IMG/VR virus record: IMGVR_UViG_3300010157_000061
Span: 1-64,000 of that record
Length of the DNA: 64,000 bases
Strand: one strand, 5' to 3'
Origin: a virus
Shown here: positions 1-64,000 of the stretch, piece after piece
Numbering within the stretch: position 1 is the first letter of the stretch
Layout: every line of letters starts with the position of its first letter
Made by a program: the position numbers and the translations under genes
The notes under the pieces: model-generated
Seen by the model: the letters and a program-made list of their open reading frames with translations, nothing else
Database searches by the model: none
Told to the model about the DNA's origin: nothing

Positions 1-47
1 AGGGGCCTTCTTCTTATCTTTAGATAAATCAATTAAAAATAAACGTT

Positions 48-644
48 ATGAATAACAGATTTAAAGTAGGTGATAAAGTAATGATTAGTAAAGCATCACA
101 GTTCTACGGTATTAGTAAGTATAATCCAAAGGATGTTGATGGTGTGATAACTATTATTAATGAGGGTGAAGATCTATCTCACTATGTTGCCTGGAGTAAT
201 GGAGGTACTAATAGTTATGATGCATCAGACCTGATCAAAGTAGAAGGGGTAAAGGAGAAGGAGAAGAGTATCCATGACATCTTAGTAGAAAGAAGTACAC
301 TGGAGGTAGGTGATGTAGTGATGGTTACTCATAAGGTACCTGATTATGACTTGGGTTGGGAGTGTAGCTGGCGTGAAGGTATGTATGATGCTATAGGTAA
401 GGAGTTTACTGTTCTAGATAAACCGGGTAGTTCTGGTGTTAAGCTGGGTGATAGAGGTATGAACTATTACTACCCTTTACAATCAGTACAGCTGGTATGT
501 AAGGGACCTAAACCTATTCATGTACATATCTCTGATGATTATATAGCAGAGGTGACTGAGAAGGGTATCGAGATAAATGATCAAATGATTACCTTTGAGG
601 ACTTCGATGAACTAGCAAAGGCAGTAGCCAAGATGCGTAAGTAA
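48..644 (+). CDS. Hypothetical protein with two SH3-like segments
   Basis: 198 residues, function unknown. Two stretches follow the same plan: residues about 5-65 open with KVGDKVMIS and residues about 86-150 open with LEVGDVVMV. Each continues with a G-rich turn and ends in a beta strand, as in small SH3-like/KOW barrels. The last 45 residues (IHVHISDDYIAEVTEKG onward) form a separate acidic tail. The leader is A-rich (aaaaataaacgtt) with no Shine-Dalgarno. The gene lies at the edge of an accessory block, so it is more likely a host-interaction or regulatory protein than a virion part, but nothing shows this directly. Confidence 0.7.
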   Translation: MNNRFKVGDKVMISKASQFYGISKYNPKDVDGVITIINEGEDLSHYVAWSNGGTNSYDASDLIKVEGVKEKEKSIHDILVERSTLEVGDVVMVTHKVPDYDLGWECSWREGMYDAIGKEFTVLDKPGSSGVKLGDRGMNYYYPLQSVQLVCKGPKPIHVHISDDYIAEVTEKGIEINDQMITFEDFDELAKAVAKMRK

Positions 645-674
645 TCAATCCAGAATAAACTAAACTAATAAAAA

Positions 675-833
675 ATGATAAAGATACTAAGACTAATACT
701 AGCAACCCTAATAATGTGGTTACTATCAAGTATAATAGGAGGTAACTGGAATCCAATGGAGTGGCACTGGGTGTGGAGGTTTATAGCCATACTCTGGTTC
801 CTGGTCGTATGTAGAGAGATAAATAAGGACTAG
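675..833 (+). CDS. Small two-helix membrane protein
   Basis: A 52-residue frame that starts MIKILRLILATLIMWLL and ends CREINKD. Residues about 2-20 and 35-47 are strongly hydrophobic and Trp-rich, so two membrane passes with a short NWNPMEWHW loop are likely. It follows the previous gene by 30 bases and has an A-rich leader (taataaaaa). The N-terminus MIKIL resembles the MIKL peptide of genes near 31-34 kb, but here it leads straight into a membrane helix and lacks an LxE site, so it is probably unrelated. A small holin-like or membrane-modifying role is possible and unproven. Confidence 0.5.
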   Translation: MIKILRLILATLIMWLLSSIIGGNWNPMEWHWVWRFIAILWFLVVCREINKD

Positions 834-1331
834 GACCTAAACTCTTTTCTTGACCGGGGGGAAAAAGTGACCCAAGTCCGACCACGACTGACGGCAGTAT
901 GACACCACTATTTCACCAACATGGTTATAGCCCATATACAGTGTTAGGTAGGATAGGTTGGCTTAATGGAAGTTAGCCACGCTCTTCAAATCTCGACCCC
1001 ATACAAAATATATCTTCATATCTTTTTCCAAACAGACAAAAAATTTAAAAAACATAAAACCCAAATTTCAATGCCGCCAAAAATTTCATCCCCAACGCAA
1101 AATATATATCCTTCTCAAGGTAAAACAGTAATAGTATCGAGTCTAGACAGATTTCGATATATAATACAAGGTTGTTTACCCACACCCCTTAAAATAGTTC
1201 CATCAAGGATTAGAGGTAGGTTCTCCTTCAGATTAACTCCCCAGGAACTAAAATCCTTACAAGACACTTTACAGGGTCTACAAATACCCCCTCGCAATGT
1301 TTTACGATGCTATTAAAAAAACCTAATTCAA
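834..1331. other. Mostly gene-poor, C-rich stretch
   Basis: About 500 bases that look unlike their surroundings: C-rich + strand, little codon structure and no clear promoter. A 116-codon open frame at 966-1316 is its only sizeable + strand ORF. If real, a better start would be the ATG at 1071, giving 81 residues from MPPKISSPTQ. The stretch shows no tRNA fold and no clear terminator. It could be a degenerate gene or acquired DNA. Confidence 0.4.
1071..1316 (+). CDS. Doubtful small basic ORF
   Basis: This in-frame ATG start gives 81 residues rich in Pro, Arg and Leu, ending RNVLRCY. The only support is an open frame and an A-rich upstream run (aaaacccaaatttca). The segment TPQELKSLQDTLQGLQ could form one amphipathic helix. 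No family is recognised and the region has unusual base composition. It may be non-coding. Confidence 0.2.
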   Translation: MPPKISSPTQNIYPSQGKTVIVSSLDRFRYIIQGCLPTPLKIVPSRIRGRFSFRLTPQELKSLQDTLQGLQIPPRNVLRCY

Positions 1332-1832
1332 ATGAAGAGACTAACCCCCGAACAGACACAGTATCATGTCTACCTACCCCCGTCTTCAAACCAGTTATGT
1401 CAGAGGGCGATTGGTTTTACTCTCACTCCACTAGGTGATGGATGGGAGCAGGTCAATTACTACGGTGATGCAATCTTTGACCCGTCAGGTGGTATCCGTA
1501 AACCAGAATGGGTTTATATCCTAGTCAATAAAGATATACCAGGTGTATGTAAAATCGGCATGACCACGACCTCGGTCGAGCAACGGACTCGTGAGATCAA
1601 TTCCGCAACCGGTGTCATCTCTCCATGGTTTCCAGTCTTTAGATATAAATGCGTCAATGCTCGTTATCTAGAACAGGACGTTCATCAATATCTACAGGAG
1701 AGAGGTTATAGGGTGTCGACAAAAAGAGAGGGATTTTATATCGATTCTAAGTCCGCGGCCGATATCATTGAGGTGTTAGGGCAAGACTATCAAACCTGTA
1801 GCCAGACAATGGATAGCCCTTCATCTCCCTAG
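1332..1832 (+). CDS. T5orf172-type GIY-YIG domain protein
   Basis: 166 residues. Residues about 60-140 match the plan of the T5orf172/MUG113 branch of the GIY-YIG superfamily. The first strand is WVYILVN, the second VCKIGMTT (the YIG equivalent), followed by SVEQRTREINSATGV with the helix Arg, then a YLEQDVHQYL helix and a REGFYID strand carrying the late acidic position. Members of this branch are often fused to phage or toxin modules, and many are putative nucleases. The first 58 residues are unassigned. Catalytic activity is inferred from fold only. It may be a free-standing mobile nuclease or part of host DNA attack. A good terminator-like hairpin follows at 1894-1933. Confidence 0.65.
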   Translation: MKRLTPEQTQYHVYLPPSSNQLCQRAIGFTLTPLGDGWEQVNYYGDAIFDPSGGIRKPEWVYILVNKDIPGVCKIGMTTTSVEQRTREINSATGVISPWFPVFRYKCVNARYLEQDVHQYLQERGYRVSTKREGFYIDSKSAADIIEVLGQDYQTCSQTMDSPSSP

Positions 1833-1893
1833 TCTATCTCAAATCATAACAAAGGTATAAGGCCTTTAAAAAAAGGGCTAGAATCCAAGATAA

Positions 1894-1933
1894 CCTTTCT
1901 TCTTTAATTTATTTCTAGAGGGAGGGTTTTTTT
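1894..1933 (+). terminator. Rho-independent terminator
   Basis: CCTTTCTTC (1894-1902) can pair with GAGGGAGGG (1918-1926) over nine positions with several G-U pairs and a 15-base loop. Seven T follow directly (1927-1933). It separates the GIY-YIG gene from the next promoter motif at 1945. Confidence 0.5.
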
Positions 1934-1944
1934 GTGTCTAGTAC

Positions 1945-1953
1945 TATTTATAA
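1945..1953 (+). promoter_or_regulatory. TATTTATAA late-promoter-like motif
   Basis: TATTTATAA lies 22 bases before the ATG at 1976 and just after a terminator. It is the same motif seen before about twenty other genes in the window. Confidence 0.4.
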
Positions 1954-1975
1954 CTATATAGATATATATAAGAAT

Positions 1976-2269
1976 ATGGTTACCGAATATCTTCCTTACG
2001 ATGATGCTGACTTTGAATTTCTTTCTCAAGTTGATCCTGGGATAATAGATACGGTGTTTGAAATACTGGATATAGCTGTGATGGGAGTGTGGGAGGCTAT
2101 GGAATCTGATCCTGAGGAGTTCTTAAAAAAGCTAGATCTAAAACAGGCTACAAGCCTGCAGACTTACTTCAAAAAATTACTAAATCTATATACCCAGTAC
2201 GAATACTATGAAGAATCTATAGAGATTGTACTGATACTAGACCTGCTAGAAAAAAAGTTAGTGAACTAG
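1976..2269 (+). CDS. Hypothetical acidic helical protein
   Basis: 97 residues, no family recognised. The frame is open back to a GTG at 1934, but that start overlaps the terminator T-run and the promoter motif. The ATG at 1976 (MVTEYLPYDDADFEF) is therefore preferred. The protein is strongly acidic and predicted all-helical, with repeated Glu/Leu/Tyr segments (YEYYEESIEIVLILDLLEKK). Such small acidic proteins are common among early phage host-takeover proteins, but this is only a guess. Confidence 0.55.
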   Translation: MVTEYLPYDDADFEFLSQVDPGIIDTVFEILDIAVMGVWEAMESDPEEFLKKLDLKQATSLQTYFKKLLNLYTQYEYYEESIEIVLILDLLEKKLVN

Positions 2270-2291
2270 TTGGAAATATGAAGAAAAAACA

Positions 2292-2329
2292 TTAGCTTTT
2301 TGCTAAATCAATAGCTATTAAAAAATAGC
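2292..2329 (+). other. Two tandem small hairpins
   Basis: TTAGC-ttttt-GCTAA (2292-2306) is followed by GCTATT-aaaa-AATAGC (2314-2329) in the gap before the glutaredoxin gene. Neither has a following T-run, so termination is not indicated. A leader structure or processing site is possible. Confidence 0.3.
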
Positions 2330-2367
2330 AAGATAGAAAGAAAGAGAGAATAAAAAATAAAAATAAA

Positions 2368-2658
2368 ATGTTACAAATATATACGCTAGAAGGTTGTAGT
2401 CGATGTAATGCTCTAGTAAAAGAACTAAATGGTCAAGGTATTAGTTATAGGAATATCGATGCCGATATTAATGCAGAATTAGCAGATAAGGTAGAAAGAT
2501 TACTATCAACTACTATATATCCTATCATACACATTAAAAAATTAACTAAAAGTATTTACCTAACGGGTGAAGATTGTCAACATACTGCTTTTAGCGATAC
2601 TGTTATGACTTATGATTCAATACCTCACGCCGTTATATTAATAAAACAAAACTTATGA
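2368..2658 (+). CDS. Glutaredoxin/thioredoxin-like protein
   Basis: 96 residues with a glutaredoxin layout: a first strand (MLQIYTLEG), then the redox motif CSRC at residues 10-13, helix, strand (ISYRNIDAD), and TIYPIIHI, whose Pro sits at the conserved cis-Pro position before the third strand. T4-like phages carry comparable proteins (T4 NrdC) that reduce ribonucleotide reductase. No reductase gene is in this window, so the partner is unknown. The C-terminal third is less typical. It overlaps the next gene by four bases (ATGA), so the two are probably translated together. Confidence 0.75.
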   Translation: MLQIYTLEGCSRCNALVKELNGQGISYRNIDADINAELADKVERLLSTTIYPIIHIKKLTKSIYLTGEDCQHTAFSDTVMTYDSIPHAVILIKQNL

Positions 2659-2837
2659 GAAATAAACAAGTAGTTACTAGTAAACTAGAGACAGTAGTAA
2701 ATCGTTTAACTAGTCTAGATTCTAGTATGTCGATCGGTAAACCGATTAGAGACCTAAAGTTAGAGATTGAGGATATCAAAGAAAAGTTAGCCGATATCCA
2801 AACTTTAGTAAATAATGAGAGCGATAGTTGGAATTAA
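2655..2837 (+). CDS. Small coiled-coil protein
   Basis: 60 residues, overlapping the glutaredoxin gene at ATGA. Heptad-like spacing of Leu/Ile runs through most of its length (KLETVVNRLTSL, LKLEIEDIKEKLADIQTLV), indicating a coiled coil. No function is recognised. Coupling to the upstream gene suggests co-expression only. Confidence 0.55.
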   Translation: MRNKQVVTSKLETVVNRLTSLDSSMSIGKPIRDLKLEIEDIKEKLADIQTLVNNESDSWN

Positions 2838-2877
2838 GCTAATAAGTCCGTATATTGGTTATTAAATATATAACAAT

Positions 2878-3645
2878 ATGCAATTAACAGCTGAACAGAT
2901 TCAAGAAAATTACCAAATCTTCTTGACCAACATCGAGACCTATATCGAGTCTCCGCGTAAAGAAGCTTTACTTACCTATTATAAGTCTATTGAAGATCAT
3001 CTAGTATTAGCACCTGCTTCTATTAGAGAGACCTATCATAACTGTCTCCCTGGAGGCTATGTAGACCATATCAATAGAGTAGTTAAGGCTTCTTTGCAAT
3101 TGAGTGAACTCTGGAGTCAATTCACGCCTCTAACCTTTACGCAAGAGGAATTAATCTTCGCTGCTATCAATCATGACTTAGGTAAATTAGGTCTAGGAGA
3201 TAAGTCTGGAGTATTTCCTAATGATAATGACTGGCAGGTAAAGAATCAAGGAGTCATGTATAAAATTAATACCGCTCTAACTTTCTCTACTGTACCAGAT
3301 CGTACTTTATTTATCTTACAAAGTATAGGTGTACCAGTTACTGAGAATGAATACCTAGGTATTAAATTACACGATGGTTTATATGATGAATCTAATAAAC
3401 CTTATTTAATATCTTACCAGAACGAAGCTAGATTAAGAACCTCTTTACCTTTAATCTTACACCAAGCTGATTTACTAGCAGCTAGAGTAGAATGGGAGAG
3501 GGTGTGGATGGAGAGATTAACTAGCGGTGTCACTCCTTCAAAACCTAAACCTAAGAGTTTTACTTCAGTAGATGCTAGAAAAGAAGCAGTATCGAAGATA
3601 GGTAAAGCTAATCCTGGTTTGGCTAACATATTAAAAAACTTATAA
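2878..3645 (+). CDS. HD-domain hydrolase
   Basis: 255 residues with the HD metal-dependent phosphohydrolase pattern: H in GGYVDHINRVV, the HD pair in AINHDLGKLG, a further H in IKLHDGLYDE, and the late D in HQADLLAARVEWE. These supply the usual metal ligands. Family members act on nucleotides, cyclic nucleotides or (p)ppGpp, and phage versions are usually linked to nucleotide metabolism. The substrate cannot be told from sequence. The basic tail (about residues 215-255, KPKPKSFTSVDARKEAVSK) lies outside the domain. The leader is AT-rich (attaaatatataacaat). Confidence 0.75.
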   Translation: MQLTAEQIQENYQIFLTNIETYIESPRKEALLTYYKSIEDHLVLAPASIRETYHNCLPGGYVDHINRVVKASLQLSELWSQFTPLTFTQEELIFAAINHDLGKLGLGDKSGVFPNDNDWQVKNQGVMYKINTALTFSTVPDRTLFILQSIGVPVTENEYLGIKLHDGLYDESNKPYLISYQNEARLRTSLPLILHQADLLAARVEWERVWMERLTSGVTPSKPKPKSFTSVDARKEAVSKIGKANPGLANILKNL

Positions 3646-3648
3646 CAT

Positions 3649-3924
3649 ATGATAATAGCAAGCGTCATGTTATGGATTGTTACAATCTTAGGATATGTAA
3701 TCTATAACCTTTACAGTAAGAATACTAAGTTAGAGAAGATGGTGGTTGAGAGGGATCAGATATTATCCGATCTTTCTAATACTATCACAGAATCGGATAG
3801 GGTATTAAAAGAGATAGATAAACTAGGTGCTTTTAAGAGTGATGATGAAATAGGAATCTTTTTCACAACCGTTAAAGATATCCAAGCAGCCCTAAATCAA
3901 TTCACTACCAACAAGATAAACTAA
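3649..3924 (+). CDS. Membrane-anchored coiled-coil protein
   Basis: 91 residues. Residues about 2-22 (MIIASVMLWIVTILGYVIY) form one membrane helix, then a long helical region with heptad character (KLEKMVVERDQILSDLSNTI) and a short acidic linker. No family recognised. The layout resembles small inner-membrane phage proteins. It begins three bases after the HD gene stop, so it is probably co-transcribed with it and with the sigma gene that follows. Confidence 0.55.
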   Translation: MIIASVMLWIVTILGYVIYNLYSKNTKLEKMVVERDQILSDLSNTITESDRVLKEIDKLGAFKSDDEIGIFFTTVKDIQAALNQFTTNKIN

Positions 3925-3928
3925 CCGA

Positions 3929-4678
3929 ATGGATATATTCACACCCGAGATCGAAATCACACTCACACAACAAGGCACGGTAAGAAAGAGGAAGCCTAAA
4001 CAAGCTAATATCTATTTTACCCAAGAGACTGAAGATGCAATCGTAAGATATACTAAGAGTGAAGATGATATAGAGAGGAATGAAATCTTTAATACGCATA
4101 TCAATTATGCCTTTCATAAATTAGCAGAGAATATCATACACACCTTTAAATTTTATTATTCAGAGGTGGAGACGATAGAGGAGTTAAAGCACGAAGTGGT
4201 ATGCGTACTATTAGAGAAGTTAAAGTTATATAAACAAGAAAAAGGTAAAGCTTACTCGTATTTTGGTACAATTGTAAAGAGGTACTTAATTGTTTACAAT
4301 AACAATAACTATAAGAAACTTAAGAATAAAGCTACCTTAGATGAAGTTGATACAGATCAGACTATTGTTGGAGGATTGGTAGATGAAGTGGATTATGAAT
4401 TAGGTAGAGTTAATTTTACAGATGTTTATGTAGACTATATTGACGATAAATTATTTACGCTATTTCCTAAAGAAAAAGAGGCTAGAGTAGCAGATGCTAT
4501 ACTAGAATTATTTAAAAAGAGAGAGAATCTAGATATCTTATCCAAGAAAGCTTTATACATTTATATCCGAGAAATTACAGAAACTAGTACCCCAACCATT
4601 ACAAAAGTCATTAAAAAGCTTAAAACTCTCTATAAGAAACTCCACAACAAGTATCTAGAACAAGGACACCCTTCGTAA
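3929..4678 (+). CDS. 55: gp55-like late-transcription sigma factor
   Basis: 249 residues. The centre (residues about 60-115, HKLAENIIHTFKF, ELKHEVVCVLLEKL, KGKAYSYFGTIVKRYLI) follows the sigma region 2 pattern seen in T4 gp55, a helix bundle with the aromatic/basic face that opens and reads the -10 element. The start NIYFTQETEDAIVRY is one I associate with marine T4-like versions. In T4, gp55 with gp33 and the gp45 clamp directs host RNA polymerase to TATAAATA late promoters. Here a related TATTTATWA motif precedes many virion genes. The C-terminal half (ITKVIKKLKTLYKKLHNKY) is basic and helical. Assignment rests on pattern recognition. Confidence 0.7.
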   Translation: MDIFTPEIEITLTQQGTVRKRKPKQANIYFTQETEDAIVRYTKSEDDIERNEIFNTHINYAFHKLAENIIHTFKFYYSEVETIEELKHEVVCVLLEKLKLYKQEKGKAYSYFGTIVKRYLIVYNNNNYKKLKNKATLDEVDTDQTIVGGLVDEVDYELGRVNFTDVYVDYIDDKLFTLFPKEKEARVADAILELFKKRENLDILSKKALYIYIREITETSTPTITKVIKKLKTLYKKLHNKYLEQGHPS

Positions 4679-4695
4679 TTTTTATAGAAAAGATC

Positions 4696-4704
4696 TATTT
4701 ATTA
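4696..4704 (+). promoter_or_regulatory. TATTTATTA late-promoter-like motif
   Basis: The motif is 14 bases before the ATG at 4719 and opens the baseplate gene block. Confidence 0.45.
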
Positions 4705-4718
4705 GTAAAGAACAGTGT

Positions 4719-5078
4719 ATGGATTTCGAACAAGAGTTATTTAAAGGTAAGAGTTTTTCATCTCTACTCAAAGATATTTACGATAATAGCAGAAGCAAAG
4801 AAAAACAACTCAAGGATTTAGTCGGCCAGTTAAAAGACATGGTTACTGAACCTGGAGATGCTACTCTAATCGTACCTTTACTACAGGGGTATATGGAGGT
4901 AGCTGTTAAGAATGATGAAGCTTTGATTAAGATGGCGGGCATAGTTCAAAAGGCTATGTCGGTGGCAGCGAAAGCAGAAGGCGATACAGAATTACTATCT
5001 GAAAAAGATAAGGAATTGTTGTTCGCTGAAATTAAAAAGATAGATGTACCTGAAGTAACTAAAAAACTAACTGCTTAA
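4719..5078 (+). CDS. Hypothetical virion-associated helical protein
   Basis: 119 residues, predicted almost all helical and acidic (LFKGKSFSSLLKDIYDNS, KEKQLKDLVGQLKDMV). It begins a run of structural genes directly behind a late-promoter-like motif and six bases before the beta-rich hub-like gene. I recall similar small proteins in this position in marine T4-like phages but know of no function. An assembly helper or a minor baseplate part would fit. Confidence 0.6.
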   Translation: MDFEQELFKGKSFSSLLKDIYDNSRSKEKQLKDLVGQLKDMVTEPGDATLIVPLLQGYMEVAVKNDEALIKMAGIVQKAMSVAAKAEGDTELLSEKDKELLFAEIKKIDVPEVTKKLTA

Positions 5079-5083
5079 TACTT

Positions 5084-6028
5084 ATGGCATCTAACCTACT
5101 TGGAGTAAATTACAGCCTGTATAACCAAAATCCCACACAGGGTCTAGGACAGGGCACCATCGTAGCTAGGGTCAATAGAATTATTCTAGGTCCTAGAGAT
5201 TCAAGAGGTAATATAGATACGTATTTTAAAAATAACGGTGAATGGGCTAGTGTAGGAGGTATCTTATATACAATACTTTATACAGATCTTTCAGTAGAAA
5301 CTCTAGACAGTATTCGACCTCTAGCACTCCCTATAAGTACGGCGATTAAAAAATACCCTGTAGAAGGAGAGATCGTAGAATTAATCGCCGGTCCATCACC
5401 TAACTTAAATGATGATGCTTCAAGTAAGCAATACTATTACAGAGAACCGTATAACCTCTGGGGATCAACACATCATAATGCTTTCCCAGACTTAGTTCAA
5501 TACGGTAATTTTACACAAGCTCAACAAACAGGGTATGCTGCAACAGAGGCAGGTGCAACCTATTCAAACGTATCGGAATCAATAAGTTACCCGTTAGGTG
5601 GTACTTTTAAAGAGAAGTCCGATATTAAGAATTTACAGTATTACGAAGGGGATAGTATAGTAGAAGGTAGATGGGGACAGTCAATTAGATTAGGTTCAAC
5701 AGTAAAAGGTAACGGTACGGTTAATCCATGGAGTAGTCAAGGTATAAGTGGTGATCCTATCATTATAATAAGAAATGGTCAAGGTAAACAAACAGTTAAA
5801 GAAGCCTGGATACCTACAATAGAAGATATCAATTCAGATGCTTCCTCTATCTATATCTGCTCAGGACAATCTATCTATATAAAAGATCTAGATAATTACC
5901 CAATGACTTCTTATGCTAGTAGAACTAAGCCAACAGTAGATCAAGTACAGGCAAGAAATACTGTACCTGTAAGCACAGATTCAACTTCAGCACAGTCTCA
6001 AGCACAAAATCAACTAAACACTAAGTAA
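5084..6028 (+). CDS. Baseplate hub-like structural protein (OB-type N-terminus)
   Basis: 314 residues, beta-rich. The pattern GTIVARVNRIILGPRDSRG followed by GEWASVGGILYTILYTD and PVEGEIVELIAG resembles the OB-type domain at the start of gp5/VgrG-like spike proteins. The segment YYYREPYNLWGSTHHNAFPD then resembles a conserved patch I have seen in T4-like virion proteins. Residues 160-290 are Ser/Gly-rich with a basic SIRLGSTVKGNG strand. The Gln/Ser-rich tail (about 295-314) is probably disordered. It overlaps the next gene at TAATG. A position before gp25 and gp6 supports a central baseplate role; no lysozyme domain is present. Confidence 0.55.
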   Translation: MASNLLGVNYSLYNQNPTQGLGQGTIVARVNRIILGPRDSRGNIDTYFKNNGEWASVGGILYTILYTDLSVETLDSIRPLALPISTAIKKYPVEGEIVELIAGPSPNLNDDASSKQYYYREPYNLWGSTHHNAFPDLVQYGNFTQAQQTGYAATEAGATYSNVSESISYPLGGTFKEKSDIKNLQYYEGDSIVEGRWGQSIRLGSTVKGNGTVNPWSSQGISGDPIIIIRNGQGKQTVKEAWIPTIEDINSDASSIYICSGQSIYIKDLDNYPMTSYASRTKPTVDQVQARNTVPVSTDSTSAQSQAQNQLNTK

Positions 6029-6477
6029 TGGCTCAATCATCATATATACCAGAAAAAAGATCTTATAAAGATAACCAGATCATATTGTCATCTGGAAGAG
6101 TGTTGATTCATTCAAAAGATGATAGTACATTAATATTCGGTAAAAAGTCTATCGCTCTATCCTCTCTCGGTACAGTTAACTTTGATGTCTCAAATAGAGT
6201 TATCGTAAATTCACCTAAGATCGAACTAGGATACGAAGCAGAAACTATAGGACAGCCGGTATTACTAGGTAATTCTACAGTACAGTTACTGAATAGAATG
6301 ATTAAGATGCTAGGGGCTTTGAGTGTAGCATTAGGTCAGATATCGGAAACAGAATTAGAGACATCAATACCTGGGATCGTAAAAGCAAGTACAGTTATAC
6401 AAAAGGAATTTCCTCAATTGGCTGCAATTGCAAATCAAAGTGGGGCTTTATTATCACAAGTAACTTATACGAGATAA
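6028..6477 (+). CDS. Baseplate/spike-associated beta protein
   Basis: 149 residues. Residues about 15-75 are short strands with repeated turn residues (NQIILSSGRVLIHSKDD, KSIALSSLGTVNFDVSN, IVNSPKIELG), as in the beta-prism or beta-helix tail of phage spike proteins. The rest is helical. It is locked between two genes by TAATG overlaps, so its product is probably made in fixed ratio with the hub-like protein before it. It may supply the C-terminal spike part that T4 gp5 carries in one chain; this is inference. Confidence 0.5.
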   Translation: MAQSSYIPEKRSYKDNQIILSSGRVLIHSKDDSTLIFGKKSIALSSLGTVNFDVSNRVIVNSPKIELGYEAETIGQPVLLGNSTVQLLNRMIKMLGALSVALGQISETELETSIPGIVKASTVIQKEFPQLAAIANQSGALLSQVTYTR

Positions 6478-8288
6478 TGGCAAAAGGTATAGAAAATGTT
6501 GTAACAAATATATCTAGACAGTTAGGAACTCTAGAAGTAGCGATAGACCAGATCTACTACGGAGATCCTTTGAAAAAAAGCGGAGGTATTAAGTTACCCG
6601 GAACTAGTAAAAATATTAACGGCGTCTTACCTTTAGTTCAAGAGGTGTCTAAATATGATTTGTGTAATATCGTAACAACGACTTTACAGAACGTTAAACT
6701 AGACGGATTAAGTAGTGCGCTAAGTAAAAAACTAGATAAGGTAAAAGAGCAGGCTCAAAAATTATCCAATCAATTAGATACAAGCCAACTATCGGCAGCA
6801 GTGATCAAGAATCCTGAAAAGAGAGATGCATTACTTACAAGTATAAATGAATTATCGAATTCAATAGATAGTGACGTAGCTGCTATCTCTCCTCAAATAG
6901 TCGTTACTAAGAATTATATAGACGATATAGTAGGAAGTATAACTAATGTGAGTATAGGTAAGGATAACTTAAACCAGATACCTAATGCAGATGTTCAGAG
7001 GATACTATCTGGTATTCAAGGAGTTAGATCGACTCTAGATAACCTAGCTAATCTTGGAACAGCTCAAGACTTAATTAATTTAGCATCTAATGTACCTGGC
7101 CTAAACCTAGCATCTCAGATACAGAATCTACAGAAGACAATCAATCCAGCTCAAATAATACCAGCACTCCAACAGATAACAACTTTACTAAAGAGTATTA
7201 ATCAAATAGGATTAAAGATAGTAAGTTACTTAAATATACTACAGATTGTAGGTAAAGTACTAGACGTACTTGTAAAAGTATTCACAGTAGTGAAAGCAGT
7301 ACTATCATCAATAGCAATACCAGGACTCTTAACAGTAACTACAATAACAACTAAATTAGCAACTGGGGTTGAAGATCTAAAGAAACAGATCTTAGAAGCT
7401 AAGAAAAGAGTCAGTGAGATACAAGCTTTAATAGATCTAATCTATAATTTTACGATAGGAGTACTAGGTAAGGTAACTGAATTACAAGCTGCTATCGAAC
7501 CATTAATCTATAACTTAGAAGTATGTAAAGCAACAGAGAATTCACCAACATTACAAGGTTTAAAAGATTCTAAAGCAGTACTAAGTAACACAGCCGTTAA
7601 TCTTAAAACCTTTGTAAAGGATTACGCTAATGTAGATAAAAATCAACAAAAATACGGTAGCTATACTTTGAAAATTGTAGAAGAAGAATTAGTAGATAAT
7701 GGAATTAAGTATAAGCGAAGAAAGGCGATCGCTCTAGATCAAAGAGGAGTCTTGGTAGCAGAGACAGAATTAACCTTTGCTACAGATAACAGTATATTAT
7801 TTGAAGAAATAAAACTACTACTGCAAAACTCCGGTCTTCCTATAGAAACAGGTACAGATATTCAGGATACTTATAAGATGTTAGGTATAGTAAATGAACA
7901 GAAATTAAACACCAATGCAGCAGCAGTTCAGAGAGAGGTATCAAGTTTTGTAGATGGTATTAATAAAGGCGGTAAGAAGTTTAGACGTAAAATGCAACAA
8001 CAATTAGTTAGCTCAACCGCACAGACAGCACAAGGAATTAGATCTGCAGCATTAGCAAACCTAGCTGGCTCTTCATCAAAATATCCTATTCAAGCACAGA
8101 TGCAAACCATCTCAACAGGTACAAAAGTAAATAGTAACCTGTTAACACCTTCTCAAAGAGCAAAGTGGCAGTCGATTTCAACTAGTACAACAGCACCTTC
8201 GATACTAAAGCAAAAAGCAAACCAGGTACTAAAAAATGATCTAGCAGCTCAAGGAGAAGTAGGAATTAGTACTGGTAGAACAAGCTAA
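6477..8288 (+). CDS. Large helical tail/baseplate protein with hydrophobic core
   Basis: 603 residues, no family recognised. Residues 1-240 are helical with regular Leu/Ile spacing (KLDKVKEQAQKLSNQLDTSQ). Residues about 240-300 (VSYLNILQIVGKVLDVLVKV, SSIAIPGLLTVTTITTK) are strongly hydrophobic and could cross or insert into a membrane. The C-terminal 110 residues are Gln/Ser/Thr-rich and probably flexible. A helical protein with a hydrophobic middle in a hub gene block could be a pilot or ejected protein. It shares a TAATG overlap with the upstream gene. Confidence 0.5.
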   Translation: MAKGIENVVTNISRQLGTLEVAIDQIYYGDPLKKSGGIKLPGTSKNINGVLPLVQEVSKYDLCNIVTTTLQNVKLDGLSSALSKKLDKVKEQAQKLSNQLDTSQLSAAVIKNPEKRDALLTSINELSNSIDSDVAAISPQIVVTKNYIDDIVGSITNVSIGKDNLNQIPNADVQRILSGIQGVRSTLDNLANLGTAQDLINLASNVPGLNLASQIQNLQKTINPAQIIPALQQITTLLKSINQIGLKIVSYLNILQIVGKVLDVLVKVFTVVKAVLSSIAIPGLLTVTTITTKLATGVEDLKKQILEAKKRVSEIQALIDLIYNFTIGVLGKVTELQAAIEPLIYNLEVCKATENSPTLQGLKDSKAVLSNTAVNLKTFVKDYANVDKNQQKYGSYTLKIVEEELVDNGIKYKRRKAIALDQRGVLVAETELTFATDNSILFEEIKLLLQNSGLPIETGTDIQDTYKMLGIVNEQKLNTNAAAVQREVSSFVDGINKGGKKFRRKMQQQLVSSTAQTAQGIRSAALANLAGSSSKYPIQAQMQTISTGTKVNSNLLTPSQRAKWQSISTSTTAPSILKQKANQVLKNDLAAQGEVGISTGRTS

Positions 8289-8304
8289 ATTTAGGATTTA
8301 AAAA

Positions 8305-8313
8305 TATTTATAA
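8305..8313 (+). promoter_or_regulatory. TATTTATAA late-promoter-like motif
   Basis: Only four bases separate this motif from the ATG at 8318, so any transcript would be leaderless or nearly so. Confidence 0.45.
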
Positions 8314-8317
8314 ACAT

Positions 8318-8803
8318 ATGACAAAATTAGATGCATTCAGAAAACTAATAAGAGAGGAGTTGAGACAGGTTCTCAAAGAAGAACTTCGTCCAATTCTTTT
8401 AGAGATGAAAAAACAGCCTCTAAATACAACACCTATAACTAAGACATACACCGATACCTTAAAAGAAAGTATCAAAACAAAAGCACCTGCAGTAAGCAGA
8501 AAACCTACACACCAAGTATCAACAGGAGACCCTATTATGGACCTACTCAATGAAACAGCTTACGGTATGGATACTAGTGAATACAGATCACTTGTAAATG
8601 CAGATGCAGGAATGGCTCAAGGGTTTCCACAAATGTACCAACAATCTGCAGGTATGCCGATGGCAGAACCTCAAGTTGTAGAATCGGTACAGGAGATGAT
8701 AGCAAGCACAGGACCGGTTACAGATATACATCAAGTTAATATCGATGCTGTACCAGACTTTAGTGCAATGATGCAAACATTAAAAAGTAAAGGCGCAATA
8801 TAA
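8318..8803 (+). CDS. Hypothetical protein before gp25
   Basis: 161 residues. The N-terminal 35 residues are a charged amphipathic helix (MTKLDAFRKLIREELRQVL) with LxE-like steps (IRE, LKE) recalling the candidate capsid-targeting peptides elsewhere in the window. The middle is basic and Pro/Thr-rich. The C-terminal half is Met/Gln-rich (MAQGFPQMYQQSAGMPMAE) and ends in DFSAMMQTLKSKGAI. No known domain. It overlaps the gp25 gene at TAATG, suggesting a baseplate-linked role, so the head-targeting resemblance may be chance. Confidence 0.55.
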   Translation: MTKLDAFRKLIREELRQVLKEELRPILLEMKKQPLNTTPITKTYTDTLKESIKTKAPAVSRKPTHQVSTGDPIMDLLNETAYGMDTSEYRSLVNADAGMAQGFPQMYQQSAGMPMAEPQVVESVQEMIASTGPVTDIHQVNIDAVPDFSAMMQTLKSKGAI

Positions 8804-9222
8804 TGGCATACGTAGTTGGAAATATAAACCCACTTGATTTAAAACCAAGTACTGCAATCGGAGTAGCAATACCCTTCTCTGCACCTAATGTATTTACTTC
8901 AGTATATACAACCCAAGAACAGTTGAAATACAATATCATCAACTACCTACTAACAGGTAGAAGGGAGAGAGTATTTAGACCTACCTTTGGTGCTGGATTA
9001 AGAGAGCAGTTATTTGAACAGATCACCGACGATACTATAGCAACCATAGAAGCTAATATCAGGATAGGGGTGGAAGCTAATTTTCCTAACGTATTAACAA
9101 CAAAGGTACAGGTGAAACCTTTATACGATCAAAACACAATCAACGTACTATTTAGTTATAGTATAGTTAATACTGGTCAGTTAGACCAGATATTTTTAAA
9201 TTTCGCAAATGGCCAGCAATAG
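8803..9222 (+). CDS. 25: Baseplate wedge protein gp25
   Basis: 139 residues, the size of T4 gp25 (132). It has the W0/gp25-like fold signature: an N-terminal approach (NPLDLKPSTAIGVAIPF), then the helix QLKYNIINYLLTGRRERVFRP, the hallmark FGAGLREQLFEQ, and a closing sheet (VQVKPLYDQNTINVLFSYSI). gp25 is part of the wedge core with gp6 and gp53 and helps start sheath polymerisation. The stop overlaps the start of gp6 by 14 bases. Confidence 0.9.
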   Translation: MAYVVGNINPLDLKPSTAIGVAIPFSAPNVFTSVYTTQEQLKYNIINYLLTGRRERVFRPTFGAGLREQLFEQITDDTIATIEANIRIGVEANFPNVLTTKVQVKPLYDQNTINVLFSYSIVNTGQLDQIFLNFANGQQ

Positions 9223-11098
9223 TACAAATACAAAAGATATAAAGTATCTTAATAAAGATTTTACTGATTTTAAAGCAGCGTTGATTGAGTATGCTAAAGC
9301 ATATTTTCCAACAACCTATAACGATTTCTCAACCGCCTCTCCCGGAACTATGTTCATTGAGATGGCAGCTTATGTAGGTGATGTACTATCATTTTACCTT
9401 GATAATCAGCTACAAGAAACGTTTCTACAGTACGCAAAACAAAAAGATAACCTCTTTACAATGGCGTATATGTTAGGGTATAGACCTAAAATAACATCAG
9501 CAGCAACAGTAGATCTAGATGTATACCAACTACTACCTGCATCAGGCAGCGGTACAAGTTATGCACCTGACTTTAATTACGCTTTGATTATTAACGAAGG
9601 TATGCAAGTAGGTTCAAATACTAATGGAGTATCTAATTTCTATGTACCTGAGAAGATAAACTTCGCTGTTTCTTCATCAAGCAACCCTACTGATATCTCA
9701 GTATATCAGACTTCAGGTAACGTACCAACGTATTATCTGGCTAAGAAAACTGTAAAAGCTCTATCTGGAACAGTTAAAACTACAACATTTACTTTTGATG
9801 CAGCACAGAAGTTTGACACAAGACTCATCCAAGACACTAACATAATCGAAATAACTAATGTAGTAGACAGTGATGGACATATTTGGTACGAAGTTCCGTA
9901 TCTAGCTCAAGATGTTATCTTAAAAGCTGTACAGAATGTACCTGCTATTAATCCAGATTATGCTGCGTATGCCGGTACTGTACCGTATATCCTAGAATTA
10001 CGAACTGTGCCTAGGAGATTTGCAACTAGATTTAAAACAGATGAAACATTAGAACTACAATTTGGATCTGGTATTAATACGATTAGTGATGAAGCTGTCT
10101 TACCTAATGTAGCTAATGTAGGCATAGGTACAATCGACGGATTGAGTAAGAATAATGTAGCTTATGATCCTGCAAACTTTACAACAACAACGACTTACGG
10201 GTTAGCTCCAAATAGAACCACTCTAACAATAACCTACCTAGTAGGCGGTGGAGCTCAAGCTAACGTACCGGTTAACGAATTAACAAAAGTTATCTCTTAC
10301 GATTCATCTTTCACAGGCGGTGTTGTTAATAATACGGTAGGAGCACAGATACTACAATCAGTCGCAATCAATAATGCTACTCCAGCAGTAGGAGGTGGGG
10401 ACGGTGACACTATAGAGCAATTGAGATTAAATACGTTAAATCAATTTCCTTCTCAGATGAGAGCTGTTACTCAACAGGATTATCTAGGATTTGCATATAA
10501 TATGCCTTCTAAATTCGGACAGATTGCTAAGGCATACGTAACCAAGGATGATGTAATCTATAAACAAGATACAGGTGGAGATCAATCTCTAAGTGATCCT
10601 TTAGCTACATCTCTCTATACATTAGCTTATGATATCAATAAGAACTTAATACAACCACCTTTTATATTACAGCAAAATCTTAGAACATATCTATCTCAGT
10701 ATAGAATGTTAACAGATGCTATAAATCTAAAGAGTGCTTATGTGATTAATATCGGAGTATCATTTGATGTCATATTAAGACCCAACTATGCTAGTAGAGA
10801 CGTATTAGCACAATGCATCTTAGCAGTACAGGATTACTTTAATATTGATAAATGGCAAATCAATCAACCAATCATAGTATCAGAAATCTATACGTTAATA
10901 GATCAAATACAGGGTGTGCAAACAGTACAGAAAGTGAATATTACAAATAATACAGGTGAATCATTAGGATATTCTAAATACGCTTACGATATCACAGCAG
11001 CAACGTTGAAAGGAGTTATTTACCCTTCACTAGATCCTTCGATCTTTGAAGTTAAATATCCTTCTACAGATATTCAAGGTAGAGTAGTTACATACTAA
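9209..11098 (+). CDS. 6: Baseplate wedge protein gp6 (J-like)
   Basis: 629 residues, close to T4 gp6 (660). The N-terminus holds the typical run DIKYLNKDFTDFKAALIEYA and TMFIEMAAYVGDVLSFYLDN, and the segment RLNTLNQFPSQMRAVTQQDY marks the J-like core. The C-terminal region, with FNIDKWQINQPIIVSEIY and a VQTVQKVNI strand, also fits. gp6 forms the inner ring that holds the baseplate together and triggers sheath contraction. It overlaps gp25, the usual partner. Confidence 0.9.
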   Translation: MASNSTNTKDIKYLNKDFTDFKAALIEYAKAYFPTTYNDFSTASPGTMFIEMAAYVGDVLSFYLDNQLQETFLQYAKQKDNLFTMAYMLGYRPKITSAATVDLDVYQLLPASGSGTSYAPDFNYALIINEGMQVGSNTNGVSNFYVPEKINFAVSSSSNPTDISVYQTSGNVPTYYLAKKTVKALSGTVKTTTFTFDAAQKFDTRLIQDTNIIEITNVVDSDGHIWYEVPYLAQDVILKAVQNVPAINPDYAAYAGTVPYILELRTVPRRFATRFKTDETLELQFGSGINTISDEAVLPNVANVGIGTIDGLSKNNVAYDPANFTTTTTYGLAPNRTTLTITYLVGGGAQANVPVNELTKVISYDSSFTGGVVNNTVGAQILQSVAINNATPAVGGGDGDTIEQLRLNTLNQFPSQMRAVTQQDYLGFAYNMPSKFGQIAKAYVTKDDVIYKQDTGGDQSLSDPLATSLYTLAYDINKNLIQPPFILQQNLRTYLSQYRMLTDAINLKSAYVINIGVSFDVILRPNYASRDVLAQCILAVQDYFNIDKWQINQPIIVSEIYTLIDQIQGVQTVQKVNITNNTGESLGYSKYAYDITAATLKGVIYPSLDPSIFEVKYPSTDIQGRVVTY

Positions 11099-11127
11099 AA
11101 TAATTAATACCCAAAACTAAAACAAAC

Positions 11128-11748
11128 ATGGATTTAAGTAAATTAAAAGGTAAAATCCCTCAAGCGGTATTAGATATACTGCCTCCGGCTTTTGAAAAGT
11201 ACAGTATTAATACCAATCTTAGAGCAGCACATTTTCTAGCTCAAATAGCTCACGAAAGTGGTGACTTTACAATCAAAACCGAGAGTATGAATTACTCTAC
11301 TCCAGCAAGATTAGTAGAAATTTGGCCATCAAGATTTAATTTAGATGGAACAGGTGGTAAGAAAAAAGCGAGTGACTATGTTAAAAACCAAGAAAAACTT
11401 GCTGAAGCAGTTTATGGTGGTAGAATGGGTAACAATAACCCGGGTGATGGTTTCCGTTTTCGTGGTGGTGGTTGGTTACAGTTAACTGGTAAAGAAGCTT
11501 ATAAAGGATATGCTACTTACCTAGGTAAAACAGTAGAAGAGACAGCTGATTTATTACGTTCTGATAACAAGTATGCATTAGATGCAGCATGTTGGGAATA
11601 CTGTATCAATATGAAATTAAACTCTGTAGCGGATCAAGGTGCAACAGAAGAAATTGTAAAGAAAATTACTAAAACTGTTAATGGAGGACATATTGGCCTA
11701 GCAGATCGTCTCAAGCATTTTCAAACATATCACGCGTTACTATCCTAA
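11128..11748 (+). CDS. GH19 chitinase-type lysozyme
   Basis: 206 residues of a single glycoside hydrolase family 19 domain. AHFLAQIAHESG (Glu43) carries the first catalytic Glu, ESMNYS follows, and GFRFRGGGWLQLTGKEAY and ITKTVNGGHIGLADR complete the family pattern. GH19 enzymes of phages cut peptidoglycan glycan strands. There is no signal peptide or membrane helix, so release would need a holin or delivery on the virion. It sits between gp6 and tail-tip genes, and the hub-like proteins lack a lysozyme domain as in T4 gp5, so it could act as a tail lysozyme or as the endolysin. Confidence 0.85.
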   Translation: MDLSKLKGKIPQAVLDILPPAFEKYSINTNLRAAHFLAQIAHESGDFTIKTESMNYSTPARLVEIWPSRFNLDGTGGKKKASDYVKNQEKLAEAVYGGRMGNNNPGDGFRFRGGGWLQLTGKEAYKGYATYLGKTVEETADLLRSDNKYALDAACWEYCINMKLNSVADQGATEEIVKKITKTVNGGHIGLADRLKHFQTYHALLS

Positions 11749-11791
11749 AAAGTAACAATACATTATAGTTATAAGTATAATTATATCAACT

Positions 11792-12889
11792 ATGTCAGTA
11801 TACAAAATATTCCCTGAAAAAGACGCAACCCTTTACTCTAGCTCACCTACCGCTAATGCAGGCCTTGATGAGATTCTAGAAATCTCTTCGATTAATAGTA
11901 ATAATGCTATTGGAGTAGCAACGGGACTAGATGATATCAGGAGAACCGTAATAGCGTTTTCCGATCAAGATATCGCAACCATTAAAGGATTTAGAACAGG
12001 ATCTTTCCAGGTGAGTCTAAAGATGTATCTAGCCTATGCTTCAGCTCTACCTCAAAACTATACGATAGAATGCTACCCGGTTTCAGAAAGCTGGACGATG
12101 GGTACAGGTAAGTTTGCTGATGTACCAAACCCATTAAACGGAGTTTGTTGGTCCTCAGTAGGAGCTTATGGTCAATCTGCAGTTTGGAACCCACTAAGTG
12201 GCAGTCACAGCTATTTATATACGACAGGTGGAGGTACATGGAATAGTACTTATTCAGGTTCACAATCTTTCAATTACATTTCAGACAAAGATCTAAACCT
12301 AAATGTAACATCGATAGTAGATAAATGGTTTTCAGGTTCAATTCCAAATTACGGATTACTTCTTAAACTAACTGGATCTTTAGAATTGAATCCTAGTTCA
12401 TCACTAGAAACTAAATTCTTCTCTTTCGATACACATACCATCTACCCACCTTGCCTTGAAATGAAATGGGATGATTCTACCTACGTTACTAGTAGCGGAG
12501 TAGAGACTATAAAGGCAGATGATTTTGTTTTACTAGCTGAAAATAACCCTGGAGATTTTAAAGAAGGTAACAGGTATAGAATGAAGTTTAAAGCTAGAGA
12601 TAGATTCCCAGTTAGGAATTTCGGTACAGGATCGGAGTATTTAAACTGGAAATATCTACCTCAAACAAGTTACTGGTCAATACAAGATTATAAGACTAAG
12701 GAGACGATAGTAGATTTCGATACTACATATACAAAGTTGAGTGCTGATAGTTCAGGAAACTATTTCGTACTCTACACCAACGGATTACAACCAGAAAGAT
12801 CATACAAAGTCTTAGTAAAGACAGTATTAATAGACAGTAACGAAGAAGTAATTTTAGACAACAATATTATATTTAAAGTAATAAGATAA
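11792..12889 (+). CDS. Tail structural protein, DNRLRE-like beta domain
   Basis: 365 residues, beta-rich. Residues 1-215 follow the pattern of DNRLRE/CBM96-like jelly-roll domains: an opening KIFPEKDATLYSSSPTANAG, the middle YTIECYPVSESWTMGTGKFAD, and the closing LNVTSIVDKWFSGSIPNYG. Such domains are used for glycan or surface contact. The C-terminal third (FKARDRFPVRNFGTGSEYL) is a second beta domain. It lies directly before two structural genes in the gp7-gp10 part of the order, so a wedge or fibre-attachment role is likely. Confidence 0.55.
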   Translation: MSVYKIFPEKDATLYSSSPTANAGLDEILEISSINSNNAIGVATGLDDIRRTVIAFSDQDIATIKGFRTGSFQVSLKMYLAYASALPQNYTIECYPVSESWTMGTGKFADVPNPLNGVCWSSVGAYGQSAVWNPLSGSHSYLYTTGGGTWNSTYSGSQSFNYISDKDLNLNVTSIVDKWFSGSIPNYGLLLKLTGSLELNPSSSLETKFFSFDTHTIYPPCLEMKWDDSTYVTSSGVETIKADDFVLLAENNPGDFKEGNRYRMKFKARDRFPVRNFGTGSEYLNWKYLPQTSYWSIQDYKTKETIVDFDTTYTKLSADSSGNYFVLYTNGLQPERSYKVLVKTVLIDSNEEVILDNNIIFKVIR

Positions 12890-12890
12890 A

Positions 12891-13232
12891 ATGGTAGAGC
12901 AGGTAAATTTATCCAAGCAAGTCTACGGTACAGCTACCTATACTAGAGTAATCGATACTCAGTTTAAGGAATTGGTTGCACCAACAGAACCTGTTCAAGC
13001 ACCTGTAACCGTTGATAGATTCTTTGAATTGTACGATGAATTATTCTTCCAAATACCTATCACAGGCGATATAAATTCACATGAATACTTAGTTAAAAGA
13101 AGTAGTGAATATATAGGCGGAGAGGTATTAACAGATAACGAAAAAGCATTGATTGAAGAGATCAATAGTTTAAGACAACAATTACTTGACGCTAATAAAA
13201 GCATCATAGACATAAGCTCATTAACAGTATAA
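12891..13232 (+). CDS. Small baseplate-cluster protein
   Basis: 113 residues, unrecognised. The first half is extended and Pro/Thr-rich (FKELVAPTEPVQAPVTVDRF), and the end is a coiled coil (KALIEEINSLRQQLLDANKS). It follows its neighbour by one base and shares TAATG with the giant downstream gene, so it is almost certainly co-translated with these structural genes. It could link a wedge protein to a fibre. Confidence 0.55.
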   Translation: MVEQVNLSKQVYGTATYTRVIDTQFKELVAPTEPVQAPVTVDRFFELYDELFFQIPITGDINSHEYLVKRSSEYIGGEVLTDNEKALIEEINSLRQQLLDANKSIIDISSLTV

Positions 13233-16200
13233 TGGAAATAGTTAACATAGATTTTTTAGGCAATACATCCGATTATCAACAATACGCTGACAAGGATGTT
13301 TCTTTGATTAATACCTCAACAGTATCAACTCCCTTTGGATCACCAAGTGACTACGTAGAGTATTTCATTTATGATTTGAATGGAAATTTACTGTCTGCTA
13401 ACTATTTTGAAAAGAATTATACACCTGTTAACCCCGATCCTGTAACTGGTAATTATACCGCTCTAGAGATCGATCCTGAGGCAGATGTCAAGCTAAACGG
13501 TTACGATAGAGGTTCGGTTGAGATTACGTATAACTTCTTTAGAAACATATTTAGAAGTGATTTTACGAATAGATTCTGGATCAAAGAGATATCCGGAGAT
13601 AGAACGGAGTTAAGGATTTCTAGGCAAGATTTATCAAATCAAGAACTTCAACAAACGTTTCAAGACTTTGATAATCAAGCTCAACTTAAAGCCTATTACC
13701 CCGACTTTTACTTAAATTTTGGAGATAATAACGTACTGATTGGAGTAAATGTTTTATTTACAATCCAGGACGGTGAAGCGTGTCTACTCATAAAATTATA
13801 CGAACCTCTACCCGATAACTTATCTCTAAAAGATACTTTTTGGATTGTAGAACAGTTAAGTGATTCAGTAAAATACCAGGTTACAATTGATATTACTGCA
13901 GAGCAGACTGTACAGACAAACAACTTAAGAGGGCCTAATTTTAATTTAGGACTTGCAGAAAGAGTTAGTCAGACAACACCTCTGTATAATTTCAATAGCT
14001 TATTTGTAACTTCAGGATCCAATTCATCTTCTTCACTCTATCAACAGATTAGGAGTATGATGGATGAAAAAGGGTTAAATATAAACGTAGACTATAGTAA
14101 TTTTTCAAACTTTAGCCACTTCTCATCCGTACAAGAACGTATCTACAACTTTGCTTATAAACTAAGCTTGATTGAGAAATTCAATGCTGATATTGCAAAC
14201 CTAACTACAAATGTAACAGGTAGCAATACGATTACATCTGGAAGTATTTACTTACTTCAACAGCAGATCAACAATATCATAGAGAAGTTTGATGGGTATG
14301 AATATTATCTTTACTACGAAAACGAACCGACGGCATGGCCTAAATCAAGTGATTTACCGCCATATACCCTATACTCCGTAACATCATCTCAAGCCTTATC
14401 TTGGCTAGGAAATGCTGATGCAGGATATGGGATGTTATATTCAGCATCTATCTACGATTCAGATAATAAAGACTTATTCTTAAATACAATCCCGGCTTAT
14501 CTAAGAGAGGATGTAAATAACCTACCTTACGAGACTTTCTTAAACATGGTAGGTCAACACTTCGATAATATCTGGATCTACTACAAAGACGTTAGTGAAA
14601 GATTTAATGCAGAGAATAAACTAACCAAAGGTATTTCTAAAGACTTGGTAGGAGAGGCTCTAAAATCAATGGGTATTAACTTGTATACCAATACGAGTAT
14701 ATCAGATAATCTCTACTACTCAACACTAGGAATCGATCCCGATGGTAGCTTAAAAGTGCCAACAGGATCTGTGAGTGCATCTTACTATATCGCCTACAAT
14801 CCTACAGGACCGTATGTTTACATAGGATATACAGACCCTAATTACTATGTACTAGACTACGACCTAAAACCTACAATCCCAGGTAACGACATTACTCTAG
14901 AATATTATAAGAGAATCTACCATAACCTACCATACCTACTAAAGACTAGAGGTACAACAAGAGGTTTGAGAGCTTTGATAAACTGTTACGGTATACCGGA
15001 CACAATGTTAAGAATCACAGAATTCGGTGGTTCAGATAAATTAGCAGCAACACCAGATCTAGTACAGGATAGATATTCGTTAGCTTACCGTAATACAGGT
15101 AGTATGAACTTAGCCATGCCTTGGGCAGGTCAGGATTATTACTACCAGAGTGCAGGAAGTAGCAGTATCGTACCAGATACGATTGAATTTAGATTCAAGA
15201 CAACAGGTATACCGGATTCTGCACATATCTCACAATCTATCTTTGAAGTTAATAGAGGAGGTACTGCTAAGACATTATTTGGATTACAATTAACCTACAA
15301 CTCTGCTTCAGCAGTAACATCTAGTTCATTACAAAATAACGGTAACCTTGTATTTAAACTACAATCAGGTTCATTAGGAACTGCTTATGCAGCTACAACA
15401 CCTATCACTTTACCATTCTTCGATTCTGAACAATGGTGGACGGTAATGATGAGAAGAGATGTAGGAAACTTTGCAGGATCTAATAGCCAAACCTCTAATA
15501 CGTACTGGGTATATGTTAAAGGAGCAGCTTATAACGAAGAGGGTAACGGAGAGATCACTTACGAAGCCTCTCAAAGCATTACTGTAAATGTACCATACGA
15601 AGGGGCACCTTCTGCTAGCTATAACGTAAACTGGAATACAGTTAATACGTCTTCGCTATCAAATTTATTCTGCGGATATTTAGGAGGACCTATCAACCAA
15701 ACGAGTAGTTTATGTCCCCTAAGAACAACATTCCAAGGCTATTTCCAAGAATTTAGATACTGGAATATACCATTACAAGAGTCGGCTTTTGATGAACACG
15801 TTCAAAACTCTATCTCATATAGAGGCAATACGATAACATCGTCGTTATATGAGTTATCCCTTAGAATCCCGCTGGGAAATAACCTAAACGTACCTTACTT
15901 AACTACGGCGAGTTTAACGCTAAATCCTAAGGATTATCAATATTATCAACTAGGGTTTAGTGAGGTAGATCAAAACGCAGTCCTGACTTCCTACCATCCT
16001 TCAATTACAGGATCATTTACGGTACCGTATACAAGTCGAATAGTGAATGGTATTGGATCTTTTGTGAGTGCGAGTAGACCGATAAGCTACGGTTTATTTA
16101 GTAGTGGAAGTACGAGAACATTTACTCCATTTGTGATAGCGGATCTAGTATCTTCACCATCAACTGGAGTCAACCAAAAAGTCAATAACAAGTTATTTAT

Positions 16201-19200
16201 ACCTCAGCTAAACGATCTACCAGAGACTGTACTATCGCCTTATGTAAGCGTTCAAAGATTCGATCCAGATATTAGCAAGAATTCTGCCGATCTAGAAGTT
16301 GGATTCTCACCTAACGATTTAGTGGATGCAGATATAACAGATCAGTTAGGTTATTTTAATATTGATGACTATATTGGTAAACCAAGTGATGCATATGAAA
16401 CAGAGTATGTAGATTTGAATAATCTAAGGAAGACATATTTCCAAAAGTATATTAGCAAATTTACACTGTGGGATTTCATGAACTTAGTCAAGTTCTACGA
16501 TAACTCCCTATTCAAGATGATAAAGGATTTTGTACCTGCGAGAGCAAATCTATCGACAGGTATCATAATCAAACCACATATCTTAGAGAGACCCAAGTAT
16601 CCAAGACACGAACCTACTTGGGAGTTTAGTAATGAGTATAGTGGATCTGTTAAGATGGTTAAGGTGACGGGTTCAAATCCGGAAGCTATGTACCTAGACA
16701 CTTCTTTCACTCAATCTCTAGTAACATCTCTAGGTACAATTACATCGATTAAAACCGATCTAAGTGAACCATTTACAGGTGAATTTAGCGGTACAACTAT
16801 ACCGGTTACCAATAACGGTAAGTTCACTAATACCGAAGTTTCATCGATTAACTACCCTTGGACATCATCAATTAGTACCGGTCTAGCTATCTTCACGACC
16901 TATTCCTTAGATGCATTATTAAATAACGTAACCGGTAGTAGAAGATCGACTAGATTCCTAGAAACAGATTACAGTTCAAATATAATAATACCGGTAAATA
17001 GTGGATTAATCACAGGAGCTCTAGCTTTGTATCCATCAAGGAGTGCTAATCCAACCTATACAGGATTAGATAGCATATACTGGCCTTTTTCAGATATAAA
17101 TGACTACAACTATTATAGCTATGCTAGAACTAATTCAAGATACAGCGGTTCTAAAGTAGTTAGTCTAACTTATAATACATACAGTAGTCAATCTGCAACA
17201 TGGGGAGGAGATCAATCCTATGGTAGTACAGCAGCTATTGATCATAATAGTTATAAACTAGGATGGGTAAGTAATATACCTTCAGTAAGTAAAAACTTTT
17301 ACGATAAGACAACCGTTAATTTAAAGTACTTAGTAGATCAAGACAGTAATGTCTTAGAGTTATCAGCTAATAACACCAATTTATTTGAAGTACAGAATAT
17401 ATTTAGATCTGGAGATCCTGTAAAAGTATCAGTATCAAACGTAACAGTACCTACCAATCAAGTAGCTTTAGATGGATTAAAAACAATATGGAGAGGAGGG
17501 TATTCATTTGACCCTATTTTATTTAGAGAAAATAATGAACCGCTATCTTTTAGATTTGATCAATCTTACAGCTCTTCTTTAAAAAACGTAATAGGTATTA
17601 ACGCTATAGCAAGTAATAACAGTTTCGGTATATATGCAACTGTTCCTAATACCCTAGGTACTTTTGCGATTAACAATGTAGACTTAACGAAAAATCCAAG
17701 CTCTGCAGTAGGACAAGGTTATAGCGGCCACTACGTATATATTGAAAATGATTTATATGGATTAACAACTATTCCAGCCGCACAACCACAGGATAGGTAC
17801 GATATGACTACCTGGACGTATAGAACAGGATCTATAGGAGTCTCTAAAACACTACCGACAGTCCCACTTATAGTATCCGCTTCAGATTCTAAAACAATAG
17901 TCTATACATTCTCACAACTAAAATTTGACGATGTAAAGACACCGCCAGGATTTAATACAGATTCAGACCCCAATTCATACTCTACTACTCAGACTAACTA
18001 CATATATAAAGTACCGAGAAGTTCAACATATAATATTGATCTGAAAATACCATTCAGCTTCAGAGGTCAACTAATGGGAGCTACCAACACTACCCGTCCT
18101 TACGGAGTAAAATTATTTGCAATACTCGAATCTGCAAATAGCGCAACAACTTCAGCTACTGGATGGTCATTACTAGCAAGCTCAACATTGACAAAATTAA
18201 CAAATAATAGTAATTACACAGTCAATTCAAATTACAACCTGATAACATTTGACTCTGCTAATTCTCCTGAAGATGTATTTGTAGCTACATTAAACTTACA
18301 AAATACTCCCTTGATACAGGGACAATGTTTAAGAATACGCTTCTGTTTTATAGATATCTCTAACAACCTAGGATTTTATCCATCTTTAACCCAGTATTCT
18401 GGAATTAGTGCACTAGGATTCCAGGTAAATTCAACCCTTGCTGCTGCAAATTTAGGTAATAGCGCTGTAACTCTACCGGAAAAATCTTCTTTCCAGATTA
18501 TAGATAGCCAGTTAATCACAGTTGAGGATTATTACATAAAGACCCTACAACAAACACAACCGCTATTTACAAATACATCAGAGAATACTATTAAGTTTAC
18601 ACCGCTAGTTAACGAATACTTCCTATCAGCATCAACATTCTTCCCGTTATCTAGTAATCAAGACTTTTACACACCTGTAGTAGATCACTTTAGCATACAA
18701 CCGTACGACTTAATAAGAATCGGACCCTTTCAATCCTTAAAATCAAAGTATTACACAGTCATAGAGGTTGAAACCGCAATTACAACATACACCCCCTACG
18801 ACTGCTACTTTGACCATGTAGATACTGCTAACCCTCTAGCTTGGGTACAACTACTTATTTACGCATTCTTATTTTTAAACTCAACAACAGGAGCTGGAGG
18901 AGCTACTAATTTCATAGCAATTACAGTACCGCAGACTTTTGATTTTGAAAAATACTTTAGCGTGGGTACTTTATTCAATGTAACAGGGACAACAGGTGGG
19001 ACTTACGATGTTTCAAACGTTACCGTTCTAGGTTATGCAATAGGAGCTGTGAGCATCACACCTCCTAGCGGGTATATAAATTACACACTGGCGGTTGATA
19101 AAACTGTTGTAAGTTCAACATCAACCCCGGCTGTATTTACAATACTAAACCACGGAGAACAGATAACAGTAGTACCAAACATTGATACTGGTTCATTTAA

Positions 19201-19375
19201 TCTAGGACAGACCTTTGCTATATTAAGACCTAAATCAAATGAAACTTCAGTTATACTGGATTATAAAAAACGTGAAGGAGAGGTATCACAGACTATGTTA
19301 ATACCTTATGATGCAAGTGCAGAATTAAAAACTAACGTAGGTACAATATTTGAAAACCTATACACTCAATTATAA
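13232..19375 (+). CDS. Giant baseplate/tail protein in gp7 position, with LamG-like domain
   Basis: 2047 residues, about twice T4 gp7. Residues about 560-605 hold a segment I associate with T4-like marine virion proteins (YHNLPYLLKTRGTTRGLRAL, then CYGIPDTMLRITEFGG). Residues about 640-880 resemble a LamG/concanavalin domain: strands DTIEFRFKTT, EQWWTVMMRRD and a FQEFRYWNIPL closing motif. The remainder is Ser/Thr/Tyr-rich beta structure. Its place after gp6 suggests the gp7 wedge role, enlarged with glycan-binding modules. It is joined by TAATG to genes on both sides. gp7 identity is inferred from position. Confidence 0.65.
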   Translation: MEIVNIDFLGNTSDYQQYADKDVSLINTSTVSTPFGSPSDYVEYFIYDLNGNLLSANYFEKNYTPVNPDPVTGNYTALEIDPEADVKLNGYDRGSVEITYNFFRNIFRSDFTNRFWIKEISGDRTELRISRQDLSNQELQQTFQDFDNQAQLKAYYPDFYLNFGDNNVLIGVNVLFTIQDGEACLLIKLYEPLPDNLSLKDTFWIVEQLSDSVKYQVTIDITAEQTVQTNNLRGPNFNLGLAERVSQTTPLYNFNSLFVTSGSNSSSSLYQQIRSMMDEKGLNINVDYSNFSNFSHFSSVQERIYNFAYKLSLIEKFNADIANLTTNVTGSNTITSGSIYLLQQQINNIIEKFDGYEYYLYYENEPTAWPKSSDLPPYTLYSVTSSQALSWLGNADAGYGMLYSASIYDSDNKDLFLNTIPAYLREDVNNLPYETFLNMVGQHFDNIWIYYKDVSERFNAENKLTKGISKDLVGEALKSMGINLYTNTSISDNLYYSTLGIDPDGSLKVPTGSVSASYYIAYNPTGPYVYIGYTDPNYYVLDYDLKPTIPGNDITLEYYKRIYHNLPYLLKTRGTTRGLRALINCYGIPDTMLRITEFGGSDKLAATPDLVQDRYSLAYRNTGSMNLAMPWAGQDYYYQSAGSSSIVPDTIEFRFKTTGIPDSAHISQSIFEVNRGGTAKTLFGLQLTYNSASAVTSSSLQNNGNLVFKLQSGSLGTAYAATTPITLPFFDSEQWWTVMMRRDVGNFAGSNSQTSNTYWVYVKGAAYNEEGNGEITYEASQSITVNVPYEGAPSASYNVNWNTVNTSSLSNLFCGYLGGPINQTSSLCPLRTTFQGYFQEFRYWNIPLQESAFDEHVQNSISYRGNTITSSLYELSLRIPLGNNLNVPYLTTASLTLNPKDYQYYQLGFSEVDQNAVLTSYHPSITGSFTVPYTSRIVNGIGSFVSASRPISYGLFSSGSTRTFTPFVIADLVSSPSTGVNQKVNNKLFIPQLNDLPETVLSPYVSVQRFDPDISKNSADLEVGFSPNDLVDADITDQLGYFNIDDYIGKPSDAYETEYVDLNNLRKTYFQKYISKFTLWDFMNLVKFYDNSLFKMIKDFVPARANLSTGIIIKPHILERPKYPRHEPTWEFSNEYSGSVKMVKVTGSNPEAMYLDTSFTQSLVTSLGTITSIKTDLSEPFTGEFSGTTIPVTNNGKFTNTEVSSINYPWTSSISTGLAIFTTYSLDALLNNVTGSRRSTRFLETDYSSNIIIPVNSGLITGALALYPSRSANPTYTGLDSIYWPFSDINDYNYYSYARTNSRYSGSKVVSLTYNTYSSQSATWGGDQSYGSTAAIDHNSYKLGWVSNIPSVSKNFYDKTTVNLKYLVDQDSNVLELSANNTNLFEVQNIFRSGDPVKVSVSNVTVPTNQVALDGLKTIWRGGYSFDPILFRENNEPLSFRFDQSYSSSLKNVIGINAIASNNSFGIYATVPNTLGTFAINNVDLTKNPSSAVGQGYSGHYVYIENDLYGLTTIPAAQPQDRYDMTTWTYRTGSIGVSKTLPTVPLIVSASDSKTIVYTFSQLKFDDVKTPPGFNTDSDPNSYSTTQTNYIYKVPRSSTYNIDLKIPFSFRGQLMGATNTTRPYGVKLFAILESANSATTSATGWSLLASSTLTKLTNNSNYTVNSNYNLITFDSANSPEDVFVATLNLQNTPLIQGQCLRIRFCFIDISNNLGFYPSLTQYSGISALGFQVNSTLAAANLGNSAVTLPEKSSFQIIDSQLITVEDYYIKTLQQTQPLFTNTSENTIKFTPLVNEYFLSASTFFPLSSNQDFYTPVVDHFSIQPYDLIRIGPFQSLKSKYYTVIEVETAITTYTPYDCYFDHVDTANPLAWVQLLIYAFLFLNSTTGAGGATNFIAITVPQTFDFEKYFSVGTLFNVTGTTGGTYDVSNVTVLGYAIGAVSITPPSGYINYTLAVDKTVVSSTSTPAVFTILNHGEQITVVPNIDTGSFNLGQTFAILRPKSNETSVILDYKKREGEVSQTMLIPYDASAELKTNVGTIFENLYTQL

Positions 19376-19983
19376 TGACACAACTATACTACACCCCCTC
19401 ATCCGGGTCCGTACTATCAAACCTACAAGTTGTAACAGATAACTTACAACCAGTATATTACTCAGATGTAACTATAACAACATCTTCGATAAGTATTTTT
19501 ATACAGTCCGGAAGTTCAACCCTAGGTGTATATCCCGTAAATAACACAGACCTATACTACCCACCCTTTCCAACCGTAAGCCTACCTACTACATCAACTA
19601 CATCTTCGTATATAAGCATAGATTGGAGATTTGATTTGAACTACACAGAATATATAGAAGCAACTTTAAGCGGGAGTGGATACTCTTTAGTAAGCGGAAG
19701 TACGGTGTACTTAACAGGTAGTTATAATTCAAACCGAGGAAGTACTGTAATTTCAACTCCTAATACAAACTCACAGACCTACACTGCCACTGTATACGGA
19801 AAAACTACAGGCGGAGGTTCGTACACTACCAATGTATTTATTGTTAGCAATCAAGGTATACCGCCTCAAAACTTTATAGCGATAGTATCAGGAAGTAACG
19901 TTTCCTCATCAGCTACATTCACGATGTCACCATCAAGTAATTACACAATGTATTTTACAGTAACAGGCAGCTCTGTACTATAA
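19375..19983 (+). CDS. Ser/Thr-rich tail structural protein
   Basis: 202 residues of predicted beta strand, about one third Ser and Thr, with short turn repeats (GSGYSLVSGSTVYLTGS). No family recognised. It overlaps the giant upstream gene at TAATG and is followed by a promoter-like motif, closing that transcription unit. Its composition resembles fibre or tip domains exposed on the virion. Confidence 0.55.
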   Translation: MTQLYYTPSSGSVLSNLQVVTDNLQPVYYSDVTITTSSISIFIQSGSSTLGVYPVNNTDLYYPPFPTVSLPTTSTTSSYISIDWRFDLNYTEYIEATLSGSGYSLVSGSTVYLTGSYNSNRGSTVISTPNTNSQTYTATVYGKTTGGGSYTTNVFIVSNQGIPPQNFIAIVSGSNVSSSATFTMSPSSNYTMYFTVTGSSVL

Positions 19984-20008
19984 TTTGACCTAAAACCTAG
20001 TTTACATA

Positions 20009-20017
20009 TATTTATAA
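20009..20017 (+). promoter_or_regulatory. TATTTATAA late-promoter-like motif
   Basis: It lies 22 bases before the ATG at 20040, in a 56-base gap between two structural genes. Confidence 0.45.
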
Positions 20018-20039
20018 TAAGATAAACACATAAAACAAC

Positions 20040-20696
20040 ATGGGATACTTAAACGGTACAACAGTCACAGTTGACGCAATTTTAACAAAAAAAGGTAGAG
20101 AGTTACTAGCCCGTAACGATGGTTCTTTCCAAATTACTCAATTTGCATTATCAGATGATGAGATAGATTATACACTCTATAATCCTAATCACCCTTCAGG
20201 TTCAGCATTTTACGGTGAAGCTATTACGGCGATGCCAATCATAGAAGCATTTCCAAATGATAACGAAATCATGAAGTATAAGTTAATTACTCTACCTCGT
20301 GGTACAGCTAAGATACCTGTTCTAGATATAGGTTATACATCGATTACATTAAAACAAGGTGCTTCTCTAGCTATAACTCCACAGACTCTAAACTACTTAG
20401 GTGCAACATCTACTTTCGAACAGTCTGGATACATAGTAACTATTGGAGATGTTAGAACCATGTCATCATTTAACGGTGTAGGTATAAATACTCAAGAAGC
20501 TCAGGCTCTAAACACTACAACTACCATAGGTACAAACGTAAGTAAGACAGTAATCGGTACATCTATCAATATGACTGCTACTACGATCAATACTCTATTT
20601 GGTACTCAAACACAACTACAAACCAATCTAATTGTAATTGGTAGAGATAGTGGTGCACGTATAACAGTACCGGTAACCATCATCAAGCAATCTTAA
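20040..20696 (+). CDS. Conserved virion structural protein
   Basis: 218 residues. The N-terminus (GTTVTVDAILTKKGRELLAR, then FQITQFALSDDEIDYTLYNP) is a pattern I have seen repeatedly in environmental T4-like phages annotated only as structural protein. The second half is strand-rich and ends in ARITVPVTIIKQS. No enzyme motif. With its own promoter-like motif it may be needed in high copy. A baseplate or fibre-base part is plausible from position. Confidence 0.65.
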   Translation: MGYLNGTTVTVDAILTKKGRELLARNDGSFQITQFALSDDEIDYTLYNPNHPSGSAFYGEAITAMPIIEAFPNDNEIMKYKLITLPRGTAKIPVLDIGYTSITLKQGASLAITPQTLNYLGATSTFEQSGYIVTIGDVRTMSSFNGVGINTQEAQALNTTTTIGTNVSKTVIGTSINMTATTINTLFGTQTQLQTNLIVIGRDSGARITVPVTIIKQS

Positions 20697-20717
20697 TAAT
20701 ATTATACAAATACAAAT

Positions 20718-21737
20718 ATGAGCTTTGTCACTTTAGCCCCAACAGATTTCGTAGTAAGTGCAGATTCAGTAACAGCTCCAGCTTGGAGTACTGGTCTACC
20801 CGTTCTAACAACATTTACAACCGCATCCTCAGTATCACCTACATTCTATGTAGATGTATATGCTAGTGGAACGACAGTAACCGATCCAACACCGCAATTT
20901 TCAATAGCATACGGAAACCTAAACGGATCAGGTTCTGCCTACTATAACTCACTAGTACCTTATATTTCACCTAGCAGAACAACTTACGGTCAATACAGGA
21001 CTCTGGTATACGGTGATGAAAATACTAATTTTAACTTCGGTACTGGTAATACAGTATCAAGAGATATCATAGTACTAAACATTAATAGAAATAGGTATAA
21101 ACAACAACTATACCCACCTACTTTTAATATCGCCCTAACCTCAGGATCGTCTACTATAAAACTTACCAACGATAGTGCTACAGCGACAACAATAACTTAC
21201 CTAGACTGCGGTAGAGTTTTTAATATCGTGAGTGGAAGTAACGGGACAGCAGTATCAACTACAGTAGCATCAGGTGTGACAGCAGGCTATACTCCATCAG
21301 GTTCTTATGGATTATTCTTACCAGATATTGGTACGATAATCTTGAATCCAAGAGCATTAGCTCTACCATTTGCATCAGGTGGTATCAATTTATTAGTAAG
21401 TGAATCAGTTAATTCAAATGCTAACAATTACAACTACATTTATAATGCTATATCAGGCGGTGCTAACTTCCAATTGAACAGTGAGGAAACAGTGTCATCT
21501 GATTATATATTTGTAAGAGTAAAGAGTCAAGACTTTAATTACACCACCAATCCATCAATCATAAGTGGTAGTGGTGCATTAAACTTCTCAAGCTTAATTA
21601 ATAACCCACAGACCTATCCAACAACTGTAGGTCTATACAATACCAATAACGAATTATTAGCAGTTGCTAAGATGTCAAAACCTCTAACTAAGGATTTTAC
21701 AAAAGAAGCACTCATTCGCGTCAAGTTGAATTGGTGA
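20718..21737 (+). CDS. Baseplate/tail structural protein A (paralogue pair)
   Basis: 339 residues, beta-rich, Ser/Thr-rich. The last 55 residues match the same region of the next gene: TTVGLYNTNNELLAVAKMSK here against TTVGLYNAANELLAVGKLAQ there, each preceded by an NPSxxSG step and followed by a hydrophobic end (IRVKLNW). The middle segment SYGLFLPDIGTIILNPRAL also resembles YVGNIIYSQGIVILI in the neighbour. The two proteins therefore share a C-terminal fold and probably arose by duplication. A place in the distal baseplate is likely. Confidence 0.6.
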   Translation: MSFVTLAPTDFVVSADSVTAPAWSTGLPVLTTFTTASSVSPTFYVDVYASGTTVTDPTPQFSIAYGNLNGSGSAYYNSLVPYISPSRTTYGQYRTLVYGDENTNFNFGTGNTVSRDIIVLNINRNRYKQQLYPPTFNIALTSGSSTIKLTNDSATATTITYLDCGRVFNIVSGSNGTAVSTTVASGVTAGYTPSGSYGLFLPDIGTIILNPRALALPFASGGINLLVSESVNSNANNYNYIYNAISGGANFQLNSEETVSSDYIFVRVKSQDFNYTTNPSIISGSGALNFSSLINNPQTYPTTVGLYNTNNELLAVAKMSKPLTKDFTKEALIRVKLNW

Positions 21738-21753
21738 TAACTAATACTAAAAG

Positions 21754-22653
21754 ATGAGTTCTGCATACAAGACATTTAAAACATCAGATATAACTGTGTT
21801 TCCGTATAAGGCGAGTAAAACGTTTAGTTATACTCAAGATACGGTTACGGATGCAGGTATTAGTACAATTCAAGCATTTAACTACCCATCCAATACAGTA
21901 CTTTTTACAGCAGGTAAAAGTGTTTATTACAGATCAGCTAGACAGTTATACTATTCAAATGGTTTAGCAAGTCTAGCTCCATCAAAACCCTTATCCGAAC
22001 AGAATTATGATGAGTTAGTTGAGGATGAAAAAGGAGGAGCTAAGACTAGTACAACTCTAATGTATGATAATTTATTACAGTCTACAGCAACATCTGGATC
22101 ATCGGAGTATGATAGCAGAAAGAATTTCCCTACAGAGTATGGAACTCCAATACAGATTGTATCTATACCAACAATACTATACGGGGAGAATATAAAACCA
22201 GGAAGTTTCAGTATAAACAGTACTGATGGTGGTTTCGCAAGTATACAAGATGATGGTAACGGTAATATCGTAACTGTAAGCGGTAATGAGTATGTAGGAA
22301 ATATTATTTACTCACAAGGTATAGTAATACTAATCATCGATATCTACGAAATACTGAACTATCCAACGTTCCTTTACGATCTAAGTTTTAAATCAGAACT
22401 AACCATATATCAATCCCAGGTTAGATGTCATATAAACGAAAATGAATTCAATATGACTCTAAATCCATCGGCAGTATCTGGATCATATGGAGACGTATCA
22501 AATAATATAACAGGTTCCGCTTTTCAACCCTACGCCACAACCGTAGGTCTATACAACGCAGCTAATGAATTACTAGCTGTCGGTAAACTCGCTCAACCCA
22601 CTCCCATACCGTCTAATACAGACGTTACTTTTATTGTGAAGTGGGATAGCTAA
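21754..22653 (+). CDS. Baseplate/tail structural protein B (paralogue pair)
   Basis: 299 residues sharing the C-terminal domain of the preceding gene (TTVGLYNAANELLAVGK). The N-terminal 180 residues differ, with an ARQLYYSNGLASL segment and DSRKNFPTEYGTP, a pattern that I have seen in T4-like structural proteins of unknown role. GFASIQDDGNGNIVTVSG looks like a strand-turn-strand insert. It is the last structural gene before the nucleic-acid module. Divergent N-termini on a shared C-terminus suggest two parts docked at equivalent sites. Confidence 0.6.
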   Translation: MSSAYKTFKTSDITVFPYKASKTFSYTQDTVTDAGISTIQAFNYPSNTVLFTAGKSVYYRSARQLYYSNGLASLAPSKPLSEQNYDELVEDEKGGAKTSTTLMYDNLLQSTATSGSSEYDSRKNFPTEYGTPIQIVSIPTILYGENIKPGSFSINSTDGGFASIQDDGNGNIVTVSGNEYVGNIIYSQGIVILIIDIYEILNYPTFLYDLSFKSELTIYQSQVRCHINENEFNMTLNPSAVSGSYGDVSNNITGSAFQPYATTVGLYNAANELLAVGKLAQPTPIPSNTDVTFIVKWDS

Positions 22654-22667
22654 CAAAACAATCATTT

Positions 22668-23087
22668 ATGGCAAAAAAAGTTAATGTTCGAAGAAGAGCT
22701 ATTCAGCATGGATATCGCTCAGGCTTAGAAGAAACAGTCGCAAATCAACTCAAGAATAAACAAGTAGAATACGAATACGAGAGTAAAGCTAATATAGTCA
22801 AGTACCTAGTACCAGCTAAATCCCATACCTATCTACCAGATTTCAAACTACTCAACGGTATTATAATAGAAACTAAAGGTAGATTCGTATTAGCAGATAG
22901 AAAGAAACACGAACTAATCAAACAGCAATTTCCTGAATTAGATATTAGATTTGTATTCACTAATTCGAACACAAAGATATCAAAGAACTCTAAAACCACA
23001 TACGGAATGTGGTGTGAGAAACTAGGCATACCTTATGCAGATAAGTTGATACCGGAGGCTTGGATAAAAGAATCTCCTAAATCTTAG
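22668..23087 (+). CDS. Endonuclease I-type Holliday junction resolvase
   Basis: 139 residues, close to T7 endonuclease I (149). It shows the PD-(D/E)xK arrangement of that family: RSGLEETVANQLK with the first Glu, then HTYLPDFKLLNGIIIETKGR with the Asp and the E-x-K pair. T7 gp3 resolves DNA branches before packaging and degrades host DNA. T4 uses the unrelated endonuclease VII for that job, so this gene is a functional substitute in a T4-like genome. It opens a three-gene nucleic-acid module embedded among late genes. Confidence 0.8.
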   Translation: MAKKVNVRRRAIQHGYRSGLEETVANQLKNKQVEYEYESKANIVKYLVPAKSHTYLPDFKLLNGIIIETKGRFVLADRKKHELIKQQFPELDIRFVFTNSNTKISKNSKTTYGMWCEKLGIPYADKLIPEAWIKESPKS

Positions 23088-23137
23088 GAGTAAGTTTAGG
23101 TAGGTACTCTAATTAATTTTCCGTATATTATCATAAT

Positions 23138-24082
23138 ATGGATAATACTAGATTGTTATTAGGAATCGTAGAGACTGTACTAGGTAGAGGTAAGCATACT
23201 TCAAGACAGAATTATGCATTCAACTGTCCATTCTGTCATCATGCAAAACCCAAACTAGAGGTCGATCTACAGATATCGGCAGATGATAAGAATTCATGGA
23301 ACTGCTGGGTGTGTAACACCAAAGGTAGATCACTGGCCACTTTACTTAAAAAAGCAGGAGCTAGTAGAGAGAAGATCTTAGAATTAAAGCCTTTTTTAAA
23401 GTATATACCAAAGGGAGGAGAGGGTGAAGAAGCAGAGAAGTTTATAATCACACTACCTAAGGAGTTTAAATCACTACTAGGTGGTAATAAATCTTCGATC
23501 ACTTTCCGACAGGCTCAGGCCTATGCCAAAAAAAGAGGTATAACCGAACAAGATATCATAAAATACGGGATAGGATACTGTGAAACAGGTAGATATGCTA
23601 ATTCACTAATCGTCCAATCCCTAAATAAAGACGGGAAACTAAACTACTTCGTAGGTAGATCTTTTGAAAAAGACCCTGGAAGGAAATATAATACTCCCCG
23701 TTGTGATAAGAATGAAATAGTAGGTTTAGAATATTATGTAAACTGGAAATGTCCAGTAGTTTTATGTGAAGGTATCTTTGATGCAGTAGCTATAAAACGA
23801 AATGCAGTTCCTTTATTTGGAAAAACCATCTCAACAGCACTACAGATGCAGTTAGCACAGAGTGAGGTTAAGACGGTTTATATCGCTTTAGACAATGATG
23901 CACTAAAAGACGCATTAAAACATGCTCAGCATCTATTAGACCAGGGTAAAGAAGTATATCTAGTAGAATTAGATGGTAAAGATCCTTCAGATATTGGGTT
24001 TCAAGAAATGACCAAGCTCTTACATCAAGCTAGTCCGTTGAGTTATGCAAAATTACTTCACAAAAAACTAGAATTATGTTAA
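23138..24082 (+). CDS. 61: DNA primase (gp61-like)
   Basis: 314 residues. The N-terminal zinc domain has CPFCHH near residue 30 and WNCWVCNTKGRS near residue 55, as in CHC2-type primases. A TOPRIM domain follows in the second half: VVLCEGIFDAVA with the catalytic Glu, and VYIALDNDALKDA with the metal-binding Asp residues. T4 gp61 (342 residues) makes primers with the gp41 helicase. No helicase is in this window. The next gene starts 7 bases inside its end, so the two are coupled. Confidence 0.85.
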   Translation: MDNTRLLLGIVETVLGRGKHTSRQNYAFNCPFCHHAKPKLEVDLQISADDKNSWNCWVCNTKGRSLATLLKKAGASREKILELKPFLKYIPKGGEGEEAEKFIITLPKEFKSLLGGNKSSITFRQAQAYAKKRGITEQDIIKYGIGYCETGRYANSLIVQSLNKDGKLNYFVGRSFEKDPGRKYNTPRCDKNEIVGLEYYVNWKCPVVLCEGIFDAVAIKRNAVPLFGKTISTALQMQLAQSEVKTVYIALDNDALKDALKHAQHLLDQGKEVYLVELDGKDPSDIGFQEMTKLLHQASPLSYAKLLHKKLELC

Positions 24083-24744
24083 TTGAACAGCGTTCACCAG
24101 AGTGGTTTAACATTCGAAAAGGAAGAATAACCAGCTCAGAAGTGTGGAAAATTATGGGAGAAGGTAAATCTAAGACAGAAAGTCTTAGTGAGACCGCAAA
24201 AAGCTACTTATTAGAGAAGGTATCCGAAAAACTAGGTGGATTCTCATCACCAGCTCTAGGGCAAGCCCTTGATTGGGGAACTGATCTAGAAGATACTGCA
24301 CGAGATATCTACAAAGCAGCTACAGGATTAGATGTCCAACCCTGCTCTTTCTATACAGTAGGTAATCATTATGGTGGATCTCCAGATTCTATTGTAAATC
24401 CAGACGGAACACTTGAAATTAAATGCCCTTACAACTCAGTAAATCATTTTAAATACGGTTTAATTACATCAGATGCCGAGTTTAAGAAAGCTTCTGCAGC
24501 CTACTACTACCAATGTATCTCACACATGGCAGTAACAGGTGCTAAATGGTGCGATTTTATTAGTTTTGACCCAAGAGTAAGCACGGATTACATGATGTTT
24601 ATTTATAGACTACATAGAGATGAAGATGAAATCAAGAATATGTTGAGTAGGGTCGATATAGCGGTTAGATACATGAAAGAACTTGCTAATAAGTTACCTA
24701 AATCTATAATATCAGAAGAGCAGATTGTAATTAAGGAAGAGTAA
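24076..24744 (+). CDS. YqaJ/lambda-exonuclease family recombination nuclease
   Basis: 222 residues. It opens with the family signature QRSPEWFNIRKGRITSSEVW, continues with the QALDWGTDLEDTARDIY helix, and has the catalytic GGSPDSIVNPDGTLEIKCP (Asp, then E-x-K). AYYYQCISHMAVTG is the usual late helix containing Gln. Lambda exonuclease digests one strand of duplex DNA to allow annealing. No annealing protein is recognised nearby. It overlaps the primase gene, so replication and recombination functions are co-expressed. Confidence 0.85.
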   Translation: MLIEQRSPEWFNIRKGRITSSEVWKIMGEGKSKTESLSETAKSYLLEKVSEKLGGFSSPALGQALDWGTDLEDTARDIYKAATGLDVQPCSFYTVGNHYGGSPDSIVNPDGTLEIKCPYNSVNHFKYGLITSDAEFKKASAAYYYQCISHMAVTGAKWCDFISFDPRVSTDYMMFIYRLHRDEDEIKNMLSRVDIAVRYMKELANKLPKSIISEEQIVIKEE

Positions 24745-24745
24745 C

Positions 24746-24754
24746 TATTTATAA
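24746..24754 (+). promoter_or_regulatory. TATTTATAA late-promoter-like motif
   Basis: It is only four bases before the ATG at 24759, at the switch from the nucleic-acid module to the cargo-like accessory block. Confidence 0.45.
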
Positions 24755-24758
24755 GTGT

Positions 24759-25730
24759 ATGATAAAACTAATACCGTTATTAAAGCAAATACTCCTTGAA
24801 GGAGGTAATGTTTTTGGATCTACCGCACCTATTAAAAGAGAGGATATAGATCCAACATTAGATAAATTTTCAGCAGAATTAGGAAGAATCTTTCCTGCTA
24901 AGGCTAAGACCTTTACAACTTTCCAAACATTAGGATCAGTAGGTAAGAAACCACAATCAGGTGATATCGATCTAGGATACGACGTCAAGTATTTATTCCC
25001 AGACGGTGAAACACCTGACTTTAAAGGTTGGAATGTTGATAAAGCACAGTTCGAAGAGAGGGTGGCAGCGATTGCAAAACGTGCTAGAACAGCCACACCA
25101 GTCCAGAACCAATTAAGAGCTATGATCGAAATGATTGGTGCACAGATTAATGAAAAATCTGATATCATTCAAGTAGATTTAAAACAAGCCGGTGGTGGAG
25201 CGATCTTCTGTGAGACAGGTCAATACAACGACAAAGGTGAAGAATTAGGTAAAACAGTTCAAACCGACATTAATATCGGTAATCTAGACTGGTTAAAGTT
25301 TAGCTACTATTCATCTACCTACCAAGGTAATGTTAAAGGTCTACATAGAACACAGTTACTGGTTGCTTTATTTGGCTATAAAGGCTATACCTTTAGACAC
25401 GGTCAAGGAGTTATTAATAAAGATACTAGAGAGGTTGAGGCTAAGACACCTCAAGAAGCTATTACACTACTAAATAAACTCTACGGAACTAAAATAACTC
25501 CAGATATCTTAGAAGACTATCACAAGTTAATGACGTACCTAGGAAGTAGTTTAAGTACTCAAGACGTTAATGGAATACTAGATATCTATTTAAAGATCTT
25601 AGATTCAACTAGAGCCGATATACCAAGTGATATACAGGACTACTGGATTAAAAATCAAGACAGACTAGGTTTGAAAGGTAAGTTTTTACTTGATGACTCA
25701 GAATTAACCAAGTATAAAACAGAAGCATAA
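24759..25730 (+). CDS. Nucleotidyltransferase-like protein with MIKL targeting-like N-terminus
   Basis: 323 residues. The first 17 residues, MIKLIPLLKQILLEGGN, belong to the set of N-termini shared by seven proteins in this window and end in an LLE step suitable for gp21-type cleavage. TLGSVGKKPQSGDIDLGYDV (about residues 51-70) has the GS...GDIDL pattern of the pol-beta nucleotidyltransferase superfamily with the metal-binding Asp pair. Later segments (FGYKGYTFRHGQGVINKDT) are unassigned. Reaction and target are unknown. The next gene encodes a second enzyme of the same superfamily. It has its own promoter-like motif. Confidence 0.6.
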   Translation: MIKLIPLLKQILLEGGNVFGSTAPIKREDIDPTLDKFSAELGRIFPAKAKTFTTFQTLGSVGKKPQSGDIDLGYDVKYLFPDGETPDFKGWNVDKAQFEERVAAIAKRARTATPVQNQLRAMIEMIGAQINEKSDIIQVDLKQAGGGAIFCETGQYNDKGEELGKTVQTDINIGNLDWLKFSYYSSTYQGNVKGLHRTQLLVALFGYKGYTFRHGQGVINKDTREVEAKTPQEAITLLNKLYGTKITPDILEDYHKLMTYLGSSLSTQDVNGILDIYLKILDSTRADIPSDIQDYWIKNQDRLGLKGKFLLDDSELTKYKTEA

Positions 25731-25777
25731 TGTCAGGATCAGCAGGCGGTAATAGAATACCAAGAAAAGCAGTCTAA
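25730..25777 (+). other. In-frame 5' segment cut off by TAA
   Basis: ATG at 25730 overlaps the upstream stop at TAATG and encodes MSGSAGGNRIPRKAV before a TAA at 25775-25777. The same frame then stays open through the next gene. The 15 residues look like the natural beginning of the downstream nucleotidyltransferase, so the TAA is probably a nonsense change, a sequencing error or a recoded codon. Confidence 0.5.
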
Positions 25778-25822
25778 TCAACTAAAGATTCCTATATAAG
25801 AAAGGTCTTAAGTAAATTTCCT

Positions 25823-28297
25823 TTGTTTAAAGATGCTAAGATCTCAGGATCTTACAATACATCAAGTAAATCTGACTTCGGTGATATAGATTTGATTGTA
25901 ACTTTAGAAGGAGGTCAAGATAAAAAACAACTAAAACAGGATCTAGCAGCATTCTTTGCTAAGTTTCCTGATAACCTTATCGTACCTTTTAGAAGTGATA
26001 AGTACAGAGGTAAGAAATCATTGAGTTCAGGTGAGTTAGTAACCGTATTATACCCTATCGAAGGTATGCCAGGTGAATATATCCAGATTGATAACATGGT
26101 TTCAACATCAGAACAAGAATCTGACTTCAAAAAAGCTTTCTTAGACTATCCAGCCGAGATACAAGGCTTATTACTAGGCCTAACCAAGGTAGTATTACTG
26201 GAAGAAGACCCACAGGCGGTGTTTAAAAGACTAGGTATTAAAGATGTACCGCCTCTAGAGAAGGGTCAGGAGTATGAATTCAATCTTTCTGGTGCAGCTC
26301 TAACATTACGCATAGTAGATCTTTCACCTGATTTTAAAGAAACAGGTAGAAAAGAGGTGTGGAAAACTACAGATTGGAATACAGTTAAGAAATTATACGA
26401 TGGCTATAGAATAGATGGTACTTTTGAAGAGTTATTACAGGATATTAAACGTAAATGTAAGAACGAAAGATCAAAAAACAGGATTAAAGGTATCTTCAAA
26501 TCTATGGTATCGATTAAGAGTGGAGAAGTAGGTACAGCCAAAGGAGCTGGTAAACAAAAAGCTTTAGATTCAGTAGATAACCTACTAGAATTTATGACTA
26601 ATCTAGGTAGGTTAATAGGAGAAGAGGTAGTAAATCAACCAGGAATTTGTTTTTACCCAGGTGGATTCAAACCCCCACACAAAGGACACTTCGAAGTAGC
26701 TAAGGATATGGCATCTCGTAACTATATCACCGCGGTATATGTTATAATTTCAAAGAAAGAGAGGGATGGTATAACGGCAGAACAGAGTCTAAAAGTATGG
26801 CAAACATATCTTAAAGCAGAACCTAACCCTAAAATCTCTGTTAGCATTGCTAAATCAGCATCTCCAATCAGAGATATCTTCGATTATATAGCCGAACACC
26901 CCGAACAATCACCAATCTACATAGTTGGAGGTAAGGATGAAGTAGATGATCAAAATTACTTTGCATCACTGAAGAAAGCCTTCGGAGATAAGATCAAACC
27001 AGTACCGATGGAAGAGAAGTTCGGTAGAATCTCAGCCTCTTATGTAAGAAGACTATTAAGAGCAGGAGATCTAGAAGGTTTTAAAGAAGCTCTACCAGAT
27101 GCAACCTTAAATAAAGGGTATGCAGGCGATATATTCAAGATGTTAGCCTCTACTATAACGCAGACTGCTATCAAAGAGGGATTAGAATTAGATTCAGAGC
27201 AAGAAGGTATAGTGGAAGACATCGAGAAGTTTGTTAGATGGTGTTCTCCCTTGCTAGATTTAAAGCAAATCCCGGAGATAGAGTATATTACAGATCCTGA
27301 TTTCCCTGGGGAGATGCACAGCTTTGGAGGTTATGACCCCACCCATAAAAAGATTGCAACAGTGATTGTAAATCGTAATCTAGCCGACATATTAAGAACA
27401 CTAGCACACGAATTAGTACACCACTGTCAAAATGAGAAATACGGTATAACAGCCGAAGATGGTAAGACGGGATCTGATGTTGAAAATGAAGCAAATGCAG
27501 TAGCAGGGCAGATAATGAGAGAGTACGGTAAAAGAAATCCAGATATCTACACACAGATCATGATAAATGAATCAGTTACACCTGATGAAATAGAGAAAGT
27601 GGATGCATTTGCAGATAACATTCTAGCACCGGTAGATGTAGACCTAACTTCCAAGCACGTATTAGATAGGTTAACAGGAAGAGAATCGGATGTTACGTAT
27701 CAGCAGTTGATTAAGTTTTTTGAAAATTTATCCAAAAAGAAAAAAGAGTTTCTTGAGTTCTTTAATAGGTATTCTGAAATTGTAGCTACAGATAGACAAA
27801 GTAAGCTAAATATACCTTTCCTAAATCTGACTCATAAAGCGATTGCTAAGACGATTATGAGAAAGCCTAACTTCCTAACCCATACACCTCAGTTAACATT
27901 CGAAGATAAAGCAGATGCTAAATGCCCACCTGCCACTCAGAGCATACCGCTTAATTTAAAGAATCGTCAAAGTGCTATTGAAAAAGAACACTACGGACCA
28001 CTAAATCCAAATGAACCAAATATTAAATTCTGGAAGCAAAAAGCAGATATGTGGCAATTGGATTCAATACAAGAAGCTAAGAAATCATTATGTGGTAATT
28101 GTGCAGCCTTCGATCAAACAACTAAGACATTGGACTGTATTGCAAAGGGTATTGGAAACGATGAAGGATCCGAAGATCCATTTGATGTAATTAAAGCAGG
28201 TCAATTAGGTTATTGTAGATTTTTAAAATTCAAATGTGCTTCAGCTAGAACCTGCGATGCTTGGGTTGTTGGAGGACCACTAACCGATAAGAAATAA
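25823..28297 (+). CDS. Four-domain fusion: nucleotidyltransferase, NMNAT-like, HExxH, Cys-rich
   Basis: 824 residues from a TTG start; the natural start is probably the ATG at 25730, behind an in-frame TAA. Domains in order: nucleotidyltransferase (residues 1-130, GSYNTSS and GDIDLIV); adenylyl/cytidylyltransferase of the NMNAT type (about 275-420, YPGGFKPPHKGH as the HxGH-like motif and RISASYVRRLL as the ISSTxxR-like motif); zinc metalloprotease-like segment (LAHELVHHCQN near 530 with a later ENEANAVA Glu); and a C-terminal part with CGNCAAFD and CASARTCDAW cysteines, a pattern I know from marine phages. NAD-related or nucleotidylation activity is inferred from motifs. Confidence 0.65.
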   Translation: MFKDAKISGSYNTSSKSDFGDIDLIVTLEGGQDKKQLKQDLAAFFAKFPDNLIVPFRSDKYRGKKSLSSGELVTVLYPIEGMPGEYIQIDNMVSTSEQESDFKKAFLDYPAEIQGLLLGLTKVVLLEEDPQAVFKRLGIKDVPPLEKGQEYEFNLSGAALTLRIVDLSPDFKETGRKEVWKTTDWNTVKKLYDGYRIDGTFEELLQDIKRKCKNERSKNRIKGIFKSMVSIKSGEVGTAKGAGKQKALDSVDNLLEFMTNLGRLIGEEVVNQPGICFYPGGFKPPHKGHFEVAKDMASRNYITAVYVIISKKERDGITAEQSLKVWQTYLKAEPNPKISVSIAKSASPIRDIFDYIAEHPEQSPIYIVGGKDEVDDQNYFASLKKAFGDKIKPVPMEEKFGRISASYVRRLLRAGDLEGFKEALPDATLNKGYAGDIFKMLASTITQTAIKEGLELDSEQEGIVEDIEKFVRWCSPLLDLKQIPEIEYITDPDFPGEMHSFGGYDPTHKKIATVIVNRNLADILRTLAHELVHHCQNEKYGITAEDGKTGSDVENEANAVAGQIMREYGKRNPDIYTQIMINESVTPDEIEKVDAFADNILAPVDVDLTSKHVLDRLTGRESDVTYQQLIKFFENLSKKKKEFLEFFNRYSEIVATDRQSKLNIPFLNLTHKAIAKTIMRKPNFLTHTPQLTFEDKADAKCPPATQSIPLNLKNRQSAIEKEHYGPLNPNEPNIKFWKQKADMWQLDSIQEAKKSLCGNCAAFDQTTKTLDCIAKGIGNDEGSEDPFDVIKAGQLGYCRFLKFKCASARTCDAWVVGGPLTDKK

Positions 28298-28932
28298 TGC
28301 AACTACTCCTAACAGCCAATCAATTCGATTCAAAACGTACCTGGGATAACCCAATCTGTAAGTATGATTCTCCGTATACAAACTGCTTAGATCTTTTTGA
28401 TGTAAATGGATACGATTTAACAGAATTAGAACAGGATTATGCCGAAGTTAATACTCCAGCAATAGATCATAGATATAAGAAAGCTATTAAAAGAGATTGG
28501 CTTAAATCTTCCAAGACTGAAATAGAGGGAGTACATATAAACCATGCACTGCTATTTGAACGTAAAGGATATTCAGGTCTAGCACTTAATCAATTAAAGA
28601 CTTGGAGTGAAGAATTACCGTTAGTACATAAACTACTAAAAGTACGTTCGAAATGGGGTATAGATCTATCAATAGACTATGTAGACAGACAGGGTAATGT
28701 GTTTGAGGTATTCCATTATGAATGGGATGATTTTAATTTCGAAGCTGTACTGGCTATGAAAGATAGGATTGAAAATCTAGCTCTAACCACCGACTGGGAA
28801 GATGCTGCAAAACGTTTACTCCAAAGGAAAGATGAGTGGTCATCACTATCTTTTTTCGAACAGAGTGATTGGAAGTGTCGATTTTACGGAATAGATTCAG
28901 AGAAGTTTAAGGTAATAATCTGGAATGATTAA
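28297..28932 (+). CDS. Hypothetical protein
   Basis: 211 residues sharing a TAATG overlap with the multidomain gene before it. It is rich in Trp, Tyr and acidic residues (HYEWDDFNFEAVLAMKDRI, DEWSSLSFFEQSDWKCRFYG). No catalytic motif is recognised. The ERKGYSGLALNQLKTWSEEL helix is a clear amphipathic stretch. The tight coupling suggests it works with the upstream fusion protein, although nothing else shows this. Confidence 0.55.
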   Translation: MQLLLTANQFDSKRTWDNPICKYDSPYTNCLDLFDVNGYDLTELEQDYAEVNTPAIDHRYKKAIKRDWLKSSKTEIEGVHINHALLFERKGYSGLALNQLKTWSEELPLVHKLLKVRSKWGIDLSIDYVDRQGNVFEVFHYEWDDFNFEAVLAMKDRIENLALTTDWEDAAKRLLQRKDEWSSLSFFEQSDWKCRFYGIDSEKFKVIIWND

Positions 28933-28958
28933 ATTAATATTATAAAATAAAAATCGTT

Positions 28959-29519
28959 ATGTTAAAGAAAGAATTCAACCATCGAGACGTTCAAAGAGCA
29001 AGAAACCTTATAACAGGTCAGGTAGATGCAGCCACTAGTCTACAATCAGGCTATGAAAGAGGTAGGGTTGAACACAAAGAAGGTGATATTTGGGAGGAGA
29101 GTGGTAGGAAATGGACTATTAAGAATGGAATAAGACAAACTGTTACGAAGTTTGATAGTCTAAAACAGTTAACCGTTTTACCTTTGAGTTGTCCGAAGTG
29201 TAGCAAGCCGATGAAGGTGAATAACCTTAATAAAAAGATGTACTCTATACATAATACCTGTTTTGACTGTGTGATTGAAATGGAATCTCAACTAAAAGCT
29301 ACCGGTAGATACCAGGAGTACGAAAGGAGGATGTTAAATGGAAACAAGAACGGTATATTAGAAGACCTAGAACGTGCTCTAGATGCATGGCTAGTCAATA
29401 CCGATACGTTTATGTCCGAAGATGGTGTAGCGGAAGACTGGAGTAAAGTCAAAGTAAGCCCCGAAGACTATGAAGGGTTGAGAGGGGAAATAAAAAAGGC
29501 TAAAGAGCAGGAAATTTAA
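28959..29519 (+). CDS. Zinc-ribbon protein
   Basis: 186 residues with one treble-clef or ribbon-type zinc site: CPKCSK near residue 77 paired with NTCFDCVIEMESQ near residue 100. The N-terminal 60 residues are charged and helical. The C-terminal part (ILEDLERALDAWLVNTDTF) is a helix followed by an acidic tail. Zinc sites of this type commonly bind nucleic acid or protein. The leader is AT-rich (attaatattataaaataaaaatcgtt). Confidence 0.6.
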   Translation: MLKKEFNHRDVQRARNLITGQVDAATSLQSGYERGRVEHKEGDIWEESGRKWTIKNGIRQTVTKFDSLKQLTVLPLSCPKCSKPMKVNNLNKKMYSIHNTCFDCVIEMESQLKATGRYQEYERRMLNGNKNGILEDLERALDAWLVNTDTFMSEDGVAEDWSKVKVSPEDYEGLRGEIKKAKEQEI

Positions 29520-29520
29520 C

Positions 29521-29529
29521 TATTTATTA
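29521..29529 (+). promoter_or_regulatory. TATTTATTA late-promoter-like motif
   Basis: It lies 19 bases before the ATG at 29549, directly behind the stop of the zinc-ribbon gene. Confidence 0.45.
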
Positions 29530-29548
29530 TTAAAATACGTAACTACAC

Positions 29549-30172
29549 ATGCCATACACACATAAGAAAGTAGGTGACAAGTATGTCGTCTATAAAGCAG
29601 GTAAGAAAGTAGGTTCTACAGCAGGAACAAAGACGGCTCTCGACAAGTATCTAGCCGCTCTACACATTGCAGACAAGAAATCTCCAAAGAAAAAGACACT
29701 AAAAGAATCAGTTAAGGGTACCCACCCCGTAGATACATTAGAATTTTGGGTTGTAACTAAACCTCAGACTCATGAAGATACTCTAGATAACATTTTAATG
29801 CCATGTGACCCATTTCAGTTTGCTGATATGTGCCGTTCAGGTCTAGCACCAGATCAAGTACATGGATTTTACACCGAAGAAGATGAAGCACAGGCACAAG
29901 CCCAGAAACTATTAACAGATAAGTATTCAATAGCTAAAGCTTTAGAAGAAAAAAAGGAAGAAGTATCGGGTAAACTACAAAAGACTATCGATAAGCTTCA
30001 AAAGAAGGCTGAAGAGCATATGAGGATGGTTAAAAAAGATCCTACACAAGCGGATCATCATCACGATGAAGCAGAAAAAATAATGGCACGTATCAAAGAA
30101 CTACGTGGTAAACATAAAATGGTTGAATCATCTAAAAAACAATTAAAACCTCTAGAAGAGAAAGACAAATAA
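29549..30172 (+). CDS. Hypothetical basic/charged protein
   Basis: 207 residues. The N-terminal 40 residues (GDKYVVYKAGKKVGSTAGTK, then a Lys/Ala helix) form a small basic motif I have seen in many T4-like phages. After a linker with TLKES there is a conserved-looking middle (EFWVVTKPQTHEDTLDNILM) and a long charged helix (KLQKTIDKLQKKAEEHMRM) with His-rich DHHHDEAE. No enzyme signature. The basic start could bind DNA, which would suit a protein packaged in the head. Confidence 0.55.
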   Translation: MPYTHKKVGDKYVVYKAGKKVGSTAGTKTALDKYLAALHIADKKSPKKKTLKESVKGTHPVDTLEFWVVTKPQTHEDTLDNILMPCDPFQFADMCRSGLAPDQVHGFYTEEDEAQAQAQKLLTDKYSIAKALEEKKEEVSGKLQKTIDKLQKKAEEHMRMVKKDPTQADHHHDEAEKIMARIKELRGKHKMVESSKKQLKPLEEKDK

Positions 30173-30173
30173 T

Positions 30174-30536
30174 ATGGAACAATACGCACAATTCATCTCT
30201 ATGCTATTTGCATCGAGAACACAAGCACACATCTTTCATCTACAGACAGATTCTTTTGCAGCCCATAAAGCTTTACAGGAATACTACGAAGAAATCGTAG
30301 AAATTGCAGATGGTTTAGTAGAATCTTATCAAGGTCGATACGGTATCTTAAGAGGTTATCAAGGCCAGGCTTCTTTTAAAGAAGACAACCAACCCCTTAC
30401 CTACTTCGAAGCATTAGATAAGTATGTAGAGACTACAAGACACGAATTACCTAAGGACAGCTACATTCAAAACGAGGTAGATACTCTAGTAGCTCTAATC
30501 GAATCAACCAAATACAAACTAAGATTCTTACATTAA
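30174..30536 (+). CDS. DUF5856-type helical bundle protein
   Basis: 120 residues, all-helical. ISMLFASRTQAHIFHLQTDS, then HKALQEYYEEIVEIADGLVE and EVDTLVALIESTKYKLRFL, follow the pattern I associate with the DUF5856 family of marine phages, thought to have a Dps/ferritin-like bundle. The spaced His and Glu residues (HIFHLQTD, YYEEIVE) could form a metal site. The family name is from memory and unchecked. It starts one base after the previous stop. Confidence 0.6.
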   Translation: MEQYAQFISMLFASRTQAHIFHLQTDSFAAHKALQEYYEEIVEIADGLVESYQGRYGILRGYQGQASFKEDNQPLTYFEALDKYVETTRHELPKDSYIQNEVDTLVALIESTKYKLRFLH

Positions 30537-30537
30537 T

Positions 30538-31101
30538 ATGTTAGACGAAAAGAAAGGTACATGCTGCCATAAATGCGGGCACGTTCACGTAAAAGGAACA
30601 TCATGCCCTACTCCCTTTTTAAAAGGAGAGAGAAGCTGTGCGAGAAGAACTAATGAAGTAGAGACAACAGACGAAGGGCTGTGGGCAAATATTAATGCTA
30701 AAAGAGCTCGTGGTGAAAAAGGTGCACGCAAAGGTTCGGAAGCTTACAAAGCAGCTGTTGCTGCTGGAAATAAACTAAACGAACTAGACGAGACGGATAG
30801 TTACTGTCCAACCTGTCTAAAAGAGTACCTAATAGAGCATAGAGATAAGATAGAAGAAGCAGAATATAGAGGACGTAAGGTACAGTTAGGCAAGCCTTTT
30901 TACACCCCTGGTGGACCCAAGAAAAGATCAGTATACGTTAAGAATGTAAAAGGAAATGTTGTTAAGGTTAACTTCGGAGACCCGAACATGAAGATAAAGA
31001 AAAGCATTCCTGCACGAAGAAAAAGTTATAGAGCAAGACATCATTGTCAATCACCAGGACCACGTTGGAAAGCAAACTACTGGTCATGTAGAGCATGGTA
31101 A
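30538..31101 (+). CDS. Double zinc-ribbon protein
   Basis: 187 residues with three cysteine-bearing parts. CCHKCGHVHVKGTSC at residues 5-19 and YCPTCLKEYLIEH near residue 98 are zinc-ribbon halves. The C-terminal part (GRKVQLGKPFYTPGGPKKRS to HHCQSPGPRWKANYWSC) is a basic domain I recognise from marine T4-like phages, where it occurs on its own or fused. A nucleic-acid-binding role fits the many Lys/Arg residues. The gene ends one base before the first of the MIKL genes. Confidence 0.6.
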   Translation: MLDEKKGTCCHKCGHVHVKGTSCPTPFLKGERSCARRTNEVETTDEGLWANINAKRARGEKGARKGSEAYKAAVAAGNKLNELDETDSYCPTCLKEYLIEHRDKIEEAEYRGRKVQLGKPFYTPGGPKKRSVYVKNVKGNVVKVNFGDPNMKIKKSIPARRKSYRARHHCQSPGPRWKANYWSCRAW

Positions 31102-31102
31102 A

Positions 31103-31564
31103 ATGATTAAACTGACCAGTCTACTAAGAGAGATCTTAAACAAACCACTACCCTGGCAATTCAAAGGTGAGTTAGGCAGTGGTAAGGTCGTGTATAAATT
31201 TGAAGCAAAGACCGAAGATAAGACTCAAGAGTATATAGTGTACTTTGGGAAAGAAGGTGAAGGTATATACAATGTATCCTACATGGCTACAGGACATACC
31301 CCTCAGCAACTAACCGGCCAAGGTGCTTCTATCCAAGTACTGTCAACGGTAACCGATATTATAAAAGACTTCATAAGTAAATTCGGTGATAGAGTCGATA
31401 AACTAGTCATAGATGCTGCTAAGACAGAACAGGAAAGAGAGGCTGGAGTAGAAGATTCTAAACGATTCAGAGTCTATACAGCTATGATCGAAAGATTAGT
31501 TAATCCTAAAGAGTATAGTGTTGCAGTGACTGGAGATAATCAAATAACAATAACCAAGAAATAA
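31103..31564 (+). CDS. MIKL-type small protein 1
   Basis: 153 residues. MIKLTSLLREILNKP carries the shared N-terminal peptide with an LRE step at residues 8-10. The rest is an alpha/beta domain (TQEYIVYFGKEGEGIYNVSY, IIKDFISKFGDRVDKLVIDA) ending in a KEYSVAVTGDNQITITKK hairpin. No known family. Overlap with the next MIKL gene at TAATG indicates co-translation. The peptide suggests transport into the prohead, by analogy with T4 internal proteins. Confidence 0.6.
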   Translation: MIKLTSLLREILNKPLPWQFKGELGSGKVVYKFEAKTEDKTQEYIVYFGKEGEGIYNVSYMATGHTPQQLTGQGASIQVLSTVTDIIKDFISKFGDRVDKLVIDAAKTEQEREAGVEDSKRFRVYTAMIERLVNPKEYSVAVTGDNQITITKK

Positions 31565-31890
31565 TGATTAAGCTAACCGATATACTAAACGAAGCAAAGA
31601 AACAAGACGATAATTTTGAAGACTTTGCTGAAACAAGAGGCAAGGGTGCAGAGAAGATAGCAGATACTGCTAAAGAGAAAGGTGGTCTTTCTATGCTAAC
31701 CTACAACCACTTTAAAGTTAAGCTACCTTACTATAAGAAAGCATCTGAAGGTAAGTTTGATATGGAGAAAGCCAAGAAAGAATACGAACAGGTATACAAG
31801 AGTATATCTTTAACTATGACTCAGATAGAGTTTCAAAAAGCAGTAGGTAGACTAGAAGTACTTGGAGAACTTATAATTAGAGACAAGTGA
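31564..31890 (+). CDS. MIKL-type small protein 2
   Basis: 108 residues. MIKLTDILNEAKK is the clearest LxE example in the set (LNE, then Ala), close in form to the T4 internal-protein leader as I recall it. The remainder is charged and helical (AETRGKGAEKIADTAKEKGG, YNHFKVKLPYYKKA). Its stop overlaps the GTG start of the next gene. No enzyme motif is seen. Confidence 0.6.
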   Translation: MIKLTDILNEAKKQDDNFEDFAETRGKGAEKIADTAKEKGGLSMLTYNHFKVKLPYYKKASEGKFDMEKAKKEYEQVYKSISLTMTQIEFQKAVGRLEVLGELIIRDK

Positions 31891-32252
31891 TTAAGTTAGT
31901 AAACATACTAAAAGATTTACTCGAAGAGAAGAAAGCAGATCGCTGTCTACGTATAGCACGTCAGAAGTACGACAAACCCTCTGCATATAGATCAGGAGCG
32001 ATAGTGAGATGTCGTAGAGGAGAGATATGGAAGGATTTAAAGGAAGATGAATCATTACACAAATGGTTTTCAAGAAAAGGTGGAACCGGTAAAGCAAAGG
32101 GTTGGGTGGATTGTAATACATGTAGGAATGGTAAATGTAAATCTTGCGGTAGAGAAAAAGGAGAGAAACGAGCTGAATATCCTTCCTGCCGACCTACACC
32201 TACTCAATGTAAACAACCAGGTAAAGGTAAAGACTGGGGTAAAACAAAATGA
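31887..32252 (+). CDS. MIKL-type small Cys-rich protein 3
   Basis: 121 residues from a GTG that gives the same MIKL start as its neighbours, which supports this start. MIKLVNILKDLLEE is followed by a basic domain: DRCLRIARQKYDKPSAYRSG, then KWFSRKGGTGKAKGWVDC, CKSCGRE and YPSCRPTPTQC. The second half matches a small Cys/Lys domain common in T4-like and other large phages (I believe DUF5872, unchecked). At least six cysteines suggest zinc binding and a nucleic-acid partner. Confidence 0.65.
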   Translation: MIKLVNILKDLLEEKKADRCLRIARQKYDKPSAYRSGAIVRCRRGEIWKDLKEDESLHKWFSRKGGTGKAKGWVDCNTCRNGKCKSCGREKGEKRAEYPSCRPTPTQCKQPGKGKDWGKTK

Positions 32253-32440
32253 TAAAATTACTAGACATACTAAAAGAAATAGAAGAAGGTATTGATGATC
32301 CTGTCAAATCAGGCATCTTAAAGAAGAGATTAGGTAAGTTATCTTGTAGTAGAGTCAGGTCAGCTAAAGCGGGTTTAAAAGATAAAGGAACACATTATGC
32401 TAAAGCTTTACAAAGATATCTAAACTACCACTGCCAATAA
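32249..32440 (+). CDS. MIKL-type small protein 4
   Basis: 63 residues, overlapping the previous gene at ATGA. After MIKLLDILKEIEEG (LKE step) there is only a short basic helical domain (VKSGILKKRLGKLSCSRVRS). If the leader is removed after Glu10, 53 strongly basic residues remain, the kind of small DNA-binding internal protein known in T4 heads. Confidence 0.6.
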   Translation: MIKLLDILKEIEEGIDDPVKSGILKKRLGKLSCSRVRSAKAGLKDKGTHYAKALQRYLNYHCQ

Positions 32441-32441
32441 C

Positions 32442-32450
32442 TATTTATTA
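32442..32450 (+). promoter_or_regulatory. TATTTATTA motif two bases before ATG
   Basis: The motif ends two bases from the start at 32453. The same two-base spacing recurs at 37787 and 44953. Confidence 0.4.
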
Positions 32451-32452
32451 AT

Positions 32453-32788
32453 ATGATAAAACTAGTAGACTTATTTAACGAAAGTAAAAACACCAATCTC
32501 TATGAACTAATAGGGAAATTGACTGCTAATACTACCAAGAGAACTTTAGGAGATATATTATCAGATATGAGAGCGATTATAGGAGTGACTATTGTTAGAG
32601 GAGAAGGTCATAGCAGTGACGTACCAACTAATAACCCTTCTTATACAGAAGAAATTAAGCTCAAAATAGACCCTTACCCATTTGCTTCTTTTGGTAAAGA
32701 TCAGGTAAGAGATATTATCAGTCAAATCAAACATATCGACGGTGTAACAACCTTTATACCAAATACAAACGCACGTAAAATCTCATAA
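32453..32788 (+). CDS. MIKL-type small protein 5
   Basis: 111 residues. MIKLVDLFNESKN has FNE in place of LxE. The body reads as an alpha/beta fold (TLGDILSDMRAIIGVTIVRG, EIKLKIDPYPF, VRDIISQIKHIDGVTTF), similar in rhythm to a ferredoxin-like fold. No family is recognised. It has its own promoter-like motif, unlike the four coupled genes before it. Confidence 0.6.
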   Translation: MIKLVDLFNESKNTNLYELIGKLTANTTKRTLGDILSDMRAIIGVTIVRGEGHSSDVPTNNPSYTEEIKLKIDPYPFASFGKDQVRDIISQIKHIDGVTTFIPNTNARKIS

Positions 32789-32803
32789 ATATTAACACAG
32801 ACC

Positions 32804-33097
32804 ATGATACAAAAGATAAGAGTTAACTTAAAAGAATGTGATGGATGCGATAGAGCAGCTCAAGATAGTCAAGACTGGACCAATGGTCACGACCATGAAG
32901 GAAGTATGGCTAAAGGTGAATTAAAGGATTTAATCCTAAACGCAGTATCTATTTATAAAATGCTAGGTACTAATGATCAACTTCCAGGTTGTACATCTGC
33001 CTATATCTCCTTAGCTTCAGATTATATACACTCAGTAAAAGAGTCTCTAAGCGGACAATTAGACCAAGTATTACCTGAAGAATTAACAGCAGAATAA
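32804..33097 (+). CDS. Hypothetical small protein
   Basis: 97 residues. The start MIQKIRVNLKECDGC carries a CDGC pair and an LKE step, so it may be a distant member of the leader-bearing set. The middle (DWTNGHDHEGSMAKGELKDL) has clustered His and Asp that could bind metal. The C-terminal half is a helical bundle (YISLASDYIHSVKESLSGQL). It is flanked closely by MIKL-type genes. Confidence 0.5.
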   Translation: MIQKIRVNLKECDGCDRAAQDSQDWTNGHDHEGSMAKGELKDLILNAVSIYKMLGTNDQLPGCTSAYISLASDYIHSVKESLSGQLDQVLPEELTAE

Positions 33098-33099
33098 TT

Positions 33100-33612
33100 A
33101 TGAAGCCAAATAAAATATTAAAATACCTCATCGAACAAGAAGTACGTAAGTACCTAAAAGAAGAGGAAGAGGCACCGGGCAAGATTGCACCGGTTCGTTC
33201 TTTTGAAGAAGATCCGATTAATTTTATTCTAGCTAAATATCCTTCTCTAGCACAAACACTTATCTACTTATTAACTGATGCGTATAAAGACTACGTTACA
33301 GGAATTTACATCGTAGCACCTAAACCAACTACGTTTAAAATCGTACTACATAATGGACAATTCTTTTACCTAGCTTTTCTAGGCAGAGCCTATGAAGCTA
33401 AGGTATTAGGTAAGAGATACTACCTACTAACAGTAGGAGAGAAACAGAGAGCAGTCCTAGCTATAGCAGGATTATTAGAACTAGGTGCACCTATCAATAC
33501 AAAAGGTCCTGAACAGGAGACACCAACAGAAGATACCGCAACCGCACCGCCACCAGCCGACCAAGAAGAAATACCGGCAAGTCAAAAAGAAGAAGAAAAA
33601 ACAGAATCTTAA
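33100..33612 (+). CDS. Hypothetical protein with acidic leader helix
   Basis: 170 residues. The N-terminus NKILKYLIEQEVRKYLKEEE is an amphipathic helix with LIE and LKE steps, comparable to but distinct from the MIKL peptide. Residues 45-130 form an alpha/beta core (YKDYVTGIYIVAPKPTTFKI, HNGQFFYLAFLGRAYEAK), and the last 40 residues are a Pro/Glu/Thr-rich tail that is probably disordered. It is followed immediately by the nuclease-like MIKL gene. Confidence 0.5.
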   Translation: MKPNKILKYLIEQEVRKYLKEEEEAPGKIAPVRSFEEDPINFILAKYPSLAQTLIYLLTDAYKDYVTGIYIVAPKPTTFKIVLHNGQFFYLAFLGRAYEAKVLGKRYYLLTVGEKQRAVLAIAGLLELGAPINTKGPEQETPTEDTATAPPPADQEEIPASQKEEEKTES

Positions 33613-34752
33613 ATGATCAAACTACTAGATATACTAAAAGAAGTGATGGTATTGAGGGAGGCGTATACTGACTTTCCAACATCTGCAGAAGAGATTGATA
33701 ATCCCGATACCAAACGACTATTTAACGCCATACAAAAATACCTATCTAGTAAACAGATTAGTATACCTGCCCCTATTGCTATAAATCCAGATAACCCTAA
33801 CGCGGTTAAGATCACAAGAAGCTTACAAAGGGACGATAAATTCGCAGACTACATCAACAAAGAACTAGGAGCAACTATTAGACCTGATGGTAAATTTAAA
33901 GTAGGTAATCTAACAGTTGCTTACGGAGAAGGATCTAGAGGAGGTAGAGGAGTGCACAGTAAAGGGTTAAAATTTGAACATGAATTAGTAAAAGATTTAG
34001 AAACTCTTTCAAAACAAGGCATCAATCAAGCCAATCAAGATGAATACCAATACCCAGACCTGATAATAGAGCTTACAAAAGAACTAAAATTAAAACCCGG
34101 CAATTTTACAGTTGAGTTAGTAGGAGAAAAAAATCAATCCCGTCCATTAAAATTTGAAAACGGAGGACCTGTAGTAGCATTTTCTGCTGGTTCTGCTGCT
34201 GAAACATTAGCAGATATCATAATTACAGTAGGATCTGAGAAATATTATCTATCAGCTAAATTCGGAACAGGAACTACATTCTTCAACTCCGGGGTAACTA
34301 AGATATTCCCTGCTAGTGAAATAAAAGCAGGGGAGATAAAAAATGCAGACGGTAAATCTTTACTAGAAACACTGGGGATAGATAATAAAACGTTCTGTAA
34401 AGTATTTAACGAGTATGGAGAATCAAATTTTGCACAGCAAAGCGGTCCTTCAGAAAAATACAATACTACAAAGCTACAAAATTTAATAAAATCCGGTATA
34501 GGAGAAGACTATTACTTAGTTAATGGAGGTTCAAAAAATGCAGGAGTATATAAAGTAGATAGTAGCTATGCTGACCAAGCTTCCGATATAACATCTGGCG
34601 TCAACGTTGTATACTATGGAGGTACAGGTGGAGCAGGTAAGCGTGTAGATGTAGTAGTAGAATCAGCACTATACAAATTTAAGATTAATATTAGGAATAA
34701 AGCAGGTGGGGTGTACCCCTCTCATATAATGTGTGATTATATAAAAAAGTAG
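33613..34752 (+). CDS. MIKL-type protein with restriction-endonuclease-like core
   Basis: 379 residues. MIKLLDILKEVMVLREA gives the shared leader with LKE and LRE steps. The core has the order expected for a PD-(D/E)xK-type fold: HSKGLKFEHELVKDLETL with an early Glu, then AETLADIIITVGSEKYYLSA, where D-I-I-I-T-V leads to the strand YYLSAKFG with a candidate catalytic Lys. NKTFCKVFNEYGES and the C-terminal strands are unassigned. If real, this would be a nuclease packaged in the head and delivered with phage DNA. Nuclease assignment is by pattern and tentative. Confidence 0.5.
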   Translation: MIKLLDILKEVMVLREAYTDFPTSAEEIDNPDTKRLFNAIQKYLSSKQISIPAPIAINPDNPNAVKITRSLQRDDKFADYINKELGATIRPDGKFKVGNLTVAYGEGSRGGRGVHSKGLKFEHELVKDLETLSKQGINQANQDEYQYPDLIIELTKELKLKPGNFTVELVGEKNQSRPLKFENGGPVVAFSAGSAAETLADIIITVGSEKYYLSAKFGTGTTFFNSGVTKIFPASEIKAGEIKNADGKSLLETLGIDNKTFCKVFNEYGESNFAQQSGPSEKYNTTKLQNLIKSGIGEDYYLVNGGSKNAGVYKVDSSYADQASDITSGVNVVYYGGTGGAGKRVDVVVESALYKFKINIRNKAGGVYPSHIMCDYIKK

Positions 34753-34813
34753 AGTCCCAAAAACAAGTTGATTAAATGGGATTTAATTCATATCTTTATG
34801 AAAAATAAACACT

Positions 34814-35059
34814 ATGAGTCAAGGAACATTCAAAACAATTAGAACACCAGAGGGTGTAGTCTTACACACCTACAACCAACAAGGTAAAAATCCTGTACCA
34901 CATTCTTTAGATGGTCCGGCGATCAAATACCCAGCAGGTAATAAGAAAAAAGACGAGTACTTTATATTTGGAATAGCGTACACAAAAGAAAAATGGTTGG
35001 AAGTTAAGGAAGATGCTAAGGTAAAATACATGCCTATCGACCCTAAACTAGAAGGGTAA
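34814..35059 (+). CDS. Small hypothetical protein
   Basis: 81 residues: EGVVLHTYNQQGKNPVPHSL, then DGPAIKYPAGNKKKDEYFIFG and TKEKWLEVKED. This is like the small beta-hairpin units (DGPA...YYI.G) that occur singly or repeated in large phages and some bacteria. Function unknown. It stands alone between two AT-rich gaps; the gap before it holds only a weak hairpin. Confidence 0.55.
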   Translation: MSQGTFKTIRTPEGVVLHTYNQQGKNPVPHSLDGPAIKYPAGNKKKDEYFIFGIAYTKEKWLEVKEDAKVKYMPIDPKLEG

Positions 35060-35073
35060 TCTTTCATTCCAGC

Positions 35074-35082
35074 TATTTATTA
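35074..35082 (+). promoter_or_regulatory. TATTTATTA late-promoter-like motif
   Basis: It lies 29 bases before the ATG at 35112, the longest spacing among the motif sites listed. Confidence 0.35.
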
Positions 35083-35111
35083 TAAATCAATAAAAACCAT
35101 ATAATAAAACA

Positions 35112-36281
35112 ATGGCAAAACAACAACTAATCAAGGAAGCATTTAAGTTACAACAAATAGCTGGAATTAGACCACTCTATGAATTCGAAAGTAGACTAGT
35201 AAGAGAAGATCTAGGATCATCAACTCATCAAGGTAAAAAAATCACCTGGGACGACTACGAAGTAGAAGAAAAAGGCATTGATGGTGGAGCTACTGATTCA
35301 GTAACACTAACCGGTATTGATGATGAAGGTAACAAGTATGATGCAATGGGAGAGATGGTTCACGGAGAATTAGACCCAGATACTATTACAGATATTCAGT
35401 TACTAGGCGGTATTCAAGAAGGTATGGATAGTGCAGATGAACTCGTAGATATACTATTAGGGCATGTAAAAGATCCAGATCAAGCTGAAAAATATGCTAG
35501 TATGGATCCAGAAATGTGGCCAGAATGGTTAGAAGCTAGTCTAAATAGAGATCCTAAGTATACTGAATTTGCAATGGAGAAGATCCAAGAAGCAGATGAC
35601 GATGACGATGCAGAAGATATGGAAGATGATTGGAATAAAGCAGACAGTGACGACGATTATGAACAAGAGCCAACTAAGAAAGATATCCAAGTAGGTGATA
35701 AGATGGTAGGAGTGTTAGGTGGAAGCCAAAGCAGACTACAGACTCTAATGAACCAAAAAGATGCAATCTTAGCTAAATTCAAATCCGGTGAAATTTCTAT
35801 CGACCAATATAAACAAGAGATTGGTAATATACCTCAACAAATCAAGAATCTACAAGCTACTATTGAAAAACAGATGAGTGGTGGAGAGGAAGGAGAAGAT
35901 GAGATGTTAAATGAATCTGAAATTCACTATTTTTATAAAACAGACAGATACGGTTCTAGAGTATGTCATGCAAAAGACGATGAAGGTAATGTTTGGAAAG
36001 TAGATAATAGTAAGTGTAAGAGAGTAGGAACATATAATAACCAACGCGATGAAGTAAAGAAAGAGAGCGTTTTAGGAAAATATATTCGTCAAGAAGTGGT
36101 TAGAACTTTAAAAGAAAACGAAGGCGTTGAAGGAAAACAAAAACATGACTACCCTAAAGATAGATTTAAAGACGACGAAGAATACGAAAAATTCTTAGAC
36201 GATACTTTAAAAAAATTAATGGATAAAATTACTAATGACCCTAAACTATTAAATGTATTCAAGAGATTGAAAGACAAATAA
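35112..36281 (+). CDS. Acidic LAGI-type core/cargo protein
   Basis: 389 residues, strongly acidic. The N-terminus IKEAFKLQQIAGIRPLYEFE shares the QQ(L/I)AGI peptide found at the start of two later genes and at the C-terminal end of gp22. Residues about 150-190 are an Asp/Glu run, and 205-255 a Gln-rich helix (LMNQKDAILAKFKSGEISID). The end includes LGKYIRQEVVRTLKENEG. Acidity and LxE-like steps (MLNESE, LKENE) resemble prohead core proteins. It may be an internal scaffold part or a packaged protein. Confidence 0.55.
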   Translation: MAKQQLIKEAFKLQQIAGIRPLYEFESRLVREDLGSSTHQGKKITWDDYEVEEKGIDGGATDSVTLTGIDDEGNKYDAMGEMVHGELDPDTITDIQLLGGIQEGMDSADELVDILLGHVKDPDQAEKYASMDPEMWPEWLEASLNRDPKYTEFAMEKIQEADDDDDAEDMEDDWNKADSDDDYEQEPTKKDIQVGDKMVGVLGGSQSRLQTLMNQKDAILAKFKSGEISIDQYKQEIGNIPQQIKNLQATIEKQMSGGEEGEDEMLNESEIHYFYKTDRYGSRVCHAKDDEGNVWKVDNSKCKRVGTYNNQRDEVKKESVLGKYIRQEVVRTLKENEGVEGKQKHDYPKDRFKDDEEYEKFLDDTLKKLMDKITNDPKLLNVFKRLKDK

Positions 36282-36289
36282 AAAAAGTA

Positions 36290-36637
36290 ATGCTAGACAC
36301 CTTAAAAAAACTAATACCGACTATAATAACCGTAGCCTTAACAGCTGCGGTTGTTTGGTTTATTATATCCAGTAATCAATCAAACATACCTATTGATCTA
36401 AAAGCTAAGATAGATTCATTATCTCAACTAGATAAACAGTTCATCATCCAACAACGTAAACTAGATAGTAGCATACATGTTGATGAAGAACATGTTCAGA
36501 ATTTAGATACTAAGATAGGTAGTATAAAGGAAAAAATTACTATCGTTCGTGAATACTATCACGAAGTAAATCAAGCAACTAGTAAATATACACCAACTCA
36601 AATAGATTCATTCTTTAAAGTAAGATACACCTATTAA
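36290..36637 (+). CDS. Inner-membrane spanin-like protein
   Basis: 115 residues. An N-terminal membrane helix (LIPTIITVALTAAVVWFII) is followed by a periplasmic coiled coil (LDKQFIIQQRKLDSSI, KIGSIKEKITIVREYYHEV). This is the plan of inner-membrane (Rz-like) spanins, which act with an outer-membrane partner to fuse membranes at lysis. It lies one base before a gene with a signal peptide, the usual pair order. No sequence family is recognised, so the role is inferred from layout. Confidence 0.5.
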   Translation: MLDTLKKLIPTIITVALTAAVVWFIISSNQSNIPIDLKAKIDSLSQLDKQFIIQQRKLDSSIHVDEEHVQNLDTKIGSIKEKITIVREYYHEVNQATSKYTPTQIDSFFKVRYTY

Positions 36638-36638
36638 T

Positions 36639-37010
36639 ATGAAAAAACTACTATTAGTACTAACGCTGTTATGTTCACTAACTACATTACAAGCTCAAGA
36701 CACAATCAAAATACCTACTCCTATAGCTAAATCAATCATTCACGATTTGATAAGCGGAGATAGTGCTAAAGTAGAACTAAAACTAACCAAAGAAGTATTA
36801 GATTCTACCGAAAAGAAAGTCGTAATCAAGGATTCATTAATCGCTAAATGGCAGAATAAGTACATGGTTTGCGATAATAACCTTAGGAACGAGAAGACGA
36901 AATTTGAATTACAGAGTCAATACGTTACTCAATTAGAACGTGGTAAAACTAAACTAAAGGTAGTAGCAGGTTTTTTTATCTTTACAACAATCTTCGCTTT
37001 ATTAAAATAA
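36639..37010 (+). CDS. Secreted coiled-coil protein, possible lysis partner
   Basis: 123 residues. Residues 1-20 are a signal peptide (KKLLLVLTLLCSLTTLQAQD) with a Bacteroidetes-style AQD end; no lipobox Cys is present. A coiled-coil region follows (KVELKLTKEVLDSTEKKVVI) and the C-terminus is a membrane helix (KVVAGFFIFTTIFALLK), so this would be anchored at its end. It pairs with the preceding spanin-like gene. Its last 131 bases occur again at 37651-37781. Confidence 0.6.
   Translation: MKKLLLVLTLLCSLTTLQAQDTIKIPTPIAKSIIHDLISGDSAKVELKLTKEVLDSTEKKVVIKDSLIAKWQNKYMVCDNNLRNEKTKFELQSQYVTQLERGKTKLKVVAGFFIFTTIFALLK
36880..37010 (+). repeat. 131-base direct repeat, copy 1 (3' end of gene)
   Basis: It starts accttaggaacgagaag and runs to the stop codon of the secreted protein gene. 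Copy 2 at 37651-37781 differs at seven positions, all transitions. Confidence 0.9.
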
Positions 37011-37014
37011 CAGA

Positions 37015-37023
37015 TATTTATTA
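37015..37023 (+). promoter_or_regulatory. TATTTATTA late-promoter-like motif
   Basis: It lies 15 bases before the ATG at 37039. Confidence 0.4.
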
Positions 37024-37038
37024 ATATAAACTTTAAAA

Positions 37039-37635
37039 ATGAAGAGACAAATTAACGAAGTAGTTAGAATGAGACGCCTGGCCGGTCTAATTACAGAAGC
37101 TGAAGAACAGCAAGAGCTAGAAGCAGCAGGGTCAAAACTACCTAAAATAGCTAAGATCGAAAAGAGTAGTAAGCCTGGAATCTTTCATAGAGACGGAATA
37201 CTCTACAGCATCACCTTAGATAATGGTGACAAGGTCGAAGCAACCGATAGAACTCTATACAGTATCTTCGGAGATGATCCTTCAAACCCACAAGTATTTG
37301 TTGGTCAGGAATGGGATCAAGCCCCTTATAACGGAGATAAGCAAAACTTAAAAGAAGGTCCTGCTGTACAATTAGTAGTAAAAGCAGTACAAGCAGCATT
37401 AGCTAAAGGAAGCACAGTTGAAGTAAACGGTGAAGAAGTAATTAGTGTAGTACCTTTAGCAGGTCGTTTTAAGACATCTAATGGTGGAATGATTAAAATC
37501 GGAGATGTGGAAAATGTTGAGATTGATGGAGAACCCTTAGACTTAGAGATGCCAGACATAGATCAATCATCTCCTAACTTTAAATACACACCAACCGATC
37601 CAGGTGACTCTATAACAGGTTATCATGGAGATTAA
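37039..37635 (+). CDS. LAGI-type protein 1
   Basis: 198 residues. The leader MKRQINEVVRMRRLAGLITE has RMRRLAGL and an ITE step, related to the gp22 C-terminus YRMQQLAGI. The body is beta-rich and acidic (GILYSITLDNGDKVEATDR, GSTVEVNGEEVISVVPLAG) and ends in a Pro/Asp-rich tail. No enzyme motif. The gene lies between the two copies of the 131-base repeat, and a second LAGI-type gene follows copy 2, so the repeat plus LAGI gene may have been duplicated as a unit. Confidence 0.55.
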   Translation: MKRQINEVVRMRRLAGLITEAEEQQELEAAGSKLPKIAKIEKSSKPGIFHRDGILYSITLDNGDKVEATDRTLYSIFGDDPSNPQVFVGQEWDQAPYNGDKQNLKEGPAVQLVVKAVQAALAKGSTVEVNGEEVISVVPLAGRFKTSNGGMIKIGDVENVEIDGEPLDLEMPDIDQSSPNFKYTPTDPGDSITGYHGD

Positions 37636-37650
37636 AAAATAAGTGATGTT

Positions 37651-37781
37651 ACCTTAGGAACGAGAAGACGAAATTTGAATTACAGAGCCAATACGTTACT
37701 CAATTAGAACGTGGTAGAACTAAACTAAAGGTAGTAGTAGGTTTTTTTATCTTTACAACAATCTTTGCTTTACTAAAGTAG
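37651..37781 (+). pseudogene. Duplicated 3' fragment of the secreted-protein gene (repeat copy 2)
   Basis: This 131-base block matches 36880-37010 except at seven transitions. In the original frame it still reads 42 codons to a stop with two amino-acid changes (Lys to Arg, Ala to Val). It has no start codon, and a TGA lies in frame just upstream, so it is a gene remnant. Five of the seven changes are silent. Confidence 0.8.
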
Positions 37782-37786
37782 GTTAA

Positions 37787-37795
37787 TATTTATTA
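37787..37795 (+). promoter_or_regulatory. TATTTATTA motif two bases before ATG
   Basis: The motif is separated from the start at 37798 by TT only. Confidence 0.4.
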
Positions 37796-37797
37796 TT

Positions 37798-38325
37798 ATG
37801 AACGAACTAAAAAGAATGCAGCAATTAGCTGGAATACTGAAAGAGAGTACTGGACTAGGAAGCAGTATGAGCTGGCTTAAAAGACTAACTCCGGAAATAG
37901 AAAAAAGCATAGACCGCTTAAAACAAAATTACCCTGACTATACAATTAAAATCACTGATAACAGTACTTGGAGAAGAGATAGACCGGACCTTAAAGGAAC
38001 TTATACATTATCTGTAGACGGACCTGTAATAACACCCGAGTTAAAGGTTGATATAGGTAGAATAGTTGATATGTCCAGGCTACAAGAAGGATTCCAAGGA
38101 GATAATGATGATCAAGATGATGGAATGAGTGGATTTAGAGGAGGAGCATTAGATAGATCAACTCCTAATGAACCTTCAATAGATAAGTCTAAACTAGGAT
38201 GGCAATCCTATCGTCTACTAGATAGATATATTACAAAGATGACTCAAGAACAGAGATTTAGACTGTATCAAACTATAGCTCAATTTCTTACTAAACAGGG
38301 TATAAAGAATCCAGATGAAGACTAA
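37798..38325 (+). CDS. LAGI-type protein 2
   Basis: 175 residues. MNELKRMQQLAGILKESTG carries the same RMQQLAGI string as the end of gp22, followed by an LKE step. An alpha/beta part follows (PEIEKSIDRLKQNYPDYTIK, GTYTLSVDGPVITPELKVDI), then an acidic Gly/Asp linker and a helical end (YRLLDRYITKMTQEQRFRLY). Beyond the leader it does not clearly match the other LAGI proteins. A strong terminator follows. Confidence 0.55.
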   Translation: MNELKRMQQLAGILKESTGLGSSMSWLKRLTPEIEKSIDRLKQNYPDYTIKITDNSTWRRDRPDLKGTYTLSVDGPVITPELKVDIGRIVDMSRLQEGFQGDNDDQDDGMSGFRGGALDRSTPNEPSIDKSKLGWQSYRLLDRYITKMTQEQRFRLYQTIAQFLTKQGIKNPDED

Positions 38326-38387
38326 TTGTTCCAATCTACCTTAGGAACATACCGTTGAACATTTCTAGACCAAATGTGCAATTTTTA

Positions 38388-38417
38388 AGCTCAACCCCGT
38401 AAGGTTGAGTTTTTTTA
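38388..38417 (+). terminator. Rho-independent terminator
   Basis: CTCAACC (38390-38396) and GGTTGAG (38403-38409) form a perfect stem with a six-base loop, followed by eight T. It ends the accessory block before the GIY-YIG and terminase genes. Confidence 0.85.
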
Positions 38418-38448
38418 TATAAATATACGGTTTGATGTCCTTTTGATA

Positions 38449-38456
38449 TATTTATA
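38449..38456 (+). promoter_or_regulatory. TATTTATA late-promoter-like motif
   Basis: It sits 12 bases before the GIY-YIG start and just after a strong terminator, so the endonuclease and terL probably begin a new transcript here. Confidence 0.45.
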
Positions 38457-38468
38457 TAAAATAGACTA

Positions 38469-39059
38469 ATGCCACAACAGGTAAGTAATGTAACTTATAT
38501 ATATGTAGTAACAGGTATAGAAGGAAATTCCAATAAAGTGTACGTAGGTAAGACGAAAAATACTTCTCGAGAAAGGGATCATAAAAACAAGTACGGTAAT
38601 GGTATTGAATTTGCGTTTATAGACTATGTGGAGTCTTTAGAAAGAAAGTATTGGCAACCGTTAGAAACATACTGGATTGAGCAATTCAATGCATGGGGAT
38701 TTAACGTTGTTAATGTAAAGAAAAAAGGTGGGAGCGGTGTCGAATACCACACAGAAGATACTAAACAGAAGATACGAGCGAAAAATCTAGTAAGTAGTAG
38801 GAGAGGTATAGATCATCATAATTTTGGTAAACCTAACCCTGCTCTAAGTAGGTTGAATAAGTTAAAAGTAGGTAGAAACCACCCAATGTACGGTAAGATT
38901 AATTTGGGAGCGAGCAAGAGTAGTAGTGCTAGAGTAGGTAGTAATAATCCGAACTATAGTAAAGTTTGGATAACTGATGGAATTGTAAGTAAAATGATAA
39001 ATCAAGACTCAGAAGTCCCGTCAGGATTTCACTTAGGCAGAACGTACATAAGAAAATAA
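38469..39059 (+). CDS. GIY-YIG homing-type endonuclease
   Basis: 196 residues. The catalytic module has YIYVVTG and KVYVGKT as the GIY and YIG strands, an Arg in TSRERDHKN, and the late Glu in LETYWIEQF. Three NUMOD3-like DNA-binding repeats follow (HHNFGKPNP, NHPMYGK, NNPNYSK). The end (KVWITDGIVSKMINQDSEV) is a typical WxTDG-type C-terminal unit. Such enzymes cut a specific allele so that their own gene is copied in. It stands 8 bases upstream of the terminase gene that carries the split intein, a likely homing target. Confidence 0.8.
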   Translation: MPQQVSNVTYIYVVTGIEGNSNKVYVGKTKNTSRERDHKNKYGNGIEFAFIDYVESLERKYWQPLETYWIEQFNAWGFNVVNVKKKGGSGVEYHTEDTKQKIRAKNLVSSRRGIDHHNFGKPNPALSRLNKLKVGRNHPMYGKINLGASKSSSARVGSNNPNYSKVWITDGIVSKMINQDSEVPSGFHLGRTYIRK

Positions 39060-39067
39060 AAACTATA

Positions 39068-39919
39068 ATGAATGAACAAGTAAATTATAAAGCAATAATA
39101 AAACAAGAATTTGTCAAGTGTGCCACAGACCCAGTGTATTTTATGAAACGCTATTATTGGATACAGCACCCTCAACGTGGACGTATTCAATTTAACTTAT
39201 ATCAATTCCAAGAACAGGTCCTACATCTATTACAGAATGATGAGTATATCATAATCAACAAATCAAGACAGTTAGGTATCTCAACCCTAGTATCTGCGTA
39301 TGCATTATGGTTGATGATATTCCAGAAGGATAAGAATATACTAGTTATTGCAACCAAGCAGGAGACGGCCAAGAACATGGTAACCAAGATAAGGTTTGCC
39401 TACGATCAATTACCGGCCTGGTTGAAAGTAAAATCAGTAGAAGATAATAGATTAAGTCTTAGACTAGCAAATGGTTCACAGGTAAAAGCAGTAGCAGCAT
39501 CACCGGATGCAGGTCGTTCGGAAGCAGTATCACTACTGATCTTAGATGAGGCTGCATTCATCGATAACATAGATACAATCTTTACCGCCGCTCAACAAAC
39601 CCTAGCCACTGGAGGACAATGCTTTGCAGTATCAACTCCCAACGGTACATCGAATTGGTTCCATAAAACCTATTCAAGGGCACAGATTAAGGAAAATAAA
39701 TTTACACCCCTTTCTTTACCTTGGACAGTACACCCGGAAAGAGATCAGACCTGGAGAAACGAACAAGATAAGACCTTAGGAGTTAGAGAAGCAGCTCAAG
39801 AGTGTGATTGTATATGGGGAGACAGCAGTGTAACAGTTCAATGCAAAGAGACAGGAGAGGTGAAAATCCTTTCGTTAGAACAGTTATATGCAGAAATGCA
39901 AGAATGTGATTATTTATAA
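39068..39919 (+). CDS. 17: Terminase large subunit, N-terminal part plus N-intein
   Basis: 283 residues. Residues 1-247 are the packaging ATPase: NKSRQLGIST (Walker A, 66-73), LLILDEAAF (Walker B, from 156) and the coupling segment FAVSTPNGTSNWF. Residues 248-283 are intein, beginning CIWGDSSVTV (block A with Cys1) and ending CDYL before TAA. The match to T4 gp17 resumes only in the next gene. The product should be inactive alone and must join its partner by trans-splicing, giving TerL of 247 + 281 = 528 residues. The next gene lies in the same frame after nine bases. Confidence 0.85.
   Translation: MNEQVNYKAIIKQEFVKCATDPVYFMKRYYWIQHPQRGRIQFNLYQFQEQVLHLLQNDEYIIINKSRQLGISTLVSAYALWLMIFQKDKNILVIATKQETAKNMVTKIRFAYDQLPAWLKVKSVEDNRLSLRLANGSQVKAVAASPDAGRSEAVSLLILDEAAFIDNIDTIFTAAQQTLATGGQCFAVSTPNGTSNWFHKTYSRAQIKENKFTPLSLPWTVHPERDQTWRNEQDKTLGVREAAQECDCIWGDSSVTVQCKETGEVKILSLEQLYAEMQECDYL
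39809..39916 (+). other. N-terminal half of split intein (36 codons)
   Basis: It begins at Cys1 after extein ...AAQECD. The block A pattern CIWGDSSV and the strand EVKILSLEQLYAEM are present; block B is absent from this half. An N-half this short is atypical, since most natural split inteins divide after block B. Confidence 0.85.
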
Positions 39920-39928
39920 GACTTAAGT

Positions 39929-40255
39929 ATGATACAGTTTAAATCAAACAATAAATATAGAGTACAAACACCTAGCGGATTTAAAGATTTCTCAGGAATG
40001 AGAAAGACTACAAAATCTAAGGTAGTAGAGATTACGTTATCTAACGGTAAATACTTGGAAGTATCAGAAGAACACAGGTTTTTAGGTATTGAAAACGTTG
40101 AAATACTAGCTAAAGATTTAATTGAAGGGATATGCCTAACAAAAAAGCTTAGTGTTACAAAGGTTAGTATTGTTGAAAAAGAAACATTTCTATATGATCT
40201 AACAGATGTAGGAGATGACAGCTACTATCTTACAGACGATATAGTATCACATAAT
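39929..40255 (+). other. C-terminal half of split intein (109 codons)
   Basis: It starts MIQFKSNNKYRVQTPSGF, contains a block-B-like EVSEEHRFLG, and ends with YYLTDDIVSHN before Cys+1 of the extein (CDFMTSG). Terminal His-Asn and Cys+1 are the expected splice residues. No homing endonuclease domain fits in the 145 residues total. Confidence 0.85.
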
Positions 40256-41101
40256 TGTGACTTTATGACCTCAGGTGCTACCGTCTTAGAACCGGAATTA
40301 TTAAATTGGTACGATGCTACTTGTGCTCAGGATCCTATGCAGAGAACGGGTATAGACAGTAATATATGGTTGTGGGAGATGCCAGACTATAGTAGAACTT
40401 ATGCAGTAGTAGCCGACGTAGCCAGAGGTGATGGTCGAGATTATTCATCGTTTCACATACTGGATATTGAATCAGCCAAGCAGGTCGGAGAATATAAAGG
40501 ACAGCTAGATACCAGAGATTTCGGTAATATGTTAGTAGGTGTTGCCACTCAATACAATGATGCATTACTGGTAATAGAGAACACAGGTATTGGATGGGAT
40601 GTCGTACAGACGGCAGTACATAGAGAGTATAGAAACCTATACTACTCTCCTAAATCCGATGCAGCTATGACTGATATCGAAGTCTACATCTCTAAATTTG
40701 ATAAAGGAGATGGTATGGTACCAGGCTTCTCAACCACGCAACGTTCAAGACCTTTAGTGATAGCTAAGATGAAATCATATATGCAAGAGAAATCTTGTAC
40801 CATACAATCTAAAAGACTCTTAGAAGAATTAAGAACCTTTGTATGGAAGCATGGCAAAGCACAAGCCCAGGAAGGTTATAATGATGACCTAGTAATGGCA
40901 TGGGCGATCGGTCTATTCCTGAGAGATACTACATTAAGATTCCAACAAGTAGGCCAAGACCTATCCAGAGCTACTCTTGGAGGTATGACAAAATCAAACT
41001 ACGGGTACCAAATCTACCAACCCACAACCTCAACCGGACAAAATCCTTGGGAGATGCCGAATCCTTACGGCCAGCAAGAAGATATTAGATGGGTCCTGTA
41101 A
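39929..41101 (+). CDS. 17: Terminase large subunit, C-intein plus nuclease part
   Basis: 390 residues. Residues 1-109 are the C-terminal half of the intein. From residue 110 (CDFMTSGATVLEPELL) the terminase continues with its RNase H-like nuclease: VVADVARGDGRDYS with the first Asp pair, LLVIENTGIGWDVV with the Glu, and GYNDDLVMAWAI with the last Asp. These cut the concatemer and end packaging. An ATG start at 39929 is supported by the match of MIQF to the start of the AceL-TerL C-half as I recall it. The frame is shared with the upstream gene. Confidence 0.85.
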   Translation: MIQFKSNNKYRVQTPSGFKDFSGMRKTTKSKVVEITLSNGKYLEVSEEHRFLGIENVEILAKDLIEGICLTKKLSVTKVSIVEKETFLYDLTDVGDDSYYLTDDIVSHNCDFMTSGATVLEPELLNWYDATCAQDPMQRTGIDSNIWLWEMPDYSRTYAVVADVARGDGRDYSSFHILDIESAKQVGEYKGQLDTRDFGNMLVGVATQYNDALLVIENTGIGWDVVQTAVHREYRNLYYSPKSDAAMTDIEVYISKFDKGDGMVPGFSTTQRSRPLVIAKMKSYMQEKSCTIQSKRLLEELRTFVWKHGKAQAQEGYNDDLVMAWAIGLFLRDTTLRFQQVGQDLSRATLGGMTKSNYGYQIYQPTTSTGQNPWEMPNPYGQQEDIRWVL

Positions 41102-41110
41102 ACACTTAAA

Positions 41111-41119
41111 TATTTATAA
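41111..41119 (+). promoter_or_regulatory. TATTTATAA late-promoter-like motif
   Basis: It lies nine bases before the portal start. Confidence 0.5.
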
Positions 41120-41128
41120 ATACAACAT

Positions 41129-43063
41129 ATGGCAGAAAATAATTTATTTAGTAGTCTTAAGAGACTCTTTTCCACTGATGTAATCATTCGTAACATTGGC
41201 GGTAATGAGATCAAGGTAATGGATACAGACCGTATTCAAACCAACGGTGTATTACAGACAAATGCACTCATCGATAGGTTTAATAGGGTGTATACCACTT
41301 CAAACTCTTACGCCTACAACCTAAATACAACACAGAACTACCAAGCTATGCGTATTCAGCTCTATGCCGATTACGAAGCTATGGACACAGATGCTATCAT
41401 TGCATCAGCTCTAGATATCATCTCAGATGAATGTACTCTAAAGAATGAAGCCCAAGAGGTCTTACAGATTAGATCCTCAGATGAAAACGTTCAAAAGATA
41501 CTATACAATCTATTCTACGATGTACTTAACATAGAATTCAATCTATGGTCGTGGATAAGAAATATGACTAAATTTGGTGATTTCTACCTAAAATTAGAGA
41601 TTGCAGAAAAGGTAGGTGTATATAACGTAATACCTTTCTCAGCCTACACCATAGTAAGAGAAGAGGGTACAGATTTAAGAAACCCTTCTTATGTAAGATT
41701 CAAGTACGATCCCACCGCAGTATCATCTGGTGCTAGTGGATATGTGGGAGCTTACGCTAACCTATTAGGTCAAACAGACTCAATGTACTTTGAGAACTAT
41801 GAAATGGCACACTTTAGACTATTAGGAGACGTTAACTACTTACCGTATGGTAGATCCTACTTAGAACCAGGTAGAAAGATATTTAAACAAATGGTTTTAA
41901 TGGAGGATGCGATGATGATACATCGTATAGTACGTGCCCCGGATAAGAGAGCTTACTTTGTTAACGTAGGTGCGATACCTCCTAATGAGGTTGAGACTTA
42001 TATGCAGAGAATGATCTCTAAAATGAAGAAGATACCGTATATCGATCCACAAACCGGTCAATATAACCTAAAGTATAACATGCAGAACTTACTAGAAGAT
42101 TACTTTATTCCAGTAAGAGGTAATGATACTGCAACCCGTATCGAGACTGTACCTGGACTGCAGTATAACGGTATCGAAGACGTACAATATTTAAGAGATA
42201 AGCTATTTGCTGCTCTAAAAATACCTAAAGCATTTATGGGTTATGAGAAAGATCTAACCGGTAAAGCTACTCTAGCAGCAGAAGATATTCGTTTTGCTAG
42301 AACCATCGAACGTATACAACGTATTGTACTATCCGAATTAACTAAGATAGCATTAGTACACCTATACACACAAGGGTATAGAGATGAGACGATGGTAAAC
42401 TTTGAATTAAACCTAACCACACCGTCAATCATCTACGACCAAGAAAGGATTGCATTGATGCAAGAAAAAGTAGATCTAGCAACACAGATGATGGAGAGTA
42501 ATCTATTCCCAACTGATTGGATCTATGATAAGATCTTCCAATTAAGCGATGATCAATTAGATGATGTTAAAGCTCAGGTATTAGAAGATAAGAAACGTAA
42601 GTTTAGATACGATCAGATTGAAGCTGAGGGTAATGATCCTCTAGAATCAGGTCAAGCCTTTGGTACACCGCATCAAATCGCTAGCTTATACGGTGGTAAC
42701 GCCAATTATACAGCAGCAGCAGAGGTACCGGTAGGTTATAATGAAAAGAATCCTTTAGAACCAACAAAAGTACCGGGAAGACCTCAAGAAAAGAATTCAT
42801 TCATTGGTACCGCTAACGATCCTCTAGGTAGAGATAGAATGGGTACATACGATCTGAAAGCAAAACCTGCCGGAGGTGAAGATGGAGCTATGAGAGTTAA
42901 ATACCAGGGTGGTTCAGCACTATCATTAGAGGGTATACATACTAAGGTAGTTTATAATAATTTGAAGTCAAGCCTTGATCAGATAGGTCTTAACCGAAAA
43001 GTTACTTTATTCGAAGAACCAACTCTTTTAGACGAAGCCAATATAATAGAGGAGATTCAATAA
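41129..43063 (+). CDS. 20: Portal protein gp20
   Basis: 644 residues (T4 gp20: 524). Family landmarks are IIASALDIISDECTLKNEAQ, DFYLKLEIAEKVGVYNV, PYGRSYLEPGRKIFKQM with EDAMMIHRIVRAPDKRAYFV, and LPKAF-type KIPKAFMGYEKDLTGKAT. The portal forms the 12-fold ring at the head vertex, starts prohead assembly and docks TerL. The C-terminal 120 residues (GTANDPLGRDRMGTYDLKAK onward) extend beyond T4 gp20 and end with acidic LFEEPTLLDEANIIEEIQ, which has LxE-like steps. Confidence 0.92.
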   Translation: MAENNLFSSLKRLFSTDVIIRNIGGNEIKVMDTDRIQTNGVLQTNALIDRFNRVYTTSNSYAYNLNTTQNYQAMRIQLYADYEAMDTDAIIASALDIISDECTLKNEAQEVLQIRSSDENVQKILYNLFYDVLNIEFNLWSWIRNMTKFGDFYLKLEIAEKVGVYNVIPFSAYTIVREEGTDLRNPSYVRFKYDPTAVSSGASGYVGAYANLLGQTDSMYFENYEMAHFRLLGDVNYLPYGRSYLEPGRKIFKQMVLMEDAMMIHRIVRAPDKRAYFVNVGAIPPNEVETYMQRMISKMKKIPYIDPQTGQYNLKYNMQNLLEDYFIPVRGNDTATRIETVPGLQYNGIEDVQYLRDKLFAALKIPKAFMGYEKDLTGKATLAAEDIRFARTIERIQRIVLSELTKIALVHLYTQGYRDETMVNFELNLTTPSIIYDQERIALMQEKVDLATQMMESNLFPTDWIYDKIFQLSDDQLDDVKAQVLEDKKRKFRYDQIEAEGNDPLESGQAFGTPHQIASLYGGNANYTAAAEVPVGYNEKNPLEPTKVPGRPQEKNSFIGTANDPLGRDRMGTYDLKAKPAGGEDGAMRVKYQGGSALSLEGIHTKVVYNNLKSSLDQIGLNRKVTLFEEPTLLDEANIIEEIQ

Positions 43064-43071
43064 CTATTAAC

Positions 43072-43080
43072 TATTTATTA
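43072..43080 (+). promoter_or_regulatory. TATTTATTA late-promoter-like motif
   Basis: It lies 20 bases before the ATG at 43101. Confidence 0.45.
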
Positions 43081-43100
43081 GTAGTATTATACTAAACTTT

Positions 43101-43961
43101 ATGAATAATATAAAGAAACATTCAAAATATAAGAACACCGGAATACTGTTTGAACTACTTGTTAGACAGGTAACAGCAGATATGGTGTCTAATCAAGACT
43201 CAAGAGCGGTTAAGATTATAAAGAAATTCTTTACTAACAGTGAGCTATTGAAGGAATTCAATCTTTATAACGCTCTAACCAAAGCACCAAAACTAACTGA
43301 AACAAAAGCAGAGAGTTTGATTAATACTGTACTAGAAGAGAGTAAGAAATTAGATAAGGACGTATTAAATAGAGAAAAATACAACCTAATCAAAGAGATT
43401 AAGAAGTACTTCGATGTAGAAAATTTCTTTAAAGCTAAGATAGACAACTATAAGACCTCAGCAGCTATCTATACGTTGTTTGAAGCGGGGAGATCAAAGG
43501 ATCTCGTAAGCACTAAACATCTTATCATAAATAAAATTACCCTCTTAGAACACATCTCTCAAGCGTTTAGCACACCGGCAAAAGTTGAGAAGAAAGCAGT
43601 CCAAGAATTCTTAAAAGAGGATAAAGATATTAGAATATTAGCCTACAGATTAATTGTAGAGAAGTATAACGAAACTTACAAAGAATTATCTGACGATCAA
43701 AAAGATATCTTAAAAGAGTATATTGCTAATATCTCAGATACTACACAATTAAAAACCTATTTGAATAAGAAGATAGTGGAGGTTAGACAAAAACTAACTG
43801 CATTACTACCGACTATAAAAGATCAAGTAGTAACAATCAAGTTAAAAGAAGTAATCAATTTAGCTAAACCTATTACAGAGCGTCAATCCATCCAGGATGA
43901 GCATCTAGTATCATTACTTCAATACTTTGAATTATATAAAGAACTAAATCCAGTTAAATAA
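43101..43961 (+). CDS. Hypothetical head-cluster protein
   Basis: 286 residues, Lys/Glu-rich and predicted all-helical. The opening (KYKNTGILFELLVRQVTADM, then SRAVKIIKKFFTNSELLKEF) is a pattern I recall from a protein next to the portal in marine T4-like phages, function unknown. It ends in a coiled-coil-like stretch. Its place between portal and core genes makes a prohead assembly role likely. The next gene starts three bases after its stop. Confidence 0.65.
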   Translation: MNNIKKHSKYKNTGILFELLVRQVTADMVSNQDSRAVKIIKKFFTNSELLKEFNLYNALTKAPKLTETKAESLINTVLEESKKLDKDVLNREKYNLIKEIKKYFDVENFFKAKIDNYKTSAAIYTLFEAGRSKDLVSTKHLIINKITLLEHISQAFSTPAKVEKKAVQEFLKEDKDIRILAYRLIVEKYNETYKELSDDQKDILKEYIANISDTTQLKTYLNKKIVEVRQKLTALLPTIKDQVVTIKLKEVINLAKPITERQSIQDEHLVSLLQYFELYKELNPVK

Positions 43962-43964
43962 CAT

Positions 43965-44507
43965 ATGAGTGAGATAGATAAGATACTAGAGACTCTATAT
44001 AAAGAAACATCTGGAACAGGCGGAGGAGTGACGACTGGTGCTAATACTCAAGGCGGTACTGGAGAACAAACCTTTACACCTGTTAGGGTTAAGAAACCTA
44101 AGAAAGAGGAGAAGGATGTAGAACCTAAATTAGCAGCAGGTAAGGTCAAAGACAATTACGCTGTTTCTCATTTTGGGTACACTCCCGTATCTCATAAACC
44201 TAACCGTGCTTCAAAGGCAATCGATTATAAGCAGTTATTTGAAGAAGAGCCTATAGTAGAGAACTATGGTAAGTTTAGAACGGAGACTTCTAAAAGGAAT
44301 GCACCCGAGCAGTTACACAAAGCAGTGAAGACAATCAAACAAAAGATCGTAGAACTGGATAGATTATTAGAATATACTCAGAGATTGAGATCAGAAATTA
44401 CAGAGAGTTCAGAAGACTTCAAATATATGAAACACACCGAGAGAGCTTTAGAACAGATCCAGGAAATGATTAAACACACATACATAAAAACGAAAAAACT
44501 AAAATAA
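43965..44507 (+). CDS. Hypothetical head-cluster protein
   Basis: 180 residues. The first 60 are Gly/Thr- then Lys/Glu-rich and probably disordered; a central part reads AVSHFGYTPVSHKPNRASKA and IDYKQLFEEEPIVENYGKF. The last 80 residues are a helical hairpin (KTIKQKIVELDRLLEYTQRL, MKHTERALEQIQEMIKHTY). No domain recognised. It is tightly linked to genes on both sides in the prohead block. Confidence 0.6.
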   Translation: MSEIDKILETLYKETSGTGGGVTTGANTQGGTGEQTFTPVRVKKPKKEEKDVEPKLAAGKVKDNYAVSHFGYTPVSHKPNRASKAIDYKQLFEEEPIVENYGKFRTETSKRNAPEQLHKAVKTIKQKIVELDRLLEYTQRLRSEITESSEDFKYMKHTERALEQIQEMIKHTYIKTKKLK

Positions 44508-44508
44508 T

Positions 44509-44814
44509 ATGTCAGACAATTTTGACCTAAGGAAGTTTATATCTGAAAACAGAGTAGGCCCTTACATTAGAACCGAAGGTAACGATCTACCACCAGCACC
44601 ATCTGATGAAGAAACAGCCGCCAACCAAGTAACTGAGACTTCTTTAGAAGCTATGGAGAGAATGGATGGATTAGCACCGATCGATTCTGTTAAACGATTA
44701 ATCGCAGCAGCAGGAAAGATTATACGTGACCTAAAAGAAGAAGGCTTTGATGAAGAAGATATCTACGAATATATTATCGAGAGAATTAAATTGTTAGACG
44801 ATCAAAATTACTAA
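44509..44814 (+). CDS. Small acidic core-like protein
   Basis: 101 residues, acidic. DLRKFISENRVGP near the start contains an ISE step resembling a gp21 cleavage site. The end (IDSVKRLIAAAGKIIRDLKE, then DEEDIYEYIIERIKLL) is helical. The size, charge and position between portal and gp21 match the small prohead core proteins (T4 gp67/gp68 position), although no sequence match is claimed. Confidence 0.55.
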   Translation: MSDNFDLRKFISENRVGPYIRTEGNDLPPAPSDEETAANQVTETSLEAMERMDGLAPIDSVKRLIAAAGKIIRDLKEEGFDEEDIYEYIIERIKLLDDQNY

Positions 44815-44821
44815 GTAAGAC

Positions 44822-44947
44822 ATGGCAAAAGCATCTACCACCGGGGCAAATAAGGTTTCTTTCGGTAAACGTAAACAAGGTTCTGCTAAAAAATCTTATA
44901 ACAAACACAACCCAAGACCTAAAGCCTATAAAGGGCAAGGGAAATAA
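44822..44947 (+). CDS. Tiny basic protein in prohead block
   Basis: 41 residues: MAKASTTGANKVSFGKRKQG followed by a Lys/Tyr/Pro-rich end (NKHNPRPKAYKGQGK). It is one of the smallest genes here but has the position, A/T-rich leader and composition of a real gene. I recall near-identical short basic proteins beside the capsid genes of other T4-like phages. With about a quarter Lys/Arg it probably binds DNA or the acidic prohead core. Confidence 0.65.
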   Translation: MAKASTTGANKVSFGKRKQGSAKKSYNKHNPRPKAYKGQGK

Positions 44948-44952
44948 CCCTA

Positions 44953-44961
44953 TATTTATTA
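44953..44961 (+). promoter_or_regulatory. TATTTATTA motif two bases before ATG
   Basis: The motif ends two bases before the start at 44964, with the same spacing as at 32442 and 37787. Confidence 0.4.
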
Positions 44962-44963
44962 AT

Positions 44964-46799
44964 ATGAAATCAATAGTACAACAATACCGTGATCTAAACG
45001 AAGGTAAGATGTCGAAAGCTAACTTTATGACTAACGTTAGACGTCAATTCCCCGATTGGATCTCATCTGTAAATAGTTACCAAGATGCTATAAGCATTTT
45101 AAAGAGTAAGAGAATCCTGAGTGAGGAGTTAGGATCTGGAAGTGAGATGACTGTTAGTTCGGCGATAGAACATATCTTTGACGGTGATTTTGATGGTAAC
45201 CCACTAAAACTAATAAAAGCTAAAGAGTTGGTTAGTACATCAAATCATCCTGATAAAGCAGTTACTCTACATATGATAGAGAAGAAACTAGAAGATGCTT
45301 TAGATGCTGAGATGAAAGGTCAAATGGACCATGATAAAGCACAGTGGGATATGGAGATGAATGAAGATGAAAGTGGAAAGCAAAAAGAATTTGCTGCACT
45401 AGCACCACCTAGAAATAAGATTACTTATGCCGATAAGATTGCAGGTGCGAAATTGAAGAAAGAAGAAGAAGTATCGATGGAGGGTAAGAAACCATTCTAC
45501 CTAGTATCTGATAGCGGAGAGATTGTAGATAGTACAATGGCTGAAGATGAAACTGAAGCTAGACAGTACTTTGAAAATGAATACGAAGGTATCGGTAGTA
45601 GCATGACAATTATACATACTAATAACCCAGACGAAATTGGAGATGTATATGCTGAAGATAGTTTAAATGAAATTAGAAAAAAGAAACCCTCTACAGGTCT
45701 ATCTCAAAAGAAAAAATCAGCTATAGTTAAAAAAGCTAAAGCAGGTGGAGATATAGGTAAGAAAGGTAAAGGCTTTGAAAAAATAGAGAAGACAGCAGAA
45801 AAGAAATATGGTTCAAAAGAGGCTGGAGAAAAAGTTGCTGCAGCTGCGATGTGGAAATCACAAGCTAAAAAAGCTACAGTAAAAGAAGCTAAGGAAGAGA
45901 GTGAAGGCTACTACAAACACGTAACAGGAAAGGACGAATACTCTGTTTTCGATGAAATCGATAGAGTTAATCCTTACGAATTTAAAAGAGGTGTTAATAT
46001 AGAGATGGGAATGCAATACAAACCAATTCCTAAATACTTCACACCTGAATTCAATCCTGAAACACTTGCTAAGGCTACCAAAAAGGTATTAAAGAATCTT
46101 GAAAAAGATCCTGCATACTATACAAATATGATTTCAGCTGAGTTTGAAAAGAAATCAGGCTTACTTCAACATCCAAAAGAACTAAAAGTAGGTCCGGACG
46201 GAAGAGCTAAAATACCTGGATTTACAGATGCTAAATCTAATACAGAGACTAATCAAAGTAAAAAAGAGAGAGCTAAAGGTGGACCAGAGGGCGTAAAAGA
46301 GATGAAGCCATCAAAGAAATCGATGGGTGGAATAAAAACTATGAAGTCTAATGATAAACTACCTAAAGGTGTTGAATTGATGAAAGAATCTTTAAACGAA
46401 GGTGGTGATTATACATTTAACGGGCACTTTAAAACAGGTGAATTAGCTAAACTAAAACAGCAAATACCGGATGCTGAGATTGATACAGATACAGAAGAAG
46501 GGCAATCAGTTAAAACAACTGTAATGTCTAAGAAGTATAACGAAAAGACGATCCAACAAGCTGTTAATAATGTCTTAGGTATGGGTAAATCAAATGAATT
46601 CCCTATCAAAGGTCAGATGATGGAAGATAAAAAAGCTAAACAGTTAAAAAAGATCAAAGAGACTGTAGCTAAGAAGATTAAAGAAGATTTATATAAGAAC
46701 ACCAAATCAGGTAATGTACAGTCTTTCAATCCAGCAGATCCAGCAGATCAAAAGACAATAAGAGACCCTAAGTTTAACCAAGTATTTAAAAAAGCATAA
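44964..46799 (+). CDS. Large Lys/Glu-rich prohead core-like protein
   Basis: 611 residues. The N-terminus IVQQYRDLNEGKMSKANFMT has an LNE step. Residues about 240-310 contain a basic block, KKKSAIVKKAKAGGDIGKKG then EKKYGSKEAGEKVAAAAMW, a motif I have seen in many marine T4-like head-region proteins. Other parts are acidic. The C-terminus has an alpha/beta unit (TGELAKLKQQIPDAEIDTDT, KKYNEKTIQQAVNNVLGMG). It shares TAATG with the protease gene, so it is probably made with the core. It may be scaffold, DNA-binding internal protein, or both. Confidence 0.6.
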   Translation: MKSIVQQYRDLNEGKMSKANFMTNVRRQFPDWISSVNSYQDAISILKSKRILSEELGSGSEMTVSSAIEHIFDGDFDGNPLKLIKAKELVSTSNHPDKAVTLHMIEKKLEDALDAEMKGQMDHDKAQWDMEMNEDESGKQKEFAALAPPRNKITYADKIAGAKLKKEEEVSMEGKKPFYLVSDSGEIVDSTMAEDETEARQYFENEYEGIGSSMTIIHTNNPDEIGDVYAEDSLNEIRKKKPSTGLSQKKKSAIVKKAKAGGDIGKKGKGFEKIEKTAEKKYGSKEAGEKVAAAAMWKSQAKKATVKEAKEESEGYYKHVTGKDEYSVFDEIDRVNPYEFKRGVNIEMGMQYKPIPKYFTPEFNPETLAKATKKVLKNLEKDPAYYTNMISAEFEKKSGLLQHPKELKVGPDGRAKIPGFTDAKSNTETNQSKKERAKGGPEGVKEMKPSKKSMGGIKTMKSNDKLPKGVELMKESLNEGGDYTFNGHFKTGELAKLKQQIPDAEIDTDTEEGQSVKTTVMSKKYNEKTIQQAVNNVLGMGKSNEFPIKGQMMEDKKAKQLKKIKETVAKKIKEDLYKNTKSGNVQSFNPADPADQKTIRDPKFNQVFKKA

Positions 46800-47422
46800 T
46801 GAGTAAACAAGTCTTAATAGAATACCTAACTTTTCAACCTCAACCCACTCAATTAAATGAAGCAAGGTTTAATCCAAGCAAGAATTTAATTGTATCTGGA
46901 AAGATACAGTCTGAGGGTAAACCTAATGCCAATAAGAGAGTCTATGGACCTTCTTTGAGAAGAGAGGTAGCTAGCTATATATCAGGACCGGTAGCCGAGA
47001 AGAGAGCTTTAGGAGAGTTAGATCACCCTGAAACAGGTATCATCAATCTTAAGAACGTATGTCATAATATGACTAGGTTATGGTGGGAGGGTGATGACTT
47101 ATATGGAGAATTTGAAATCCTAGCAACACCATCGGGTAATATCTTAAAAGAATTATTTATGAACAACATCAATGTTGGTGTAAGTTCTAGAGCGATGGGA
47201 TCCGTTACTCCACTAGGAGAAGGCCTGGTACAGGTAGAGGATGACTTAGAATTAATATGTTGGGATTTTGTATCAACACCTTCAACCTATGGAGCATTTG
47301 TTAAACCGGTAGGAGGATTAAACGAAGGATATAACCCGGTATTTGAATCACCGTATAGAAAAGCCAATCAGATAATAGGAGAGTTGATCTGTACTCAAAC
47401 AGGTATCTGCTGTCTAAAATAA
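46799..47422 (+). CDS. 21: Prohead core protease gp21
   Basis: 207 residues (T4 gp21: 212). It is a U9/herpes-assemblin-type serine protease. His76 lies in GELDHPETGIINL and the Ser in NVGVSSRAMGS (129-130), with the strand VYGPSLRREVASYI before them. T4 gp21 cuts scaffold, capsid and internal proteins after (L/I)xE when assembly is complete and then destroys itself. An LNE step at residues 19-21 could be its own processing site. A strong terminator follows, isolating it from gp22. Confidence 0.9.
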   Translation: MSKQVLIEYLTFQPQPTQLNEARFNPSKNLIVSGKIQSEGKPNANKRVYGPSLRREVASYISGPVAEKRALGELDHPETGIINLKNVCHNMTRLWWEGDDLYGEFEILATPSGNILKELFMNNINVGVSSRAMGSVTPLGEGLVQVEDDLELICWDFVSTPSTYGAFVKPVGGLNEGYNPVFESPYRKANQIIGELICTQTGICCLK

Positions 47423-47450
47423 AGCAAAACCACAATACAATAAAGGAAAG

Positions 47451-47477
47451 AGTTCGTAAAAAATACGAACTTTTTTT
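47451..47477 (+). terminator. Rho-independent terminator
   Basis: AGTTCGTA (47451-47458) pairs perfectly with TACGAACT (47464-47471) around an A5 loop, and seven T run from 47471. It ends the transcript after gp21. Confidence 0.9.
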
Positions 47478-47498
47478 GTGTTTACAGTAAAAGTGACA

Positions 47499-47507
47499 TA
47501 TTTATGA
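47499..47507 (+). promoter_or_regulatory. TATTTATGA late-promoter-like motif
   Basis: It lies between the gp21 terminator and the gp22 leader, so scaffold and capsid genes probably have their own transcript. Confidence 0.45.
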
Positions 47508-47513
47508 TTATAT

Positions 47514-47533
47514 ATGCCGTCCCAATACGGTAT
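47514..47533 (+). promoter_or_regulatory. Leader hairpin covering an upstream ATG
   Basis: ATGCCGT (47514-47520) and ACGGTAT (47527-47533) can pair over seven positions with one G-U. The pairing buries an in-frame ATG 96 bases before the preferred gp22 start. Confidence 0.35.
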
Positions 47534-47609
47534 CAAACGAATTTACAATTCATTATATTGCTTCCCCAACCCCAATAAGCAATCAGAAGTCCAAAAACAA
47601 TTAACAAAA

Positions 47610-48851
47610 ATGGCAAACAAAGATTTATTCGAGCAAGCGATTGCTGACGCCAAGGCATTGAAAGAAATTTCTTTAGCTAACGCAAAACAACAAATCGAAG
47701 AAACATTTGCTCCAAAGATTCAAGAGATGTTCCGCCTTAAACTTTCAGAGATGGAAGATGAAGGGTACGATGACATGCAAGAAGACATGGAGAGAGAAGA
47801 ATCTGAGATGGAAGAAGGAATGTCAGGACCTGCTAACGATCCTGATGACGGAGTTCCGAATCAAAATTACAATAAAGGTAAACAAGGTGCACTAGTGAAT
47901 CCAATCGACGAAATGACTTTAGACGAAATCCTAGCTGAGCTAGAATTAGAAGAAGGTATGGAGGATGATTATGAGGATGCAGTAGATAACCTAGACGACG
48001 GTGATGCTTTAGAAGAAGGTCATTCTTATTCTGACACAGAACCTTTCGGAGACTTACCAGGCACAGAAAAAGGCTGGGTAGGAGGTAAGAAAGATGTTAA
48101 GGGTACAGAGAAAGGAACACCTTACAAAGAAGCTAAGAAAGCTGATGCAGAAGATGCTGAAGAGGTAGATGATGCAGAAGAAGATGCTGAAGAAGCAGAA
48201 GGTGAAGTAGCTGAATTATCGGTTGAAGAGTTTAAAAACCTAGTTCGTGATATCGTAGCAGACGTAATGGGCGGTAAAACACAACCTGAAGAAGGTGGTG
48301 AAGAAGACCTAGAAGGTGGCGAAGATATGACAGTAACAGCTGATGAAGAAGGCGATGAAACTATTTCTTTAGATGAAATCTTAGCAGAGATCGGCCTTAT
48401 GGAAGGCAAAAAGAAAATGGTTGCGAAGAAAGATGACAAGAAAAAAGAAGACAAGAAGAAAGAAGACGAAAAGAAAGAGAAAGAAGATTTAAAAGAGGCT
48501 ATTAGAACGATACACGTTTTAAAAGCTCAATTAAACGAACTTAATCTTTTAAACGCTAAATTACTTTACGTTAACAAGTTATATAAAGCAAAAAACCTAA
48601 ATGAAGGTCAAAAAGTAAAAGTTTTAGCTGCTTTTGATAGAGCAACAACTATCAACGAAGCAAAAAACATTTACGCAACATTAAAAGATTCTTTACAAGT
48701 TAATGCTCCTGTAGCAAAAGGACAACTTAAAGAGTCTCTAGGCTTTGCATCAAAACCAATTGGTTCAGCTCCAGCTAGACCAATCGTAGAGGCTGATTCA
48801 TATGTTTACCGTATGCAGCAATTAGCTGGTATCAAAAAACCAAATATTTAA
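47610..48851 (+). CDS. 22: Prohead core scaffold gp22
   Basis: 413 residues from ATG 47610 (MANKDLFEQAIADAKALKE), preferred over an in-frame ATG at 47514 whose extra 32 residues look unlike any scaffold start. The middle is extremely acidic (EDAEEVDDAEEDAEEAEGE) with Lys runs near 285-310, and there are repeated LxE-type steps (LAELELEEG, LAEIGLMEG) suited to gp21 digestion. The C-terminus YVYRMQQLAGIKKPNI shares RMQQLAGI with the start of the 37798 gene. gp22 is the main core protein around which gp23 assembles. It is between gp21 and gp23 as in T4. Confidence 0.85.
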   Translation: MANKDLFEQAIADAKALKEISLANAKQQIEETFAPKIQEMFRLKLSEMEDEGYDDMQEDMEREESEMEEGMSGPANDPDDGVPNQNYNKGKQGALVNPIDEMTLDEILAELELEEGMEDDYEDAVDNLDDGDALEEGHSYSDTEPFGDLPGTEKGWVGGKKDVKGTEKGTPYKEAKKADAEDAEEVDDAEEDAEEAEGEVAELSVEEFKNLVRDIVADVMGGKTQPEEGGEEDLEGGEDMTVTADEEGDETISLDEILAEIGLMEGKKKMVAKKDDKKKEDKKKEDEKKEKEDLKEAIRTIHVLKAQLNELNLLNAKLLYVNKLYKAKNLNEGQKVKVLAAFDRATTINEAKNIYATLKDSLQVNAPVAKGQLKESLGFASKPIGSAPARPIVEADSYVYRMQQLAGIKKPNI

Positions 48852-48876
48852 AAAAACAAAAACCCAAATTAAAAAA

Positions 48877-50577
48877 ATGGCAAACACAATTCAATCACTG
48901 TTAGAGTCGGCGAACCCGTACCAATCAGTGCAATCAGATGCCGAAAGACTAAGCAGAAAGTGGGCTAAATCAGGCTTACTTGAAGGTCTAGACGGATATC
49001 ATAGAAAGAACATGTCTATGATGCTTGAAAACCAAGCAAAACAATTAGTAGTTGAATCTTCACTTACAGGTGGCGGTACAACTTCAGGTGCTAACTTTAC
49101 TACAGGTACTGGTGAGCAATGGGCTGGAGTAGCTTTACCGTTAGTTCGTAAGATCTTCGGTCAAATCTCTTCAAAAGAGTTCGTTTCAGTTCAACCAATG
49201 AACTTACCTGCTGGTCTAGTATTCTACTTAGATTTCCAATATGGAACTAACGGTGTACAACCTTTCCAAACTGGTTCAGCTTCTGGATCTTTATTCGGTC
49301 AGCAATCAATCCAAGGTGATTCTACATTTGGTAACGCTGCTGCACAAGGTTTATACGGTGCTGGTAGATTCGGATACTCAATCAATCAATTCTCTGCTTC
49401 AACTAACATCTCAGGTAGTGGTACTGCAGGTAACTACGTAGCTTCTGCTTCATTCTCTGAAGTTAACTACAGTGCTGCTTATTCTGCATCATTTGCAGCA
49501 GGTGAGATTAAGAAATTAGTTGTTACTAATGCTAGTACTTTACTTTCAAGCTTTGACGCTAATAACGTACGTGCTTTCGTTGTAACTTCAGGTTCAACTG
49601 TAACTACAGCTACTAACATCCAAGAGTTAACAACTACTAACGGTACAACAATTAACTTCTTTGTTACCGCTTCATCAGCAAATATTGCTACTTCAGGTTC
49701 TTACACAATTTACTTTGAAAAAGCAACTGGATTTGCTACACGTGGTGATTTTGAAGATCAACCAGCTTCAGAAAACTTCTCTGTACCAAATGCTCAATCA
49801 GCAACTACAATCTCTATACCAGAGGTTAACGTTCAAATGAGATCAGAAGCTATTGCAGCTAAGACTCGTAAGTTGAAAGCACAATGGACTCCAGAATTTG
49901 CACAAGACTTGAATGCTTACCATTCATTAGATGCGGAAGCTGAATTAACTTCTATGTTATCAGAGTATATCTCTTTAGAGATTGACTTAGAGATCTTAGA
50001 TATGTTAATTGAGAACGTTCCAACTTCTAATACAACTGCTTGGTCAGCTCAGGTTGGTAACCAATTAAACGCTACAGGTACTGCTTTCACAAGTAATACA
50101 GCAGGTGTTTACTACACACAAATGACTTGGTTCCAAACTTTAGGTATCAAATTACAAAAGATATCTAACTTAATCCACCAAAGAACTTTAAGAGGTGGTG
50201 CTAACTTTATGGTTGTTTCTCCAACTGTAGCTACAATCTTAGAATCTATTCCAGGATTTGCAGCTGATACAGACGGTGCAGCAGATACAATGAAGTATGC
50301 ATTCGGTGTACAAAAAGTAGGTCAATTAAATAGCCGTTACAAAGTATATAAGAACCCTTATATGATTGAGAACACTATCTTAATGGGCTTCAGAGGTAAT
50401 CAATTCTTAGAGTGTGGTGCGGTTTATGCCCCTTACATTCCATTAATCATGACTCCATTAGTGTACGATCCGAACACATTTACCCCAAGAAAAGGGATTA
50501 TGACAAGATATGCTAAGAAAATGATCAGACCAGAATACTACGGTAAGGTTTGGGTAGCAGATCTTCAAGTAGTTTAA
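48877..50577 (+). CDS. 23: Major capsid protein gp23
   Basis: 566 residues (T4 gp23: 521). The gp23 pattern is clear: an N-terminal arm, then FGQISSKEFVSVQPMNLPAG with VFYLDFQYGTNG, and later GANFMVVSPTVATILESIPG and FMGYRG-type ILMGFRGNQFLECG. In T4 the first 65 residues are removed after LTE; here QLVVE60-SSLTGG is the matching place. Residues 140-290 are a Ser/Thr/Gly-rich insert. The leader is pure A-rich (cccaaattaaaaaa), and a terminator follows directly. Confidence 0.95.
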   Translation: MANTIQSLLESANPYQSVQSDAERLSRKWAKSGLLEGLDGYHRKNMSMMLENQAKQLVVESSLTGGGTTSGANFTTGTGEQWAGVALPLVRKIFGQISSKEFVSVQPMNLPAGLVFYLDFQYGTNGVQPFQTGSASGSLFGQQSIQGDSTFGNAAAQGLYGAGRFGYSINQFSASTNISGSGTAGNYVASASFSEVNYSAAYSASFAAGEIKKLVVTNASTLLSSFDANNVRAFVVTSGSTVTTATNIQELTTTNGTTINFFVTASSANIATSGSYTIYFEKATGFATRGDFEDQPASENFSVPNAQSATTISIPEVNVQMRSEAIAAKTRKLKAQWTPEFAQDLNAYHSLDAEAELTSMLSEYISLEIDLEILDMLIENVPTSNTTAWSAQVGNQLNATGTAFTSNTAGVYYTQMTWFQTLGIKLQKISNLIHQRTLRGGANFMVVSPTVATILESIPGFAADTDGAADTMKYAFGVQKVGQLNSRYKVYKNPYMIENTILMGFRGNQFLECGAVYAPYIPLIMTPLVYDPNTFTPRKGIMTRYAKKMIRPEYYGKVWVADLQVV

Positions 50578-50604
50578 TAATTGAGGAAAGTAAATAAAAA
50601 AATA

Positions 50605-50636
50605 GAAAAGCCAGCAATAAAATGCTGGTTTTTTTA
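50605..50636 (+). terminator. Rho-independent terminator after gp23
   Basis: CCAGCA (50611-50616) and TGCTGG (50623-50628) flank a six-base loop, with flanking A and T tracts extending the stem; seven T follow. Confidence 0.9.
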
Positions 50637-50657
50637 TGTTCTTTACTGTCATGATAC

Positions 50658-50666
50658 TATTTATAA
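50658..50666 (+). promoter_or_regulatory. TATTTATAA late-promoter-like motif
   Basis: It lies ten bases before the HNH start, within a 15-base string (actatttataataaa) that recurs before phoH at 51282. Confidence 0.45.
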
Positions 50667-50676
50667 TAAAGGAACT

Positions 50677-51243
50677 ATGATAGGTATAAAAACACACACG
50701 TGTACAAGTTGTGGAAAAGAGTTAATTTATGAGAATAAGGTTAGCTGGATGAATGCTAGGACGAAGCTAAATAAGACAGGAGTATTACGATGCCAACCCT
50801 GTGCAGGTAGAGAAGGCAGAGCAGCAAGTAATAAGCAAGTAACAGGAAGGCCAAAAGGAAGTAAGACTTGTCTAGAAAAGAGAATGAGCCATAGTCGACC
50901 TGGTTCAGGAAGTCGGTTAAATAATTCACTAACTTTCGAACAAAGAATGCAAGGAATTGCTAGAAGAAACGGGTATGAAACTTACGAAGAGTATAGAACT
51001 AGTCTAGATGCATGGGAAGCTTATAAAATAGACGTATGGAGAATAACTAACCAACAACCATTACATCTGTTAGAAAATTACGATAAAAGAGGTATAAACG
51101 GAGAAGATGGTGCGTATACGTTAGACCACATTTATAGTATTCGAAAAGGTTTTAACAATAACGTACCTCCAGACGAAATAGGTACGATATCTAATCTCCA
51201 GATGCTACCTTGGCTAGATAATATAATAAAGGGGTGGAAGTAG
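50677..51243 (+). CDS. HNH homing-type endonuclease
   Basis: 188 residues from ATG 50677 (MIGIKTHTCTSCGKELIYEN). The longer TTG-started frame from 50581 would run through the gp23 terminator and is rejected. A zinc ribbon is formed by CTSCGK and CQPCAG. A basic NUMOD-like linker (GRPKGSKTCLEKRMSHSRPG) follows, then the HNH core YTLDHIYSIRKGF, with NLQMLPWLDN supplying the Asn and final residues. Such free-standing enzymes commonly sit next to conserved phage genes. It separates gp23 from phoH and carries its own promoter-like motif. Confidence 0.8.
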   Translation: MIGIKTHTCTSCGKELIYENKVSWMNARTKLNKTGVLRCQPCAGREGRAASNKQVTGRPKGSKTCLEKRMSHSRPGSGSRLNNSLTFEQRMQGIARRNGYETYEEYRTSLDAWEAYKIDVWRITNQQPLHLLENYDKRGINGEDGAYTLDHIYSIRKGFNNNVPPDEIGTISNLQMLPWLDNIIKGWK

Positions 51244-51283
51244 TGTAACAGGCTTTTTTATGTTATATACTTAAGATCTAAAC

Positions 51284-51292
51284 TATTTATAA
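51284..51292 (+). promoter_or_regulatory. TATTTATAA late-promoter-like motif
   Basis: It lies 18 bases before the PhoH start. The flanking sequence repeats that before the HNH gene. Confidence 0.45.
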
Positions 51293-51310
51293 TAAATCAT
51301 AGAGTGTTGT

Positions 51311-51973
51311 ATGAATACAAAGCGTAAACCTAAGAACCCTATCAAGTTTCAAATTTCTTTAAACGAAGAACAAAAAGAAGCTAAGACATTAATAGTTAAC
51401 AACACAATCACAATCCTAACCGGACAGGCAGGATCGGGTAAAACCTTAGTAGCTTGTCAAGCAGCCCTGGATGCTTTATTTACAGGCGAGGTTGAGAAGA
51501 TTGTAGTAGCTAGACCAGTTGTAACGGCTAAAGAAGAAATAGGCTTTCTACCTGGAAGTATGAAAGATAAACTAGATCCTTTTATTGCTCCAGTATTTGA
51601 TAACCTACACCGTCTATACAATAAAGAAAAGATAGATGCTTTGATACAGGAGAATATAATTGAGATCATACCAATAGCGTTTATGAGAGGTAGAAACTTT
51701 TCAGATAGTTTTGTTATCTTAGATGAGGCACAGAACATAACCGACAGTCAATTAGAATTAATCATAGGAAGACTTTGTGTAGGCTCTAAAATGGTAATCT
51801 CCGGAGATGTATCTCAAATAGATCTAAAAAACAAAAAGGAATCAGGTTTATTCTTTTTCAATAAAGCGATTGCAGGACAGGTAGAAGGAGTAGCTTCGAT
51901 GCACTTAAAGACCAATCACCGTCATCCAATCATCGAACCGATTCTAAACATATACAAACAATTAAGAGACTAA
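51311..51973 (+). CDS. phoH: PhoH-like ATPase
   Basis: 220 residues consisting of one PhoH-type P-loop domain: TGQAGSGKT (Walker A, 37-45), VARPVVTAKEEIGFLPGS, FVILDEAQNITDSQ (Walker B) and VISGDVSQIDL (sensor), ending at KTNHRHPIIEPI. PhoH proteins are RNA-linked ATPases, often carried by marine phages. The phage role is unsettled. It is placed among head genes, four bases before gp13, so it is expressed late. No RNA-binding KH domain is fused. Confidence 0.9.
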   Translation: MNTKRKPKNPIKFQISLNEEQKEAKTLIVNNTITILTGQAGSGKTLVACQAALDALFTGEVEKIVVARPVVTAKEEIGFLPGSMKDKLDPFIAPVFDNLHRLYNKEKIDALIQENIIEIIPIAFMRGRNFSDSFVILDEAQNITDSQLELIIGRLCVGSKMVISGDVSQIDLKNKKESGLFFFNKAIAGQVEGVASMHLKTNHRHPIIEPILNIYKQLRD

Positions 51974-51976
51974 AAA

Positions 51977-53143
51977 ATGGCTAATAAAGCAATCTATAAC
52001 GGATCACCAGGTATCATTTCAGGTTCAACTCCCTTTGGGTTCTACGACCTAGATGCACAGTATCAGGTAGATGGACCAAAGGTAGCAAATTTTGTTGCCC
52101 GTAAACTAGGCTACCCTATTATGGATGTCGAACTACAGGATCAGAATATCTATACCTGTTTTGAAGACGCAGTAACGACTTACGGTAATGAGCTATACCT
52201 CTTTAAGATAAGGGACAATTACTTATCTCTTGAGGGTAGTAAGACTGGTTCAAGTTTGAATAATACTGTGATAACCCCAAGCTTAAACGCAATCGTCACT
52301 ATAGCTGATAGTTTATATGGAGTCGAAATAGGGGCTGGAGGATTTGAGACCTGGTATACAGGTTCGGTTAAGTTAGAACCTAGACAATCTATAGTCGATC
52401 TAACGGCCTGGGCATCGTCTTCAGGTATAGTAGAACCTGGAGATTCAATCGTTGTAAGGAGAGTATTCTATCAACAGAGTCCAGCTATAGTAAGATACTT
52501 TGACCCTTATCTAGGTTCAGGGTTTAACTATCAAGGTCTACTTGAAACGTTTGGATGGGGCTCTTATTCACCGGCAGTTTCTTATATGATGTTCCCTCTA
52601 TATTGGGATCTAGAAAGAATACAAGCTATTGAAATGTCTGACTACGTTAGAAGATCTCAATACTCATTTGAATTAGTTAATAATAAACTAACCATATTTC
52701 CAACCCCAGGTTCAGATGGAGGATATATTGCAATACAGTACACTAAGAGATCAGAGGGAGCTAGTCCAAGTAATGGACCATACTCTGGGTCTACTAACCT
52801 AGTTTCAAATATGGGTAATGTACCTTACGGTAATCCAGTCTATACACAGATTAATGCACCAGGTAGATATTGGATCTTTGAATACACAGCAGCTCTAGCT
52901 AAAGAGATGCTAGGCTACATTAGAGGAAAATATACAACAGTACAGATACCAGGAGCTGAAACAACATTAAACCAGTCGGATTTATTAGCAGATGCTAGAG
53001 CAGAAAAAGCAGCTTTACTTGAAAAACTTAGAGGAGATTTAGATGAGACTACTCGTCAAAAGCAACTTGAAAGGAAACAAGCAGAGAATTTAGCTATGAA
53101 ATCTACATTTGATAATATGCCACTACAAATATTTATAGGATAA
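51977..53143 (+). CDS. 13: Neck protein gp13
   Basis: 388 residues (T4 gp13: 309). The N-terminal part (FGFYDLDAQYQVDGPKVANF, RKLGYPIMDVELQDQNIYTC) and the central YMMFPLYWDLERIQAIEMSD follow the gp13 family as I know it from T4-like phages. With gp14 it closes the packed head and prepares it for tail joining. The C-terminal end is a charged helix (ARAEKAALLEKLRGDLDETT). It is followed after two bases by the gp14-position gene. Confidence 0.8.
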   Translation: MANKAIYNGSPGIISGSTPFGFYDLDAQYQVDGPKVANFVARKLGYPIMDVELQDQNIYTCFEDAVTTYGNELYLFKIRDNYLSLEGSKTGSSLNNTVITPSLNAIVTIADSLYGVEIGAGGFETWYTGSVKLEPRQSIVDLTAWASSSGIVEPGDSIVVRRVFYQQSPAIVRYFDPYLGSGFNYQGLLETFGWGSYSPAVSYMMFPLYWDLERIQAIEMSDYVRRSQYSFELVNNKLTIFPTPGSDGGYIAIQYTKRSEGASPSNGPYSGSTNLVSNMGNVPYGNPVYTQINAPGRYWIFEYTAALAKEMLGYIRGKYTTVQIPGAETTLNQSDLLADARAEKAALLEKLRGDLDETTRQKQLERKQAENLAMKSTFDNMPLQIFIG

Positions 53144-53145
53144 TT

Positions 53146-53643
53146 ATGGCAATCTTTGGTAGCATAAACGATATCGATACATTCAAAATAATCTCAAGAG
53201 AGTTAGTAAATAATGTAGTAACTCAACAAATAGGTTACTATAAACTAAGTCTTCAAGACACAGTTCCAAATATTTATGGAGAGGCTCTATCAAAGAGTTA
53301 CGTAGGCCCTACATTATTCAACTGTCTAATCGAAAGAGGAGACTTTAATGCTCCAGCAGATGACTTTGGGGTAAGTACAACACGTGATGCTACATTTAGA
53401 TTCTTAAGAGATGATATGATAGATGCTAATACTGTACCGGATGTTGGAGATATTATAATGTATAACGAATTATATTACGAAGTAGATAACGTTAACAACA
53501 ATCAATTAGTACTAGGTAAAGATAATCAATACGCATACTCAAGTGGATTAGAAAACTTTGGTAATAACTTCTCCATCGTACTAAATACACATCTATCACG
53601 TGGAAACAGATTAAATATCCTACCAGTTATACCTGTAAGCTAA
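53146..53643 (+). CDS. 14: Neck protein in gp14 position
   Basis: 165 residues, shorter than T4 gp14 (256). Beta-rich: PTLFNCLIERGDFNAPADDF, RFLRDDMIDANTVPDVGDII and MYNELYYEVDNVNNNQLVLG read as a small barrel. It lies between gp13 and a gp15-like gene, the T4 order, and contains the GD-I-I-x-YNxxYYEVD pattern that I associate with head-completion proteins. The assignment is mainly positional. Confidence 0.65.
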   Translation: MAIFGSINDIDTFKIISRELVNNVVTQQIGYYKLSLQDTVPNIYGEALSKSYVGPTLFNCLIERGDFNAPADDFGVSTTRDATFRFLRDDMIDANTVPDVGDIIMYNELYYEVDNVNNNQLVLGKDNQYAYSSGLENFGNNFSIVLNTHLSRGNRLNILPVIPVS

Positions 53644-53656
53644 ACTATAAACCAAT

Positions 53657-54931
53657 ATGGCAAACCAATCTAAACCACGCCCGGAGAATAGACGAGAGAT
53701 GATGGACAATCTCGTTGAACCCTATGATCAAACCATAGGGAATCCTAATGATATGTACTCAAAAACAGTTAGACCTGGTCAACCAGAATTCAATAGAGCA
53801 TACGAAATTTCAGAAAAGAAGGACAAAGATATCAACGTATCTGTTGGTATTAAAGATATTGATGAGGCGGTGATGTACTACTTTAAAAATGTTATCAAAC
53901 CAACAGTTATACAGAATAATGTACGGTATGTAGTACCTATAATCTACGGTGCACCAGAGAGATGGAAATCAGTACAGGCCGATGGCTACTATAAAGATTC
54001 AGCAGGTAAGATTCAGGTTCCACTCATTATGTTCAAAAGAGATAGTATAGATAGGAATAGGGATTTAGGTAATAAACTAGATGGTAATAAGGTTAATAAC
54101 TTGATACTGGTACAGAGAAGATTCAATAGGAGAAACATCTATGATAACTTTTCTCTACTCACCAATAGAGTACCTCAGAAAGAATACATCGTAGCATTTC
54201 CACCTGATTATATAACATTGACCTATAGCTGTATCATCTTTACAGACTTCGTAGAACAGATGGACAAACTAGTTGAAATGATTAACTTTGCCTCTGATTC
54301 TTATTGGGGAGATCCAAGTAAGTTTCAGTTTAGAGCAAGAATAGATTCTTATTCTACTCAGGTTTCTTTAGAAGCCGGTCAAGATAGAGCAGTCAAGAGT
54401 ACATTTAATATCGTGATGAGTGGATATATTATTCCGGATAGTCTGAATAGAGAGATAGCGAGTTCAAATAGAATCTTCTCAACCTCACAAGTCATATTTG
54501 GCTTAGAGACTGCTGAATCTAGTGAACAATTTACCGCCAATCTTAAAAAACCTGTACGAAGAACTCAAGCAGGTATTGTTTCAAGTGATTCAACCAACGT
54601 AACTATTAATAACATAACGGTGAATAACGGAGGAAGTACAGGTGATCTAACATATTTGAATACAAATAATACTGCAGTATCAAATAGTGCAACTACATCG
54701 GTTATAACATTTACCGGTTATACCATAACTCAACCACCTGCAGGATCATCTCTACCATCGACTACTAAAATTAATTTTGCTTTGTATAGAAATGGTCAAT
54801 ATGTAGGACAGGAATACATTATATCAATCATTCAAGTAGGATCTAATATAGAGGTAACTGTTAATACATCGACATTAGGTTATAATCTAGAAGTAACAGA
54901 TACATTTGAATTAATAGGAAAACTACAATAA
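53657..54931 (+). CDS. 15: Tail completion/sheath-stabilising protein, gp15-like
   Basis: 424 residues (T4 gp15: 272). The middle, RYVVPIIYGAPERWKSVQAD to QVPLIMFKRDSIDR, followed by EYIVAFPPDYITLTYSCIIF, fits the tail-terminator type seen in gp15-like proteins. Residues about 290-424 are an added Ser/Thr-rich beta domain (VTINNITVNNGGSTGDLTYL). gp15 caps the tail and binds the neck. The order gp13, gp14, gp15 is kept as in T4, which supports the call. Confidence 0.65.
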   Translation: MANQSKPRPENRREMMDNLVEPYDQTIGNPNDMYSKTVRPGQPEFNRAYEISEKKDKDINVSVGIKDIDEAVMYYFKNVIKPTVIQNNVRYVVPIIYGAPERWKSVQADGYYKDSAGKIQVPLIMFKRDSIDRNRDLGNKLDGNKVNNLILVQRRFNRRNIYDNFSLLTNRVPQKEYIVAFPPDYITLTYSCIIFTDFVEQMDKLVEMINFASDSYWGDPSKFQFRARIDSYSTQVSLEAGQDRAVKSTFNIVMSGYIIPDSLNREIASSNRIFSTSQVIFGLETAESSEQFTANLKKPVRRTQAGIVSSDSTNVTINNITVNNGGSTGDLTYLNTNNTAVSNSATTSVITFTGYTITQPPAGSSLPSTTKINFALYRNGQYVGQEYIISIIQVGSNIEVTVNTSTLGYNLEVTDTFELIGKLQ

Positions 54932-54935
54932 CAAC

Positions 54936-57900
54936 ATGCCAAATTTAATACATAGCAATCAATTATTATACCCTTTATCGGGCTCATTTAGTGGATCTTT
55001 ACAGGGAACATCATCATATGCTACTACTGCTAGTTATGTAATAAGTAGTTCATATGCAATTTCTGCAAGTTATTCAACAACTTCATCTTATGCTGTATCA
55101 AGTTCTTATGCCCTAAGTTCATCACAAGCTACTAGTGCATCTTACGCTTTTAGTGCATCGTATGCTGCAAGTGCATCTTACGCTACTAGTGCTTCATATG
55201 TTGTAAGTTCTAGCTATGCTTTAAGTGCCTCATTTGCTACCTCTGCTTCATTTGCAATCTCTGCATCATGGGCACCGCCTTCATCTGTATCAGCAGGTGG
55301 TACAGATAAATCTATACAATTTAACAATAACGGACCATTAAGTGGATCTAATAACTTTACATTTGATAAAGCAACTAGTCAAGTATCTCTAACCGGTTCT
55401 ATGGATCTTGCTGGTTATGTAAAATTTGATCCTGTAACAACTAATATAAACCAAAGTATATCAGCATCCTATATTTATGTATCAGGATCAACACAAGATT
55501 TATACTTTACACAAAATGGTAGTGGATACGGTAATACAACACGCCTAAGATGGCTTGAATCTGTATTATACACAGGTATACTAAATGGCGGTGTACTAAC
55601 ATCAACACCTGATACTACTACATTTTCAATAACATCTGGTAGCGGTTTAATCGTTACTCAAAATGCTTCTACGAATAATAATCCATATCCGGTAGTTAAA
55701 CAAATATCCTGGCCAACACAAACTTTACCTATTACATACTCAGGATCAGCTAAGATTACTTATGTAGGTATTGACAATACAGGTACTATTATACAACAAA
55801 CAGTACCTTGGGGTACTCTAGATATAAACCAATGGGATAATTCAATAGCAATAGGTGTTGTACTAACACTAAGCGGCAGCGTATCAACAGGTGTATTTAA
55901 TTCACCTCAAATATCATACGGACCAGCACAAAAGACCGATGACTTTTTTAGAGCATTTGGACCATTAAAAATGTCGGGGCACACTCTTAGAGCAAGTGGT
56001 AGTTCACCAACATTAAGTATTATTAAAGATGCGGGAACATCATATCGTGAAGGTGCTAACTATGTTATTAATCCAAATCACCCATCTACTGTAGTAGAAA
56101 ATAGTATTAATACATCTAAAATATACAGGTATTATATATCAGGCTCTACACCTGTAATTGATACTGGTGTAAATAATGCTGGTTATACAGCTATTGATAG
56201 TAAAAACTACGTTGATACTACTACAGGTCAATTAGCATTAGTAGGTGGAGCTTATTGGTCAATACAAAGAGTATTTTGGGTTCCAAACTCTCCAACAAAT
56301 GCCTTTATTGTATACTATGGTAATGATAGGTATCGTAGTTTAGTAGATGCTACAAATGCACGAGATAGTGAACCATTTGTTGAAGCACCTAACACAGCTC
56401 AAAATGCTATATTCATAGGATATATTATTATACAAGGAGGTGGTAGCGGTACTCCTGCTCGTGATCTATTAAACGCCAGTGAAGCAACTATCCTTCAAGC
56501 AGGATTATTTAGAAGTATTGGAGGGGTAGGTTCATCAGGAACAAATTTTGTATCAACAACATTAGCCGGATTAGCCGATGTATCTTTATCAGGTAATACA
56601 CCAGGTGATTTATTGGTATACGGAACTAATTCTACCTGGAATAATAAAAAACAACTAACTGGGTCTTACGAATTAACAGGATCGTTAGTTGTAACACAAA
56701 ATATATCAGCTAGTTCATTTACCGGATCTTTATTCGGCACAGCTACTACAGCATCCTATGTCCTACAGGCAGTAAGTAGTTCATTTGCTTCAACAGCTAG
56801 TTACGTACAAACAGCACAAACAGCTAGTTACGTATTACAAGCAGTATCAGCATCATTTGCTTCAACAGTACCTTCAACCGGTATAATAGGTAATATAACA
56901 AGAATAGCAACAGGTTCAGTTACAGCTTCAGTTACACCAACTGGGTTTACGGTAGTGAGTGGAAGTTCAACTGAATTATCCGTAACAGGTACAGGTGTTA
57001 CTATAGGTAATGCTATAACAGATACACATAGAATAACAGGTTCTCTAGCTATAACTGGTTCGGCTGCTATAGTAGGTTCTTTTAACGTAGGTACAGCATT
57101 GAATGTAACTGCTTCAACTAATAACGTTCAGATTGGTACAACAGTAGATGCTGGTTTTAAACTAGATGTTAATGGTACAACAAGACTAGCAGGTGCAACT
57201 ACAGTAACAGGTAATACTTATTTAGGTACTACTTCTCTAAGTAGAGTAGGTATTTTTACTACCACACCAACTGCTTCTTTACACATTTTAGGAACTATAT
57301 CAGGTTCTGGACCTGTAACTGGTAATGAGGTTTTAAGAGGAACTTGGTTACAATCAGTTTTACACCCATCAAGTTCAGGAGGTACTCTATATGGACTAGA
57401 AGTAAACCCAACATTTGATAGAGTATTCCCAGGAGATGGATCGAGTCCATATACCCAATATAATACTAGAATGTTTATGTCTGCTAGTGCTACAGTTTCT
57501 TCAGATGGACTGGGTATATTAACACTAGAAGGTACTCTTACAGATAATAATAGTGTTAACAATACTACTGTTAGACTTATAAACATAACACCTACAGTAA
57601 ATAGAATATTAGGGAATCCATCTAATACTCTACTATTTAACAATAGTATATACTCAGCACCAACAATCCAGACGGGGTCAGGAGCTTCAACAACGTTAAA
57701 CGGATATTGGAGAGATATAGTTAGTGTGCCCACCGTTAGGGGATTTCAAAATATAGAACAGGTAATGTGTTTTTATGCCTCGCCGACTGTTATACCAACA
57801 GCAAACCAAAATGGATTATGGGGATATTACTATAGCGGTAGCGGTGGCACAGCTATTAACCATACTGCTTATGAAAATGTTAACGGTAATAATGCTTTAA

Positions 57901-58271
57901 ATACACTATCAGGAAGTACTTTCATAGGCTACCCTACTAAAAACAATACTACAACATTTAAACTAGATGTATTAGGAAATACTAGACTATCGGGTAGTTT
58001 AAATATATCTGGTTCTATAACAGTAACAGGTTCTCTACTAATGCCATCGGGTTCAAATACAAGAGTAGGTACAGCAACCTTAGTAGGAGGTAATACTTTA
58101 GTAGCTAATACAACAGTTACAGCTAACTCACTAATCTATCTAACTACTCAAACAGTAGGAGGAATACTAGGAGCATTGTATATAGGTGCTAAATCAGCCG
58201 GTACTTCATTTGCAGTATCATCATCAAACGTAGCCGATACCTCAACCTTTGCATATTTTATAATCAACTAA
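54936..58271 (+). CDS. Tail fibre with hexapeptide repeats
   Basis: 1111 residues. Residues 27-110 are 14 consecutive six-residue units of the form S-Y-A-x-S-A (for example SYAISA, SYATSA, SFATSA). A weaker set (TASYVLQAVSSSFASTASYV) recurs near 605-645. Between and after these lie Ser/Gly/Thr-rich beta segments, with stretches such as GFKLDVNGTTRLAGATTVTG and TTFKLDVLGNTRLSGSLNIS, typical of fibre shaft repeats. The C-terminus (SAGTSFAVSSSNVADTSTFA) may be the trimer or tip domain. No chaperone domain is recognised. It is the best receptor-binding candidate in the window. Confidence 0.7.
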   Translation: MPNLIHSNQLLYPLSGSFSGSLQGTSSYATTASYVISSSYAISASYSTTSSYAVSSSYALSSSQATSASYAFSASYAASASYATSASYVVSSSYALSASFATSASFAISASWAPPSSVSAGGTDKSIQFNNNGPLSGSNNFTFDKATSQVSLTGSMDLAGYVKFDPVTTNINQSISASYIYVSGSTQDLYFTQNGSGYGNTTRLRWLESVLYTGILNGGVLTSTPDTTTFSITSGSGLIVTQNASTNNNPYPVVKQISWPTQTLPITYSGSAKITYVGIDNTGTIIQQTVPWGTLDINQWDNSIAIGVVLTLSGSVSTGVFNSPQISYGPAQKTDDFFRAFGPLKMSGHTLRASGSSPTLSIIKDAGTSYREGANYVINPNHPSTVVENSINTSKIYRYYISGSTPVIDTGVNNAGYTAIDSKNYVDTTTGQLALVGGAYWSIQRVFWVPNSPTNAFIVYYGNDRYRSLVDATNARDSEPFVEAPNTAQNAIFIGYIIIQGGGSGTPARDLLNASEATILQAGLFRSIGGVGSSGTNFVSTTLAGLADVSLSGNTPGDLLVYGTNSTWNNKKQLTGSYELTGSLVVTQNISASSFTGSLFGTATTASYVLQAVSSSFASTASYVQTAQTASYVLQAVSASFASTVPSTGIIGNITRIATGSVTASVTPTGFTVVSGSSTELSVTGTGVTIGNAITDTHRITGSLAITGSAAIVGSFNVGTALNVTASTNNVQIGTTVDAGFKLDVNGTTRLAGATTVTGNTYLGTTSLSRVGIFTTTPTASLHILGTISGSGPVTGNEVLRGTWLQSVLHPSSSGGTLYGLEVNPTFDRVFPGDGSSPYTQYNTRMFMSASATVSSDGLGILTLEGTLTDNNSVNNTTVRLINITPTVNRILGNPSNTLLFNNSIYSAPTIQTGSGASTTLNGYWRDIVSVPTVRGFQNIEQVMCFYASPTVIPTANQNGLWGYYYSGSGGTAINHTAYENVNGNNALNTLSGSTFIGYPTKNNTTTFKLDVLGNTRLSGSLNISGSITVTGSLLMPSGSNTRVGTATLVGGNTLVANTTVTANSLIYLTTQTVGGILGALYIGAKSAGTSFAVSSSNVADTSTFAYFIIN
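55014..55265 (+). repeat. 14 tandem 18-base units encoding SYAxSA
   Basis: The period is six residues without a break from residue 27 to 110. Synonymous codons differ between units (tct/agt/tca for Ser), so the repeat is kept at protein rather than DNA level. Confidence 0.85.
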
Positions 58272-58284
58272 AACTAATAATATA

Positions 58285-58491
58285 ATGGAAATAACAATTA
58301 CAAAAACAGCAACCAAGATAAGATGGTATATGTTGAGTTACCCAGAAAGTACAGTAAGTTATTACGAACTACAGACCGAAAGTGGAGAAACAGTTAGTAG
58401 AGGTAATGTAACTATACCCCAAGAAGTAATAGATGTATGGGGGACAGATGATAGTGTGATAGAGAACTATATAATAAGTCAAATTAGTTAA
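58285..58491 (+). CDS. Small hypothetical protein
   Basis: 68 residues. The first half forms strands (ITITKTATKIRWYMLSYPES, YYELQTESGETVSRGNV), and the end is a short acidic helix. No family recognised. It follows the fibre gene by 13 bases and stands one base before the next gene, so it may be a fibre-linked accessory protein. Confidence 0.5.
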   Translation: MEITITKTATKIRWYMLSYPESTVSYYELQTESGETVSRGNVTIPQEVIDVWGTDDSVIENYIISQIS

Positions 58492-58492
58492 G

Positions 58493-58975
58493 ATGAAATA
58501 TACCTGTCCAAAAAACTTTCATAACTTCCTACCAAGCTTTCCAAGATTATACTGGAAGAAGAATGTATACCGATGGGAGGTAGTCTTTAATGAAAACTGT
58601 GCCTACGATTTAAAAAGTAATGACCAATTAGATTGGAATAAACTAGTCGGAGTATCTCAACATTTTAATCCTAGACTCAATAGTCTAAGATTTGTTTGGA
58701 GGTATAATCTAGACACTAAGCTAATAGAGATAGGCGTGTATTCTGAGAAGAATTATGTGTTTGAATACAAACTATTAACCACGGTAAAACCCACGGAGAA
58801 ACTCAATCTAACAATGTATTTTCAAGGTTCTACAGCACTTCTAATAGCTAATACTCAAGTCCAAGTAGTACCCTATGTCTTAGACAAGAGTATGACTATA
58901 AGATGTAATCCATACTTTGGAGGCAACCGTACAGCACCACATTGTATGACTCTAAGTCTTAAAAAAAGTAGTTAA
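58493..58975 (+). CDS. Hypothetical beta-sandwich-like protein
   Basis: 160 residues with alternating strands throughout: YRWEVVFNENCAYDLK, SLRFVWRYNLDTKLIEIGVY, EKLNLTMYFQGSTALLIANT. The end NPYFGGNRTAPHCMTLSLKK is distinctive. The pattern resembles a jelly-roll/concanavalin-like lectin fold and would suit a surface-binding protein placed beside the tail fibre. No family name can be given with confidence. Confidence 0.5.
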   Translation: MKYTCPKNFHNFLPSFPRLYWKKNVYRWEVVFNENCAYDLKSNDQLDWNKLVGVSQHFNPRLNSLRFVWRYNLDTKLIEIGVYSEKNYVFEYKLLTTVKPTEKLNLTMYFQGSTALLIANTQVQVVPYVLDKSMTIRCNPYFGGNRTAPHCMTLSLKKSS

Positions 58976-59003
58976 TCAAGGTAGGTTTAGTAGATTTACA
59001 GCC

Positions 59004-59012
59004 TATTTATAT
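59004..59012 (+). promoter_or_regulatory. TATTTATAT late-promoter-like motif
   Basis: It lies 17 bases before the ATG at 59030. Confidence 0.4.
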
Positions 59013-59029
59013 ATATAAAACTATACAGC

Positions 59030-59269
59030 ATGATTATATTTAGTATATTATCGGGAGTAATGATTGCTACCCTATTAATGGTCAATATGTATATCGTAAA
59101 AAATTCGGCAGAGATTAATAACAATCAGCCCTTACCCGAAGACGACCAAGTCTTAAGTGAAGATTACGTTAAAGAAGAAGTAACGATACAAGAACCTGTA
59201 GTCATACCTACCACCCCACCTTCAATACCGGTGCAACCAAAAAAGAAAAAATCAAGTAAAAAACAATAA
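59030..59269 (+). CDS. Small membrane protein with Pro/Lys tail
   Basis: 79 residues. Residues 2-24 (IIFSILSGVMIATLLMVNMY) form one membrane helix. The rest is acidic, then Pro-rich (TTPPSIPVQP), and ends in a Lys/Ser cluster (KKKKSSKKQ). The layout resembles inner-membrane spanin or holin-accessory proteins. It is five bases before the next small gene. The role is unknown. Confidence 0.5.
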   Translation: MIIFSILSGVMIATLLMVNMYIVKNSAEINNNQPLPEDDQVLSEDYVKEEVTIQEPVVIPTTPPSIPVQPKKKKSSKKQ

Positions 59270-59274
59270 ATTTT

Positions 59275-59520
59275 ATGACAGAAGTTAAAACAGTTACTCA
59301 AGAAGAGTTACAGGAATTAAAAGGCCTAAGAAATAAATCAGATGAATTTATAATTCACTTAGGAGAGATACATTATCAAAAGACTATCTTGGATGCTCAA
59401 GAGAATCAACTCAAAGAAGGTATCATTGCTCTAAAGTTAGAAGAGAAATCAGTTACAGATAAATTAGTTGCAAAATACGGAAATGTTTCTATCGATATAG
59501 AAACCGGCACTATCAATTAG
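59275..59520 (+). CDS. Small coiled-coil protein before sheath gene
   Basis: 81 residues. A continuous helix (ELQELKGLRNKSDEFIIHLG, LDAQENQLKEGIIALKLEEK) is followed by a short strand pair (YGNVSIDIETGTIN). I recall such proteins in many T4-like phages near tail genes, unnamed. It may assist tail assembly; the evidence is position only. Confidence 0.6.
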   Translation: MTEVKTVTQEELQELKGLRNKSDEFIIHLGEIHYQKTILDAQENQLKEGIIALKLEEKSVTDKLVAKYGNVSIDIETGTIN

Positions 59521-59555
59521 TGTGAAATAAAAAATGGTTTTGCCTTTTAAGTATC

Positions 59556-59564
59556 TATTTATTA
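59556..59564 (+). promoter_or_regulatory. TATTTATTA late-promoter-like motif
   Basis: It lies 20 bases before the tail sheath start, a gene that needs very high late expression. Confidence 0.5.
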
Positions 59565-59584
59565 TTAGAAACTAATTTATAAAC

Positions 59585-61771
59585 ATGGCAGAAACTTTAA
59601 TATCTCCGGGTGTATTCTTACAAGAGAATGACCAATCACAAATCCAACAAGGACCTATCACAGTAGGTGCAGCTATCATCGGACCAACCGTCTATGGACC
59701 TGTAAACATTCCAACTGTCGCAAGATCATACTCTGACTTCAAAGCGAAGTTCGGAGCGTCTTTCGTTAGTGGAGGGACTAGCTTTGAGTACCTAACCTCA
59801 ATCGCAGCTTTGAACTACTTCAACCAAGGTGGTGAAACATTGTTAGTAACAAGAGTAGTATCAGGTACGTATAGTTCCGCTACAGCTTCTGTTGGTAATA
59901 ATATCGCATCAGTAACCGGTCTAACAGCTAATGCTTCTATCGAGACTAGTACCTGGACTGCAGCTAATACAGCATCAGGTGTAGCACTTACAATCGTAAC
60001 TCCGGATAACAACTACCGTTATGTAGCAGGAGCTGCATTTGGAGCAGGTAACAATGTAAATGTTTATTATCCGACTCTAGACTACGGGTATTTTAGCCCT
60101 AACTCAGGTAACGGATACACAAAAGACCAGTGGACAGGATCTTTAATTACATTTGTTGCTGCCCAACCGGAATTAGCTGGTTTATTTACTATATCAAGTT
60201 CAGGTACTAAATTAATTATAAGTGCTTCTTCAGCTGGTACAGCTTTAAACGGAACTAAGTTCTATACAGGCTTATATATAGGATCACCTACAGGCTCTAC
60301 AGTAGCTTCAGGAACTTTAGCAGGCGGTACTGCTCCAACCTTATCTACAGCATTTACTATTGAGACACTATCTCAAGGTATTATAATGAATAATGATTAC
60401 GCAGCTACTACACCAACTAGTTCATTACAGTCAGGTTCAGCTAATAACGTTAGATATGAGGTAAGTTTTTGCGATACTGGATCTGGTTTATTTACTTTAA
60501 TAGTAAGAAGAGGAGATGATTACCAACAACAAAAGAACGTATTAGAGACTTGGAATAATCTATCTCTAGATCCAAATCAAGCTAACTATATCAGCTATGT
60601 AATCGGTGATCAAACAGTAAATTATGCTCAAGATGAAACTGGCGCTTATTATCTACAGTACAGTGGATCTTATCCAAATCAGAGTAGATACATTAGAGTT
60701 AAATCAGTAGCATATCCAACACCAAATTACTTAGACAATCAAGGACGAGCACAGACACAATACCTAAGCTATATGCCGGTAGTAGGATCTGGTTCAGCAA
60801 ACGGATCATTCGGTGGAGCGGTAGGTAATACTATTCAATCAGCTGCAATGAATCTATTCGAAAATATTCCAGCAGCAAATAGTGTAGCAACATCACCAAC
60901 AACAAATATTCAAGGTGTATTCCAAAGTGATTACGCAGTAGCGATCGGATTACTAGGTAATAAAGATCAATACGATTTTAAAACCATTTCTGCACCTGGC
61001 TTAACAGCACAGAATGCAAGTTCAAAAGTAAGTGATTTATTGAGCCTATCACAGACCAGAGGTACAAGTATCTCAGTGGTAGATATGACTTCATATGCAC
61101 AGAATATAACAACCGCTACTCAACAAGCTGGTACTTTAGATTCAAGCTACGGTGCAACATATTGGCCTTGGGTTCAATTAAGATCTCAAGAAACAGGTAA
61201 ATTATTCTTTTGTCCTGCATCTACAATCGTACCTGCAGTATACGAATACAGTGATAAGATATCTGCAGAATGGTTCGCTCCAGCAGGTCTAACTAGAGGT
61301 GGTTTAACAACAGTTATTCAACCAGAAAGAAGATTGACAGTAGGTCAACGTGATATCCTATATGCAGCGAGTGTGAATCCAATCGCAATTTTCCCAGGTC
61401 AAGGTACAGTAATCTACGGTCAAAAGACACTACAAGCTAAACCAACCGCTCTAGACAGAGTAGGTGTAAGAAAACTATTAATCGCTTTAAAACGTTACAT
61501 TGGAAATATTGCAGAAGGATTAGTATTCGAACAAAATACACAATCAACACGTAATAACTTCTTAAACCAAGTTAACCCGTACTTACAATATGTACAGCAA
61601 AAACAAGGTTTATATGCTTTCAAAGTAGTAATGGATGATTCAAATAACACACCGGATGTAATTGATAGAAACCAATTAGTAGGTGCGATTTACTTACAAC
61701 CAACTAGAACTGCCGAATTTATTATGATCGACTTCAACGTTCAACCAACCGGTACAACATTTGGAGTATAA
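59585..61771 (+). CDS. 18: Tail sheath protein gp18
   Basis: 728 residues (T4 gp18: 659). N-terminal sheath signature SPGVFLQENDQSQIQQGPIT with GAAIIGPTVYGPVNIPTVA, then YSDFKAKFG. The C-terminal contractile core has ISAEWFAPAGLTRGGLTTVI, VNPIAIFPGQGTVIYGQKTL and VRKLLIALKRYIGNIAEGLV. It forms the outer tube that contracts to drive the tail tube into the host. The middle (residues about 90-330) is a Ser/Thr/Gly-rich surface insert. Confidence 0.95.
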   Translation: MAETLISPGVFLQENDQSQIQQGPITVGAAIIGPTVYGPVNIPTVARSYSDFKAKFGASFVSGGTSFEYLTSIAALNYFNQGGETLLVTRVVSGTYSSATASVGNNIASVTGLTANASIETSTWTAANTASGVALTIVTPDNNYRYVAGAAFGAGNNVNVYYPTLDYGYFSPNSGNGYTKDQWTGSLITFVAAQPELAGLFTISSSGTKLIISASSAGTALNGTKFYTGLYIGSPTGSTVASGTLAGGTAPTLSTAFTIETLSQGIIMNNDYAATTPTSSLQSGSANNVRYEVSFCDTGSGLFTLIVRRGDDYQQQKNVLETWNNLSLDPNQANYISYVIGDQTVNYAQDETGAYYLQYSGSYPNQSRYIRVKSVAYPTPNYLDNQGRAQTQYLSYMPVVGSGSANGSFGGAVGNTIQSAAMNLFENIPAANSVATSPTTNIQGVFQSDYAVAIGLLGNKDQYDFKTISAPGLTAQNASSKVSDLLSLSQTRGTSISVVDMTSYAQNITTATQQAGTLDSSYGATYWPWVQLRSQETGKLFFCPASTIVPAVYEYSDKISAEWFAPAGLTRGGLTTVIQPERRLTVGQRDILYAASVNPIAIFPGQGTVIYGQKTLQAKPTALDRVGVRKLLIALKRYIGNIAEGLVFEQNTQSTRNNFLNQVNPYLQYVQQKQGLYAFKVVMDDSNNTPDVIDRNQLVGAIYLQPTRTAEFIMIDFNVQPTGTTFGV

Positions 61772-61793
61772 TTAAAAATAACTAGACTAAAGA

Positions 61794-62087
61794 ATGCAAA
61801 CTATAAAAGTACGAATACCTTCTAAACTATATGAATCTTTTAAAAAGAAAGGATTCTTAAAAGAAGAAGAGCTTCAAGACGAAGCAGCTAAAGTAAGACA
61901 GGAACCAAAAAGAGGAGGTCATATCGAATACATCATTACTTCAAATGATAAAGGAGAGGTAGAAAAAGAGGTAGCAGATATAAAAAAAAGATTTCCTTCA
62001 GGAGGCTATGGTACAACACTTAAAAAGATGTATCAAAAAGGTTCAACCTGGATAGCAATCGTATCACGTGGTCAATCATCAGATTAA
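61794..62087 (+). CDS. Small basic protein between sheath and tube genes
   Basis: 97 residues, basic. It opens TIKVRIPSKLYESFKKKGFL and continues with a charged helix, the strand HIEYIITSNDKGEVEKEVAD, and GSTWIAIVSRG. No family known to me. T4 has no gene between 18 and 19, so this is an insertion or lineage-specific tail protein. The start IPSKLYESF also resembles an amphipathic helix with an LKE step (GFLKEEELQ). Confidence 0.55.
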   Translation: MQTIKVRIPSKLYESFKKKGFLKEEELQDEAAKVRQEPKRGGHIEYIITSNDKGEVEKEVADIKKRFPSGGYGTTLKKMYQKGSTWIAIVSRGQSSD

Positions 62088-62120
62088 TCAAAAATAAGTT
62101 ACAATTTTAGTAAACCAGTA

Positions 62121-62129
62121 TATTTATAT
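62121..62129 (+). promoter_or_regulatory. TATTTATAT late-promoter-like motif
   Basis: It lies 14 bases before the tail tube start. Confidence 0.45.
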
Positions 62130-62143
62130 TAAATAAACAAAAC

Positions 62144-62629
62144 ATGAGCGTTTTAGACCCTAACGAAATATTTTTCACAGCATTTGAACCACAGGTACAA
62201 AACAGGTTCATTATGTATATCGACGGTATACCTTCTTACTTAGTTAAAAAGGCGTCAGCACCAGGCTTTGAAGCAGGTGAGATTATCTTAGATCACATCA
62301 ACGTCTACCGTAAAGTAAAGGGTAAGGTTAGATGGAATGATATCACACTAGCTTTATACAATCCAATCACTCCTTCAGGAGCACAATCGGTAATGGAGTG
62401 GGCTCGTCTAGCACACGAATCTGTAACAGGTAGAGATGGTTATTCTGATTTCTACAAAAAAGACATCACTCTAAACTCTCTAGGACCAGTAGGTGATATC
62501 ATCGGAGAATGGATCATAAAAGGTGCTTACGTTAAGACTGCTACATTTGGTGATTATGATTGGTCTGCAGATGCAGCAATCGAATTAGCTGTAACACTAG
62601 CATGCGATTTTTGCGTTTTGAACTTTTAG
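62144..62629 (+). CDS. 19: Tail tube protein gp19
   Basis: 161 residues (T4 gp19: 163). QVQNRFIMYIDGIPSYLVKK and SAPGFEAGEIILDHINVYRK mark the tube fold, followed by ITLALYNPITPSGAQSVMEW and the closing strands WIIKGAYVKTATFGDYDWSA and VTLACDFCVLNF. It forms the hexameric rings of the inner tube. It is preceded by its own promoter-like motif and followed by a terminator, so it is a single-gene unit suited to high expression. Confidence 0.95.
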   Translation: MSVLDPNEIFFTAFEPQVQNRFIMYIDGIPSYLVKKASAPGFEAGEIILDHINVYRKVKGKVRWNDITLALYNPITPSGAQSVMEWARLAHESVTGRDGYSDFYKKDITLNSLGPVGDIIGEWIIKGAYVKTATFGDYDWSADAAIELAVTLACDFCVLNF

Positions 62630-62663
62630 ACTGTGTTCTAAATTTCTAATAAAAAATAAAATT

Positions 62664-62695
62664 AAAGTCCTCTATGAAAATAGGGGATTTTTTTT
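62664..62695 (+). terminator. Rho-independent terminator after gp19
   Basis: GTCCTCTAT and ATAGGGGAT pair around gaaa with G-U pairs, and eight T follow. Confidence 0.8.
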
Positions 62696-62704
62696 GTTTG
62701 TAGA

Positions 62705-62713
62705 TATTTATAT
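62705..62713 (+). promoter_or_regulatory. TATTTATAT late-promoter-like motif
   Basis: It lies 24 bases before the ATG at 62738. Confidence 0.4.
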
Positions 62714-62737
62714 ATAGATAAAAACATTTACAACGTT

Positions 62738-63508
62738 ATGCAAACACCAACACAATCGGCTTCAAAATTTAGCCTGCCTACTGAAACAGTAGAACTACCG
62801 TCAAAAGGATTATTATATCCAAAAGAATCGCCTCTATCAGAGGGTAAGATTGAGATGAAGTATATGACCGCAAAAGAGGAAGATATACTATCCAATAGTA
62901 ACTACTTAAAAGATGGTACAGTTATTGATAAACTTCTACAAGCTCTAATCGTAACCAAGGTTAACTATGATGAGTTATTGATCGGAGATAAGAATGCTAT
63001 CTTGGTTGCTGCTCGTGTATTAGGATATGGTAAAGACTATACTTTTGAAACCGTTAATTCAAATGGTCAAAAAGAGAAGGTGACCTGTGACCTGTCTAAA
63101 CTAAGAGATAAGCCCTTAGATGAAACACTTGTTAAACAGGGTTTAAATGAGTTTTCTCTTGATCTTCCTACCACCGGTACTACTATTACATTTAAGCTAT
63201 TATCTCATGGAGACGACAAGAAGATCGATGCAGAGATTAAAGGCTTATTAAAGCTATCACCTAAAGGTTCTTTTGATAGAACCACAAGACTCAAACACAT
63301 CATCACATCAGTGAATGGAGATAGAGATCAAAAAGCTATCCGTGAATTTGTCGATAATTACTTGGTTGCAAAAGATTCAAGAGTATTGAGAAGTTATTAC
63401 GAAAAAGTATCTCCAGACGTAGAATTAAAACACTACTCAGACGATGCAGAGGAGGGCATTGATATCCCAATCGGGCTAGATTTTTTTTGGCCAGGGTCAG
63501 ACGAGTAG
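62738..63508 (+). CDS. Tail assembly protein (gp26-like / chaperone G position)
   Basis: 256 residues. ETVELPSKGLLYPKESPLSE and GKIEMKYMTAKEEDILSNSN form an opening common to T4 gp26-like hub proteins and tail assembly chaperones of contractile phages. The core continues with LDETLVKQGLNEFSLDLPTT and TRLKHIITSVNGDRDQKAIR, and the chain ends LDFFWPGSDE. The gene lies between tube and tape-measure-like genes, exactly where G/GT chaperones occur. A T8 run near its end (63481-63488) allows a shift into the next frame. Confidence 0.65.
   Translation: MQTPTQSASKFSLPTETVELPSKGLLYPKESPLSEGKIEMKYMTAKEEDILSNSNYLKDGTVIDKLLQALIVTKVNYDELLIGDKNAILVAARVLGYGKDYTFETVNSNGQKEKVTCDLSKLRDKPLDETLVKQGLNEFSLDLPTTGTTITFKLLSHGDDKKIDAEIKGLLKLSPKGSFDRTTRLKHIITSVNGDRDQKAIREFVDNYLVAKDSRVLRSYYEKVSPDVELKHYSDDAEEGIDIPIGLDFFWPGSDE
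63481..63488 (+). promoter_or_regulatory. T8 run, candidate ribosomal frameshift site
   Basis: Codons read GAT TTT TTT TGG in the upstream frame. The downstream frame opens at 63480 (TAG at 63477-63479) and the upstream frame stops at 63506-63508, so the shift must occur in about 29 bases. The T-run allows +1 or -2 slippage. Confidence 0.55.
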
Positions 63509-63755
63509 GATAGGTCTATTCTCAGAAATACACGAAATTGTGTTTCATGGTCAGGGAGGATATGATTGGGAGACGATCTATAATATGCCGATTTGGTTGA
63601 GGAAGTTCACTTATAACAAAATGAAAGTATATTACGAGAAGAAGAATGCTAGTAATAATACACAACCTCAAGACCCAGCTCAGATATTTAAACCCAATAT
63701 CCAACAACCTCCAGCAGACTATGTAACAAAAACTAAATCGGCGGCTAAGAAATAG
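63489..63755 (+). CDS. Frameshift extension (chaperone T-like part)
   Basis: 88 codons in the frame reached by a +1 (or -2) shift. There is no ATG near the start; the first GTG (63540) falls inside the conserved-looking helix RIGLFSEIHEIVFHGQGGYD. The segment YDWETIYNMPIWLRKFTYNK resembles short proteins that follow gp26-like genes in other phages. The end is Gln/Pro-rich and basic. Translation as a fusion with the upstream protein is favoured over a separate GTG-started 71-residue protein. A terminator hairpin overlaps its stop. Confidence 0.6.
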   Translation, partial: GQGQTSRIGLFSEIHEIVFHGQGGYDWETIYNMPIWLRKFTYNKMKVYYEKKNASNNTQPQDPAQIFKPNIQQPPADYVTKTKSAAKK

Positions 63756-63765
63756 TCGCCTTTTT
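63740..63765 (+). terminator. Rho-independent terminator
   Basis: GGCGGCTA (63740-63747) pairs with TAGTCGCC (63753-63760), one G-U, loop of five, then five T. The stop codon of the upstream frame lies in the stem. Confidence 0.75.
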
Positions 63766-63767
63766 CC

Positions 63768-63776
63768 TATTTATAT
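63768..63776 (+). promoter_or_regulatory. TATTTATAT late-promoter-like motif
   Basis: It lies 19 bases before the ATG at 63796, just after the terminator T-run. Confidence 0.45.
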
Positions 63777-63795
63777 GTACAAAGTATAAAATATA

Positions 63796-64000
63796 ATGGC
63801 AAATACACCGTTTGATCAACAAGGCTTAGAGAATGCAGTCGACCAGAGTAGGGCGTTGGTAGATAATGCTAACGAGTTGCAGAGGATTTACAAGAAAGCT
63901 GGGTCAGCTATACAGGATACTTTTGCACAAGCTACAAAATCTCTATCTAAAGATCTAACCAACCTAGCTAGTCAGTTTGATAAGTTATCTACGAACGATT
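63796..64000 (+). CDS. Start of a tape-measure-like tail protein (partial)
   Basis: 68 codons are visible before the window ends. The chain is helical with polar residues and regular small hydrophobic spacing (DQQGLENAVDQSRALVDNAN, AIQDTFAQATKSLSKDLTNL). It follows sheath, tube and the two-frame chaperone gene, the standard position of the tape measure protein. Too little is visible to confirm its identity. Confidence 0.5.
   Translation, partial: MANTPFDQQGLENAVDQSRALVDNANELQRIYKKAGSAIQDTFAQATKSLSKDLTNLASQFDKLSTND

What the first reader, a model, noticed from the sequence alone, without database searches (positions are those of the whole stretch)
39917..39928. Both intein halves share one reading frame, separated only by TAA plus three codons
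The halves lie in the same frame: TAA, then GAC TTA AGT, then ATG. The split could have arisen by one nonsense change with re-start at ATG, so this may be a young or minimal split. Read-through would yield a continuous 149-residue intein, so cis- and trans-splicing could coexist.
Basis: seen in the sequence. Interest (0 to 1): 0.7.

Follow-up and report, generated by a model that had tools for sequence, protein, structure and literature searches.

The report
Split intein with deleted-nuclease scar
A phage DNA-packaging gene (terL) is cut into two neighbouring genes by a self-splicing intein, and the 9 bases between the halves are the leftover tail of a mobile nuclease gene that once sat there, so the split is old and was tidied up rather than freshly made by one stop mutation.

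Summary
TerL-N plus a 36-aa N-intein ends in TAA at 39917-39919. GAC TTA AGT follows, then ATG (39929) opens a 109-aa C-intein plus TerL-C in the same frame. Two other assemblies of the same virus share the junction. It is an atypically split TerL intein of the AceL/GOS-TerL kind, with motifs intact and a predicted HINT fold.

The 'young nonsense split' reading is wrong in direction. The nearest HEN-bearing relatives split at the same place, with N-halves also ending ...DYL-stop, but carry a ~245-aa homing endonuclease (HEN) gene between the halves. That gene ends ...CKFIRIKYD, overlapping the C-half's ATG. The window keeps exactly this tail out of frame (FIRLKYDTV*, 39913-39942). FIRLKYD is the best of 127,960 six-frame 7-mers for HEN tails (22.9 bits; next 13.7). 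So the junction is the scar of a deleted HEN, probably lost between ATTTATA(A) repeats.

A contiguous relative does exist, with Leu TTA opposite the TAA and identical junction length. It nests among split, HEN-bearing inteins, so it is more likely a re-fusion than an ancestor.

Read-through is unsupported: TAA is this phage's ordinary stop and 9-nt gene gaps are normal. Trans-splicing is inferred, not shown.

The parts
39068..39808 (+). N-extein: TerL ATPase half
   Evidence: Pfam Terminase_6N E=4e-12; PHROG terminase large subunit E=3e-49
39809..39916 (+). N-intein, 36 aa, Cys1 (CIWGDS...MQECDYL)
   Evidence: aligned with IntN of L010, L020, L023, L104 ending in the same ..DYL/HYL-stop; HINT fold of the joined model
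39917..39919 (+). TAA stop of the N half
   Evidence: same stop position in L010 (TAG), L020, L023, L104
39912..39919 (+). ATTTATAA, presumed single remaining copy of the direct repeat that flanked the deleted HEN
   Evidence: L023 has ATTTATAA at both ends of its HEN; L010 ATTTATA; L104 TTTATAA
39913..39942 (+). HEN scar: HEN-frame FIRLKYDTV-stop, overlapping the N stop, the spacer and the C-intein start
   Evidence: 15/18 nt identity upstream of the ATG to HEN tails, unique among 1839 ATGs; peptide score 22.9 bits, best of 127,960
39920..39928 (+). 9-nt spacer GACTTAAGT
39929..40255 (+). C-intein, 109 aa (MIQFK...VSHN), block-B His and terminal HN present
   Evidence: invariant columns; PDB 6dsl CatC E=2e-13; Pfam Intein_splicing 23 bits, below cutoff
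40256..41101 (+). C-extein: TerL nuclease half, starts with Cys+1 (CDFMTSG); stop at 41099-41101
   Evidence: PHROG terminase; PDB 3c6a, 3cpe gp17
38469..39059 (+). Free-standing GIY-YIG/NUMOD3 endonuclease-like ORF between the terL leader and the terL start; possible trans-acting homing partner (inference)
   Evidence: NUMOD3 above cutoff, PHROG_314 homing endonuclease E=3e-9; no homologue in any held locus of another virus, and intein-less sister L158 has the same leader directly in front of terL

Best explanation
This is a natural atypically split TerL intein (36 + 109 residues). The two halves are translated as neighbouring genes and should join TerL-N to TerL-C by protein trans-splicing. 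The in-frame TAA-GAC-TTA-AGT junction is the scar left when a homing endonuclease gene, which formerly lay between the halves, was deleted, probably by recombination between short ATTTATA(A) repeats. The intein reached this phage's terL horizontally, after its lineage diverged from intein-less sisters. Shown: anatomy, intact motifs, HEN tail in the spacer, HEN between the halves in relatives, tree nesting, incongruence with the TerL tree. Inferred: the deletion mechanism, trans-splicing, and translation of the C half from its own ATG.
For: Relatives L010, L020, L023 and others have a HEN-like ORF at exactly this junction, and in L010, L020, L023 and L104 the N halves end at the same ..YL-stop. 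HEN tails CKFIRIK/CKFIRIRYD overlap the C-half ATG. The tail is native to the HEN: it ends HENs found only by HEN homology (L107-L109) and forms the last strand of the HEN's predicted C-terminal domain. The window reads FIRLKYDTV-stop in that frame. Intein tree: window in a 13-member clade (100/97), the other 12 being 11 HEN-bearing splits and contiguous L011; HENs of that clade also group (98/97). 77 of 79 nearest TerL relatives with the site lack the intein; the other two are the window's own virus. TerL tree puts the window with intein-less L004/L007. L044 kept a scar of a different HEN (ILNECWKNV-stop), L080 a HEN-free 8-nt gap. HINT fold, pLDDT 90, split in the least confident stretch.
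Against: The scar is short (7 core residues, 18 nt upstream of the ATG). No allele with a partial HEN was found. L010/L020 HENs branch slightly differently from their inteins, inside weakly supported nodes. The window's intein branch is long (0.5). The HEN's nuclease family is supported only by a weak NUMOD3 match and non-significant Vsr/AbaSI fold hits. No expression or splicing data.
Confidence: 0.87

Rival explanations
1. Young split: a contiguous intein like L011 acquired a nonsense change (TTA to TAA) and C-half translation restarted at the ATG three codons on.
For: Same frame; contiguous L011-L013 align without a gap and have TTA opposite TAA.
Against: Does not explain the HEN tail in the spacer, nor the shared N stop and C ATG in HEN-bearing relatives. 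The window and L011 nest inside HEN-bearing splits; a tree with all EDxHD-type split inteins as one clade and the contiguous ones outside is rejected (AU p=4e-6).
Confidence: 0.05
2. Pre-HEN ancestor: the window shows the original HEN-free split, and the HEN later entered such a junction in the relatives.
For: Both ends share ATTTATA repeats, as a target duplication would.
Against: FIRIKY is part of the HEN itself, present in HENs found only by HEN homology, so finding it in the window implies the HEN was there. The window is nested, not basal.
Confidence: 0.05
3. Read-through of the TAA gives some contiguous 149-aa intein, so cis- and trans-splicing coexist.
For: Same frame; the joined form is predicted to fold and a contiguous relative exists.
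Against: TAA is the ordinary stop (45 of 51 ORFs). No suppressor tRNA in the window (only 64 of 67.7 kb read). A 9-nt gap is an ordinary gene junction here. Nothing special around the stop is conserved beyond the HEN tail.
Confidence: 0.06
4. Polarity rival for the contiguous relative: L011-L013 keep the ancestral contiguous form, and HEN plus split entered related inteins several times.
For: L011 outside the 12 splits of its clade is not rejected (p=0.15), and outside 7 only borderline (p=0.053). Other contiguous forms exist (L095, L127).
Against: Needs repeated insertion of the same HEN family at the same overlap. Does not change the HEN-scar reading of the window.
Confidence: 0.3
5. Assembly or sequencing artefact.
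For: Metagenomic contig.
Against: Same junction in two further assemblies.
Confidence: 0.01

Closest known systems
GOS-TerL, AceL-TerL and Cat-TerL atypically split inteins
   Same: Intein in TerL with a short N half: GOS-TerL 37/115, AceL 25/104, Cat 30/104 (PMC11766414), here 36/109. Cys1/Cys+1 as in AceL. CatC (6dsl) is the closest solved sequence (E=2e-13; fold rmsd 2.0 A, 40% identity).
   Different: Extended IntN tail QECDYL; Bacteroidota-type T4-like phage; HEN scar at the junction. The gene layout of the named inteins could not be checked (original papers not held).
Fractured genes (Dassa et al. 2009, doi 10.1093/nar/gkp095; cited through PMC11766414 and PMC10448857)
   Same: Relatives show two intein-bearing gene halves with a HEN gene between them.
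   Different: In the window the HEN is gone; only its last codons remain.
HEN-free mini-inteins of the homing cycle (PMC8966425)
   Same: Loss of the HEN after invasion while splicing is kept.
   Different: There HEN loss is described for contiguous inteins; here loss leaves the intein split.
TerL split inteins of cultured T4-like phages (JK32, kaaroe, HY03, phiR1-RT, SEA1, Thanatos-2)
   Same: Same host gene, short N half, endonuclease-like ORF between the halves or fused to the N half.
   Different: 31-37% identity in IntC; at least phiR1-RT and HY03 are split at another terL position (N half after YIDEC).

Membership tests
Intein (HINT domain) | N-terminal Cys/Ser with block A | tested here: met
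   Cys1, CIWGDS at 39809
Intein (HINT domain) | Block B His, C-terminal His-Asn and Cys/Ser/Thr+1 | tested here: met
   H49 and S107-H108-N109 invariant in IntC; Cys+1 at 40256
Intein (HINT domain) | HINT fold | tested here: met
   AlphaFold pLDDT 90; the top-ranked PDB matches are inteins
Intein (HINT domain) | Actual protein splicing | not testable with these tools
   Needs an expression assay
Atypically split TerL intein (AceL/GOS-TerL type) | Interrupts TerL, N half about 25-40 aa | tested here: met
   36 aa in TerL; lengths from PMC11766414
Atypically split TerL intein (AceL/GOS-TerL type) | Sequence kinship to the AceL/GOS consensus | tested here: met
   6dsl CatC E=2e-13
Fractured gene | Free-standing HEN gene between the two intein halves | tested here: not met
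   9 nt only; scar FIRLKYDTV-stop. Met in 11 clade-mates
Contiguous mini-intein | Single reading frame without a stop | tested here: not met
   TAA at 39917; met by L011-L013, L095, L127

The most novel reading that the evidence does not exclude
Splitting of inteins is reversible. This family shows three states in a series: split with HEN (L010, L020), HEN deleted leaving an in-frame split (window), and stop converted to sense giving a re-fused contiguous intein with the same junction length (L011-L013). The window would be the intermediate of 'un-splitting'.
Probability: 0.5. Interest if true: 0.65.

Novelty: new variant of a known kind. Interest (0 to 1): 0.5.

Why it matters
Accounts of split inteins run one way: a HEN invades a contiguous intein and breaks it (stated so in PMC11766414). 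Here the HEN's own tail codons mark a HEN deletion from a split intein. Clade-mates show the state before it, and possibly the state after it (a re-fused intein). That makes the reversibility of gene fracture testable by sequencing more alleles. It also yields a natural pair, split and contiguous with equal junction length, for comparing cis- and trans-splicing of one intein family.

Tried and rejected
Group I intron or other structured RNA: no Rfam match in the window. Recoded stop or suppressor: no tRNA in the window, TAA is the main stop. Assembly error: excluded by two other assemblies. Shine-Dalgarno before the C-half ATG: absent, but only 4 of 61 genes in the window have an SD-like site, so this says nothing. 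HEN scar in the contiguous L011: 9/18 nt, not distinguishable. [quoted passage not shown]

Full report
Observation. The layout is as described. TerL-N and a 36-residue N-intein end with TAA at 39917-39919; GAC TTA AGT follows; ATG at 39929 starts a 109-residue C-intein and TerL-C, all in one frame. Pfam and PHROGs identify both halves as T4-type terminase large subunit, next to a T4-type portal gene. Intein motifs are intact: Cys1 (CIWGDS), block-B His, VSHN and Cys+1. The read-through form folds as a HINT domain with pLDDT 90, the split lying in the least confident ten-residue stretch between two strands. Foldseek's top-ranked matches are inteins, including the Cat consensus atypical split intein. 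Two other assemblies carry the same junction.

Relatives. Scans of IMG/VR and cultured phages gave 84 distinct related loci with both sides of the junction: 66 have a HEN-sized gap, 7 have the N half in an ORF overlapping the C start, 4 have at most 60 nt between the halves, 3 have 60-300 nt, and 4 are contiguous (L011/L012, L095, L127). The nearest HEN-bearing inteins, L010 and L020 (IntC 62-64% identical), have an N half ending MQECDYL-stop exactly as the window, then a ~245-aa HEN-like ORF, then a C half starting MIQFK as in the window.

The scar. In the HEN-bearing loci closest to the window the HEN ends CKFIRIKYD..., and its last codons overlap the C-intein ATG: TTT ATA AGA ATT AAA TAT GAT contains ATG AT. 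The window reads TTT ATA AGA CTT AAG TAT GAT ACA GTT TAA at 39913-39942, that is FIRLKYDTV-stop. The 18 nt before the ATG match HEN tails at 15/18, unique among 1839 ATGs of the window. FIRLKYD scores 22.9 bits against HEN tails, the best of 127,960 six-frame 7-mers (next 13.7). The tail belongs to the HEN: HENs L107-L109, found by HEN homology only, end CKFIRIKYNEI, CKFIRLTN.. and CKFIRIKNN, and FIRIKY is the last strand of the HEN's predicted C-terminal domain. So the window once had the HEN. L023 has ATTTATAA on both sides of its HEN, L010 ATTTATA, and the window one ATTTATAA at 39912; deletion between these repeats gives the window's junction. HEN loss recurs: L044 keeps ILNECWKNV-stop, the tail of the GIY-YIG HENs of its own group, and L080 has only 8 nt.

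Phylogeny. The window's intein sits in a 13-member clade (100/97) with 11 HEN-bearing splits and contiguous L011; the HENs of that clade also group together (98/97). A tree with all EDxHD-type splits as one clade and the contiguous inteins outside is rejected (AU p=4e-6), but L011 alone as sister to the 12 splits is not (p=0.15). Re-fusion of L011 is therefore likely, not proven. The TerL tree puts the window with intein-less L004/L007 (86% identity), and 77 of 79 nearest TerL relatives with the site lack the intein, so the intein came in horizontally.

Mechanism. Both halves are probably translated as ordinary neighbours: gaps of -14 to +15 nt are common in this genome and SD motifs are rare. 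TerL is essential for packaging (established knowledge of tailed phages), so trans-splicing, or at least assembly of the two chains, must occur. Splicing is inferred from the intact motifs and from related inteins shown to splice (AceL-TerL, GOS-TerL; PMC11766414). Read-through is not excluded but nothing supports it.

Against the known. It works like, and is related to, the atypically split TerL inteins. It fails the defining feature of a fractured gene (HEN between the halves) because that HEN is gone. I call the interrupting ORF EDxHD/Vsr-like from memory of Dassa et al. and from the conserved acidic/His residues; the tools give only weak NUMOD3 and non-significant Vsr/AbaSI support.

Noticed in passing
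window 38440-39067: The GIY-YIG/NUMOD3 ORF 38469-39059 sits between the terL leader (TTTGATATATTTATATAAAA..AT) and the terL start. The intein-less sister L158 has the same leader directly before terL, and no held locus from another virus has the ORF. It may be a second HEN that moved the HEN-less intein in trans.
   Followed up: partly
window 39797-39809 and 39899-39911: The end of the N-intein repeats the intein insertion site: CAAGAGTGTGATT and CAAGAATGTGATT (12/13). L079, L146 and L130 show a similar echo next to the HEN (12-13 of 14), as if the HEN came in with a copy of its target.
   Followed up: partly
L155:3460-3520: Another HEN-less TerL intein whose halves are in the same frame with only TAA between them (..QDN-TAA-ATG PPP..), even more minimal than the window.
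   Followed up: no
L121:2440-2560 (Vibrio phage EniLVp02): N- and C-intein ORFs overlap out of frame with no HEN.
   Followed up: no
L141:2660-3505 and L116:772-2523 (phage JK32): The N half is fused in frame to the HEN-like ORF, giving a TerL-N/IntN/HEN polyprotein ending over the C-half start.
   Followed up: no
window 36880-37031 and 37651-37803: Two ~150-bp stretches 91.5% identical to each other, seen in the blastn of L001/L002.
   Followed up: no
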